A model generated the notes under the pieces. It searched no databases, had not been told where the DNA came from, and saw nothing but the letters and a program-made list of their open reading frames with translations. DNA of 46,396 nucleotides from Acidimicrobiales bacterium (GTDB taxonomy: Bacteria > Actinomycetota > Acidimicrobiia > Acidimicrobiales > SZUA-35), in the NCBI GenBank assembly GCA_020629155.1, contig JAHDDW010000001.1, forward strand, positions 1-46,396, given 5' to 3'. Of the stretch, positions 1 through 46,396 are shown in pieces. Position 1 is the stretch's first letter; each line of letters begins with the position of its first letter. The position numbers were made by a program, and so were the translations under genes.

Positions 1-72
1 ACCCCGTACGGGATTTGAACCCGTGCTACTGGCATGAGAAGCCAGCGTCCTAGGCCGCTAGACGAACGGGGC
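1..72 (-). tRNA. tRNA-Glu (anticodon CTC), lacking the discriminator base
   Basis: The reverse complement folds as a cloverleaf. The acceptor is GCCCCGT paired with ACGGGGT (first pair a G-U wobble, as I recall for actinobacterial tRNA-Glu). The D-stem is GTC/GAC, the anticodon stem is CTGGC/GCCAG around the loop TTCTCAT, and the T-arm is ACGGG-TTCAAAT-CCCGT. The anticodon CTC reads GAG, so the identity is glutamate. The window starts at the last acceptor base, so the discriminator and any CCA lie outside. It is transcribed away from the giant gene that follows. Confidence 0.95.
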
Positions 73-135
73 AAGGCTTCATAAATGGTATCTGCGAATT
101 CAAAGAAATAGTGCATTAGACAACAATTTATTTCG

Positions 136-152
136 CCAAAATATCGTTTTGG
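136..152. promoter_or_regulatory. Inverted repeat in the tRNA/adhesin divergent region
   Basis: CCAAAA-TATCG-TTTTGG is a perfect 6-bp inverted repeat followed on the plus strand by an AT-rich stretch (gcatatttttag). It lies in the 216-bp gap between the tRNA-Glu and the giant adhesin gene, about 140 bp before the adhesin start. It could be an operator or a weak hairpin. I see no confident -35/-10 pair in this gap. Confidence 0.3.
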
Positions 153-288
153 GCATATTTTTAGACAGGGAAAGGACTCCCGACTCACTTTCTATTCATA
201 CTTTTAAGCAAGAAAGCCTAATATCTCTTCGATCTTCTACCGAAAGAGTCCTTACAACACATACGTTAGTTATTTTGAGGGGTTTCTA

Positions 289-3200
289 ATGCGCCACTTT
301 GTCCTTTTTCGGCAATCTACTTATCGGTCGCTGCTAGCACTGATTATTGCGACAGCAGCAATTGTCGTCCCGATACCATTTGGGGGCACAGCTAGCGCCG
401 CTCCTGCGTCAGGCACAATTGAAGGCACCGTCTTCCGCGATTTCGGTGCAGACGGCAGCTTTGACAGCGTTGATAGTGGCGAAGCAGGCATCGAGGTGCG
501 TGTCTATGACGATGAAAACGCTATGGCAGGGCCCGTATTGTCTGACGAGGACGGTGCCTATAGCGTCGATTTATCATCGCTTGAACAGACAGTAACCGAC
601 ACGTATCGTGTCGAGTTCACAATCCCTACAACGCACAACTATTTGCAGAACAGCTTCCTTGGCGATGACAACAAAGGCCCTGTTCAATTTGTTGCGGCTA
701 ACACTTCAGATGCTCATTTTGGCGTTACAAACCCTGCGCAGTTCTGTGAGGCTAACCCTACGTTAGCGGTTACCTGCTGGGTTAATGGTCAAGCCGATGG
801 TGATAGTGACGACGGCCCTAACGACTCAGACACCCTCGATGCACTTGTCACCTTGCCGTGGGATGGCCATTCAAGCACAACAGATTTAAACCTTCCAACC
901 AACCCATCGCATGTGGCATACAACGGCCAGATTGGCACAACTTGGGGTGTTGCTCATCAACGAACGACAGACAGCCTCTATATCGGTGCAGCACAGCGAC
1001 GCCATGCAGGTTTCGGCCCTGGCGGCACAGGTATGATCTATAAAGTTAACACTGACGGATCTTCTTTCAGCAATTTTCTAGACCTCAACGCACTAGCCGG
1101 AATTGCTACAGGCGCAGATCCACACACTGGCCTTCCAGACCAATCGTGGGTGCAATCAAACCCTGCAGATTCAGCCTCGTATGATTCTGCTTCATTTGAC
1201 GCAGTAGGAAAAATCAGTTTAGGCGACATCGACATTTCTGAAAATGGCGAAACCCTTTGGGCGGTTAACGTTAACGACAGAACCTTGCTCGAAATCCCAA
1301 TCGGCCCGACTGGTGTCGCTCCAACAGCTGCAGAAATCACACAGCACGACCTAGGCGGCGCTGTCAGTTGTACAAATGGCGAGTTCCGCCCCTTCGGCCT
1401 AGGTGTACGAGACGGCAAAGTTTATGCTGGCGGTGTTTGTTCAGGTGAAAACGGCGGCTCTGCCGCAGACGTTGTCTCACACGTACTTTCTCACGATCCA
1501 AACGGGGCAGACAGCAACTTTACTTCTGTCTATAGCCTTCCTATGGACTATCGCGCAACACTTCGACCAGCTAATGAAGAATGTGCGTTCCGTCTAGGCG
1601 GAAGCGGTATTGGTTGTGATGGTTGGGGTCCATGGGCTTCATCTTGGGGAAGTCCAGAAGAACTTATTCTGAGCGCAAATCATCGTTTTTATGCTGCACC
1701 TCAACCCATTTTAACTGATATTGAACTTGATGCTGATGGCTCAATAGTTCTTGCTTTTGCAGATCGTTTCGGCATGCAATCAGGTTTCCGTAACTACGAT
1801 GACTCTGGAACAAACACAGCGCTTCATTCAGGCACAACAGGCGGCGATCTTATCCGCATTTGTAATGACGAAGGATCGCTCACCTTTCCATGTAGGGCAG
1901 ATAATTCAGAGTTCTATGTTGGTGATAACGCTCCAGGTGGTTCTGACTTACACCCTGAATCTGGTTGGGGCGGCATAGCGATGCACTTCGCCAATGGTGA
2001 AGTAGCGATGACTATTGCTGACCCAATTAGAGTGTGGTCTGGTGGTATTGGCTGGTTTGATAAAGAAACGGGTCTTATCCCAGTCAACCCTGATGGTACA
2101 ACTCGCAGGTATGAAGTTTTTGAAGGCGGTTCAGATAATCTAGCTGCTCCTCCTTCGGGTCAGACAGGTGTTGGTAAAGCAGCTGGCCTTGGCGATTTAG
2201 AGCTTATTTGTGAAGCTGCTCCGTTCCAAATTGGCGACCGAACATGGTTTGACCGTAACGCAAACGGCCGCCAAGACCCGTCCGAGCCATCATTGCCTGG
2301 CGTGACTGTACTGTTGCGTGACAGCGGCGGCGACGTTATTGCGCAGACAACAACCGACGCATCTGGTATCTACAATTTCTCTTCTCTAGAGATTGCAGAG
2401 CTAACAACGCTAAGCGACTACACGTTAGAGTTTGATGCTTCAACTGCCGAACTTATCGGAATTGAAGAGATAGCAGACGTCTCTCTATTAAAAGCAACAA
2501 CACAAAATGCTGCCGATACTGACGACAATGATGACTCTGATATTGATCCAGCAACAAATCGAATTGCGATTACCACTGGCTCTTCAGGCGTTTCTAACTT
2601 CAGCTTCGACGCAGGCTTCACTGGCGGCCTACAAATCGGCAACATGGTTTGGTTCGACCTTAATAATAATGGTGATGCAGATGACGGCGAACCGCTTGTT
2701 GAAGGCATCGAACTGCAACTTTACCGCGAAAATGGCGCTGCTGGCTTCGACGGCACCGAAGAACTTGTTACTACTACGACAACCGATGAAAATGGCGTTT
2801 ATTCGTTTAAACAGATCATTGAAGGCGATGCTTATTATGTCGCAATCGCAGAAGATCAAGCCGGTAGCACCATCGTAGTCGACGGCCAAACTCTTGATGG
2901 ATCGACGCTCATGACATCGTTCAGCAATGGTAGCGGCGGCGCAGATAATGCACACGACGGCCAGCCAACTGATGGCTTCCTTTCAGTTACCGAAGCTATA
3001 ACGCTCAGCGACGACGTTGGATCAGAACCAACTGATGAAACAGATACTCCGCCTTCACCAGATACTGACGCTGAAGCTGCCCTGTTCGCTACGACCGACC
3101 ATTTTATTGAAGATGATAATTCTAACCTGACGGTAGATTTTGGTATTGTTCAAAAACTGCGCATAGGCAACCTTGTGTGGCTTGACGGCGAATTCGGCGA

Positions 3201-6200
3201 CGCTGGGTTCAACAATGGCATTGCAGATGCTGCTGAAGCTAACCTTGGTTTAGGTGAAGTAACCGTCGAACTCTATGAAGACGACGGCGACGAAGCATTC
3301 TCGCCAGACATGGACGAGCTCATTGACACTGTGACAACAGATTCTTCTGGCCGTTATTGGTTTGAAGCAGTCAACGCTGGCAACTATTTTGCTGCTATTC
3401 CAGCAGATCAGACGGGCCAAACCCTTGACGGCAACAGTGTTGATCTTGACACGCTTTTCCGTTCCACACCAATCAGCGACTCTGCCGATGGCGAAGACGA
3501 CCGCAATGATGGCTCCGCTGGCAGCGGTTTCGCCTCAGTTTCTAGCCTATTCACAGCAGATGCTGCTATAGCGCCTACAAGCGAAGGCGGCGATTTCGGC
3601 AGCGGCAACGCTGAAGCAGAAGCCAACGCTGAAACTGGCGGCTACGTGAACAGTTTCTCTGACTTAACAATCGACTTCTCATTTGTTGAACAGCCAGTGT
3701 TCTCAATCGGAAACCTTGTGTGGGCTGATCTTGACAATGATGGCATCGCTGAAGATGGTGAACCAGGTATTGAAGGTGTGACTGTCGAATTGCATGTGGC
3801 TGGTGAAACAGACGTTTATGACAGCGTTGAAACTGACGAAAATGGAAAGTATGTTTTTGAAAATCTTCCTGCCGGTGATTATGAAGTAAGCATCGATAAA
3901 AATCAGACAGGTCAACAGATTGGCGAACAAGCTATCGACCTTTCTGCTTTGCTTGCAAGCTCAGCTGTTGCGACTAACACAAACGATGATACTGATAACG
4001 ACCATAACGGCATCGGAACCACAACATTGCGCACTAGCGCTGTGTCAGTAGGCGACCCAGATCCATATAATCCAAGCGAATCTGAAAGCGAAACGCTTCG
4101 ATCGGATGACACAACAGACGACGATGCTTCTGTTGAAGATGCGTCTTCTAACTTAACAGTTGACTTCGGTTTTGTGCTTCCCGCGCGTATCGGTAACCTT
4201 GTGTGGCTCGATAATGGTGGTGGCAATCCTGGCGATTACACCTACAACGAGGCCGATGAAAATGACGGTGAAGCTGATGTTACCGAAGCTGGTATTGCTG
4301 GCGTGCTTGTGCAGTTACTTGACGACAGCGACGAGGTTGTCTTTGAAACAGTTACCGATGAACAGGGGCGCTATTGGTTCCCAGCTGTTCTTGCTGCTAA
4401 CTATAAAGTGGCAATCCCTGCCGAACAAATACCTGTTCTTGATTTGACGCTAGCGCCAACATTGGGTGCTCTCGACAATGTTGAGATCTCTTCTGTTGTC
4501 TCAACGAACCCAGAAACAGCTGACGATGATAATGACGGTGCTGCCGCTACTGGGTTTGCTGCTCTTTCTGAAACCGTCACCGTTGGCTATGGGACAGAGC
4601 CAACCGATGAAAACGGCGATTTCGACGATGCGACAGTTGACGCTGCTGAAGATGATGCGAACACCGCAAACGGTTGGCTGCCAGATGGAAACTCTAACTT
4701 AGCTGTTGACTTTGGGTTCGTTCCCGTGCCTACTTATAGCGTCGGCAATCTTCTTTGGGAAGACTACGATAACGACGGCATCGCCGATGACGGCGAGCCG
4801 GGTATTGCTGGCGTGCTTGTGTTCCTTGTAGACAACAATGGCGAAGTTATCGCCGAGCTTCTCACAGATGAAGACGGCAACTATCGCTTTGATGACGTTG
4901 CTGCTGGTGATTACACCATCGTTATTCCCGAGAATCAGGCACCTGTGCTTGACGTTACACTTGTTCCAACGCCCCAGGCACTTGCTGGTTTGAAGCCGAG
5001 CAGCGTTTCTGTGGCAGACCCTGATGATGCAACATCGATAGATCATGATTCTAACGGCGTTGCTGTGACTGAAGCTGTTGTGAGCGGCACGTTCACACTC
5101 GGCGACGGAGACACCCATAGCGAACCGACTGGAGAAACAGTCCGTAGCGATGATGCTGCTTCGATAGAGCCGGCAGCAACACGAGCTGACCGCACAGAAT
5201 TAACCGTTGACTTTGGCTTCTGGCGCGGACTACGCCTTGGTAACCAGGTGTGGCTAGATGGCATTCAAGGTGAAGCTGGTTACGACAACGGTGTGATGGA
5301 TGCTGGCGAGCCAGGACTAGCTGGTGTTCGTGTTGAGCTGTGGCGTGACGTTGACGGCGACAGTGTCGCAGAACCAGAAGGAGACGACAGCCTTTCTGCA
5401 CTAGATGTTACTGTTACCGATACCGAAGGTAACTATTGGTTCACAGGTTTAGAAGATGGCGAGCCATACTTTGTTGTTATTCGTGATGCCGATGGTTTGG
5501 AAACGAACCAAGAGTTCTCTTCTACAGGCATCTCAGGTACTCCCCTGTCGACAGACAATGATGACGATGGCGCGCCGTTAGATGGTCACGCTGCAGTATC
5601 AGAAGTTGTTACCTTAACTACTGGCGACCAGTCAACGGGTGAAACTGACGCTGTTCCTGCAGAAGATGCCGAGGCTGAAGCAAATGCGGCTAGTGGTGTG
5701 ACACCAGATGCTAACTCTGAGCTGCTTGTAGACTTCGGCTTTATCGAAGTGCCTCGCTATCGAGTAGGAAATATTGTTTGGGATGACACAAATGCTAACG
5801 GTCTCGCTGAAGAAGGAGAACCAGGCATCGCAGGTGTGCTTGTGCAGCTCTTTGCAGGTCCAACGCTTATCGGCGAAACAGTAACAGCAGCCGATGGTTC
5901 GTACCTCTTCGTTGATCTTGTTGCTGGCGACTATAACGTAGTTATTCCACTTTCGCAGACACCGCAGCTTGGCGAACAGACCGATCTTGTGGCTGGCGCT
6001 CTTGATGGGTTTCGATCATCAAGCGAGAACGAATCTGATGACCCTAACGACGATGTTGATAACGATGACAACGGCGTAGGAAACACGCTTGAAGCGGCAA
6101 GCTCTGAAATTGTAACTTTAGGTCCAGATGGGTCTGGCCCTTCGTTTGAGACAGAACCTACTGATGAGACGCAACGCAATGATTCTGCTGTTGACAGCGA

Positions 6201-8997
6201 CCCTAATGCAGGTGAAGAAGGATCATATCCTGATTCTATGTCTAACCTCAGCGTTGACTTTGGTTTCTATCGTCTCACGCTTGGTAACCAGGTTTGGTTT
6301 GACACAGACGCTGATGGCACCAAGGACGAAGGCGAACCAGGCATAAACGGTGTTGAAGTGAATCTACTTCTCGTTGATGGTGAAGACGAAACAGTTGTAG
6401 CCACAACTGAGACAGCTAACGATGGTGAAGATGGCATGTTTATTTTCACTGGCTTGATTGACGGCGAAACCTATATCGTCGAAATTGCTGCTAGCGAATT
6501 TGCTGCTGATGGCCCGCTGGCTGGCATGTTCTCATCGCCTGACAGTGACCCTGTTGCTGATGTAACTGTTGGCATTGACAATGACGATAATGGCATCGAC
6601 CCAGAAGCTGACGAACCGCTACGTTCTGACGCTGTTGAAGTGTCAGCTGGTGAAGCGCCTACAGGTGAAGACCCTGCTGGAACTACCCCTGGTGCTGACG
6701 ATACACAGAATGTAACGGTTGACTTTGGTGTCGTTGGTTTGGCGTTGGGCGACCAAGTGTGGCTAGACGAAAACGAAAACGGTGTGATTGATGAAGGCGA
6801 ACCAGGCATTGAAGGTGTCACGGTTGAGCTGTGGGCCACTGACGAAACAGGCACACCAACAGGAACAGAACCACTCACAACAGTGACAACAGACGAAGAA
6901 GGCAATTTCTTATTCGCTGGGTTAACGCCAGGGTCATTTATTGTGGTGCTACCAGAGCAGAACTTTGCGACAGACGGACCACTCGTTGGCTTCACCTCGA
7001 CACTAGGCAACGGCGTTATCGCTCCACTACCTAGTGATGATGTTGACAATGACGACAACGGAAATTTGGATGAATCAGGGCTTTCTATAGCTTCTGGCGT
7101 GATTGAGCTTAGCTTCGCTGGTGAACCTGGCGACGAAACAGGCGAAGATCCGCAAGGCTTCGACCCTCGTAACACTAACCTCAGTGTTGACTTTGGTCTT
7201 GTCCCTACCCCACCGATGAGTGTCGGTAACAGGGTGTGGGAAGATACCAATAATAACGGTGTTATCGATGAAGGCGAACCAGGCATTGAAGGTGTCACGG
7301 TTGAGCTGTGGACCACTGACGAAACAGGCACACCAACAGGAACAGAACCACTCACAACCGTAACAACAGACGAGACAGGGCATTATCTCTTTGAAGGTGT
7401 TACCCCTGGAACGTTTGTTATTGTGTTGCCAGCTAGCAACTTTGTTGTAGACGGTCCTGCACATGGCTTGTTCTCTTCGACATCATCACCTGCGACAGAC
7501 CCTAACGACGACGTTGACAGCAATGATGACGGCATCGATCCAGCTGGTATTGGTTCTGCTATTACAAGCAGCCCATTCACCTTGGTGCCTAGTTGGGAAC
7601 CGCTCGCTGAAACCGATACAGGTTTACTGGGTGCAGGCTCAGTTGATGGAACACCTATTGCTGATGCGCATTCTAACTTAAGCGTTGACTTTGGTCTTGT
7701 CCAAGTTGGAGTTGGCAACAGGGTTTGGTTTGATGCTGACAACTCAGGCACGTTCGACGAAGGCGAAACACCATTTGCTGGTGTTGAAATCGCACTTGTT
7801 GACAGTGACGGCCAACTTGTTACCACAACGATGACTGACGATGACGGTTATTACCTCTTTATTGGTTTCACGCCGGGCGACTATCGTGTTGTTGTTACAG
7901 CCGAGAACTTTGCCGCTGGTGGACCGCTTGCTGGCCATTTCTCTTCGACTGGGAACGGCGTAGCGACAGATCCTGATGACGATGTCGATCTTGACGACGA
8001 CGGCGAAGCTGTTGAAGGTGGTTCGATCTTCTTCGGTAGTGTTTGGTCAGATCTAGTTACTATCGAAGCTGGTAGCGAGCCAACAGGCGAAACTGGTTTG
8101 ACAAGCGGCACCGACGCAAACGTTAACGCAACAGTTGACTTTGGTTTTTATACCGCTGACCTTCTTACTACCTTATGGATAGATGCTAATGACGACGGCA
8201 CATTTGATAAAGGTGAAACACCATTGGCGAATGTGAACGTTGAAGTTGTTGCAGCAGAGCCTCCTAACACGGTACTTGGGAAAGGAACCACTGATCAAGA
8301 AGGACAGCTCTTTATTGAAGGACTACCTGAAGGTTCTGTGAAGCTACATTTCACACCTGAAAACTTTGAAGATGGAGGCCCACTCGATGATGTTGTGTTG
8401 CGAACAACTAGCATGACAGAAGAAGGCGGCATGCTTTCTGAGACTATTGAGCTTGTTAGTGGCAGCAACGAGGTTGAACTACTCGATGTGTTGGGCACAA
8501 CGCTGGTGCCCGAAAGCACTATTGGTGATACTGTTTGGAATGATAAAAATGGCGACGGCATCAAAGATGACGACGAGCCAGGCCTTGCTGACATTGTTGT
8601 GACACTGCTTGACGAAGCTGGCAACGAAATTGACCAGACCACAACCGATGAGAACGGTAACTACAACTTTGATGGCCTACTTTCTGAGGTGTACACCGTG
8701 GTTATTACTGTTCCTGAAGGTTGGGAATTGTCGCCACAAGATGTTGGCGATAACGACAGCGTTGATTCAGACTTTAACCCTTCAACAAGCAGTACGACTA
8801 TCACGCTTGACACTGGTGACCGTCAGCAATCTATTGACGCTGGTTTGCGAACCTCAGACTTTGATTCTCTTGGTGCGCCACCTGACGATCTAGCGTTTAC
8901 TGGTTCATCTGTGATGTGGTTCGGTTTCGCTGGGCTTGTTCTCAGCAGTGCAGGTGTTGCGATCTATGCAATGCGACGCAGGCAAGTGACGGTGTAG
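289..8997 (+). CDS. Giant secreted SdrD B-like repeat protein with LAxTG wall anchor
   Basis: This 2902-residue surface protein is probably an adhesin or stalk. Residues 1-37 are a signal peptide (basic start, hydrophobic core, cleavage after TASA). A B-like unit follows (about 41-130). Residues about 150-640 are a Cys-containing region with a possible beta-propeller look (phrases such as DIDISENGETLWAVN). From about residue 648 to 2820 come 14 SdrD/Cna-B-like units, each opening with (I/L/V)GNxVWxDxxxDG and EPGIxGVxV and closing with an NLxVDFGF strand; acidic DNDDNG segments between them may bind calcium. The C-terminus has LAFTG (2868-2872), a hydrophobic span and MRRRQ, which is a sortase signal of the LAxTG type used by class E sortases. 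No sortase gene is in the window. The ATG has an AGGGG-type ribosome site and the gene ends in a strong terminator. Ligand and function are unknown. Confidence 0.93.
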   Translation: MRHFVLFRQSTYRSLLALIIATAAIVVPIPFGGTASAAPASGTIEGTVFRDFGADGSFDSVDSGEAGIEVRVYDDENAMAGPVLSDEDGAYSVDLSSLEQTVTDTYRVEFTIPTTHNYLQNSFLGDDNKGPVQFVAANTSDAHFGVTNPAQFCEANPTLAVTCWVNGQADGDSDDGPNDSDTLDALVTLPWDGHSSTTDLNLPTNPSHVAYNGQIGTTWGVAHQRTTDSLYIGAAQRRHAGFGPGGTGMIYKVNTDGSSFSNFLDLNALAGIATGADPHTGLPDQSWVQSNPADSASYDSASFDAVGKISLGDIDISENGETLWAVNVNDRTLLEIPIGPTGVAPTAAEITQHDLGGAVSCTNGEFRPFGLGVRDGKVYAGGVCSGENGGSAADVVSHVLSHDPNGADSNFTSVYSLPMDYRATLRPANEECAFRLGGSGIGCDGWGPWASSWGSPEELILSANHRFYAAPQPILTDIELDADGSIVLAFADRFGMQSGFRNYDDSGTNTALHSGTTGGDLIRICNDEGSLTFPCRADNSEFYVGDNAPGGSDLHPESGWGGIAMHFANGEVAMTIADPIRVWSGGIGWFDKETGLIPVNPDGTTRRYEVFEGGSDNLAAPPSGQTGVGKAAGLGDLELICEAAPFQIGDRTWFDRNANGRQDPSEPSLPGVTVLLRDSGGDVIAQTTTDASGIYNFSSLEIAELTTLSDYTLEFDASTAELIGIEEIADVSLLKATTQNAADTDDNDDSDIDPATNRIAITTGSSGVSNFSFDAGFTGGLQIGNMVWFDLNNNGDADDGEPLVEGIELQLYRENGAAGFDGTEELVTTTTTDENGVYSFKQIIEGDAYYVAIAEDQAGSTIVVDGQTLDGSTLMTSFSNGSGGADNAHDGQPTDGFLSVTEAITLSDDVGSEPTDETDTPPSPDTDAEAALFATTDHFIEDDNSNLTVDFGIVQKLRIGNLVWLDGEFGDAGFNNGIADAAEANLGLGEVTVELYEDDGDEAFSPDMDELIDTVTTDSSGRYWFEAVNAGNYFAAIPADQTGQTLDGNSVDLDTLFRSTPISDSADGEDDRNDGSAGSGFASVSSLFTADAAIAPTSEGGDFGSGNAEAEANAETGGYVNSFSDLTIDFSFVEQPVFSIGNLVWADLDNDGIAEDGEPGIEGVTVELHVAGETDVYDSVETDENGKYVFENLPAGDYEVSIDKNQTGQQIGEQAIDLSALLASSAVATNTNDDTDNDHNGIGTTTLRTSAVSVGDPDPYNPSESESETLRSDDTTDDDASVEDASSNLTVDFGFVLPARIGNLVWLDNGGGNPGDYTYNEADENDGEADVTEAGIAGVLVQLLDDSDEVVFETVTDEQGRYWFPAVLAANYKVAIPAEQIPVLDLTLAPTLGALDNVEISSVVSTNPETADDDNDGAAATGFAALSETVTVGYGTEPTDENGDFDDATVDAAEDDANTANGWLPDGNSNLAVDFGFVPVPTYSVGNLLWEDYDNDGIADDGEPGIAGVLVFLVDNNGEVIAELLTDEDGNYRFDDVAAGDYTIVIPENQAPVLDVTLVPTPQALAGLKPSSVSVADPDDATSIDHDSNGVAVTEAVVSGTFTLGDGDTHSEPTGETVRSDDAASIEPAATRADRTELTVDFGFWRGLRLGNQVWLDGIQGEAGYDNGVMDAGEPGLAGVRVELWRDVDGDSVAEPEGDDSLSALDVTVTDTEGNYWFTGLEDGEPYFVVIRDADGLETNQEFSSTGISGTPLSTDNDDDGAPLDGHAAVSEVVTLTTGDQSTGETDAVPAEDAEAEANAASGVTPDANSELLVDFGFIEVPRYRVGNIVWDDTNANGLAEEGEPGIAGVLVQLFAGPTLIGETVTAADGSYLFVDLVAGDYNVVIPLSQTPQLGEQTDLVAGALDGFRSSSENESDDPNDDVDNDDNGVGNTLEAASSEIVTLGPDGSGPSFETEPTDETQRNDSAVDSDPNAGEEGSYPDSMSNLSVDFGFYRLTLGNQVWFDTDADGTKDEGEPGINGVEVNLLLVDGEDETVVATTETANDGEDGMFIFTGLIDGETYIVEIAASEFAADGPLAGMFSSPDSDPVADVTVGIDNDDNGIDPEADEPLRSDAVEVSAGEAPTGEDPAGTTPGADDTQNVTVDFGVVGLALGDQVWLDENENGVIDEGEPGIEGVTVELWATDETGTPTGTEPLTTVTTDEEGNFLFAGLTPGSFIVVLPEQNFATDGPLVGFTSTLGNGVIAPLPSDDVDNDDNGNLDESGLSIASGVIELSFAGEPGDETGEDPQGFDPRNTNLSVDFGLVPTPPMSVGNRVWEDTNNNGVIDEGEPGIEGVTVELWTTDETGTPTGTEPLTTVTTDETGHYLFEGVTPGTFVIVLPASNFVVDGPAHGLFSSTSSPATDPNDDVDSNDDGIDPAGIGSAITSSPFTLVPSWEPLAETDTGLLGAGSVDGTPIADAHSNLSVDFGLVQVGVGNRVWFDADNSGTFDEGETPFAGVEIALVDSDGQLVTTTMTDDDGYYLFIGFTPGDYRVVVTAENFAAGGPLAGHFSSTGNGVATDPDDDVDLDDDGEAVEGGSIFFGSVWSDLVTIEAGSEPTGETGLTSGTDANVNATVDFGFYTADLLTTLWIDANDDGTFDKGETPLANVNVEVVAAEPPNTVLGKGTTDQEGQLFIEGLPEGSVKLHFTPENFEDGGPLDDVVLRTTSMTEEGGMLSETIELVSGSNEVELLDVLGTTLVPESTIGDTVWNDKNGDGIKDDDEPGLADIVVTLLDEAGNEIDQTTTDENGNYNFDGLLSEVYTVVITVPEGWELSPQDVGDNDSVDSDFNPSTSSTTITLDTGDRQQSIDAGLRTSDFDSLGAPPDDLAFTGSSVMWFGFAGLVLSSAGVAIYAMRRRQVTV
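6790..6896 (+). repeat. Near-identical 107-bp internal duplication, copy 1
   Basis: This stretch in repeat unit 10 matches 7267-7373 in unit 11 at 104 of 107 positions by manual alignment. The copies are exactly 477 bp (159 codons) apart and in frame. The other units are far more diverged, which points to recent duplication or gene conversion. Confidence 0.9.
7267..7373 (+). repeat. Near-identical 107-bp internal duplication, copy 2
   Basis: This is the partner of 6790-6896. The three differences are one in the WAT/WTT codon and two in the run encoding TTVTTDE. It sits at the same place in the B-like fold, covering the EPGIEGVTVELW strand and the TDETGTPTGTEP loop. Confidence 0.9.
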
Positions 8998-9024
8998 CAG
9001 CATCTTACAATTGAACTGGCTTAT

Positions 9025-9071
9025 GCCGTCACTGTGGCTTGCGCTTGCAAGCTGCGGTGACGGCTTTTATT
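9025..9071 (+). terminator. Rho-independent terminator of the giant adhesin gene
   Basis: GCCGTCAC (9025-9032) pairs with GTGACGGC, enclosing a second perfect stem GCTTGC/GCAAGC with a four-base loop. It is followed by TTTTATTT. It lies 28 bp after the stop codon. Confidence 0.88.
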
Positions 9072-9099
9072 TGCCGTAAAATTTTATGGGGACAGCAAG

Positions 9100-9384
9100 T
9101 CAGCTTTCTGAAGCTATCGGCGTGCCATCAGAGGTAGCAGGGCTGATACTTTGACTTTCGTAATAGGCTCTACCCCATAGCAGCCCGATATAACAAGTGG
9201 TTGCTATGACAACGCTGCCGATAAACATTGCGAGCCAGAACCCTGCGCTTGTCAAGTTGGTTGCATAACCGAGCACACAACAAGTGGCTGTTAACAGCCA
9301 AAGAGAGCTGAGCCGCCGCCAGCTAAAATCACGACGAAAGTAATATTCTTGAAAGCTGTATGTGTTTGTTGCACGATATCGCAT
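9100..9384 (-). CDS. Small two-helix membrane protein, unknown function
   Basis: The 94-residue product begins with an aromatic, basic cytoplasmic stretch (FQEYYFRRDFSWRRL) and is followed by two hydrophobic segments, about residues 27-45 and 48-70, with a short polar tail. The ATG is preceded by TTAGGAGAG at good spacing, which supports a real gene. I do not recognise a family. It is convergent with the adhesin gene; its own stop lies just beyond the adhesin terminator. Confidence 0.7.
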   Translation of the reverse strand: MRYRATNTYSFQEYYFRRDFSWRRLSSLWLLTATCCVLGYATNLTSAGFWLAMFIGSVVIATTCYIGLLWGRAYYESQSISPATSDGTPIASES

Positions 9385-9771
9385 GTGTACGACTCTCCTA
9401 AGCTGTGCGGCATTTTCATCCTAGGTTAACGCTGCTGCTGTTTCTAGGTGTTTAACAATGCCGTTTCTATAAAAAGACCAACGCACAAGTGGGCGCAAAG
9501 TACTCTCTTATCTATCCCATTCAGCGATTCCGATCAAAAATTCACTATTGGGTTGATTTGGAGCGTTAATTGGATACGGAAATAACCACTTAAGAAGCAC
9601 ATACATGCAGAGGTTTAGACCATCAAGAAACAAGAACCTGACATCAACTACCATGGGCGGTGCTATAGAGAGGCAAGTTACTCTTAGCTTTTTGTTAAAA
9701 ATATATTACTTCGACAGCCAACTACTCGTCATCAGCCCACTGCTTTATGATGACAAGGTAGACTAAAGGCG
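9385..9771. other. Intergenic region without a recognised gene
   Basis: This is the 387-bp divergent gap between the small membrane protein and the EgtD-like gene. It must hold promoters for both. I see AT-rich stretches near 9690-9710 (ttgttaaaaatatatta) that could belong to the plus-strand promoter, but no convincing -35/-10 pair, RNA gene or repeat. Confidence 0.5.
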
Positions 9772-11349
9772 ATGAATAATGCACAGGTTTGTTTATTGTT
9801 GGCTCCTAGCCCTCCACTACTTATCTTCCCTTCTGATGAAGGTCCAGTCGCCGTGGAATTGGTTTCACGCTCCATCGACCTTGTTGATCTGATTCACCGT
9901 GTGGCCGAAGAACGCCGTGCTATTCCTGTTGGTAATGACGAATGGAAAGGCGCAAAGAAAAGCTTAAGCAAGGTTCTCAAAAGATACGGACCTGTAGACA
10001 AGCTAAAAGAAAAGCTAGGAATAGACCAACGCTCTTTAAATTGGCACATCCTTTTCCGCCATGCTGCTGGCAAGGTTAGTCTTCAACCTTGGGTAAACGT
10101 TGATTATTGGCTTATCCATGCAGAGGTCGATAAATTACAACGCAATGGGCAATTACCAAAGCTGGAAGTTGATCAAAAAGAAGCAACTGCTGTTTCGGCA
10201 CTTGCTGAACTTATAGCCGAGCAACCTACAGAGAAAATCAAACCTGCTTTGTTAGAAGCCAGTAGTTACTGGCCAGACAGCCAACAAGTCGCTTTCCAAA
10301 CCTTAACTGAAGAGTCAGAGCAAGTGATAAGCAGATTTATTCTACACCTAACTACTAAAGAGAAAAATCTAGAACAAGCAGCCATCCCTAAATTAGAAAT
10401 AGGAGAATTTCCTTCATGGTTTGTGTGGAGCCCAACAGCGATCAACGATCTTAAAGATAGACATGAACGTATCATAGAGACGATTTTAGCTAGCAGGCCA
10501 ATTCCTGAAACACAAAATTTCTGTTCTTACCAAGGAACCAGCGCATGGTTAGCTTTATCAGACATAACTTTAAATCCAAATGAAGCTACATCTGTTGCAC
10601 GTATAGGAAAAATTGCCTCTGAGATAGCTAAAAATGTTGATTCTGAACTCATCGATATTCTAAGTTTAGGTCCTGGAGATGGGGTTAAGGATAGCAAGCT
10701 CCTACAAGCATTTGATGATGCAGCGATCGGGATACATTACTACCCGACCGACATTAGTCCCCTTATGCTAGGAATCGCCGTTGGACATGTAAGAAGGACA
10801 ATAAAGAACATTCAGATTACAGGCGTGGTGACAGACTTTAGCGAGAAAACACTGCGCACTAAAGAACTAGTTCTTGAGAGAAAGGAAACGACCAAACCAG
10901 CATTTATCAGTATGCTCGGAAACACCCTGGGGAATATAGAACAGGATTGGAGATTCGCTTGCTCACTTGCCAGCTCTCTATCAGCAAACGACTACTTGCT
11001 CTTGGAAACTAGGAGCACGAATTGCCTTGAGAATACACTAGAAGTAGAAGTTAAAGAAACTTTAACTAGAAACTTCTATCTTGAGCCTCTATCTGCTATC
11101 AATGCGTCTTATAGCCTAGACAGCGTTTACTGCACTGTAGAAGATGAAAGAAACGGCATAGCCGTAAAAATTCATTGTAAAAACGTTGGACATGAGAGAT
11201 TCACTCCTCGCAATGTCGAACTATTCAAACTGAAACATTATGACAATGATTTTTTTGACAAGCTCTCAGAAGAAATAGGAGCAGAAATTATTTTCCGAAG
11301 CGAGCCTAACCAACCTTTCACTGACATAGCTCTTTTCCGAAAAAACTAG
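9772..11349 (+). CDS. EgtD-family SAM-dependent methyltransferase with extra N-terminal region
   Basis: The C-terminal part (about 220-525) matches the EgtD/Methyltransf_33 family, which includes the histidine N-alpha-trimethylating enzyme of ergothioneine synthesis. Visible motifs are LSLGPGDGVKD (about 297-307, SAM loop), YYPTDISPLML, GVVTDFS, MLGNTLGN and a LLLETRS strand. At 525 residues it is roughly 200 longer than typical EgtD. The N-terminal region is mostly helical, and the segment around residues 80-100 (VDKLKEKLGIDQRSLNWHI) looks like a helix-turn-helix. No egtB, egtC or egtE partner is nearby, so ergothioneine synthesis is not implied; the substrate is unknown. The start is ATG with AAAGGCG just upstream. 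Its TAG stop shares the palindrome CTAG with the stop of the convergent ABC gene. Confidence 0.82.
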   Translation: MNNAQVCLLLAPSPPLLIFPSDEGPVAVELVSRSIDLVDLIHRVAEERRAIPVGNDEWKGAKKSLSKVLKRYGPVDKLKEKLGIDQRSLNWHILFRHAAGKVSLQPWVNVDYWLIHAEVDKLQRNGQLPKLEVDQKEATAVSALAELIAEQPTEKIKPALLEASSYWPDSQQVAFQTLTEESEQVISRFILHLTTKEKNLEQAAIPKLEIGEFPSWFVWSPTAINDLKDRHERIIETILASRPIPETQNFCSYQGTSAWLALSDITLNPNEATSVARIGKIASEIAKNVDSELIDILSLGPGDGVKDSKLLQAFDDAAIGIHYYPTDISPLMLGIAVGHVRRTIKNIQITGVVTDFSEKTLRTKELVLERKETTKPAFISMLGNTLGNIEQDWRFACSLASSLSANDYLLLETRSTNCLENTLEVEVKETLTRNFYLEPLSAINASYSLDSVYCTVEDERNGIAVKIHCKNVGHERFTPRNVELFKLKHYDNDFFDKLSEEIGAEIIFRSEPNQPFTDIALFRKN

Positions 11350-13067
11350 ATCATTCCTTTTTTCTGGTGTTTCCATAGATCGGCGAAATGGCCGCCTAAG
11401 GCAAGCAGTTCGGCTTTGGTGCCTTCTTCGACGATTCTGCCTTCGTCCATAACGATAATTCGATCAACATTATTGAGCGTTGATAATCGGTGGGCGATCG
11501 CGATAACTGATTTGTTACCCCAAAGCTGCTCAAACGATTTTTGCACAAGGCTTTCGGTTTCTGAATCTAACGCAGATGTTGCTTCGTCGAGCAAAAGCAG
11601 TTCTGACTCTTTCAAAAAAGCTCTCGCTATGGCGATTCGCTGCCGCTGACCAAGGCTCAATTTAACACCTCGCTCGCCTACTGTTGTTTCATATTTTTCT
11701 GGCAGCTGATCGATAAAATCATGGATATAGGCTTTCTTTGCCGCAGCCTCAATTTGTTCAATCGTCACTTCGCCTTTTGCGGCATAAGCAATATTATACA
11801 ATAATGATTCCTGGAAAAGTGTTGTATCTTGCGGCACATAGGCATACAGCTGCGCGAGCTCTTCACTTGTAACCGACACCCCGTCGACGACGATCTGCCC
11901 TTTATCAGGCGTATAGAAACCTAAAAGTATTTTAATCAACGTCGACTTGCCAGATCCGCTTTTGCCGACAATCCCTATCTTCTCATTTTTTGCTACCGTT
12001 ATCGAAACATCGTGCAGCACTCCTTGTGTCGCAGCGTCAGGGTATGCAAAAGAAACATTTTTTATTGTAATCGATTCGTTGAAGTCGATCTGCCTTTCAA
12101 CCAGATCGTTCGCTGTTTCTGGCTTGTCAAAGGACTCTTTAACAATGTTTTGCCCAGGGAAAAGGTAGCTATAGGATTCTTTATAAGAAGCCGAGCGACG
12201 GCTCCACTCACCTATGGACTCAACGATTTCCCAATAATTAGCTGTGAAGTCAAGTAACACTGCGACAGAGATAATAAGCACTTCAAAAGAAATTGCACCC
12301 GAGTTATAAAGATGCCAGCTATAAAATAAGATGGCTGCCCACAGCACAACCCTCACAAGAAACGCCGAGATAGCCCAATAATTAGTGACGCGTACTTGTG
12401 CTCCGACCTCTTGCGTTATGACATGATCGAGCTGTTGATTATTGCGAGCTATTTCTTTTTTCTGCGCGCCGAACGCAAAAACATTGACAAAGTTAGCGTA
12501 TGAATCAAAAATTTGGCCAGCGTTTGACGCACTCGCATCTGTCGCTAGTCGTTGTTGTTTATTAATCGGTTTTGTCAAAAGCACAAGGGCAGCAATCGAA
12601 ACGACAAGAAAAACTGCATAGACAACCGAGTTCTGCCAAACAGCGGTATACAGCAAAACACAATAGACAGGCAGCGCAGCAGCAAGAGGCAACCAGCTGT
12701 ATTGATAGAGCAGCCACAACTCATAGGTGTGACTGCTTAGCTCATTCACATAGTTGCCTGTCTTGCCAGAAGGTTTCTCGATAAACGTCTCATATTTTTT
12801 GCCCCAAAATTTTTCAAACGCTATCTTTTTGAACTCATAGAACAAAGGAAGCGTCTTGTAGGTGTTGAGATAATCAACACTATTCCAAAGCAGCCCATGC
12901 ACTGCGCCTGAGATGAAAAGCAGCGTCAGGTACGTAAAAGCACGCTCTTTATCGCCGAGAGAGACAGCAAGTTGTGCCATAAAATATGGCTGCAACGCAC
13001 GTAAAACGCTCGAAACGACCCGTCCGCTGTCACCAAGCAGAAACAAACCTTTGTGCCGCCAAATCAT
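11346..13067 (-). CDS. ABC exporter (fused membrane and ATPase domains)
   Basis: This 573-residue half-transporter has six predicted membrane helices in its first ~300 residues. The nucleotide-binding domain then follows: Walker A GKSGSGKST, Q-loop YVPQDTTLFQE, signature LSLGQRQRIAIARA, Walker B LLLLDEATSALDSE and switch histidine AIAHRLST. Type IV exporters of this kind work as dimers and export lipids, peptides or drugs; the substrate cannot be read from the sequence. The start used overlaps the Nudix gene by 38 bp and has no clear ribosome site, so translation is probably coupled, or the true start may be slightly inside. It ends in a 4-bp convergent overlap with the methyltransferase gene, leaving no room for a terminator. 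Confidence 0.92.
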   Translation of the reverse strand: MIWRHKGLFLLGDSGRVVSSVLRALQPYFMAQLAVSLGDKERAFTYLTLLFISGAVHGLLWNSVDYLNTYKTLPLFYEFKKIAFEKFWGKKYETFIEKPSGKTGNYVNELSSHTYELWLLYQYSWLPLAAALPVYCVLLYTAVWQNSVVYAVFLVVSIAALVLLTKPINKQQRLATDASASNAGQIFDSYANFVNVFAFGAQKKEIARNNQQLDHVITQEVGAQVRVTNYWAISAFLVRVVLWAAILFYSWHLYNSGAISFEVLIISVAVLLDFTANYWEIVESIGEWSRRSASYKESYSYLFPGQNIVKESFDKPETANDLVERQIDFNESITIKNVSFAYPDAATQGVLHDVSITVAKNEKIGIVGKSGSGKSTLIKILLGFYTPDKGQIVVDGVSVTSEELAQLYAYVPQDTTLFQESLLYNIAYAAKGEVTIEQIEAAAKKAYIHDFIDQLPEKYETTVGERGVKLSLGQRQRIAIARAFLKESELLLLDEATSALDSETESLVQKSFEQLWGNKSVIAIAHRLSTLNNVDRIIVMDEGRIVEEGTKAELLALGGHFADLWKHQKKGMI

Positions 13068-13530
13068 CGACCAGAGCGCAGCGTAACTCTGGTCGTCTTG
13101 CTTGCGTTTCAGCTCGATACTGCTTAAACCCTTCAGCTAGCTCGTTTTCTTCTAGTTCTGGGGCAACAAGGTCACCGTACTGTTTAGCTATATAGCAGTA
13201 TGATGTCTGCGTGAAGTTATACCGTTCGCGGTGTTCAACAATTTTACCGACTTCACCAACAATGTGAGCTTTCGCACCGATTTCTTCCAATAGTTCACGA
13301 GCGAGTGCTTCTTCATATGACTCGCCTTGCTTGACACCACCGCCTGGAAGCTTATGGTATGCAGAAGCAGAAACATTAAGTAGAAAGACACCTTGGGTAG
13401 TATCAAAAACTATCGCTCGAACGGCTTGCCTCATATGTAGCTGCTGGCCAGCTCGGTGCTCTTTCCGACTATCTGAATCGAAAAAGTCTGCGTCGCTAAT
13501 CTCAGCAAGTCGTTCCACGAACCTCACCAT
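13030..13530 (-). CDS. Nudix hydrolase
   Basis: The product contains a complete Nudix box: GGVKQGESYEEALA, then RELLEEIGA, fitting GX5EX7REUXEEXGU. Such enzymes cleave nucleoside diphosphates linked to another group. The ATG at 13530 (MVRFVERLAE) gives 166 residues; a TTG at 13560 would add ten residues and run closer to murD2. It overlaps the downstream ABC gene by 38 bp, so the two form an operon. The substrate is unknown. It diverges from the murD2-murL operon, and a cell-wall nucleotide substrate is possible but unsupported. Confidence 0.88.
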   Translation of the reverse strand: MVRFVERLAEISDADFFDSDSRKEHRAGQQLHMRQAVRAIVFDTTQGVFLLNVSASAYHKLPGGGVKQGESYEEALARELLEEIGAKAHIVGEVGKIVEHRERYNFTQTSYCYIAKQYGDLVAPELEENELAEGFKQYRAETQARRPELRCALVDDLAAQRFVSAW

Positions 13531-13599
13531 AGCGTGTTCTGCTCGATGATTACGCAACAATGCAAACCCAAAGGAACAAGAGCCTATAGAGTATACATC

Positions 13600-14934
13600 G
13601 TGAATCTTTCTAATAAGAAAATACTGTTTACAGGTTTTAGCATTCTTGAGGGCAGTGCCAGCAAAGCGCTGTACGACTACCTAAAACGGACCTATCTCAA
13701 CACCAAAATTCATACCTTGTATTGGGGTGGACAACAAATTGCTAGCGCCTTACCTGATGATGTTGCTGCAATAGAGATTTCAGAAAACAACAATTTTGAT
13801 ACCGTTGATTTTTCTGCCTTTGATATCGTTTTTAGACATACAACAACGCAACCGCATACGTTGTCTGCTGCTGATTCTGTTTCAACAGCAGAGAATGAGT
13901 TTTTTAAACGTTCTGCCAGCAAAAACATTATCGGAGTAACTGGCACAAAAGGGAAGGGCACAACCTGCTCATTAATAGCAGAAATCTGCAAAACGGCAGG
14001 AAAAAGAGTCCATCTTGTCGGCAACATAGGCACGCCAGCGTTAACTGTTATCGAAGATATCCAACCTGACGATATCGTTGTATATGAGCTATCAAGTTTT
14101 CAGCTTTGGGACCTCGAACAAAGCCCTCCTGTTGCCGTTGTGCTGATGATGGAGCCCGATCACTTAGATATCCATGCATCTATTCAAGAATATAAACAGG
14201 CAAAGTCGTCGATATGTAAATCTCAGAAGTCTCAAGATATTCTTGTGCACCATCCCAGTAATATGATGACGCTAGACACACTTGCGGGCGAGGCGAAAAA
14301 AATCCCTTACATGGATAGCAGCTCTATTAACTCTTGTTTTGTTGAAGATGGCTATCTCACTATTGCAGGCCATCAACTTTGTAAGACTTCAGAGGTGGCG
14401 CTGCGAGGAAAACATAACCTTGAAAACATTTGCGCAGCAGTAACTGCCATCTGGCCGCAGATTCAAGATATTGGCGCTATTAACCAGGTTCTTACAACAT
14501 TTGCTGGCCTTCCCCACCGAATCGAATTTTATAAAAAAACAGAAGGCATAGACTTCTACGATGATTCTTTTGCTGCCGCGCCTTCAGCTGCTGTTGTGGC
14601 ATCACATGCTTTTCCAGGTAAAAAAATCATACAAATAGTTGGCGGTTTAAATAGAGATTTGGACTATCAGACCTTCGCACAAATGGACTTTTCTTCTTTA
14701 AGGAAAGTGCTGTTGATTGGAGAGAACGCTAAAGCTATAGCGGCTGTGTTGCAATCGGCAGGCTACAACGACTATCTCTTTGTTGCCGACATGCAAGAGG
14801 CTATCCACCAGGCTATGGCTCACGGACAACCAGATGATATCGTCCTGCTTTCTCCAGGGAGTCCAAGTTTTGACATGTATAAAAACTATAAAGAACGTGC
14901 AGCCGACTTCAGAAAGACAATTGATGCGCTATAA
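13600..14934 (+). CDS. murD2: MurD-family ligase, probable MurD2 (UDP-MurNAc-L-Ala:L-Glu ligase)
   Basis: This Mur ligase has an N-terminal Rossmann-like domain, an ATP loop GVTGTKGKGTT (about 112-122), a central domain with ELSSFQLWDL and MEPDHLDIH, and a C-terminal domain with LPHRIEFY, DDSFAAAPSA and LSPGSPSFDMY. It looks like MurD, which adds glutamate to UDP-MurNAc-L-Ala in the cytoplasm. The gene directly downstream matches MurL, the epimerase that works with MurD2. From that context I infer this is MurD2, the version that adds L-Glu. Sequence alone does not prove L- over D-Glu preference. GTG at 13600 (VNLSNKKILFTG) fits the family N-terminus. An in-frame ATG at 13534 exists but nearly abuts the Nudix start. 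TATAGA/GTATAC just before the GTG may be a -10 for a leaderless transcript. Confidence 0.85.
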   Translation: MNLSNKKILFTGFSILEGSASKALYDYLKRTYLNTKIHTLYWGGQQIASALPDDVAAIEISENNNFDTVDFSAFDIVFRHTTTQPHTLSAADSVSTAENEFFKRSASKNIIGVTGTKGKGTTCSLIAEICKTAGKRVHLVGNIGTPALTVIEDIQPDDIVVYELSSFQLWDLEQSPPVAVVLMMEPDHLDIHASIQEYKQAKSSICKSQKSQDILVHHPSNMMTLDTLAGEAKKIPYMDSSSINSCFVEDGYLTIAGHQLCKTSEVALRGKHNLENICAAVTAIWPQIQDIGAINQVLTTFAGLPHRIEFYKKTEGIDFYDDSFAAAPSAAVVASHAFPGKKIIQIVGGLNRDLDYQTFAQMDFSSLRKVLLIGENAKAIAAVLQSAGYNDYLFVADMQEAIHQAMAHGQPDDIVLLSPGSPSFDMYKNYKERAADFRKTIDAL

Positions 14935-16216
14935 AAACTTCATATTTGAGAACTACAGTTTCGATCATAAGACCCTCAGCCTCACTTTGCGATATTCATT
15001 CGATGGTACAAGAGAATTTACAGAAACGATTCAATTCTATTCTGCAGAAAAGAATATCGACCTGACCGTTCTAGACAAAGTCTGTGAATATATTTTCTTG
15101 GTGGCTGGCACTTCGTATTACAAACTTTTTCCTTCTGTTTCGCTAGACCTTGGGGAGATTACCCTTACTTCTGAGCAGGCCCAGCTGCTTACGAAACTCT
15201 ATCAGGGAGGGTTGAGCCAATATGCTTATGAGAACGAACTTGATCCAACTATTTTGCCTATTTTTACGTCAACCAGCCAGACCGCAACGCCAACAGCCTA
15301 TGACTGCAATGGGACCTTGCTCATGCAAAGCGGTGGTAAAGACTCGTTGCTGAGCGCCGAGCTGCTTCTTTCCGCTGGGCATGAGTACACAATGTTTCAC
15401 GTCAGCACGACAGGCAAGTTTCCTGCTTTTCTCGAAGAAATTACTCAACCGCTAGTTGTGGCAAAGCGCACTATCGATATTGCAGCTCTTAAACAAGGCT
15501 TAGCTGATGGTGGCCTTAATGGACATATCCCTTTTTCAGCACTATTTGCAGGCTTCGCACTTTTGCAGGCAGTGCTTCTAAACAAGAATATTGCGGTAGC
15601 TTCAATAGAAACTTCGGCGGAAGAACCGAACCTTATGATCGGCGATTTTGAAGTTAACCATCAGTATTCAAAAAAATATGAGATCGAACAAGCAATCCAA
15701 CGTTATATTCACACAACGATATCTCCTGACCTGAATTATGGATCGGTTCTTCGTCCGTTTAACGAAGCAAAAATTGGGCAGCTTTTTTCTTCATTCGCCT
15801 GGGGCAAATACAGAAAGAAGTTTAGTTCCTGTAACCTCGCGAACTACAAGCAAGGAGAAGATGATGGGCAGTTAACGTGGTGCGGTTCTTGCCCCAAATG
15901 CGCGAACAGTTTCCTGCTTTTTGCCGCGTACGTCCCTGAAGAAGAGCTGCTCGAAATATTTTCTGGCAAGAACCTTCTTGCGGCTTCCGATATGAAAGAA
16001 ACCTATAGACAACTTCTTGGCCTTTCCGATATCAAACCTATGGAATGTGTGGGAACAATTGAAGAAATGCGATATTTATATCATCAAGCTCTCAAGCGAA
16101 ACAGCGCATATGACCTAGGTTTCGACGTGCCAGCGGCGAAGAACTTTGAGTTGGACGAATTGGAAGCTCATCAAGCACTTTTCGATGAGCTACTCGACTA
16201 CGACAGTCTTCGCTAA
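14924..16216 (+). CDS. murL: Probable UDP-MurNAc-L-Ala-L-Glu epimerase MurL
   Basis: The 430-residue protein has a PP-loop-like ATP motif LLMQSGGKDSLL (SGGKDS at 136-141) and a metal- or redox-type cysteine motif WCGSCPKCA (319-327). It also has LRPFNEAKIGQLF near 270 and the HIPFSALFAG segment. This architecture and the pairing with a second MurD fit MurL, which inverts the terminal L-Glu of UDP-MurNAc-L-Ala-L-Glu in an ATP-dependent way to supply D-Glu for peptidoglycan. The ATG at 14924 overlaps the end of murD2 by 11 bp, so translation is coupled. The identification rests on remembered family features and gene context, without a search. Confidence 0.8.
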   Translation: MRYKNFIFENYSFDHKTLSLTLRYSFDGTREFTETIQFYSAEKNIDLTVLDKVCEYIFLVAGTSYYKLFPSVSLDLGEITLTSEQAQLLTKLYQGGLSQYAYENELDPTILPIFTSTSQTATPTAYDCNGTLLMQSGGKDSLLSAELLLSAGHEYTMFHVSTTGKFPAFLEEITQPLVVAKRTIDIAALKQGLADGGLNGHIPFSALFAGFALLQAVLLNKNIAVASIETSAEEPNLMIGDFEVNHQYSKKYEIEQAIQRYIHTTISPDLNYGSVLRPFNEAKIGQLFSSFAWGKYRKKFSSCNLANYKQGEDDGQLTWCGSCPKCANSFLLFAAYVPEEELLEIFSGKNLLAASDMKETYRQLLGLSDIKPMECVGTIEEMRYLYHQALKRNSAYDLGFDVPAAKNFELDELEAHQALFDELLDYDSLR

Positions 16217-16228
16217 ACATCAGCAAGT

Positions 16229-16516
16229 TCATATATGCTGACTGAAGTCAGCTCTTTTATGCAGTACTCTCACCACAACAATGTGGAAACCCTCTTCAAA
16301 ATAAAAAACGATGTGAGAGCCTACTCCGAAGCTTCTGTACCCTAACCTAAGCGTTTTACGATCTGTACCAGCTAGAGGACTTTCAGCAAGAAAATCAATT
16401 GTAGACAAAATCTGGCTATGATACTGGTCCGCTCGGTCTGAACCCCAAACCTTATTTCCATAATCCCAGATTTCTAAAAGGTCAACTGCCGCCTTCTCAG
16501 AAAGCAAATACGTCAT
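16229..16516 (-). CDS. parE: ParE-type toxin of a ParDE system
   Basis: The 95-residue product has the RelE/ParE fold pattern: MTYLLSEKAAVDLLEIWDYG at the start, then a central LAESPLAGTDRKTLRLGYRSF segment and a C-terminal IVFYFEEGFHIVVVRVLHKRADF strand-helix. ParE toxins usually inhibit DNA gyrase. The start lies 3 bp after the antitoxin stop, so the two genes are one operon. The length matches functional family members and no damage is visible. Confidence 0.92.
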   Translation of the reverse strand: MTYLLSEKAAVDLLEIWDYGNKVWGSDRADQYHSQILSTIDFLAESPLAGTDRKTLRLGYRSFGVGSHIVFYFEEGFHIVVVRVLHKRADFSQHI

Positions 16517-16519
16517 ACT

Positions 16520-16774
16520 TTAACTATCTTTACTTAAACGGTTGCGTCGATGCTTTTCGAAAATCTCGGTATAGGCGTCGCTGGTTATTGTTCCGCTTCT
16601 TTCGCCTTCTGTAAGCAAACTCCGTAAATGTGTTTTTTTTAATTCATGTTCTTCTAAAAGCCTGAGAGAAGACCGTAGAACTTCACTTACAGAAGCGTAT
16701 TCACCAGCGGCCACTTTCTCATCTACGAACCGCTCAAAATGGTCATCTAAACTAATCGAAGTGTTTCTAGACAT
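16520..16774 (-). CDS. parD: ParD-type antitoxin
   Basis: The 84-residue protein starts MSRNTSISLDDHFERFVDEK, a ribbon-helix-helix DNA-binding N-terminus typical of ParD. It continues with EYASVSEVLRSSLRLLEEHE and a flexible C-terminus that should bind the toxin. The ATG at 16774 is chosen because it matches the family start and abuts the operator palindrome. A TTG at 16810 with GGAGG six bases upstream would add 12 residues encoded by the operator itself. It is likely autoregulated through that palindrome. Confidence 0.92.
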   Translation of the reverse strand: MSRNTSISLDDHFERFVDEKVAAGEYASVSEVLRSSLRLLEEHELKKTHLRSLLTEGERSGTITSDAYTEIFEKHRRNRLSKDS

Positions 16775-16802
16775 AGTACCAATACTACCAATTATTGGTA
16801 CT
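16775..16802 (-). promoter_or_regulatory. Palindromic operator of parDE
   Basis: AGTACCAAT (16775-16783) and ATTGGTACT (16794-16802) are perfect 9-bp inverted arms with a 10-bp spacer, immediately before the parD ATG. ParD-family antitoxins bind such palindromes to repress their own operon. No separate ribosome site fits between the palindrome and the ATG, so the transcript may be leaderless. Confidence 0.75.
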
Positions 16803-16954
16803 GCGTGCAAGGTGGGCCTCCAAGGTTTGCGTTTATTAACAAGCTATGTTCATTTCTGGCACAGACCAACTGGCCCATCATGTAACCCATTTTGGGTTCA
16901 TCTATCTTCTACTAAGGTACGTCACCACAATCAAATATGGCTACTCTTGAGTAG

Positions 16955-19900
16955 GTGAATCGTGTTACATCTTTAAAGAGTCATCTTGCCAAAAAAATTC
17001 TAGTGCTTGATGGTGCTATGGGGACAAGCATTCAAAAGCTTAAGCTCGGCGAACAAGATTATCGAGGTGACCGTTTTACTGATCATGAAGGCGATTTAAA
17101 AGGCAATAATGATTTGCTTTGCCTAACCAAACCAGACGTTATTTCGCAAATCCACACCGAATTTCTCGACGCTGGCGCTGACATCATCACAACAAACACA
17201 TTTAACGCTACCTCTATTTCGCAGGCTGACTATGAGCTGTCGCATCTAGCTTATGAGCTGAACGAAGCCGCTGCCCAGCTTGCACGAGCGGCCGCCGATG
17301 CCCAGAGCACTACCGAAAAACCTCGCTGGGTTGCTGGCGCTATCGGGCCGACAAGCAAAACCACGTCAATCTCGCCTGATGTGAACGACCCTGCGCATCG
17401 CAACATTACCTTTGAAGAACTTGTCGTTGCATACAGAGAAGCGATCGAAGGGCTCGTTGACGGCGGTGCTGACGTTATTTTAGTCGAAACCATTTTCGAC
17501 ACGCTCAACGCCAAGGCAGCCCTATTTGCACTCGCTGACTATAAAGCAACCAGCGGCAACGACATTCCCGTTATGATTTCAGGCACTATCACCGACTTGT
17601 CTGGCCGCACGCTCTCTGGGCAAACAACCGAAGCGTTTTGGAATTCGCTGCGCCACGCAAAACCGCTTTCGATCGGGCTGAACTGTGCGCTTGGCATCAA
17701 AGATTTAAAACCTCATATTGTTGAGCTTTCACGCATGGCCGACACCGCTGTTAGCTGCTACCCCAACGCTGGGCTGCCAAACGAACTTGGACAATACGAC
17801 GAAACCGCCGAGCAAACCGCTGCGGGCATCGCTGATCTGTTAGAAGCTGACGCCATCAACCTTGTCGGCGGCTGCTGTGGCACGACCCCAGAACATATTG
17901 CAGCTATGGCCGCTCTTGTCGAAGGCCAGGCACCGCGACCAATTCCAACCATCACAACAGCAACTCGCCTCAGTGGTTTAGAACCAATGACGATTGACTC
18001 GAACAGTCTGTTAGTTAACGTTGGTGAACGCACAAACGTCACAGGTTCAGCTCGTTTCAAAAAACTTATTATGGCCGACGATTTTGACGCAGCGGTCAGT
18101 GTCGCTCGCGACCAGGTTGATAATGGCGCACAAATTATCGACATTAACATGGACGAAGCCATGCTTGATTCCGAACAGGCTATGGTCACGTTTCTCAACC
18201 TGATAGCGACCGAGCCAGACATAGCTAAAGTGCCGTTTATGATCGACTCATCGAAGTGGTCGGTTATCGAGGCAGGGCTTCGCTGCGTGCAGGGCAAAGC
18301 TATTGTCAACTCGATTAGTCTGAAAGAGGGCGAGGAAACCTTTTTACGTCACGCTTCGCTAGCGCAACGCTATGGCGCTGCGGTTGTTATCATGGCGTTC
18401 GACGAAGAAGGCCAAGCCGAAACACTCGAACAGAAAGTGTCTATCTGCACCCGAGCACACGATCTGTTGGTAGCGCAACTAGATTTTCCTCCTGAAGATA
18501 TTATCTTCGACCCAAACGTTTTTGCTGTCGCGACAGGCATTGAAGAACACGCTGACTATGGCGTTGCCTTTATCGAGGCGGCCCGACAGCTCAAAGAAAA
18601 CATGCCGCTGACAAATACTTCGGGTGGGCTCAGCAACCTAAGTTTTTCGTTCCGAGGCAATAATCCGCTGCGTGAAGCGATGCATACCGTGTTTTTGTAT
18701 CACGCAACAAAGGTAGGCATGACGATGGCGATCGTCAACGCTGGGCGGCTGCCAACCTATGAAGATATCGAACCTGATTTGCGTGACCGTATCGAAGACG
18801 TGATCTTTAACCGTCGTGACGATGCCACCGAACGTCTTATCGACGTGGCAAGCCAAGCCCAAAGCAACGCAAAAGCTGCTACAGAAGACCTCACCTGGCG
18901 AGAAAAATCTGTCGAAGAACGCCTCAGCCACGCGCTTGTCAAAGGTTTAGATAGCTATGTTGTTGCAGATGCCGAAGAGGCACGGCTGGCGCTTGGCAAA
19001 GCGCTGAGTGTAATTGAAGGGCCGTTGATGGCTGGCATGGATGTTGTTGGCGACCTGTTCGGTGCAGGCAAAATGTTTCTGCCTCAGGTTGTGAAAAGCG
19101 CACGCGTGATGAAAAAAGCGGTCGCCCATTTAGAGCCTTTTATCGCCGCTGAAGGTGGAGAAAACCAGTCAGCTGGCAAAGTGGTTATCGCTACCGCCAA
19201 AGGCGATGTGCACGATATCGGCAAAAACATCGTCGCGGTTGTGCTTCGCTGCAATAACTACGAGGTTGTGGACCTTGGCGTGATGGTGCCAGCAGCCACC
19301 ATCTTAGAGACAGCGAAAGAACACAACGCCGATGTGATTGGCGTGTCTGGGCTTATCACCCCGTCGCTAGATGAAATGGTTTTTATCGCCGAAGAGATGG
19401 ATAAAGCAGGCTTTGATATTCCGCTGTTAATCGGCGGCGCAACGACAAGTGAGATTCATACTGCGGTAAAAATAGACCCAGCCTACAAACACAGCACGCT
19501 GTATGTGCCTGATGCGTCGCGTGCGGTGAGTGTGGTGAGCACGCTGCTCAGTGATAAAAGTGATAGCTATAAGCAGGAAACAAAGCAGCGATATGCTTCG
19601 CTGCGAGAGCAACGGGCTTCAGGCACGGCCAACAAAGTGTTGCCGCTTGCAAAAGCACGAGCGAATAAAGCTAAGCCAGACTGGAGCGAAGCACCTAAGC
19701 AACCCTCATATTTAGGCGTGCGCACGATACATGTTCCGTTAGAAGCACTTGTTCCTTTCATTGACTGGTCGCCTTTTTTCAGAACCTGGGACCTGATCGG
19801 CACCTACCCGAAGATTTTGTCACACCCCGAAGTTGGCGACGTTGCAACCGATGTTTTCAACGATGCGCAGGCCATGCTCACTCAAATTGTTGCTGAGGGC

Positions 19901-20599
19901 TGGCTTGAAGCCGATGCAGTTGTCGGGTTTTGGGCAGCAAATAGCGACGAGGACGACATCGTTCTGTATGAAGATGCGACGCGCAGCACCGAGCTGGCTC
20001 GCATCCACACGTTGCGCCAACAAGTTGTTCATAGCGATGGTCGTCCGAACTTTGCGCTCGCCGACTTTATTGCGCCCACAGCTAGCGGCGTTGGTGACTA
20101 TATCGGAGCGTTTGCTGTGACAACAGGCAGTCTTGTCGAGCAGCGAGCCCAAGCGTATGAAGCAGCTGGCGATGACTACAACTCGATCATGCTAAAATCG
20201 ATCGCTGATCGTCTAGCCGAAGCGTGCGCCGAATATATGCACGCCCAAGTGCGGGCCGACTTGTGGGGCTATGAAACGAAGCAATATTCCAACGAAGAAC
20301 TGATCAAAGAGCGATACCAGGGGATTCGCCCTGCGCCAGGCTACCCAGCGTGTCCAGACCATAGCGAAAAAGCTACCATTTTTGACTTACTCGACGCGCC
20401 GGACGCTATCGGGTTACAGCTCACCGAGTCGTTCGCGATAACGCCAGCAGCCGCCGTAAGCGGACTCTACTTTTCGCATAAAGAAAGCCGCTATTTCGGT
20501 GTCCGCAAAGTCGGCGAAGACCAGCTCCAAGACTACGCGAAACGCAAAGGTATGACTATCGACGAAGCCACCCGCTGGCTCCGCCCTGTTCTTTCGTAA
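16955..20599 (+). CDS. metH: Cobalamin-dependent methionine synthase
   Basis: This full-length 1214-residue MetH transfers a methyl group from methyltetrahydrofolate through cobalamin to homocysteine. Domains run in the usual order. The homocysteine domain (1-320) has zinc ligands C244 in GLNCALG and C307/C308 in [10 protein letters not shown]. The folate domain (about 345-610) contains [12 protein letters not shown]. The B12 cap (about 640-730) is followed by the B12 domain with DVHDIGKN (D751, H753). The activation domain (about 890-1214) has [12 protein letters not shown]. All key residues are present. The GTG start follows GAGTAGG. I see no cobalamin or SAH riboswitch in the 150 bp upstream. 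It appears monocistronic, flanked by parDE on one side and small minus-strand genes on the other. Confidence 0.97.
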
Positions 20600-20613
20600 G
20601 CGTACTAAAGAAC
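20588..20613 (+). terminator. Possible hairpin at the end of metH
   Basis: GTTCTTT (20588-20594) and AAAGAAC (20607-20613) form a perfect 7-bp stem spanning the metH stop codon. No run of T follows, so this is a weak terminator candidate. Confidence 0.3.
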
Positions 20614-20717
20614 TAAACCTATTTTCTAACTGTTAAAGAGGCCATATCACATAATATATAGCAGATATAGAAATGACTGAGGCAATGCATGAGGCGATGC
20701 ACCAAAGTAGACGGTTT

Positions 20718-20960
20718 TTAAATGGCGAAGTTGGTGTCAGGGCAAGAAGGTGGTAAGCCTAGGTTAGATGGATTTTCAAGATCGAGTTGTGCAGAAGCAA
20801 ATACTATTGCCCCCGTTGTTCCTTCTTTATATGAGCGATTCTTGGAACGTACAAGATAGTACAGAACAGCAATGAATGCCCCAATGATAATTCCAAACAA
20901 TACCAAGTTTTCGCCTTCACCGGTTGTCAAACAAGAGGTCAGCAGTAAATCAACATACAT
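20718..20960 (-). CDS. Small single-span membrane protein, uncertain
   Basis: The 80-residue reading frame has a polar start, LTTGEGEN, a strong hydrophobic span (about 19-37, VLFGIIIGAFIAVLYYLV), a basic stop-transfer (RSKNRSYK) and a polar tail. I recognise no family. No ribosome site precedes the ATG. The hydrophobic pattern and the position downstream of two other small minus-strand genes are the only support. Confidence 0.4.
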   Translation of the reverse strand: MYVDLLLTSCLTTGEGENLVLFGIIIGAFIAVLYYLVRSKNRSYKEGTTGAIVFASAQLDLENPSNLGLPPSCPDTNFAI

Positions 20961-20989
20961 ATATCAACACTATCATCATTGTTGTTGCT

Positions 20990-21151
20990 TCAGATATGGC
21001 TAGAAACCCATTCAGGCAACGTTGGCAATGACTCTCGGAACGTTGCCATCGTGATAAGGCTGCACACAAACGGGATCAACAAGAAGGCCAACAGCATAGG
21101 CCAAGCAATCGAAGAGAAATCACCTTGGGTGATCTGTTCGTATCGCTTCAC
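20990..21151 (-). CDS. Small membrane protein overlapping the DUF4259-like gene
   Basis: A GTG start overlaps the TGA stop of the upstream gene as GTGA, the classic arrangement for translational coupling. The 53-residue product begins VKRYEQITQGDFSSIAWP and has one hydrophobic span (about 20-35, LLAFLLIPFVCSLITM) and a short polar end. The frame is open further upstream, but those extra residues overlap the neighbour out of frame. No known family is recognised. Confidence 0.5.
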   Translation of the reverse strand: MKRYEQITQGDFSSIAWPMLLAFLLIPFVCSLITMATFRESLPTLPEWVSSHI

Positions 21152-21549
21152 AAGACTTTTGTTAGGCGATCTTTCACTTCGGCGACTACTGCAAGCCACT
21201 CACTCAAGCTCCCAGATTCTTCCCAAAGCTGATATGACTCTGAGTCTTCTGCGTCGACAAGTCGATCAAGTGCCAAAATTGCTGATGGAATCAACCGCTC
21301 AAATTCATCACCAGTAAATGCTTCTACAAACTCAACGACCTCGCTGCAATACGCGCTTTGTTCTCCGCCACCTGCACGCAACCGTGCTACCACGTCTGCT
21401 GCTGCAAGCACTGCATCTCCTTCAAAATATCCACCTTGTAAGGCCTCTTGCAAAGACTCTTCTATGTAGACTACTCCGCCTTCTTTTAGACCATAGGTCC
21501 AGTCTGCCGCGCCGTCATTATCGTAAACCCCAACACCATGTGCACCCAT
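21148..21549 (-). CDS. DUF4259-like protein
   Basis: The 133-residue product starts MGAHGVGVYDNDGAADWTYG, which resembles the MGxWGxGxFENDxAxDW opening of DUF4259 proteins, a small widespread family of unknown function. The rest is acidic and helical (EESLQEALQGGYFEGDAVLAA, then EWLAVVAEVKDRL), also typical of that family. No catalytic motif is evident. It seems to lead a short operon with the small membrane gene that overlaps its stop codon. No clear ribosome site is seen before the ATG. Confidence 0.75.
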   Translation of the reverse strand: MGAHGVGVYDNDGAADWTYGLKEGGVVYIEESLQEALQGGYFEGDAVLAAADVVARLRAGGGEQSAYCSEVVEFVEAFTGDEFERLIPSAILALDRLVDAEDSESYQLWEESGSLSEWLAVVAEVKDRLTKVL

Positions 21550-21746
21550 TGCAATCCAATCTATAGCGAACTCGCATGCAATTATAGCTAAAAACCTAAG
21601 AGGTTCGACCGCTTCTCTAAAGCAGATCTGTTAACGATAACCTTTTCGTTGCAGCTGCTAGGTCATTATGCTCAAGTATTTTTGCACTAGGTCGATAGTA
21701 GTACGGGGAGGTACGCAGCACTAGCCGTCTAGTCAAAAGAATCATT

Positions 21747-22388
21747 ATGCAAACCTCACAACACGCAGTACAGAAAAAAACCTATGAAGACACGGTTAAA
21801 GAAACGAAACTCGCTGTCGCCCGTGAGTTACATGACACAGTTGCACAAGCGCTCACAGGTGTTGCATACAATATCGATAAGCTGCAACGCAGTTCCTCAG
21901 ACAAAGAGACGCAACGGGAGCTTAAAAAAATTCAACGAAATCTAGCTGCAGCTCAGCAAGACCTCCGCTATATCATGGGGGATCTCCGCAGCCAAACCAA
22001 ACGACAACAACATCTTGTCCAAGTACTGCGCAAAGCAACAGCCAAGCTCGCCAAAGAACACAGCGTTAACGTGTACGCCGATATCGAAACAGAACACTAC
22101 CTCGAACCAGCTATTGAGCATGAGTTTGCTCAACTCGCCAAAGAAGCACTAGCGAATATCGCCAAACATGCAACCGCACAAAATGTAACTGTTTTGTGGC
22201 GTTGTGATGGTTCTTTCAGCGCCCTAGAGATAACCGATGATGGGGTTGGTTTCGAAGACGGTTTCAAAGCAGACGCCTACGGGGTGCTCGGCATGAAAGA
22301 ACGAGCCACGAACATAGGCGCAACATTTAATCTCATATCCAATCCAGAAAAAGGAACGATAGTACAGTGCATCCTCGAAAAAATGTAA
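21747..22388 (+). CDS. Minimal NarL-type sensor histidine kinase without a sensor domain
   Basis: The 213-residue protein consists only of a HisKA_3 dimerisation and phospho-acceptor segment (VARELHDTVAQALTG, H29) and an HATPase_c domain with ALANIAKHATAQ (N box), DDGVGF (G1 box) and GVLGMKERA (G2 box). It has no transmembrane helix and no PAS or GAF domain. An in-frame stop lies a short way upstream, so it is not simply a mis-called start of a longer kinase. It should phosphorylate the regulator encoded just downstream, whose predicted start overlaps its end. Its stimulus must come from the cytoplasm or a partner protein. Confidence 0.9.
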   Translation: MQTSQHAVQKKTYEDTVKETKLAVARELHDTVAQALTGVAYNIDKLQRSSSDKETQRELKKIQRNLAAAQQDLRYIMGDLRSQTKRQQHLVQVLRKATAKLAKEHSVNVYADIETEHYLEPAIEHEFAQLAKEALANIAKHATAQNVTVLWRCDGSFSALEITDDGVGFEDGFKADAYGVLGMKERATNIGATFNLISNPEKGTIVQCILEKM

Positions 22389-23113
22389 ACGGCAACAACA
22401 GACTCTATAAAAAAACACCTGCCACAGGATTTGCTCCTTCCGCAAGACAACAAGCAGCTGCAACTGAATCTAGAACACGTGTGATGCTTGTTGACGACCA
22501 TAAGATGTTACGTGAAGGGCTTAAAACATCGCTACAAAATCTTGGATACGAAATCGTAGCTGAGGCCAGAAACGGCAGCGAAGCTGTCGACTTAGCAGCA
22601 GCTATCAGACCTGAAATTATTTTGATGGACGTGACAATGCCTGGTATCGACGGGGTTGAGGCAACCCGTCAAATCAAAGAACGTGTTCCTAACATATTCA
22701 TTATTATTCTCACAATGCATTCTGATCAAAACATTTTATCAGAAGCTATTCGCGCTGGCGCGAACGGTTATCTTGTGAAAGATTGCAGCATGGGTGAAAT
22801 CAAATCAGCGATCGACTCTGTTGTGACAGGCGAAACAGTGCTTTCCCCACATTTGGCGGCAACAGTCCTCGCCGAAGTCCGTAACACTCAAGATAAAGAC
22901 CAACGCAAAGGCCGGATCATTACCGCAAGAGAGGAAGAAGTTTTGCAGCTTATCGCTGACGGTTGTTCAACTCCAGAAGTAGCAGAGCAGCTCTATATAA
23001 GCCAGAAGACTGTCAAGAATCATCTTGCGTCCATCTATCAAAAACTTGACGCTCGCGATCGCACACAAGCAGTCCTACAAGCTGTCCGCATGGGGCTTGT
23101 CAGCATTAGCTAA
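22367..23113 (+). CDS. NarL/LuxR-family response regulator
   Basis: The receiver domain (about 39-155) has the acidic pair DDH, the phospho-acceptor D88 in ILMDVTMPG, the switch threonine in IIILTMHSD and the lysine in YLVKDCS. A LuxR-type helix-turn-helix follows (about 180-240: REEEVLQLIADG, VAEQLYISQKTVKNHLASIYQKL). The GTG at 22367 overlaps the kinase gene by 22 bp and has AAGGA about 12 bases upstream. An ATG at 22484 would start right at the receiver domain. The 39-residue N-terminal extension from the GTG is polar and may not be translated. It forms a two-component pair with the kinase and probably controls nearby genes such as the transporter that follows. Confidence 0.93.
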   Translation: MHPRKNVNGNNRLYKKTPATGFAPSARQQAAATESRTRVMLVDDHKMLREGLKTSLQNLGYEIVAEARNGSEAVDLAAAIRPEIILMDVTMPGIDGVEATRQIKERVPNIFIIILTMHSDQNILSEAIRAGANGYLVKDCSMGEIKSAIDSVVTGETVLSPHLAATVLAEVRNTQDKDQRKGRIITAREEEVLQLIADGCSTPEVAEQLYISQKTVKNHLASIYQKLDARDRTQAVLQAVRMGLVSIS

Positions 23114-23191
23114 AGTCTGATGTAACAACTCTAGCAATTTCTTGTTGAAACAGATGTTGCAATAAGAAGCTGCTAGCGGTTCACTCAATAG

Positions 23192-24394
23192 GTGGCTACA
23201 AGCCAGCTAAGTCGACACCTTCGTGCTCTCATAGCAAGACATACATTGTTTCTCTACGCAAGAGACAGCTTCCGCCTTTTCACTAATCTCTACCTATTTG
23301 AAACCTCTGATGGCGATCTGCAGCTTGTTGCGATCTTCAATATTCTATTTCTGGTATTTCACACCGCAGCTTTTCCACTCTGTGCCGGCCCTGTCAAAAA
23401 AGGCAGAGGCACAGGCAACCTAGTGTCAGCCTTACTTGGCTTAGCCGCAACGATGACGACCGTTCTACTTTTAGGAGAAGAAACCGCACAGTGGTATGTG
23501 CCTCTAGGCATAGTTTTTGGTTTTTTTAATGGGCAATATTGGATCGTTGCTCATGCCGAATCGTTAGACGCAACCGATGAATCTAACCGAGCAACATTTT
23601 TCTCCTACAGACAATCACTTCGTTTAGCGACAGCTGTATTGATGCCTGCTATCGCTTGGACTATCTTCGCTACCACATCAAATGACGCTCTTGCATACCA
23701 AATGATTTTTGCTCTTGCTATCGCCGCTATCTTATCTGCTTTGTTTTTCGCCAAAGTCACCATGAAAACAAGTGAAACGTTTCTTCTGAGACAAACCTGG
23801 CAGACGCTACGCAAAACACCCGGCTTTCTTGCGTTAGGAGGATACAGCACAATTTCAACTGCCGTAGTGCGAGGCGCAATAGTTACGCCACTATTACCCT
23901 TCTTGCTTGTTGACTTACTTGAAGGAACAACGCAATTTACGATGGTCGAGACCATAACCCAATGTAGCGTTATTCTCATTAGTGTCACTTTCGCACGTTA
24001 TCAAAAAAATGCTGACCGCATAGTTTCTATGGGGTACGTCGCGTTATTTTTGATAGCTACAGGTTTGTTTATGCTTTTCTTTGAAGCATCACTTTTCACC
24101 TATGGCCTTTATCTTGTGCTCAACATTACTGGAGCCTCAGCCATGGCTATTTCTTGGAGCACTATCTCATACAACTTTGTCTCGCATACCCCTACGATTG
24201 CCCAACAAGATGTTGAATATATCGTTATACGGGAATTCTTTGGTTTAAGCGGCTACACGGCAACCTTTGTGTTTCTCTACTTTTTTGACTCGCTCACGCT
24301 TGAAGCACTACGGCCGTTGCTGTTTACGCTTCTTCTTGGACTTGTAGTTTCAGGTCTGCTTTACAAGCGCCTTGTCAAAGCTTTTGCTATTTAG
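23192..24394 (+). CDS. MFS-like membrane transporter, paralogue 1
   Basis: The 400-residue protein has about 12 hydrophobic spans in two halves, as in the major facilitator superfamily. It is clearly paralogous to the protein encoded at 35994-37208. Shared stretches include ARHTLFLYARDSFRLF near the N-terminus, the SDGDL and KGxGT motifs, GxFNGQYW, FFSYRQ, RTPGF-like KTPGF and LPFLLVDLL. The substrate is unknown. The chosen start is GTG, with no strong ribosome site. It lies 78 bp after the two-component genes on the same strand and could be their target or partner. Confidence 0.8.
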   Translation: MATSQLSRHLRALIARHTLFLYARDSFRLFTNLYLFETSDGDLQLVAIFNILFLVFHTAAFPLCAGPVKKGRGTGNLVSALLGLAATMTTVLLLGEETAQWYVPLGIVFGFFNGQYWIVAHAESLDATDESNRATFFSYRQSLRLATAVLMPAIAWTIFATTSNDALAYQMIFALAIAAILSALFFAKVTMKTSETFLLRQTWQTLRKTPGFLALGGYSTISTAVVRGAIVTPLLPFLLVDLLEGTTQFTMVETITQCSVILISVTFARYQKNADRIVSMGYVALFLIATGLFMLFFEASLFTYGLYLVLNITGASAMAISWSTISYNFVSHTPTIAQQDVEYIVIREFFGLSGYTATFVFLYFFDSLTLEALRPLLFTLLLGLVVSGLLYKRLVKAFAI

Positions 24395-24442
24395 CACTGC
24401 CAAAGTAATACCGTGCTAGCTGACCACAAGCTATCTCCGCTT

Positions 24443-25828
24443 TTAGAAGAGTTGTGTTGTCACTAAAACAATAGGGCGAGTGAAATCGAGGATAAGCGGG
24501 ATTAACGTTAAGATTCCCATAACACCAACAACACCATAGGTGAGAGGAACTAGTTTATTTGCATCAGCATGATATGGCTTGTTACTAATGCGGCTGCGAA
24601 TAGCTTCATAGGTTGCAATCGCAGCATGCCCACCATCAAGTGGCAGCAGTGGCACAAGGTTAAAAATGCCCACAATGATATTGAACATTATGAGCATACC
24701 GATAGGCATCGACCAATCTAGGTCTGGATCACCAGCGATTTTCACAACACCAACAATCGATGTAGGCCGTCCCGCTTCTGGGTCGTCAACAGACACCTCC
24801 CCACGAGTTCCGATATTCGAAACTGCTGTAGAGAAACCTTCCGGGACACGGCTCATCCCTTCAGGGATGCTCATAAACGCAGAACCATAGAAAGTAACGC
24901 CCTCCCACACTCCTGGTCGTTCACGCTGAGTAAACGATGGCCCGACACCAAGAAAGCCATATTCTGCGTCGGGGTCTGTTCTATCAGTGAAAATGTTCTC
25001 AGGCAGCAGCGCACCATATGAACGCTGCTCTGGCGGTGTAACCCTGCTTGCCAACGCAACCGATGAGGTAATTATTTCGCCATTACGCTCAACTTCAAGT
25101 GTAACTTCTTTCCCAGGGTTAGCCCTAAGATACGTACTCATATCGCTAAAGTTTGCCGATTCAATACCATCAACTGACACTATTGAATCGCCGAGCTGCA
25201 ACCCAGCTTCTGAAGAAGGAGCAGCTTTTTCGGTGCCATCTGGAGATTCAAGAACACTAATTTCGCCTATCTCCCAGGCGCCTGCTCTATCAGGAAACCC
25301 AACAGCGGCAAACAAAACAATCGCAAGAACAAAAGCTTGGATGAAATGCATTATCGAACCTGCTGTAATCACAAGCATACGTTTTGGGTAGCTTTGATTC
25401 ATATATGCCCTTGGCGCGTCTTGCTCATCACACGGGTCTAAATTATTCATCCCGATAATCCGCACAAAAGCACCTAACGGCAACAGTCGAATCCCATATT
25501 CTGTTTCGCCTCGTTTAAACGACCAAAGCCTTGGCCCCATAAAAAGAAAAAACTGTGTAGCTTTCATCCCTGTCCATTTTGCAGTTGCGAAATGCCCTAG
25601 TTCATGCAAAAAGATAGAGATCAAAATACCAAAAATGATTAGAACATAGCGGACATCAGCGAACACCCACAGCGCAATAAACAGCGCAGCAATAACAACT
25701 AGCCCTATGGGGTTTGATTTGACTTCGTCTTCGTCCAACTCTTTGGGCTCGCGCATGAGCCACGGCGCTTTATCATCGCTTTCAGGAGCAGCAACGTTGT
25801 GCTCACCACTTTGTTTTTTCCGCATCAT
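24443..25828 (-). CDS. rseP: Site-2 metalloprotease, RseP family
   Basis: This intramembrane zinc protease of family M50 probably cleaves anti-sigma factors or signal-peptide remnants. The zinc-binding HELGH is at 75-79 within a membrane helix, the second active-site motif NLVPLLPLDGGHA lies near residue 400, and a PDZ domain (about 200-270, GLQLGDSIVSVDGIE) is in the middle. Of 461 residues, the first 38 are a hydrophilic acidic extension not usual in RseP. The ATG directly follows the dxr stop (TGAATG), so the genes are coupled. This dxr-rseP order is common in actinobacteria; ispG, which often follows, is not here. Confidence 0.94.
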   Translation of the reverse strand: MMRKKQSGEHNVAAPESDDKAPWLMREPKELDEDEVKSNPIGLVVIAALFIALWVFADVRYVLIIFGILISIFLHELGHFATAKWTGMKATQFFLFMGPRLWSFKRGETEYGIRLLPLGAFVRIIGMNNLDPCDEQDAPRAYMNQSYPKRMLVITAGSIMHFIQAFVLAIVLFAAVGFPDRAGAWEIGEISVLESPDGTEKAAPSSEAGLQLGDSIVSVDGIESANFSDMSTYLRANPGKEVTLEVERNGEIITSSVALASRVTPPEQRSYGALLPENIFTDRTDPDAEYGFLGVGPSFTQRERPGVWEGVTFYGSAFMSIPEGMSRVPEGFSTAVSNIGTRGEVSVDDPEAGRPTSIVGVVKIAGDPDLDWSMPIGMLIMFNIIVGIFNLVPLLPLDGGHAAIATYEAIRSRISNKPYHADANKLVPLTYGVVGVMGILTLIPLILDFTRPIVLVTTQLF

Positions 25829-27007
25829 TCACTTCCAGTCTCTTACGAGCCTAGCTGCAACTCTTCTTGCTTCAGCATCGGCAGCTAGCACTTCTTCTAA
25901 ACTAGTTGCGTCTAAAGGCTCGCAAGACGTTATAACCTTTTCAACCAGCGTAGGTATTTCGATCCACGCTATCTTTTCGGAAAGAAACGCCTCGACAGCT
26001 ACTTCGTTCGCAGCGCTTAACCATGTTGGAGCCACGCCTCCTACTGCAGCAGCTTCATATGCCAGAGTAAGGCATGGAAACAGTTCACGGTCTGGCGCTT
26101 CAAAATCGAGACGCATAGTTTGTGACCAGTCGATCGAGCCATAGGGCTGTGTAAGGCGATCAGGGTACGCTAACGCATAGCCGATCGGGAGCTTCATGTC
26201 AGGCATCGATAGTTTAGCGATCGTTGAACCATCGCAATACGTAACCATAGAATGCACAACAGACTGAGGGTGAACTACAACTTCGATATCTTCTAGTCCC
26301 AGCCCGTACCCTAAAGTGCCTGCTGGTGTGCCATAGAGCTCATAGGCTTCGATAACTTCTAAGCCTTTATTCATAAGCGTTGACGAATCAATTGTTATCT
26401 TTGGCCCCATCGACCATGTTGGGTGATCCAAGGCATCAGCGACAGTTACTGCCTCAAGCTGATCACGACTATATCCTCGAAACGGTCCCCCTGATGCTGT
26501 GACTTGCAATCTCGACACACGAGAATCAACCGTATTTGCACGCAAGCATTGATGAATTGCTGCATGTTCGCTGTCAACGGGGATCAGCTCTGCTCCTGGC
26601 GTACAGCGAGCTTTCTGCACAACAGGGCCTGCTGCAATCAGTGACTCTTTATTCGCTAACGCTAACCGTTTGCCTGCCTGCAAACACCCCAACGTAACTG
26701 GCAAACCAGCGAAACCGACGACACCGTTAACGCTGACATCGGCAATACCAGCAAGTTCGCTAAGCGCCTCAGTAGAGACAACCTCGACCGAACTACCAAT
26801 ACGATCTTTGCATTCTTTAATTTTTGTTTCGTCACTAAGCGCAACTGTCTGCGGCGAGAACTCTCCGATTTGCTCTAGCAACAAGTCCATCTTGTGGCCG
26901 CTAGCAGCCAGCACAGCCACATCATAGTTGTAATCGCTCTCAGCGATCACTTCGAGGGTCTGAGTTCCTATCGACCCCGTAGACCCAAAAACTCCAACTG
27001 TTGTCAT
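25829..27007 (-). CDS. dxr: 1-deoxy-D-xylulose 5-phosphate reductoisomerase
   Basis: This enzyme makes 2-C-methyl-D-erythritol 4-phosphate with NADPH in the non-mevalonate isoprenoid route. The NADPH loop GSTGSIGTQT is at 8-17. The metal and substrate motifs PVDSEHAAIHQ, TASGGPFR, TLMNKGLEVIEA and HPQSVVHSMV are all intact. The length of 392 matches the family. GAGGCAGGG precedes the ATG. It lies 45 bp after cdsA and abuts rseP within the same operon. Confidence 0.97.
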   Translation of the reverse strand: MTTVGVFGSTGSIGTQTLEVIAESDYNYDVAVLAASGHKMDLLLEQIGEFSPQTVALSDETKIKECKDRIGSSVEVVSTEALSELAGIADVSVNGVVGFAGLPVTLGCLQAGKRLALANKESLIAAGPVVQKARCTPGAELIPVDSEHAAIHQCLRANTVDSRVSRLQVTASGGPFRGYSRDQLEAVTVADALDHPTWSMGPKITIDSSTLMNKGLEVIEAYELYGTPAGTLGYGLGLEDIEVVVHPQSVVHSMVTYCDGSTIAKLSMPDMKLPIGYALAYPDRLTQPYGSIDWSQTMRLDFEAPDRELFPCLTLAYEAAAVGGVAPTWLSAANEVAVEAFLSEKIAWIEIPTLVEKVITSCEPLDATSLEEVLAADAEARRVAARLVRDWK

Positions 27008-27052
27008 ATCCCTGCCTCTTTATTGCTAAAAGCTGCGTATATAGACATTCCC

Positions 27053-28588
27053 TTATATCAAGCCGAATAGTGTAGCGGTGTAATAAGCCCCAGGGAGAGC
27101 AAAGAGTAAGCCATCGATGCGATCGAGTATCCCGCCATGACCAGGCAAAATTGTTCCCATGTCTTTAATATTTAGATCACGTTTAATGAGCGACTCGGCT
27201 AAATCCCCGACCATTGCCATAAGCCCAACGATTGCACCAAACGCTACCGCAGCAGCAAAATCATCAGAGAAAACAAAGCCGTCTACAGGGGCAAGAGCCA
27301 GGAGGAACCCAACGAACATAGCGCCTAGGAACCCTGTGATTGTCCCCTCCCATGTTTTGTTTGGGCTGGCGACATGAAACGGTGTCGAGCCATATGCCTT
27401 ACCACCGAAATACGCCATGATGTCTGAAGCGGCCGTTACTGCAATTGTCGCTGCAATAAGTTGACGGCCTACTGAAGAGTTCTCTGTTGCCGCATTCGTC
27501 TCTAGATAAAGCATTAAACCAGCGAAGCCAGCCAACCCACCAATCCAATAGAGGCCCATAAGCGTCAAGCTCAAGTTAAGCACAGGGCGTTCATTATCGG
27601 CTCCGACCAAATACCATAACGCCCCAAATACAACGGTGAGCCCGAGCACTAGTGGAAAAGCTGAATCGCCTCGATAGAAAGCGGCAGCTGGCAGCGCAAC
27701 CGTGCCGACAAGCCCAAGCAAAGTCGCAGGACGCAGTTTTGCCGAACGCATAGCAGTATAGAACTCTGCAACAGCTAGCAGAGCAATAAGCCCCACAAGC
27801 AGGAGCGTCGCCTCAGCACTAAAAGAAAGTGCGGCGACTGCAAGGCAGGCTAAGGCTGCCCCAACTGCTATAGCCACAGGCAGGTTACGCCCGCCCGAAT
27901 CTGGTATGATTGTTCTTTGTTCAGGCTCTAGCTGCACCTGCGTTGTAGTATCAATTGCGGTTAGCTCTATTTCTTCAGACTCGGTAACTGTTTCAAAAAT
28001 TTGCTCGTCGGCAGGATTACTATCAACAATTTTTCCTGCCTGAGTAGCCTGCAACCGCGTTCTCGAAGTTGCTTTCTTTTGTTGACTTGCTGTTTCCTTA
28101 GCTATAGAAGAACGCTTAGCACGTTGCGTAGGCTCTGCTTTTGTTGCGGACGCAGCTACTCTCTTCTGTTCTACTTTTTTTGCTTCTCTCGTAGGTGGAG
28201 ATACCTTAGCCACAGGAGCAGTCTTTTTAGAAGCTCCTTCACGCACTTTTGTAGATTTTAGTGGTCGTTTAGCACGCTCAACAGGGTTTTTTCTAGCAGG
28301 ACGTTTCCTCTTGGGCGTTTCAACAACAGCTTCTTTACCAAATACCTCAGTAAGATCTGGGCCTGTCCAATCATCGTCGTCAGGGTTGTTTTGCCAGCTC
28401 GGCCCTGACCACAAGTCTGTGGCATCTTCTTTCGCAGGTGCTGCTTTCGCCGTCCAGTCAGGCAGACCAGCAGCGGCCGCCTCTGCAGCAGTTTGTTCTG
28501 CTTTCGTAGGCGGACCAGACATAACAGGATCGCCTGGGACGTCAGGAAATAGATCCGATCCAGGGTCGACTTTCTTATTTTTTACCAT
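27053..28588 (-). CDS. cdsA: Phosphatidate cytidylyltransferase with long basic N-terminal extension
   Basis: The C-terminal part (about 230-511) is a multi-helix membrane enzyme making CDP-diacylglycerol from phosphatidate and CTP. It carries the family signature LIKRDLNIKDMGTILPGHGG and DRIDGL near the end. The first ~230 residues are unusual for CdsA. An acidic, Pro/Trp-containing start (WSGPSWQNNPDDDDWTG) leads into a strongly basic low-complexity stretch rich in Lys, Arg, Ala and Thr (about 95-185). That part should be cytosolic and could bind nucleic acid or anionic lipid; this is inference. AAGGAAAG precedes the ATG. The gene sits 31 bp after frr. Confidence 0.95.
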   Translation of the reverse strand: MVKNKKVDPGSDLFPDVPGDPVMSGPPTKAEQTAAEAAAAGLPDWTAKAAPAKEDATDLWSGPSWQNNPDDDDWTGPDLTEVFGKEAVVETPKRKRPARKNPVERAKRPLKSTKVREGASKKTAPVAKVSPPTREAKKVEQKRVAASATKAEPTQRAKRSSIAKETASQQKKATSRTRLQATQAGKIVDSNPADEQIFETVTESEEIELTAIDTTTQVQLEPEQRTIIPDSGGRNLPVAIAVGAALACLAVAALSFSAEATLLLVGLIALLAVAEFYTAMRSAKLRPATLLGLVGTVALPAAAFYRGDSAFPLVLGLTVVFGALWYLVGADNERPVLNLSLTLMGLYWIGGLAGFAGLMLYLETNAATENSSVGRQLIAATIAVTAASDIMAYFGGKAYGSTPFHVASPNKTWEGTITGFLGAMFVGFLLALAPVDGFVFSDDFAAAVAFGAIVGLMAMVGDLAESLIKRDLNIKDMGTILPGHGGILDRIDGLLFALPGAYYTATLFGLI

Positions 28589-28619
28589 GATGATGAACTT
28601 TCCTTACAACGTACAAACG

Positions 28620-29186
28620 TTAAACTTCTAGAAGCTCTTCCTCTTTAGCTGTTAGAGCTTTGTCTACAGAAGTTTCGTTTTTCTGTGTTAACGTATCTAA
28701 GTCTTTTTCAGCCCGCACTAGCTCATCAGAGCTAAGCTGACCATCTTTTTCAAACGCCTCTAATTCTTTTCGCCCATCACGCCGAATATTTCTTAGAACC
28801 ACACGAGCCTCTTCAGCCATTTTCCGCACTAACTTCACAAGCTCCTTGCGACGCTCTTCAGTAAGCGGTGGAAAGTTAAGACGCAACGAACGCCCATCAT
28901 TCGATGGCGACAAACCTAAATCAGATTGTCGTATCGACTTTTCGATGGCTTCAATATTTGTTGCGTCGTGTGGAGTCACAAGAAGCTGACGAGATTCAGG
29001 TACAGAAACAGATGCAAGTTCTTGCACTTTCATCTGCACGCCATATGCCTCAACAGTAAGCTTCTCGACAAGTTGTGGAGCGGCACGGCCGCTGCGCACA
29101 GACGCAAACTCGCTGCGCGCATGATCGACGGCTTTACCCATTCGCTCACCTGCATCGTCTAGTGCTAACTCTATAATTTCACTCAT
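28620..29186 (-). CDS. frr: Ribosome recycling factor
   Basis: The 188-residue protein frees ribosomes after termination together with EF-G. Family features are clear: [15 protein letters not shown] near residue 24, the [19 protein letters not shown] strand region, and the long helical arm with [18 protein letters not shown]. The length is standard. The ATG overlaps the pyrH stop by 4 bp (ATGA), showing translational coupling in the rpsB-tsf-pyrH-frr group. Confidence 0.98.
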
Positions 29187-29914
29187 TCAACTATAGTACC
29201 TATAGATTCGCCATTTAAGAGGCCTTTTAGATTACCTTCACCCATTAAATCAAAAACAACTATCGGTAAATCGTTTTCTTTAGCGTGTGTTATAGCTGTT
29301 GAGTCCATCACTCGCAGATCTTTATTCAGAATATCTAGATAGCTTAGTTTGTCAATTTTGCTAGCAGAACTATCTTTGCGAGGGTCAGCGGTATAGATGC
29401 CATCAACACCGCCATGTGTGCCTTTTAGAAGCACATCAGCATCGATTTCAACGGCACGAAGCGCAGCTGTTGTGTCAGTTGTAAAGAAAGGGTTACCTGT
29501 ACCAGCAGCGAAGATAACGACACGGCCTTTTTCAAGGTGGCGAATTGCTTTACGACGGATGTATTCTTCAGCAACTTGTGGCATACGAATAGCTGACTGC
29601 AAGCGTGTTTGAATATTTTTTTGTTCAAACACGTCTTGTAGGGCTAATGCGTTCATAACCGTGGCGAGCATACCCATGTAGTCTGCTTGTGCTCGTTCGA
29701 TGCCACCAGCAGCACCCGTTAGACCACGCCAGAAGTTGCCGCCTCCAACGACGATCGCAACTTCAACGCCTAGCTCTTCACGGACTGCTATAACGTCTTC
29801 AGCGATGGTATCAATAACTTTGCCATCGATACCAAATGACCCTTCACCAGCAAAAGCTTCACCAGATAGTTTAAGTAAAACCCTTTTCCATTTTGGCTTT
29901 GGTGCTTGAGACAT
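29183..29914 (-). CDS. pyrH: UMP kinase
   Basis: This amino-acid-kinase-family enzyme phosphorylates UMP to UDP and is 243 residues long. Motifs are [14 protein letters not shown] at the start, [10 protein letters not shown] (UMP and ATP contacts), [15 protein letters not shown] and [20 protein letters not shown], followed by GVYTADP-like [19 protein letters not shown] precedes the ATG. The gene is in the conserved operon between tsf and frr. Confidence 0.98.
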
Positions 29915-29952
29915 ACGACTTCCTTACTAGACAGCTAGTAAAGCTTAGCGCT

Positions 29953-30729
29953 TTATGCTCCTACCGAAGCCAATACAAACTTTTTAATTTGACCTTTTCC
30001 AAGCTTAGATGCCACGGTTTCTTTTTCACCGAAAAGACCTTGCTCTAAAAGAACCCGCTCAGAAAGCCAAGAGTTAACTCGACCTTCAACGATTTTATCC
30101 CATGCTTGTTCTGGTTTACCTTCTGCTTTTGTTATTTCAAGAAGCGATGCTTTTTCTTTTGCAATATCTTCAGCAGGAACTTCTTCACGGCTAAGGTATG
30201 CAGGTTTTGCAAAAACAACATGCATAGCTACTTCTTTAAGAAGTTCTTCCGCTACATCTTCACCTTGCACAAGAACTGCAGCAGTACCACCAGCATGAAC
30301 ATATGAAGATACGGTGCCTTCGCTCTTCTCAAACCTCGCAACAGCACCCACTTCAATGTTTTCTTTAATAGCGAGTTTCAGATCTTCAAGTTCTGAATCT
30401 TTTTCTGAAACAGCAGCTTCATTTTTTTCTGCGACAAGCTCGGCTAGCGTTTGCGCCATTTTAACAAAGTCACCTGATTTAGCAGCAAAGTCAGTTTCTG
30501 ATTTAAGGTGAACCAAAGACACTGCTGCGTCGTTTTCAGCAACGGCAACGATACCTTCGGCATTGTCTCTGTCTGTGCGTTTCGCAGCTTTAGCAAGACC
30601 CTTTTCACGCAATATTTGCACAGCAGCTTCAAAATCGCCATCAGATTCTGTTAGCGCTTTTTTTGCGTCCATCATGCCAGCGCCTGTCGCTTGACGTAGT
30701 TCTTGTACTTGTTTTGCGGTTACAGCCAT
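29953..30729 (-). CDS. tsf: Elongation factor Ts
   Basis: EF-Ts exchanges GDP for GTP on EF-Tu. The N-terminal UBA-like domain (VQELRQATGAGMMDAKKAL, about 9-27) is followed by the EF-Tu contact segment LKSETDFAAKS and the core with MHVVFAKPAYLSREEVP. At 258 residues it is somewhat shorter than the E. coli protein, as in many actinobacteria. GAGGAAA lies upstream of the ATG. It is cotranscribed with rpsB 90 bp upstream. Confidence 0.97.
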   Translation of the reverse strand: MAVTAKQVQELRQATGAGMMDAKKALTESDGDFEAAVQILREKGLAKAAKRTDRDNAEGIVAVAENDAAVSLVHLKSETDFAAKSGDFVKMAQTLAELVAEKNEAAVSEKDSELEDLKLAIKENIEVGAVARFEKSEGTVSSYVHAGGTAAVLVQGEDVAEELLKEVAMHVVFAKPAYLSREEVPAEDIAKEKASLLEITKAEGKPEQAWDKIVEGRVNSWLSERVLLEQGLFGEKETVASKLGKGQIKKFVLASVGA

Positions 30730-30819
30730 ATGTGTATTTCCTCTTCAAACTAGATTGGTTAAAAAATTTATGCGTTAGAACGATTAATAGCAGGAGGCAG
30801 CAAAGGCTGCCACTTCTGA

Positions 30820-31785
30820 CTATTTTTCAGCTGGAGCTTCTGCTGGAGCTTCAGCAGCTACGGTTTCCGCTTCAGCTTTAGGGGTAGCAGGAGCAGCTTT
30901 TTTCTTCGCTACCTTAGCCTTCGGTTTTGCAGCAGCTTTAGGCTTCTCTGTTGTGGTTTTCGCTACTTTAGCTTCACGTACAGCAGCAGCGTTTGCGGCA
31001 GCTTCTTTCGCTTCAGCTTGTTGAGCATCAACAGCAGCTTGCTGTTCAGGCGTTCGTTGCACCTGTTGCACCTGTGCCGAAACGCCAGATTTGCGAGCGT
31101 TCATAAGCTTGCCTTCTGCGACAGCTTCAGAGATAACACGAGTCATCAATTCAGTGGAGCGAATAGCATCATCGTTACCTGGAATTGGATAGGTAATAAG
31201 GTCAGGATCACAGTTTGTGTCTACAACAGCAACAACTGGGATGTTTAGCTTGCGTGCTTCGGTTACAGCAATGTGTTCGTTGATTGTGTCAAGAACAAAA
31301 ACAACACTTGGTGGTTTTGCCATTGTTTTAATTCCACCGATGTTACGCTCTAGTTTTTCAAGCTCGCGGGTATATCGCAGCGCTTCTTTTTTAGGCATAT
31401 TCTCAAAATCGCCAGCCGAGCGCATACGTTCATATTCAAGCATTTTACTTACACGTTTTGAAATAGTCTGGTAGTTGGTGAGCATGCCACCGAGCCAACG
31501 CTGATCGACATATGGCATACCGACAGACTGAGCAAATCTTTTAATAGGATCTTGCGCTTGTTTTTTTGTGCCGACGAAAAGCACAGAGCCACCATTGGCG
31601 ACACTGTCACGAACAAATACGTATGCCTTTTCGATACGGCGCAGTGTTTCTTCAAGATCAATAATATAAACACCGTTTTGATCACCATGGATGAAACGTT
31701 TCATCTTTGGGTTCCAACGCCTTGTTTGGTGACCAAAATGGACACCTGCTTCTAGCATTTGCTTCATTGTGACAACAGCAGTCAT
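30820..31785 (-). CDS. rpsB: 30S ribosomal protein S2 with Ala/Lys-rich C-terminal tail
   Basis: The core (about 1-235) is typical S2: [37 protein letters not shown] and [19 protein letters not shown]. Residues about 250-321 form an extra low-complexity tail rich in Ala, Lys, Glu and Pro, absent from most S2 proteins but common as a type of extension in actinobacteria. The ATG has a strong GGAGGAA ribosome site. It leads the translation operon and has a recognisable promoter upstream. Confidence 0.97.
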
Positions 31786-31816
31786 GATTTCCTCCGGTTA
31801 GTACATCTTGACCGAA

Positions 31817-31844
31817 CTCATACAGAGACCGTGGATTAAGTCAA
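31817..31844 (-). promoter_or_regulatory. Promoter of the rpsB-tsf operon
   Basis: On the minus strand TTGACT (31839-31844) is followed after 16 bases by TATGAG (31817-31822), close to the sigma-70 pattern. It lies about 32 bp before the rpsB start, between the sigma factor gene and rpsB. Confidence 0.6.
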
Positions 31845-31858
31845 GAGCAACATAAATA

Positions 31859-31875
31859 GTCTAGATTTTCTAGAC
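31859..31875. promoter_or_regulatory. Palindrome upstream of the rpsB promoter
   Basis: GTCTAGA-TTT-TCTAGAC is a perfect 7-bp inverted repeat with a 3-base centre, 14 bp upstream of the proposed -35 box. It fits a dimeric regulator site or a short hairpin; no T-run follows on either strand. Confidence 0.45.
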
Positions 31876-32029
31876 CTGAATACTCTAACAAAAATACTGC
31901 CTAATTGCACAACTCTTCCCAAAACCGCACCAACAAATAAAACCAGCCCTACAACCTCAACACAGAGGACCCTTCACGTCTTCGAAATAGAAGCAATGAC
32001 CAACATCTATCATGGAGGGAAATCAACGA

Positions 32030-33052
32030 TTACGCTACCGCTTCGGTTTGCATATTTTTCAGGCGTGAACGAAGCTGCAGAACTGCTTTGGTATGAATCT
32101 GACAAATGCGACTTTCAGTAACATTGAGCACTTTGCCGATTTCTGAAAGTGTTAGATTTTCGTAGTAGTAAAGCGTCAATACTATTTTTTCTCGCTCTTT
32201 CATCGAGTTAATCGCATTAGCCAACAACTGGCGAGTTTCTAACTTCTCATACACCCGACCAGGGCTTTCACTTTTGTCAGCCAACGTGTCGCCATAGGTG
32301 AGGCTTTCTGTGCCGTTAAATGAAAGCATTTCGTCTAGAGCAACAATACCGAGCGAACTGATTTGAGAATACAGGCCGTTTAGCTGCACAAGCGTCATAC
32401 CTAACTCATCTGCTATTTCGTCATCGGTTGGCGCTCGATGTAGCTTTGCTTCAAGCTTAACCATAGCTTTTTCGACTTTTTTCGCTTTCCCACGCACTGA
32501 TCGTGGCACCCAGTCTATAGAACGCAACTCATCAAGGATCGAACCTTTAATACGTGAAATTGCATAGGTTTCAAATTTAAACCCTCTTTCAGGGTCAAAC
32601 TTTTTAATTGCGTCTATAAGACCAAACATGCCATAACTGACAAGGTCCGACTGGTCAATGTTTTGCGGCAACCCTGCCGCTACCCTACTGGCAACATATT
32701 TCACCAAAGGAGAATAAAAAACTATGAGTTCATCACGATCTGCTGGGTTCGCTTTTGCTTTAAAACGTTCCCAGGTTTCTTCGACCTGAATGTTTTTATC
32801 TAAGACTTTTTCTTTTGCCACGGTTCCCGCCAAGGTTTGTGAATTGGGTCTTTGAACAGGCCCATCCACAGTCAAGGAACCCCGCTCCCACTCTCCGTCG
32901 GAGCTTTGCCACTTAAAGTGAGGAACTTGGTTTGATTTTTTATTACTTTTTTCTACCTTGGCAGGTTTAAAATCAAGTTCACGCAAATAACGATCTCGTA
33001 CAGCAACAGTCATAGAAGAATCGTAGGCCATAAGCATCACGCAGTGGGCCAT
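32030..33052 (-). CDS. whiG: FliA/WhiG-type alternative sigma factor
   Basis: This is a group 3 sigma-70 factor. Region 2 includes FYSPLVKYVASRVAAGLP, DLVSYGMFGLIDAIKKFDPERG and FETYAISRIKGSILDELRSIDWVPR. Region 3 has KLHRAPTDDEIADELGM, and region 4 ends with LTLYYYENLTLSEIGKVLNVTESRICQIHTKA. These match WhiG and FliA. In actinobacteria such factors serve development or motility; no flagellar gene is in the window, so its regulon is unknown. ATG at 33052 overlaps the dprA stop (TGATG). The first ~90 residues are variable and the true start could be later, such as MTVAVRDRYL. Confidence 0.9.
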   Translation of the reverse strand: MAHCVMLMAYDSSMTVAVRDRYLRELDFKPAKVEKSNKKSNQVPHFKWQSSDGEWERGSLTVDGPVQRPNSQTLAGTVAKEKVLDKNIQVEETWERFKAKANPADRDELIVFYSPLVKYVASRVAAGLPQNIDQSDLVSYGMFGLIDAIKKFDPERGFKFETYAISRIKGSILDELRSIDWVPRSVRGKAKKVEKAMVKLEAKLHRAPTDDEIADELGMTLVQLNGLYSQISSLGIVALDEMLSFNGTESLTYGDTLADKSESPGRVYEKLETRQLLANAINSMKEREKIVLTLYYYENLTLSEIGKVLNVTESRICQIHTKAVLQLRSRLKNMQTEAVA

Positions 33053-34182
33053 CAAGGCAAGCAAAGCGTTGAGCCGTCACACCGCAAATCACCTGCCACA
33101 ACCAATTGCTGCACTTGCGCCATGACCATATGGACTGGCAAACCAAGTGACATAACAAGACTGTCCATGTGAACATCGCCTGCTCCCACTTCACCCAAAA
33201 TGCGACTAGCTAGTTCGCTTCTGGTGATGCCACTAGTAGCGCTGGCCAATGTGCCTGCATGAACAGCTTCTGGCACAACTTTTTTATGTGTCATCGCCCA
33301 GCCCAATTCTGTGTAAACATCAGAAGCTTCGCAAACAGGGACAGCACCATCTTTTAGCAACGCGTTAGAACCAATCGCAGCTGCGTTAAGCGCCGAACCT
33401 GGCACAACCATCACAGACTTATCGCGAGCCAATGCCTCATCGACAGTCAATAACGAACCACCTTTAGCATGTGACTCAACGACAACAACACCAGCAGACA
33501 ACCCAGCAAGCAATCTGTTTCTTGCTGGGAATCGCCACTTTTCTGGCTTTGCTCCTAAAGGGTTTTCGCTAATCAACAGCCCTTTTTCTTCAACATCTCG
33601 CCACAAAGAAGCATTCTTTTTAGGGTATATAACGTCTAAACCCGTACCTACAACAGCTAGTACTCGACCGCCAGCAGCTAAGGCACCTTTATGGCTAGCC
33701 CCATCGACGCCTAACGCTAAGCCGCTAACTGTCGTAACATTCGCCGTCGCAAATGCTTCACCCAGTAGGTACGCCATTTTTCGTCCCACGCTAGAACAAC
33801 GACGGGTACCAATAACAGCAACTTTGCGTGAACTAGCAAGCAGTTCAATAGCTCCTTTATAAAACAGCAACGAAGGAGGTTCAATGTCATCATGAAATGG
33901 CCAAGCGTTATCTTGCGGCAACAGAATAGAAACACCACACTCGTCATATTTTTGAGCTAATGACTCTATGCACAACTGCCTTGATGCGTTGCGCCAACGC
34001 AGAAGCAACTTCTGGTTTATCCCCTTAGGAACTTTACCAGAGGCCACACTGTTCAGTGAGCCTTTGCGTAATTTCTCTAATGCATCAGATGGACGATATT
34101 GTGCCGTCAACCAACGTAACCTGGCGGGCCCCATACCAGGCAACGAGGCTAACGCAGCCAACGTAATTCTGTCAGTATTCAT
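33052..34182 (-). CDS. dprA: DNA processing protein DprA
   Basis: DprA binds incoming single-stranded DNA and loads RecA during transformation. The protein has an N-terminal helical part with LASLPGMGPARLRWL and a Rossmann-like core with VAVIGTRRCSSVG, TTVSGLALGVDGASHKGAL and VVGTGLDVIYPKKN. It then has FPARNRLLAGLSAGVVVVES and a C-terminal winged helix. The ATG at 34182 (MNTDRITLA) follows GGGAGG at good distance and overlaps yifB by 11 bp. The neighbours yifB and a WhiG-type sigma factor form one block. Confidence 0.95.
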   Translation of the reverse strand: MNTDRITLAALASLPGMGPARLRWLTAQYRPSDALEKLRKGSLNSVASGKVPKGINQKLLLRWRNASRQLCIESLAQKYDECGVSILLPQDNAWPFHDDIEPPSLLFYKGAIELLASSRKVAVIGTRRCSSVGRKMAYLLGEAFATANVTTVSGLALGVDGASHKGALAAGGRVLAVVGTGLDVIYPKKNASLWRDVEEKGLLISENPLGAKPEKWRFPARNRLLAGLSAGVVVVESHAKGGSLLTVDEALARDKSVMVVPGSALNAAAIGSNALLKDGAVPVCEASDVYTELGWAMTHKKVVPEAVHAGTLASATSGITRSELASRILGEVGAGDVHMDSLVMSLGLPVHMVMAQVQQLVVAGDLRCDGSTLCLP

Positions 34183-35698
34183 CGTTATTCCTCCCAAGAA
34201 TTGATGGCAAAGACGCTCGCAGCCCCAACGCTGAACTTGCCACATCAGCATCTATCATTTCGCCTGTGCCGAGTAAATCTGCAATTGTGCAGGCAACAGA
34301 TCGCACTCTTTTTAGACCTCGACCCGTTAAAGAACCATTTTCAAGAGCTTTACGAAGCAACGCTTTTGCGTCATCAGTCAAAGGGGCATACCGCTGCAGT
34401 TGGCTAGAAGTCAACTCGGCGTTGCTGCGAACCCCACGAGCCAGCGCTTTTTGCCTTGCTTTAGCGACTCTTACACGAACCACTTCGCTAGATTCACCCG
34501 AACCAGGTTCGAAAAGCAGCTCAGGTGTTGGCGGCTGCACTTCAACACGTAGGTCAAAGCGGTCAAGCACAGGACCAGACAAGCGCCGAGAATAACGAGC
34601 CCGGGCAGCATCGCTGCAACGACACCTCCCAGTCGCGCCACCTTCGCCGCAAGGGCACGGATTCATCGCAGCAACCAACAAACAACGAGACGGCATCGTC
34701 GTAGCTTTTACCGCTCTACTAATTCGCACAACACCCTCTTCTAGAGGTTGACGCAACGCATCAATAACTTTGACGGGATACTCCCCTAACTCATCAAGAA
34801 ACAACACGCCGCCATGAGCCATCGAAATCTCGCCAGGCCGCAGCACTCTAGTGCCTCCGCCAATCATCGCCACAGGAGAAACCCCATGATGAGGAGCACG
34901 AAACGGTGGGCGTTTCACTAAACCTCCGGCAGGAAGCACCAGCCCAGCAGCCGAATGTATCTTGGTGACTGCCAGCGCATCTTGAGCGTCTAAATCTGGC
35001 AGCAAACCAACGAGCCGATTCGCTAACATTGTTTTGCCAGACCCAGGCGTGCCAACCATCAAAAGATGATGACCACCAGCAGCCGCCACCTCAAGAGCCC
35101 ATCGCACCATTGGCTGGCCAAGCACATCAGCAAAATCTTTCTCGTCTCTATACTCTTCTTCCTCGCCGTCAGGTTCGATCACAGGAGCGAGAGGCTCTAA
35201 ACCTACAAGACTCGCAATAAGTGAGCCAAGCGTTTCGTTGCACCGCACATCGCCATCGCACACAGCCGCTGCTTGACGCCCATTTTCACACGGCACAAAC
35301 ACTGCAGGAGCGTCAATAGCTCCTGCAAGACAGACAACTGCTGGCACTGTGCGGATTGACCCATCTAAACCTAATTCGCCGATAGCTCCTACGTTCGCGA
35401 TAGCTTCAGGCGGCACTTGCTTCGATGCGACAAGCACTGCTAAAGCAATCGGCACATCCAAAGCGGCGCCTTCTTTGCGTAATCCTGCAGGAGCCAGATT
35501 GATAGTTATTTTTCTATTCGGCCATTTAAAGCCGCTTGAAGAAATAGCCGCGCGAACACGATCACGCGACTCACGACACGCATTATCTGGCAAACCAACC
35601 AGATTATAGCTAGGAAGACCATTTGCGATATACACCTCTACAGCCACAGGAAGGCCTTCAACCCCCTGCAACACGGCGGAAGACACCGACGCCAACAT
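34172..35698 (-). CDS. yifB: ComM/YifB-family AAA+ ATPase
   Basis: The product (508 residues from ATG at 35698) is a magnesium-chelatase-like AAA+ helicase; ComM helps branch migration during natural transformation. It has an N-terminal Lon-like fold (VEVYIANGLPSYNLVGLPD), Walker A VGTPGSGKTML, Walker B GVLFLDELGEY, a cysteine cluster MNPCPCG...CRC, and a LSGPVLDRFDLRVEV segment. GGAG lies nine bases before the ATG. The frame is open further upstream but without a ribosome site. It heads the yifB-dprA-sigma block. Confidence 0.95.
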   Translation of the reverse strand: MLASVSSAVLQGVEGLPVAVEVYIANGLPSYNLVGLPDNACRESRDRVRAAISSSGFKWPNRKITINLAPAGLRKEGAALDVPIALAVLVASKQVPPEAIANVGAIGELGLDGSIRTVPAVVCLAGAIDAPAVFVPCENGRQAAAVCDGDVRCNETLGSLIASLVGLEPLAPVIEPDGEEEEYRDEKDFADVLGQPMVRWALEVAAAGGHHLLMVGTPGSGKTMLANRLVGLLPDLDAQDALAVTKIHSAAGLVLPAGGLVKRPPFRAPHHGVSPVAMIGGGTRVLRPGEISMAHGGVLFLDELGEYPVKVIDALRQPLEEGVVRISRAVKATTMPSRCLLVAAMNPCPCGEGGATGRCRCSDAARARYSRRLSGPVLDRFDLRVEVQPPTPELLFEPGSGESSEVVRVRVAKARQKALARGVRSNAELTSSQLQRYAPLTDDAKALLRKALENGSLTGRGLKRVRSVACTIADLLGTGEMIDADVASSALGLRASLPSILGRNNDEY

Positions 35699-35824
35699 AC
35701 AAAAACTCCAATAAGAATTAGGAAATTGCGTTGGCTTTCGCCACAAAAAGGTGGCCGAAACCACGAGTAGCTACAAGGTACTACAAGGGTGTGACACTCT
35801 TGTAAAACCGCTATTCAAGCGCGA

Positions 35825-35842
35825 CAGCAGAGAAGTACTAAA
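35825..35842 (+). repeat. 18-bp direct repeat, left copy
   Basis: The sequence cagcagagaagtactaaa matches 35936-35953 (cagcagagaagtaataaa) at 17 of 18 positions. The two copies are 111 bp apart and bracket most of the structured intergenic repeat copy A. Confidence 0.7.
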
Positions 35843-35843
35843 G

Positions 35844-35959
35844 GGCATCTCTAAAAATTATAGATACCCCACTGTATATCCGCTGCGCTCGGCGCATTAG
35901 CACGCAACTTTTAGCGGTTTTCTAGGAAAACGTTTCAGCAGAGAAGTAATAAATAGAGA
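35844..35959 (+). repeat. Dispersed structured intergenic repeat, copy A
   Basis: This copy matches the reverse complement of 43379-43493. Best-conserved blocks are CTCTAAAAATTATAGAT, TCCGCTGCGCT-GGCGC-TTA and ACGCA-CTTT-AGCGG, and GCAGA-AAG-AATAAA followed by TAGAG. The ends read CTCTA and TAGAG. The middle can fold (CCGCT with AGCGG, GCGC with GCGC). It lies just upstream of the second MFS-like gene. By eye the conserved blocks are about 80-90% identical. Confidence 0.75.
35936..35953 (+). repeat. 18-bp direct repeat, right copy
   Basis: This is the partner of 35825-35842, with one mismatch. It lies inside the right end of repeat copy A, and a related block is present in copy B. Confidence 0.7.
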
Positions 35960-35993
35960 GGAAAATAACCAGTAACCTTGTTTGCTTACTCTG

Positions 35994-37208
35994 ATGGGCA
36001 CAGAACTTACTCGGCAACATAAACGAATTATCACGAGACATGCTTTGTTTATCTACGCCAGAGACAGCTTTCGACTTTTCTCTAACATCTACCTTTTTGA
36101 TCAGTCAGATGGCGACCTTGCTGTTATCGCCACGTACAACATTGTGTTTCTCGCAACGCATCTTGTGACCTTCTACCTTTTTGCTCCTTGGCTTCAGAAA
36201 GGCAAAGGCACCATCATACTATTTTCTTCTTTTATCGGGCTTGCAGCAACCACTGGAGCTGTTCTTGCCTTAGGAGATAACACAGTCGATTATTACATCG
36301 CAGTTGCTTTAGCTTTCGGCGTTTTCAACGGCCAATACTGGCTAATTCTTCATAGCGAATCGCTCACAAGCACTACAGAGCAGCAACGAGCCTCATTCTT
36401 TTCTTACCGTCAAGGTTTCCAACTCGCTGCAATGTTTCTAACCCCTTCACTCGGCTGGATCGCATTTCAGCTTTCCGATTCACAAGAAGTTGCCTATCAA
36501 ATTATCTTTTTTACGGCAATCGCCGCGTTAGGCATAACCATGTTTTTTGCTAACGTTGAAATAGAATCTAAAGAAACATTACAACTTCGTTTTACTGCAA
36601 AAACCCTTGTACGAACACCTGGGTTCTTCTCTCTCGCAACCTTTACAACAATAACGTTAGGAGTTTCACGTGGAGCGTTAAACACTCTTGTTCCTTTCCT
36701 ACTCGTCGATCTTCTTGACGGAGAATCGGGTTTTGCTGCTGTTGAAACTATCGTGCAACTTTTTGCTATAGCGATGAGCTTTGTTTTTGCGCGATACAAA
36801 CGAAACACACAGCACATTTCGACTATGGGGTACCTCACGTTTGCTCTTTTTGCTATAGCATACCTTGCGCTCTTTTTTGGTTCCTCTCTTGTGACCTATT
36901 CTATTTATCTAGCGTTACGGGTTGTAGGTTCAACGACGTTGAATATTTCTTGGAACACAGTTACCAACGATTTTTCTTCTCAGAACTCATACGTATCGCA
37001 ACAAAGCATCGAGTTTATTTTGATACGCGAAATATTCACTATGAGCGGCTTCATTATAAGTTTCTCATTGCTTTACTTTCTTGACACGCTGACGTTAGCG
37101 GCGCTGCAACCATTACTCACAGTTTTTCTCATAGGCACAGCTATTGCAGCCTTCGCTTTCCGTAATCTTTTAAAAAGCTTGGCAGTTGCCAAGGAGCCAA
37201 CGCCCTAG
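35994..37208 (+). CDS. MFS-like membrane transporter, paralogue 2
   Basis: The product (404 residues from ATG at 35994) has about 12 hydrophobic spans and is paralogous to the protein at 23192-24394. Common motifs include TRHALFIYARDSFRLF, QSDGDLAVIA, KGKGT, GVFNGQYW, FFSYRQGF, RTPGFF and VPFLLVDLLDGE, spread over the whole length. The substrate is unknown. A TTG at 35982 is an alternative start nearer to a GAGAGG motif about 20 bases upstream. Repeat copy A lies directly before it and may contain its promoter. Confidence 0.8.
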   Translation: MGTELTRQHKRIITRHALFIYARDSFRLFSNIYLFDQSDGDLAVIATYNIVFLATHLVTFYLFAPWLQKGKGTIILFSSFIGLAATTGAVLALGDNTVDYYIAVALAFGVFNGQYWLILHSESLTSTTEQQRASFFSYRQGFQLAAMFLTPSLGWIAFQLSDSQEVAYQIIFFTAIAALGITMFFANVEIESKETLQLRFTAKTLVRTPGFFSLATFTTITLGVSRGALNTLVPFLLVDLLDGESGFAAVETIVQLFAIAMSFVFARYKRNTQHISTMGYLTFALFAIAYLALFFGSSLVTYSIYLALRVVGSTTLNISWNTVTNDFSSQNSYVSQQSIEFILIREIFTMSGFIISFSLLYFLDTLTLAALQPLLTVFLIGTAIAAFAFRNLLKSLAVAKEPTP

Positions 37209-37248
37209 TATCGCTGTTGTACAACCAACTTGGATTAGGCGCAAGGTC

Positions 37249-37935
37249 TTACCATTTGGTGCGGAAAAATAATGTTTGCGTTAACCGAGCGTCTTGCTTC
37301 GTTTCGCCGAATCCTGATCCTGCGCTATGCCAAACACTTTCACGAAATAACACTAACCGATTAAACACATTATCGATAGAGAGATACGGTTCGAAATTAG
37401 ACTTGTCTTCACCTTTATAAAAAACCACGTCTGTCTTGCCAGTACATGAACCAGAGTTTTTCTCTCGCCAAATTGTTGTGCCAGACGCTTTTGTGGGAGC
37501 TGGCGAAAGATACACTATCGCAGACCAACCATAGGGAAACACGTCACCAGGTTTACAATGATGATGAATAGAAGCTGATTCGCCTGACCACTCATCACTT
37601 AGAAGATGAAAAACTCCGTTCCATCCATCACCACTTGTTGCCCATGAACTGCGATCTATAGGCTGCTGCACTATCGCTTCACATTGTGAAAGTAGCTCTA
37701 ATGGAGCATAACGAAACCCTACAAATGGGTTCTTTACTGGCGCACCTTCATATCGCAACAACGATGTTGAACGCCACGCCCCGTCACTTTTCGCCCCAGG
37801 GACATAGTCGACATAGGTTTGTCGCAAAGCCAGCGCACGAATAGCAGCAGGATCGGAATAAAAATTGTCAACAATAATAAGACTTATAGAATCTGACCGA
37901 TAGTGGCAAGACGGCAATGTTTTACGATCATTCAT
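37249..37935 (-). CDS. Putative 2-oxoglutarate/Fe(II) oxygenase-like protein
   Basis: The 228-residue protein begins SISLIIVDNFYSDPAAIRALAL, resembling the opening of DUF6445-type and other 2OG-oxygenase-like proteins. Candidate metal and cosubstrate residues are the histidines in SIHHHCKPGD, the histidine in ESVWHSAGSGFG and the arginine in ARLTQTLFF, in the order expected for a double-stranded beta-helix. The substrate is unknown. Its start overlaps the end of menH by 8 bp, so they are cotranscribed, but a role in menaquinone synthesis is only a guess. Confidence 0.7.
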   Translation of the reverse strand: MNDRKTLPSCHYRSDSISLIIVDNFYSDPAAIRALALRQTYVDYVPGAKSDGAWRSTSLLRYEGAPVKNPFVGFRYAPLELLSQCEAIVQQPIDRSSWATSGDGWNGVFHLLSDEWSGESASIHHHCKPGDVFPYGWSAIVYLSPAPTKASGTTIWREKNSGSCTGKTDVVFYKGEDKSNFEPYLSIDNVFNRLVLFRESVWHSAGSGFGETKQDARLTQTLFFRTKW

Positions 37936-38740
37936 TGGAAAAAATGCTACCTACTGCGCTATAAAAGGTTTGTATGACAGCAACGCACTGGTCTGGCTGC
38001 TCAAGGTGAGCGCTGTGACCTGCTGCTGCGATAGTTATTTGCTGCCCATTTGGCATTATGTCAGCAAGTTCTTGCGCCAGGGCAACATATTTCGCATCGC
38101 AGCCCCCTGCTAAAGCGAACAACGGAACTTCTACTTCTTTTAAACGCTGCCAAAGCGGCTCTTGCACGCCAGTGCCTCGATAACGCAAACAAGCAACTAG
38201 ACCATCGATTCTATTTGTCATACGGGCAGACTTCGCTTGCATCTTCACATCAAGATTTGCAAAAAGATCGAGTGCAAACCAATCATCAAGAAAAGCATCA
38301 AGCCCCTGGGATACAAGCTTTTCGGCCGTTGCAGTATCTTGTTTTTGACGCTGCTGCCTTTGTGACACGTCACGTATCCCAGGGTGTGTGCCAATAACAA
38401 CCGCAGCTCGCCAATACGAAGCATCGTCAAGAAGTGTATGCAACGCAACTCGCCCTCCCATCGAATAGCCAACAAGTAAACAGCTTTGTTTCTTGACATA
38501 TGGTGCCACCGTTTCGTTCACGAGCTGTGCAGTTTCATCGAGTGAAGCCTCATCATAGGCAGCAGATGTTTTACCATGGCCTGGCAAGTCGACAAGCAAA
38601 ATATCGAAATGCTGCCGAAGAGCGTCGGCGAAATTCCCCCAACACAAACTGTTTTGCGTATATCCATGAAGCAGAACAGCTAACGGCCTAGTTGTTTGAT
38701 AATCATTAGTTGAAGCAACAAATTGCGAAGATAAACCCAT
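37928..38740 (-). CDS. menH: Alpha/beta hydrolase, probable SHCHC synthase MenH
   Basis: MenH eliminates pyruvate from SEPHCHC in menaquinone synthesis. The fold is a standard alpha/beta hydrolase with VLLHGYTQNSLCW (oxyanion region), VDLPGHGKT, the nucleophile motif GYSMGGR and a C-terminal histidine in AAGHSAHLEQP. Placement next to menD, divergently, supports MenH over a generic esterase. ATG at 38740 (MGLSSQF) is preceded by another ATG codon. The open frame continues upstream into menD on the other strand, which is unlikely to be used. It is cotranscribed with the oxygenase-like gene. Confidence 0.85.
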   Translation of the reverse strand: MGLSSQFVASTNDYQTTRPLAVLLHGYTQNSLCWGNFADALRQHFDILLVDLPGHGKTSAAYDEASLDETAQLVNETVAPYVKKQSCLLVGYSMGGRVALHTLLDDASYWRAAVVIGTHPGIRDVSQRQQRQKQDTATAEKLVSQGLDAFLDDWFALDLFANLDVKMQAKSARMTNRIDGLVACLRYRGTGVQEPLWQRLKEVEVPLFALAGGCDAKYVALAQELADIMPNGQQITIAAAGHSAHLEQPDQCVAVIQTFYSAVGSIFSNE

Positions 38741-38759
38741 CATCTCTGATGCTATTGCA

Positions 38760-38765
38760 TATAGT
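38760..38765 (+). promoter_or_regulatory. Candidate -10 box of menD, suggesting a leaderless mRNA
   Basis: TATAGT lies six bases before the menD ATG. Transcription would start at or next to the ATG itself. No ribosome site and no good -35 box are visible in the 31-bp divergent gap. Confidence 0.45.
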
Positions 38766-38771
38766 GACCGT

Positions 38772-40478
38772 ATGAGCCCAACTGTACAAAAAAGCGCTCC
38801 ACAAGATGTAGCCGCCACGTTCTGCGCAACCTTAGTTGATGAGTGGCAGCGAAGTGGCATAACAGCAGCCTTTGCCGCACCTGGGTCTCGCTCGACCCCT
38901 CTAGTGCTTGCAGTAGAGCAAAGCGATGCTATCGACCTGCATATGTTTATAGACGAACGATCAGCAGCTTTTGCGGCGCTAGGCTATGGCAGAGCAACAG
39001 ACACCCCCGCTCTTGTTGTTTGTACAAGCGGCACTGCTGCCGCACATTTTCATGCTGCGGTGATCGAAGCGGACCTTTCGTCGATTCCTCTAGTTGTTTG
39101 CACTGCCGATCGTCCGCCTGAGCTTTGGGATATCGCGGCACCCCAGGCTATAAACCAAACACATCTCTATGGCCCATCGGTAAGGTTTTTTGCTGAACCT
39201 GGCGTACCTGACGCAGCAGCAAAACACACGTGGCGTTCGTTAGGGGCACGACTAGCCGCCGAAGCATATGGACGGCCAAACGCCGGCCCCGTGCATCTTA
39301 ATTGCAGCTTTCGAGAGCCGCTTCTTGGCCAAGTGCAAACTCTGCCAGAGGGCAGGCCTCACAACGAACCGTGGGTTACAGCTTCGACAGCACAAACTAT
39401 TGTTGCATCACAACAGCAGATAGATCAATGCGTTGCAGCGCTCTATCACCAAAAGAATAGTCGTCCAGGTGTTCTTATTGCTGGGCAAGGAACGAGCGAC
39501 CCAGCTGCGGTGGTTGCATTAAGCGAGAAACTTGGCTGGCCGTTGCTTGCAAACCATCACTCTGGTTGTCGAAGCGACCAAGCGATCCTCCATTTTGATG
39601 CGTTGCTGCGCAATGAAAAATTTGCCACTACTTACAAACCTGACGTAATCCTACGTTTTGGAGAGCCCCTGACAAGCAAAGCGCTAGCGCAGTGGGCCTC
39701 GCAAGCAGACACTCAAATCGTAGCGACCAATGGTCGTTGGAGCGACCCGACACATAGCGCATCACTATTCATTCCCGAAAACGGCGCTGCCACTGGGATT
39801 TTTTCAGCGCTCGCTTTACGTTCGCTGAAAAAAAGCGTGTGGGCAAGCAAGTGGCATGCTGCTGATAACCAGTTACGTAGTAAGCTGGCGGCCATCATTG
39901 AGGCTACGCCGCAGCTACGTGAAACCGACGTTATCAGACATTGCGTTGCAACTAGCAAACCAGGCAGCGCGCTTGTGGTTTCTTCGTCTATGCCTATCCG
40001 AGAGCTAGAATGGTTTGGTCCAGCTCGGCAAGATATAACTGTATATGCAAACAGAGGTGCCAACGGAATCGATGGCATCATCGCGACTGCAATCGGCACT
40101 GCTCTCAGCGGTAAGCAGACAACGCTGCTTATCGGCGACATCGCCTTTTTGCACGATTGTTCTTCACTTGTCGGGCTTGCCAAACGTAACCTGCCGCTAA
40201 CGATTGTTGTTCTCGACAACAGCGGTGGGCAAATTTTTTCTCACCTGCCGCAAGCCGCTGCTTTAGACAACGCGCAATTTTCTCGACTTTTTGTTACACC
40301 ACATGATTGTGACATTGCTGCACTCTGTGACGCACACGGAATCGAGACTTTTTTGGTTAAAGCAAAGAAGGACTGGCCAACCGACACACAACGAACATCA
40401 GTGGTTGTTGCACAACTAGAGACTACCGATAAAGACATGCACCAGCTATTGTACGAGAGCGCTGCCAACATTATCTAG
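38772..40478 (+). CDS. menD: SEPHCHC synthase MenD
   Basis: This thiamine-diphosphate enzyme joins isochorismate and 2-oxoglutarate in classical menaquinone synthesis. The 568 residues show the three-domain ThDP fold. The N-terminal part has AAPGSRSTPLVLA, the catalytic-loop region DERSAAFAALGYGRAT and VVCTSGTAAAHFHAAVIEA, then TADRPPEL. The C-terminal part has NRGANGIDGIIATAIG and a ThDP-binding GDIAFLHD...LDNSGGQIFSHLP run. Length matches the family. It diverges from menH with only 31 bp between, so the two promoters overlap. Confidence 0.96.
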   Translation: MSPTVQKSAPQDVAATFCATLVDEWQRSGITAAFAAPGSRSTPLVLAVEQSDAIDLHMFIDERSAAFAALGYGRATDTPALVVCTSGTAAAHFHAAVIEADLSSIPLVVCTADRPPELWDIAAPQAINQTHLYGPSVRFFAEPGVPDAAAKHTWRSLGARLAAEAYGRPNAGPVHLNCSFREPLLGQVQTLPEGRPHNEPWVTASTAQTIVASQQQIDQCVAALYHQKNSRPGVLIAGQGTSDPAAVVALSEKLGWPLLANHHSGCRSDQAILHFDALLRNEKFATTYKPDVILRFGEPLTSKALAQWASQADTQIVATNGRWSDPTHSASLFIPENGAATGIFSALALRSLKKSVWASKWHAADNQLRSKLAAIIEATPQLRETDVIRHCVATSKPGSALVVSSSMPIRELEWFGPARQDITVYANRGANGIDGIIATAIGTALSGKQTTLLIGDIAFLHDCSSLVGLAKRNLPLTIVVLDNSGGQIFSHLPQAAALDNAQFSRLFVTPHDCDIAALCDAHGIETFLVKAKKDWPTDTQRTSVVVAQLETTDKDMHQLLYESAANII

Positions 40479-40543
40479 TCGCAGCTACGAAAGACTAGCA
40501 GCTTGCGAAATCACCAGCTCAGCTACGATCTGAGATGACCGCT

Positions 40544-41887
40544 TTAAACTGATTCTTTATCGACTGCATCAGCAGAAGAACGAACATCGATTACCGCTTG
40601 CTCCTTAACCGCTTTTGGACGACCTTTATACATTGTTTTCGGCGCTGGAGTATGCACAGTCTCATCAAAGAGTTCAACAGGTCCTAAGTCAATATCTGGG
40701 TTAGGCTCGTCTGGGTTTCCACCAGCTTTGATCACTTTGCGAAGCTCATTGGAGGTGAAGGCCACATACACCATAGTACGAACATCGCGATCTGAAATTT
40801 CGCCCTCGGTAGAAAGCATTCCTTGCTCGATCAATGTAGAGATCACTTCAAGTTCACCTGTTTTGATAGCAGCGTCTATGGTTGAAGCAACTTCAACACT
40901 TTGACCTTCACGCAAATCAATAATAGGAGCCAACGCCTCAGACACTGTTGGCTTTGCAAGCTCTTCCTCTGTTTCCTTAGGTTCTAAACGACCTAAACTT
41001 TTCACATTGCCTTCAGCGTCAAGCAAAGAAACAACCTTGACTTCAGAGTCGCCAGCAAGCTGCTCTTGCATAATCGGTTCTAGATGCTCCAACTCGGCTT
41101 CTAAACTAGCAAACAGATCTTTATCAGACTTAAAAATGTCTTCGACAACTATGGCTTCATTAGTGAGATCTTGCCCTTCAGCCACTTCTGTCGACGCTTC
41201 AGATTCTGCGTCTTCATCAGGCCAGCTATGCCCCTCATCGTCAGAGACAGAGTCGATTAGGGTTGGAAGCGATACATCATCAGTTATTTCTGCTTTTTCG
41301 TCAAGGTCGCTATCAAGCAGCATGTCTTCTTCTTGGAAAATTGAGGGAATAGTTTCACTCACGTCACTAACCAGCACTTCACTTGTGGCAGCATCTTCTT
41401 CAAGCGAATCACTGCCTGGATCGATTTCCATATCAACAAATATGCCATCAGGGTCTTCTGAAAAGTCAGAGTCTGAGAAATAAAAATCTTGAGGTGAACC
41501 GTCACCATCTGCTGTTGCCAACGCTCCAACTGCAACTTTTTGATCTTCGAACGCAACTCGCTGGTTCGAGGTACTCGTAACAGTATCCATAAACTCTGCT
41601 GTACTCACAGGAACCATCTGTGTTACGGGTTTCGCAACAGGACTATTAGATGACACTGCCATAGTCATATCACGAAAGCTATTGCTTGAAGTGGCTGTTG
41701 CTTTCATAGCGTCATCAGTTTGAAGACGCAAATCGCTTATAACATAGATCCCAAGCGCAGCTACAACTACCGCTGTTAGGAACCTTACCAGTAGCTGGTC
41801 ACCACTATTAAGCGCACCTGCAATGATTACCCCTAGAGCAATCAAAGCTACCAAAATAAACACTCCAGAAAGAACACGTTTTGTCAT
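40544..41887 (-). CDS. Acidic membrane-anchored protein, unknown function
   Basis: The 447-residue product from ATG at 41887 (MTKRVLSGV) has two N-terminal hydrophobic spans (about 5-24 and 34-53) and then a long, very acidic soluble region rich in Asp, Glu and Ser (about 100-270). The C-terminal third looks folded (EGQSVEVASTIDAAIKTGELEVIS) and ends with a basic tail. GGAGG lies eight bases before the ATG, a strong ribosome site. I recognise no family. It diverges from the secreted endopeptidase gene and is convergent with menD. Confidence 0.8.
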   Translation of the reverse strand: MTKRVLSGVFILVALIALGVIIAGALNSGDQLLVRFLTAVVVAALGIYVISDLRLQTDDAMKATATSSNSFRDMTMAVSSNSPVAKPVTQMVPVSTAEFMDTVTSTSNQRVAFEDQKVAVGALATADGDGSPQDFYFSDSDFSEDPDGIFVDMEIDPGSDSLEEDAATSEVLVSDVSETIPSIFQEEDMLLDSDLDEKAEITDDVSLPTLIDSVSDDEGHSWPDEDAESEASTEVAEGQDLTNEAIVVEDIFKSDKDLFASLEAELEHLEPIMQEQLAGDSEVKVVSLLDAEGNVKSLGRLEPKETEEELAKPTVSEALAPIIDLREGQSVEVASTIDAAIKTGELEVISTLIEQGMLSTEGEISDRDVRTMVYVAFTSNELRKVIKAGGNPDEPNPDIDLGPVELFDETVHTPAPKTMYKGRPKAVKEQAVIDVRSSADAVDKESV

Positions 41888-42247
41888 TGATTTTGCCTCC
41901 ACGCAGACCACACTAGATCGTTTATTTACCGCTTGCATAGTCTTTTTTGAAGCCACAAAAAGCATCATTCAGCTTGCTAATTCTAGGTGTTGCAAGCTAC
42001 TACTAGAAGGACGTGAGAAAGAGTCTCTCCTGCAAAGAAAACTCCAAAGACAAACATCTTTATAGAACCAGATGTCATCTTCTTGAATCAATAGGTAAAA
42101 AATTATAGAAAAATATTTCCGAAGGCCATTTCTTGCAGGCAAGCCAACCCAAATCTCTAGACCTTAAAAGCTAACTGGTGTTAACTCAAGGTAGAGTCAA
42201 GATACGAGAAGACGTAACAGCACAATAAATTCCGATGGAGGCGCAAC
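41888..42247. other. Divergent intergenic region without a recognised gene
   Basis: This 360-bp gap separates the acidic membrane protein and the M23 endopeptidase. It contains a loose inverted repeat TTCTAG (41981-41986) and CTAGAA (42003-42008) and an AT-rich stretch at 42093-42120. No RNA gene or confident promoter is seen. Confidence 0.4.
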
Positions 42248-43372
42248 GTGAAGTTGCAAGGTAAGAACTTAACAGCTCGGCTTCTCGTTGTGGCGTTACT
42301 AATCGGTTTCGTCTCACATATGCAACAATCGGGACTATACGCCGCACAAGAGAAGACAGACGCAGACAAGGTACAACAAGCTTTTAAAGATGCTCTTGCC
42401 AGAGAAAAGGCCAACGATCAGGCAATCAAAGACATCCGTAAACAAATATCTATAACAAAAACAGCGATCAGCAAAGCTGAGCAAAGCATTGCTGATGCAG
42501 ATATTACGATCAACGAAGCAAGACGAGAAGTTGCTGGCCTAGATATTGAAATTGAGAACCTAGAGCAAGACTTAGCCATCAAAGCACTTGACGGTTTTAT
42601 TTCATCATCGCTTACGCCACAAGAAGCAGATCTAAGCGACCTTTCGATCAGCAAAAACTTGGCCTACCAACGTAGCGAATTTTTCTTCGAGAAGTTAACC
42701 GACACTGAAGCAGACGCCGTTGAGCAATACCGTATTGCGCGACAAAACCGTGCCGTTGCACTCGGCAATGAGCTTAACGGAGAACAAATCAAAGCCAAAA
42801 ACGAACAAGAACTTATCACACTTCAGCAACAAGAGAAAGAACGAAATGCAGAAGCCAAAGAGATTGAGGCTATTCTTGATGGACTAATAGAAGAAATAAA
42901 AGTACTAGACGAAGTTGAACAAGAAATACAATCCATAATCAAAGAACGAGCTACACAAGAAGCTATCGATGATGGAGCGCTAAGCTGGCCAGTTGACACC
43001 CCCTACATCACGAGCCCATATGGCTATAGAACCCACCCAGTGACTGGCCAACGCGGCAAACTTCATCGAGGCATGGATTTACGTGCCCGAACAGGCGCAT
43101 CCATATATGCAGCAGCCGACGGCAAAGTTATTGCTGCCAACTATGCTGGCCGAGCAGGAAACCTTGTGATCATTGACCATGGCAGCGGGAAAACCACATA
43201 CTATATGCATCTGTCTGCCTACAACACTAAAGTCGGCGCGACAATTAAGCGAGGCGATCTTGTTGGCAAAGCCGGAGCCACAGGATCTGTAACAGCAGCA
43301 CATCTACACTTCGAAGTCCGAATAAACGGCGTAGCAGAAGATCCACGCAACCATATTATTGGAGCACAATAA
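42248..43372 (+). CDS. Secreted coiled-coil M23 endopeptidase, EnvC-like
   Basis: This peptidoglycan endopeptidase or amidase activator is 374 residues long. A signal peptide or anchor lies at 1-33 (LTARLLVVALLIGFVSHM). A long coiled coil (about 35-245, rich in Glu, Lys and Gln) is followed by a LytM/M23 domain. Zinc ligands H273 and D277 in HRGMDL and H354 in HLHFE are present, with H352 as the likely general base, so it should be active rather than a degenerate activator. The GTG start has GGAGG eight bases upstream. The coiled coil suggests a role at a protein complex such as the division site. Confidence 0.93.
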   Translation: MKLQGKNLTARLLVVALLIGFVSHMQQSGLYAAQEKTDADKVQQAFKDALAREKANDQAIKDIRKQISITKTAISKAEQSIADADITINEARREVAGLDIEIENLEQDLAIKALDGFISSSLTPQEADLSDLSISKNLAYQRSEFFFEKLTDTEADAVEQYRIARQNRAVALGNELNGEQIKAKNEQELITLQQQEKERNAEAKEIEAILDGLIEEIKVLDEVEQEIQSIIKERATQEAIDDGALSWPVDTPYITSPYGYRTHPVTGQRGKLHRGMDLRARTGASIYAAADGKVIAANYAGRAGNLVIIDHGSGKTTYYMHLSAYNTKVGATIKRGDLVGKAGATGSVTAAHLHFEVRINGVAEDPRNHIIGAQ

Positions 43373-43378
43373 AGGGCG

Positions 43379-43493
43379 CCTCTATTTTATTGCTTTTCTG
43401 CCCAAATACTCTGACGGAAACCCGCTAAAGCTGCGTATTAACGCGCCAAGCGCAGCGGAAATACCAATGACATCTATAATTTTTAGAGGTGTC
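43379..43493 (-). repeat. Dispersed structured intergenic repeat, copy B
   Basis: This is the inverted partner of 35844-35959. On the plus strand it runs from CTCTATTTTATTGC to TATAATTTTTAGAG. It starts a few bases after the M23 gene stop and ends about 30 bp before the stop of the next minus-strand gene. The ends are CTCTA and TAGAG, and the central GCGCC/GGCGC-type stem is kept with compensating changes. Confidence 0.75.
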
Positions 43494-43522
43494 TAAACCA
43501 TCAAGTGTTTACACTCAGCGAT

Positions 43523-43951
43523 CTATAAACCAGAAGCTCGCCCATATCTTCGATCATTTACTGGAGCAGATGACCTAGGACGGCGATACGTTGACGCTTC
43601 CAACGACTGCTTAATAAAATCTTCATCGTCGCCAGTAACTGCAAAAAGCACGTCTTTAGAATCTTCAAATAGCGTGTCTGTTTCGATAGCAACACCAGCA
43701 ACGGTCTGCGAAGTTTCGTCACGGCTTTCGATTTTAGCTGCCATTAGCGCCGCTTCAATTTGAGCAACTTCATATGCCCCTACATGACAGGCATAAAATA
43801 TATGACCAGCCAGAAAAGCAAATGCTGCAGCGAAGAAAAAAACAAACATTCCTTGAAGTGCGATCGCAGACATAAACGCAAAAAGACAAACCAGCGCTGA
43901 TAAAAGCAACAAACGAAGCCTTTTCTGATGTATCAATTGTTCTTGCTTCAT
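43523..43951 (-). CDS. Small two-helix membrane protein, unknown function
   Basis: The 142-residue protein starts MKQEQLIHQKRLRLLLLSAL and has two hydrophobic spans (about 13-32 and 34-53). A soluble acidic region follows (VGAYEVAQIEAALMAAKIES and onward) with an Arg-rich end (YRRPRSS, DRRYGRASGL). A TTG three codons upstream is an alternative start. No family is recognised. Confidence 0.65.
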   Translation of the reverse strand: MKQEQLIHQKRLRLLLLSALVCLFAFMSAIALQGMFVFFFAAAFAFLAGHIFYACHVGAYEVAQIEAALMAAKIESRDETSQTVAGVAIETDTLFEDSKDVLFAVTGDDEDFIKQSLEASTYRRPRSSAPVNDRRYGRASGL

Positions 43952-44084
43952 ATCTGACAAATCTCTAAATCAACGACGTTGAATATAGCAGAAACCCTAG
44001 CGCAAAGAGCAAATTTTGTCCACTTTTTATATCGAATCTTAGAGTGTTACGCTGTAAGAAAGCCCTCAGCTGCGCACGGCTAGC

Positions 44085-44600
44085 CTATAAAGACGAACTA
44101 GAATCGCCGCTCTGTGTAACATCTTGCGTCCGCTTATACGTTCCAGCTCGGCCGCCAGATTTTTCCCAAAGCGCTATTTCACCGACAACCATCTGCTTAT
44201 CGACTGATTTACACATGTCATAGATAGTTAAACCAGCAATTGAACAGGCCGTTAAGGCTTCCATTTCGACGCCAGTACGACCGATCGAATCAACAGAAGC
44301 TTCGACTTCGATGAAGTCGTCTTTTAAGTCAAAGTTAATAGTAATAGCGCTGATCATAACGCTATGACAAAGCGGCAAAAGATCTGACGTCCGCTTAGCC
44401 GACTGTATACCAGCAACCCTGGCCACAGCCAAAACATCGCCTTTATTTACCGCACCCCTAGCCACAAGCGACGTTGTTTCAGGTTGCATATAAACCCGTC
44501 CCCTAGCTACAGCCTTGCGATGGGAAGGCTCTTTAGGCGAAACATCGACCATTCTAGCTCGACCTAAGGGATCTAAATGTGTTAGCTCTCGTTCTGTCAC
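44085..44600 (-). CDS. moaC: Cyclic pyranopterin monophosphate synthase MoaC
   Basis: MoaC completes formation of cyclic pyranopterin monophosphate, the first stage of molybdenum cofactor synthesis. The 171-residue product has LTHLDPLGRARMVDVSPKEP, KGDVLAVARVAGIQSAKRT, the LCHSVMIS motif (usually LCHPLMI), GVEMEALTA, and DMCKSVDKQMVV with ALWEKSGGRAGTYKR. The start is GTG (VTEREL). It is 93 bp after moeA on the same strand, so they likely form an operon. Confidence 0.96.
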   Translation of the reverse strand: MTERELTHLDPLGRARMVDVSPKEPSHRKAVARGRVYMQPETTSLVARGAVNKGDVLAVARVAGIQSAKRTSDLLPLCHSVMISAITINFDLKDDFIEVEASVDSIGRTGVEMEALTACSIAGLTIYDMCKSVDKQMVVGEIALWEKSGGRAGTYKRTQDVTQSGDSSSSL

Positions 44601-44693
44601 CTATATAAATGTAGTGCAAAGTTATGACAGAAAGAAATCATCGCTCTATATTTTTTGACCATACCCTCAAAAGGTTCTCTCTGACCCCATCTC

Positions 44694-45902
44694 TCAACTA
44701 TCTAAGAGAAGCACTTCAACCATCGCACCAGCACCAATTTCTTCAGCAGGTTGAAGACGGACTAAAGCATTGCTGTGCGCCAAGGCCGAAAGCTGATGTG
44801 ACTGCTGTGCATCTAAGCGGAACACCTCAAGGCGGCCATCTACATACGAGGCTTTCGCCCTCTGATAATGAACTTTAGAATCAGAAGGCCTTGGGAAGCT
44901 AGAAACAGCTTTCGCTTTTACAATCGGCCTATCGACTTGCTCATACCCAGACATGTGCTTGAGCGCAGGAATAACAAGTAACTCGCTGCCGATCAAGGCG
45001 CTCACTGGATTGCCAGCTAAACCAAAAAATGGCTTCTCTTTATAGAGTCCGTAGACAAAAGGTTTTCCTGGCTTGATTGCCATCTGCACCCATTGCAAAG
45101 AACCTTTTACTGCAAGTGCAGATTTAATATGGTCGTGAGTGCCCATACTCACACCTCCAGAGGTAACGATCGCATCGCAACGTTTAGCAGCATCTTCGAC
45201 CGCCTCAAGCACACAAGCTTCGGTATCCTTGATAGACCCAAGATCGATGGTTTCAAAACCAGCGTTGACAATAGCAGCGATCAAAGAAGTGCGGTTGCTA
45301 TCACGAATCTGCCCACCGCTTGGCTGTTCTGCGGGGTCCACCAACTCATCGCCCGTTGAAAAAATTCCAACAACAGGTTTCTTATAAACAGAAACGGTTG
45401 TGATTCCCAAGCTAGCAAGCACGCCTAATGCAGCTGGGTTAAGAGCCATTCCAGGTTGCAGAACAGACTGACCTGCTTTAATTTCGCTGCCAATGTTACG
45501 AACAAAAGTAGTAGGTGAAGCAGAACGCAAGAGAAGCACTCGATTGTTTTCCACTACGCAGTCTTCGACCTTAACAACACAATCGGCACCTTTAGGCAAC
45601 GGCGCTCCTGTCATGATAGGAGCGGCTGTGCCAGTAGAAACTTCCTGCGTTGCACAATCTCCCGCAGCTACCTCTTCAAGTAGTGCAAGAATCACGGGGG
45701 ATTCTTGCGAAGCGCCCGTTGTATCTGCTGCCTTCACGGCAAACCCGTCCATAGACGAGTTAGCAAAACGAGGAATAGGTTCTTTGGCTAGTATCTCTTC
45801 TGCTAAAACATACTGAGAACTTTCAATAAGTCGGCGTTTAGTTTTTGAAGGCGCTGGCAGAAACGAAAGGAGATCAACTTTTACATCTTCAAGAGACAAC
45901 AT
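44694..45902 (-). CDS. moeA: Molybdopterin molybdenumtransferase MoeA
   Basis: MoeA inserts molybdate into adenylylated molybdopterin. The protein (402 residues from ATG at 45902) has PRFANSSMDGFAVKA near the N-terminus, the middle domain with PIMTGAPLPKGADCVVKVED, the MogA-like domain with VGIFSTGDELV, QIRDSNRTSL, AIVTSGGVSMGTHDH and KPGKPF...FGLAGNPVSAL, and a C-terminal domain. All usual motifs are intact. A GTG three codons upstream is an alternative start. Together with moaC it shows that the organism makes molybdenum cofactor. Confidence 0.97.
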   Translation of the reverse strand: MLSLEDVKVDLLSFLPAPSKTKRRLIESSQYVLAEEILAKEPIPRFANSSMDGFAVKAADTTGASQESPVILALLEEVAAGDCATQEVSTGTAAPIMTGAPLPKGADCVVKVEDCVVENNRVLLLRSASPTTFVRNIGSEIKAGQSVLQPGMALNPAALGVLASLGITTVSVYKKPVVGIFSTGDELVDPAEQPSGGQIRDSNRTSLIAAIVNAGFETIDLGSIKDTEACVLEAVEDAAKRCDAIVTSGGVSMGTHDHIKSALAVKGSLQWVQMAIKPGKPFVYGLYKEKPFFGLAGNPVSALIGSELLVIPALKHMSGYEQVDRPIVKAKAVSSFPRPSDSKVHYQRAKASYVDGRLEVFRLDAQQSHQLSALAHSNALVRLQPAEEIGAGAMVEVLLLDS

Positions 45903-46211
45903 AGGTTTCACACTACAGATAACTATCTTTGCTTTCCGAGGAAATTGACAAAATAGATGTCATCAAGTAACAAAAGGTTGAGCAAATGATGTCAAATAGA
46001 AGACACTATTTATTAAAAAAGTTTTTTTTAAGGCAAAATAATTCCAAAAAATCCACTCAAATAAGCCCTTTCAGATAAAAACGTGACTAGAGTCACCAAA
46101 TTCTAAGATAATCAAGAAATCGCAATTCTGTCCGTTAGCAGATAGAACAGAACATGTAAGTAAATGGTTTGGAGCAAGTTGTTCTGAACCAAACCTATGG
46201 GAGAAATTAAA
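45903..46211. other. AT-rich intergenic region with two hairpins
   Basis: This divergent gap holds promoters for moeA and the lipoprotein. It is clearly AT-rich (notably 46000-46060). GTGACT-AG-AGTCAC at 46083-46096 is a perfect short palindrome, possibly an operator. No additional gene is seen. Confidence 0.5.
46166..46195 (+). promoter_or_regulatory. 5' leader hairpin before the lipoprotein gene
   Basis: GGTTTGG (46166-46172) pairs with CCAAACC (46189-46195), a perfect 7-bp stem ending just before the GGGAGA ribosome site. It may affect translation or mRNA stability. Confidence 0.4.
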
Positions 46212-46396
46212 ATGAAACTATCTAAGATCGTAACAGCTGTCGCAGCAGCATCTCTATTCCTAGCAGCTTGTGGAAGCGATGCAGATCCTGCATCTACCAC
46301 AGATGAAACATCTTCAACTGTTGAAGGCGAAGAAGCAGCTACAACTGTTGAAGGCGAAGAAGCAGCTACAACTGTTGAAGGCGAAGAAGCAGCTAC
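46212..46396 (+). CDS. Lipoprotein, cut by the window edge
   Basis: The visible 61 codons begin MKLSKIVTAVAAASLFLAAC, a signal peptide with the lipobox LAAC (cysteine about residue 20), followed by GSDADPASTTDETSSTVEG. The mature part continues as a tandem nonapeptide TTVEGEEAA of at least three units, running off the end. It has a good ribosome site (GGGAGA) eight bases before the ATG. The repeat is probably a flexible linker before a domain outside the window, whose nature cannot be told. Confidence 0.88.
   Translation, partial: MKLSKIVTAVAAASLFLAACGSDADPASTTDETSSTVEGEEAATTVEGEEAATTVEGEEAA
46315..46396 (+). repeat. 27-bp tandem repeats in the lipoprotein gene
   Basis: The unit containing gttgaaggcgaagaagcagc recurs with exact 27-bp period (starts of ttgaaggcga at 46321, 46348 and 46375). 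The copies are identical where both are visible, and the array continues past the window end. Confidence 0.92.

Follow-up and report, generated by a model that had tools for sequence, protein, structure and literature searches.

Two reviews describe a known counterpart of the locus analysed here, the MurD2-MurL pair of Xanthomonas oryzae (XOO_1320/XOO_1319; PMC8788868, PMC5808125), which, unlike the combination of MurI and canonical MurD, makes up a route that needs no free D-glutamate (D-Glu). As described in PMC5808125, MurL depends on ATP and Mg, forms AMP, acts one way and has no known domain, for want of which its mechanism was called unclear; PMC8788868 likewise reports that MurL uses ATP and releases AMP. 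According to the latter source, the pathway is limited to relatively few genera, the E197D/R358K exchange switches X. oryzae MurD2 to D-Glu, and a K319T exchange in E. coli MurD leads to acceptance of L-Glu. In the enzymes of the QueC family, which enter into the comparison below, phosphate is bound by an SGGxDS motif and zinc by C(x)8CxxCxxC (PMC13329287).

The window, by which we mean the whole stretch of 46,396 nucleotides that was analysed, forms the start of contig C5 (positions 1-46396) in a host genome of 3.17 Mb and 59 contigs that is 97.4% complete, 2.8% contaminated and contains one MurL match. The features of the gene pair are as follows.

13600..14934, + strand: MurD2-like ligase, 444 aa, GTG start (murD TIGR01087, 283 bits)
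14569..14571, + strand: codon of Phe324, which corresponds to K319 of E. coli MurD (residue comparison)
14924..14934, + strand: 11-bp overlap of the ligase and MurL-like genes (both frames read)
14924..16216, + strand: MurL-like protein, 430 aa, ATG start (NF041275 match, tree, predicted fold)
15329..15346, + strand: codons of SGGKDS (residues 136-141), PP-loop (alignment of 65 sequences)
15830..15901, + strand: codons 303-326 with C303, C320, C323 and C326, possible zinc site (alignment)
16046..16048, + strand: codon of C375, putative catalytic residue (Cys in 65/65 sequences)

The listed open reading frames begin further 5' (at 13534 and 14780), and the starts at 13600 and 14924 are choices inside them. 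An earlier note on this DNA had described a second-type Mur ligase that overlaps by 11 bp with a MurL-like protein carrying SGGKDS and WCGSCPKCA motifs. Both frames and their overlap, which suggests that the two genes may be translationally coupled, were confirmed, and the motifs stand in the translation at residues 136-141 and from residue 319, respectively. Against murD TIGR01087 the ligase scored above the cut-off of 212 bits (E 3.6e-84). The 430-aa protein matched a single NCBIfam model at E<=0.001, MurL NF041275, with an E value of 3.6e-72 and over most of the model length (positions 8-392 of 447). This model (MurL_Xanthmoales) is a Xanthomonadales model with a curated equivalog cut-off of 700 bits; the window protein reached 243 bits, and no genome among the 296 of the host's class, the 396 of the phylum sample or the 294 of the Saccharibacteria class passed the cut-off either. 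Judged by its sequence, we place the window protein in the broad MurL family, with a MurD-type ligase gene adjoining it, and do not file it as an NF041275 equivalog. Given the E values of both proteins and the recurrence of the window's gene order in 63 of the 81 Saccharibacteria-class loci having both genes, the pair is not a chance arrangement. The earlier note's identifications were thus borne out: comparison supports the downstream protein as a MurL homologue, which groups with MurL and not with unrelated PP-loop enzymes, and the ligase as a MurD homologue of the MurL-linked kind, different from the canonical MurD of the dcw cluster. The note's suggestion of an actinobacterium agrees with the gene content, which may point to Acidimicrobiia.

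At the places of D182, K319 and K348 of E. coli MurD the window ligase has Asp187, Phe324 and Arg352. This numbering, which was counted by hand with one residue of offset, fits chains that we take to be those of E. coli MurD. Although the ligase is over the TIGR01087 cut-off, it lacks both of the canonical lysines. Lys at the 319 place was present in 3/3 dcw MurD proteins versus 0/125 MurL-linked ligases, and in all seven solved MurD sequences with printed alignments. The residue at this place is Phe or Tyr in 60 of the 62 Saccharibacteria pairs in which MurD precedes MurL, Leu in all 29 ligases of the host's class, and Ile in 12/15 ligases from the rest of the phylum and in 15/16 Saccharibacteria pairs of the opposite order. 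Position 319 therefore offers a simple marker for telling the two ligase types apart, while for the window ligase the missing K319 is only suggestive of L-Glu specificity. Arg at the 348 place, which corresponds to R358 of X. oryzae MurD2, is found in 104/125 MurL-linked ligases, and Lys occupies it in 20/62 Saccharibacteria ligases of the MurD-MurL order. The Glu of the 182 place (E197 in X. oryzae) had also been tried as a classifier of ligases and was dropped, since it occurs in just 43/125 MurL-linked ligases and is not a mark of the family.

The MurL protein was compared in an alignment of 65 of 68 references (a partly random choice, with L173, L174 and L178 left out). In the PP-loop, G137, G138, D140 and S141 are invariant (GGxDS in 65/65), residue 136 varies between Ser (23 sequences) and Gly (42 sequences), and Lys occurs at residue 139 in 52. 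Outside the loop H201, H246, K250, C375 and E381 are invariant and may be considered candidate catalytic residues. The complete cysteine set C303-x16-C320-x2-C323-x2-C326 was found in 58/65 sequences; it is lost in L117 and L103, and a metal is therefore perhaps not needed in every MurL. A structure model computed from the 65 sequences (pLDDT 97.2, pTM 0.94) had QatC (9y01_B) as its best solved relative in VIA-align (Z 17.8, 3.9 A over 321 residues), together with QueC (Z 13.6) and Cap9 (Z 12.4), the following match being at 8.9; Foldseek also recovered QatC with an E value of 7.5e-6, yet with a TM-score of 0.38. The window MurL thus resembles the QueC family in predicted fold, in GGxDS (here the full SGGxDS, as SGGKDS) and in CxxCxxC, but 16 residues instead of 8 precede CxxCxxC, neither Pfam QueC nor PADLOC matched the window protein, and no queuosine or defence context was seen. 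Pfam QueC matched 4/65 MurL sequences weakly (best E 0.006), no Pfam family reached its cut-off with the window MurL (best PAPS_reduct, E 0.025), and phmmer against PDB sequences returned nothing at E<=0.1. Since a MurL profile search yielded no more than weak matches to PP-loop proteins (TtuA 2e-4, QueC 0.05) and did not include QatC at E<=1, the link to QatC rests on fold and motifs.

The model predicts MurL to be a QueC/QatC-like PP-loop enzyme, one that would work like QueC without being filed as such, and this fold would explain the published ATP-to-AMP requirement. Likely steps would be adenylation of the Glu alpha-carboxylate, as proposed in PMC8788868, followed by proton exchange at C-alpha and then hydrolysis, and a QueC-like fold would make such an adenylation mechanism testable. 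We found no paper connecting MurL to QueC in the open-access collection searched, in which two papers use the name MurL in this sense and none contains both words; PMC13329287 contains neither 'Mur' nor 'epimer', while PMC13279940 lacks 'epimer' and a 'Mur' passage there is an author name.

MurL-MurD2 pairs are also present in the host's own class and phylum, but they belong to separate clades and have the opposite gene order. MurL precedes MurD in 42 of these 45 loci, made up of 27 such loci and two gene fusions in the class, and 15 such loci and one with the genes on opposite strands in the rest of the phylum. In the Saccharibacteria class, 63 loci have the MurD-MurL order of the window, 16 have the reverse order and two are fused. 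These loci derive from 82 of the 101 MurL carriers of that class, with the 19 left out mostly low-scoring, plus L010 from outside the sample; L167, L171 and L172 are repeats of genomes already included. Counts were based on family searches, and an exact-peptide scan of contigs with the MurL protein gave two loci. No MurD was selected for L014, L075 (which has a 20-bit match), L109, L174, L176, L177 and L178, and the trees leave out proteins shorter than 330 aa (MurL of L165, L175, L176 and L177; MurD of L121 and L162).

In the 130-row MurL tree the window protein falls into a starred set of 36 rows, the other 35 of which are all from the Saccharibacteria class, and its long branch arises outside these nearest 35. 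A careful tree of 56 hand-picked rows united it with 18 Saccharibacteria rows (100/100), and its placement with the phylum's own MurL was rejected (p-AU 4e-6, in AU tests picked after viewing a first tree). For the ligase, the quick tree of 128 rows placed the window ligase in no starred set, and the careful one, in which 56 of these rows were likewise chosen by hand and the bootstrap was not fully settled, joined it to 28 Saccharibacteria-class ligases of the MurD-MurL order (98/97.7), again with rejection of a grouping with the phylum's MurL-linked ligases. In the MurL tree, two Saccharibacteria-class proteins (L064 and L068) fall on the side of the actinobacteria, which complicates the simple picture. 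By gene order and both trees the pair is assigned to the Saccharibacteria type and not to the class's own MurL. The Saccharibacteria pairs (L009, L010 and relatives) share the window's order and the clade of both proteins; they differ in their neighbours, and identity to the nearest compared relatives is at most 45% for MurL and 41% for MurD. The pair was probably transferred from a Saccharibacteria-type lineage; since the long branch of the window protein attaches outside the rows nearest to it, the donor is unsampled and the direction would follow from nesting. Most of the Patescibacteria in culture are Saccharibacteria that grow on Actinobacteria (PMC10633639).

The same comparison revealed two further Saccharibacteria-class MurL clades with the MurL-MurD order (L115, L132 and eight relatives; L102-L105 and relatives), both separate from the MurD-MurL clade. 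MurL and MurD form a single frame in L017 (1321-3951, genome G166) and L023 (100-2682, G009), which belong to one genus of the host's class, and MurD and MurL do so in L112 (600-3158, G484) and L113 (1838-4342, G464) of the Saccharibacteria class, which stand apart in the MurL tree.

Two MurD proteins of the host genome score above the cut-off, the window ligase and a 358-bit MurD at C30:9331-10617. This second MurD is part of a dcw cluster that also holds rsmH, murE, mraY, murG, murC and ftsZ, along with ftsI-like and ftsW-like genes that are under their models' cut-offs (ten proteins of the cluster were tested, and murF was not one of them). Because this MurD retains D182, K319 and K348, and its divergence (54.8 and 56.3% identity to two relatives) is no greater than that between the relatives (56.5%), it looks functional. 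Among 33 genomes searched, namely the 31 MurL carriers of the class and two relatives, the host alone has two MurD at E 1e-40; the other 30 carriers have one or, in four MurL carriers, none.

MurI above the cut-off of 147 bits was absent from the host genome, in which a single partial match reached 37 bits. This match is an Asp/Glu-racemase-superfamily protein (L008 1291-2046) on the 12,482-bp contig C10 that is nearest to cysteate racemase (90.6 bits), followed by aspartate racemase (80.2 bits), all under cut-off, and that could be another source of D-amino acids. D-amino-acid transaminase (Dat) reached 53 bits at best and was over its cut-off in 0/35 genomes. At these cut-offs the host thus has neither MurI nor Dat, as in X. 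oryzae, with weak superfamily matches remaining and the genome being 97.4% complete. In the host's family, G265 has cysM followed by a coiled-coil gene and then murI, rph and rdgB, G223 has cysM-murI-rph-rdgB, and G273, which has its own MurL, has cysM and rph as neighbours with no murI match between them. The rph-rdgB locus of the host lies about 127 kb from the pair on the same contig C5; another open reading frame occupies the expected place of murI, and no cysM was seen within the 16 kb read. Given the completeness value and the differing gene order around rph, murI may have moved or may be missing from the assembly. The earlier note had asked for this survey of the genome for murD and murI, and its route proposal, incorporation of L-Glu followed by epimerisation, is probably right in its main idea, judging by sequence: it gains from the absence of murI and dat over cut-off, and of the two X. 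oryzae specificity residues the Arg is present and the Glu is replaced by Asp.

MurL and MurI exclude each other in both classes. MurL was found in 31/296 genomes of the host's class and MurI over cut-off in 166/296, the latter in 0/31 MurL carriers versus 166/265 genomes lacking MurL (Fisher p 9e-13, relatedness ignored). Among the 192 genomes of this class with any MurI match, the only MurL carriers are the host and G141, both with weak matches. The exchange recurs in families f1, f2, f9, f14, f16 and f17 and in genus g22, where MurL carriers are without MurI and sampled relatives lacking MurL have it. In the Saccharibacteria class MurL is present in 101/294 sampled genomes, about a third; strong MurI (E under 1e-25, with no best-per-genome match between 1e-29 and 1e-13) was found in one of these 101 (G381) versus 113 of the 193 others (p 6e-27, relatedness ignored). 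Weak MurI matches occur in 17 MurL genomes of this class, and the genomes of L009 and L010 have no MurI match. Neither MurL nor strong MurI was found in 80/294 genomes, which may use another route or be incomplete. PMC11974145 cites, by title, a work on the D-Glu racemase activity of a Saccharibacterium.

We consider it likely that the two genes constitute a MurD2-MurL route for the D-Glu of peptidoglycan, taken up from a Saccharibacteria-type lineage with loss of murI. In a class where MurI is present in the majority of sampled genomes, with some members having a MurL of their own, the host would have acquired the foreign pair and lost murI while the canonical dcw murD remained intact; the ligase would add L-Glu to the cell-wall precursor, and MurL would then flip the incorporated residue to the D form. 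Like X. oryzae, the locus has adjoining MurD and MurL homologues and Arg at the R358 place, but it differs in that MurD comes first in the operon and the host keeps a canonical dcw murD. Counted against the route are the MurL score under the NF041275 cut-off, Asp at the place of Glu197, where E197D altered stereospecificity in X. oryzae, the cysteine set that is not universal in MurL, and the presence of an intact canonical murD and a racemase-superfamily protein. These last two would allow the canonical route still to build the wall, with D-Glu supplied by the C10 protein or scavenged and MurD2-MurL as an accessory or backup. The ordered dcw cluster and a MurD that keeps its three residues and evolves no faster than in relatives speak for such an arrangement, which we regard as improbable, since the C10 protein, on its small contig, scores far better as a cysteate or aspartate racemase than as a glutamate racemase, and MurL elsewhere accompanies the loss of MurI. 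A reading in which the ligase adds D-Glu in the ordinary way and the function of its MurL-like neighbour is another would agree with Asp187 and with the Lys at the 348 place of some Saccharibacteria ligases, but we judge it very unlikely in view of Phe324 in place of K319, the lack of a D-Glu source above cut-off and the near-constant absence of strong MurI from MurL genomes.

The position of the window at a contig start, the grouping of both genes with Saccharibacteria and a G+C of 0.42-0.45 over about 9-17 kb raise the question of a mis-joined Saccharibacteria fragment, although G+C is equally low in other stretches, for instance at 36-37 and 42-43 kb. Codon usage favours a pair that has long been resident over a mis-joined one: the ligase and MurL genes score -1.096 and -1.137 against the host, whose own genes give -1.02 to -1.27 when each is omitted in turn, and fit even the best of 15 near Saccharibacteria models less well (-1.162 and -1.185, each model resting on two genes), while metH and the gene at 9772 lean slightly to a Saccharibacteria model. 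Together with the low identity to the nearest relatives and the missing murI on the same contig, as expected of a resident pair, this makes a mis-join the least credible explanation, one to which we attach hardly any weight. Returning to the acquired MurD2-MurL route, we give even chances to a wider joint reading in which an actinobacterium-like host has been caught midway through replacement by a Saccharibacteria pathway, with murI gone and both MurD types remaining, in which MurL is a QueC/QatC-like PP-loop enzyme turned peptide epimerase, and in which MurL is the main alternative to MurI in Saccharibacteria.

The earlier note had expected the locus to broaden the known range of the pathway. 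This holds for a Saccharibacteria-type pair in this host and less so for the lineage, in which MurL already occurs in 31 sampled class genomes; MurL/MurD2 had also been published in rare actinobacteria (PMC8788868). What looks new is that a Saccharibacteria-type pair stands in this host and does so alongside canonical MurD in the absence of murI, as well as how widely MurL is spread in Saccharibacteria, the use of position 319 as a marker and the resemblance of the MurL fold to QueC. Found in so many genomes of two classes, nearly always without strong MurI, MurL appears to represent a second major way of supplying D-Glu, and a Saccharibacteria-type pair in another phylum, with canonical MurD kept and no murI, offers a natural test of the swap of an essential wall pathway.

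Elsewhere in the window, 23192-24394 and 35982-37208 (+) encode two similar-looking membrane proteins unmatched in NCBIfam at E<=0.001. The 525-aa protein at 9772-11349 (+) has a partial match to Pfam PF10017, histidine-specific methyltransferase, preceded by a long unmatched N-terminal part, with the egtD model under its cut-off. At 289-8997 (+) lies the gene for a repetitive secreted protein of 2902 aa with an LAFTG-like end, which may be sortase-anchored.
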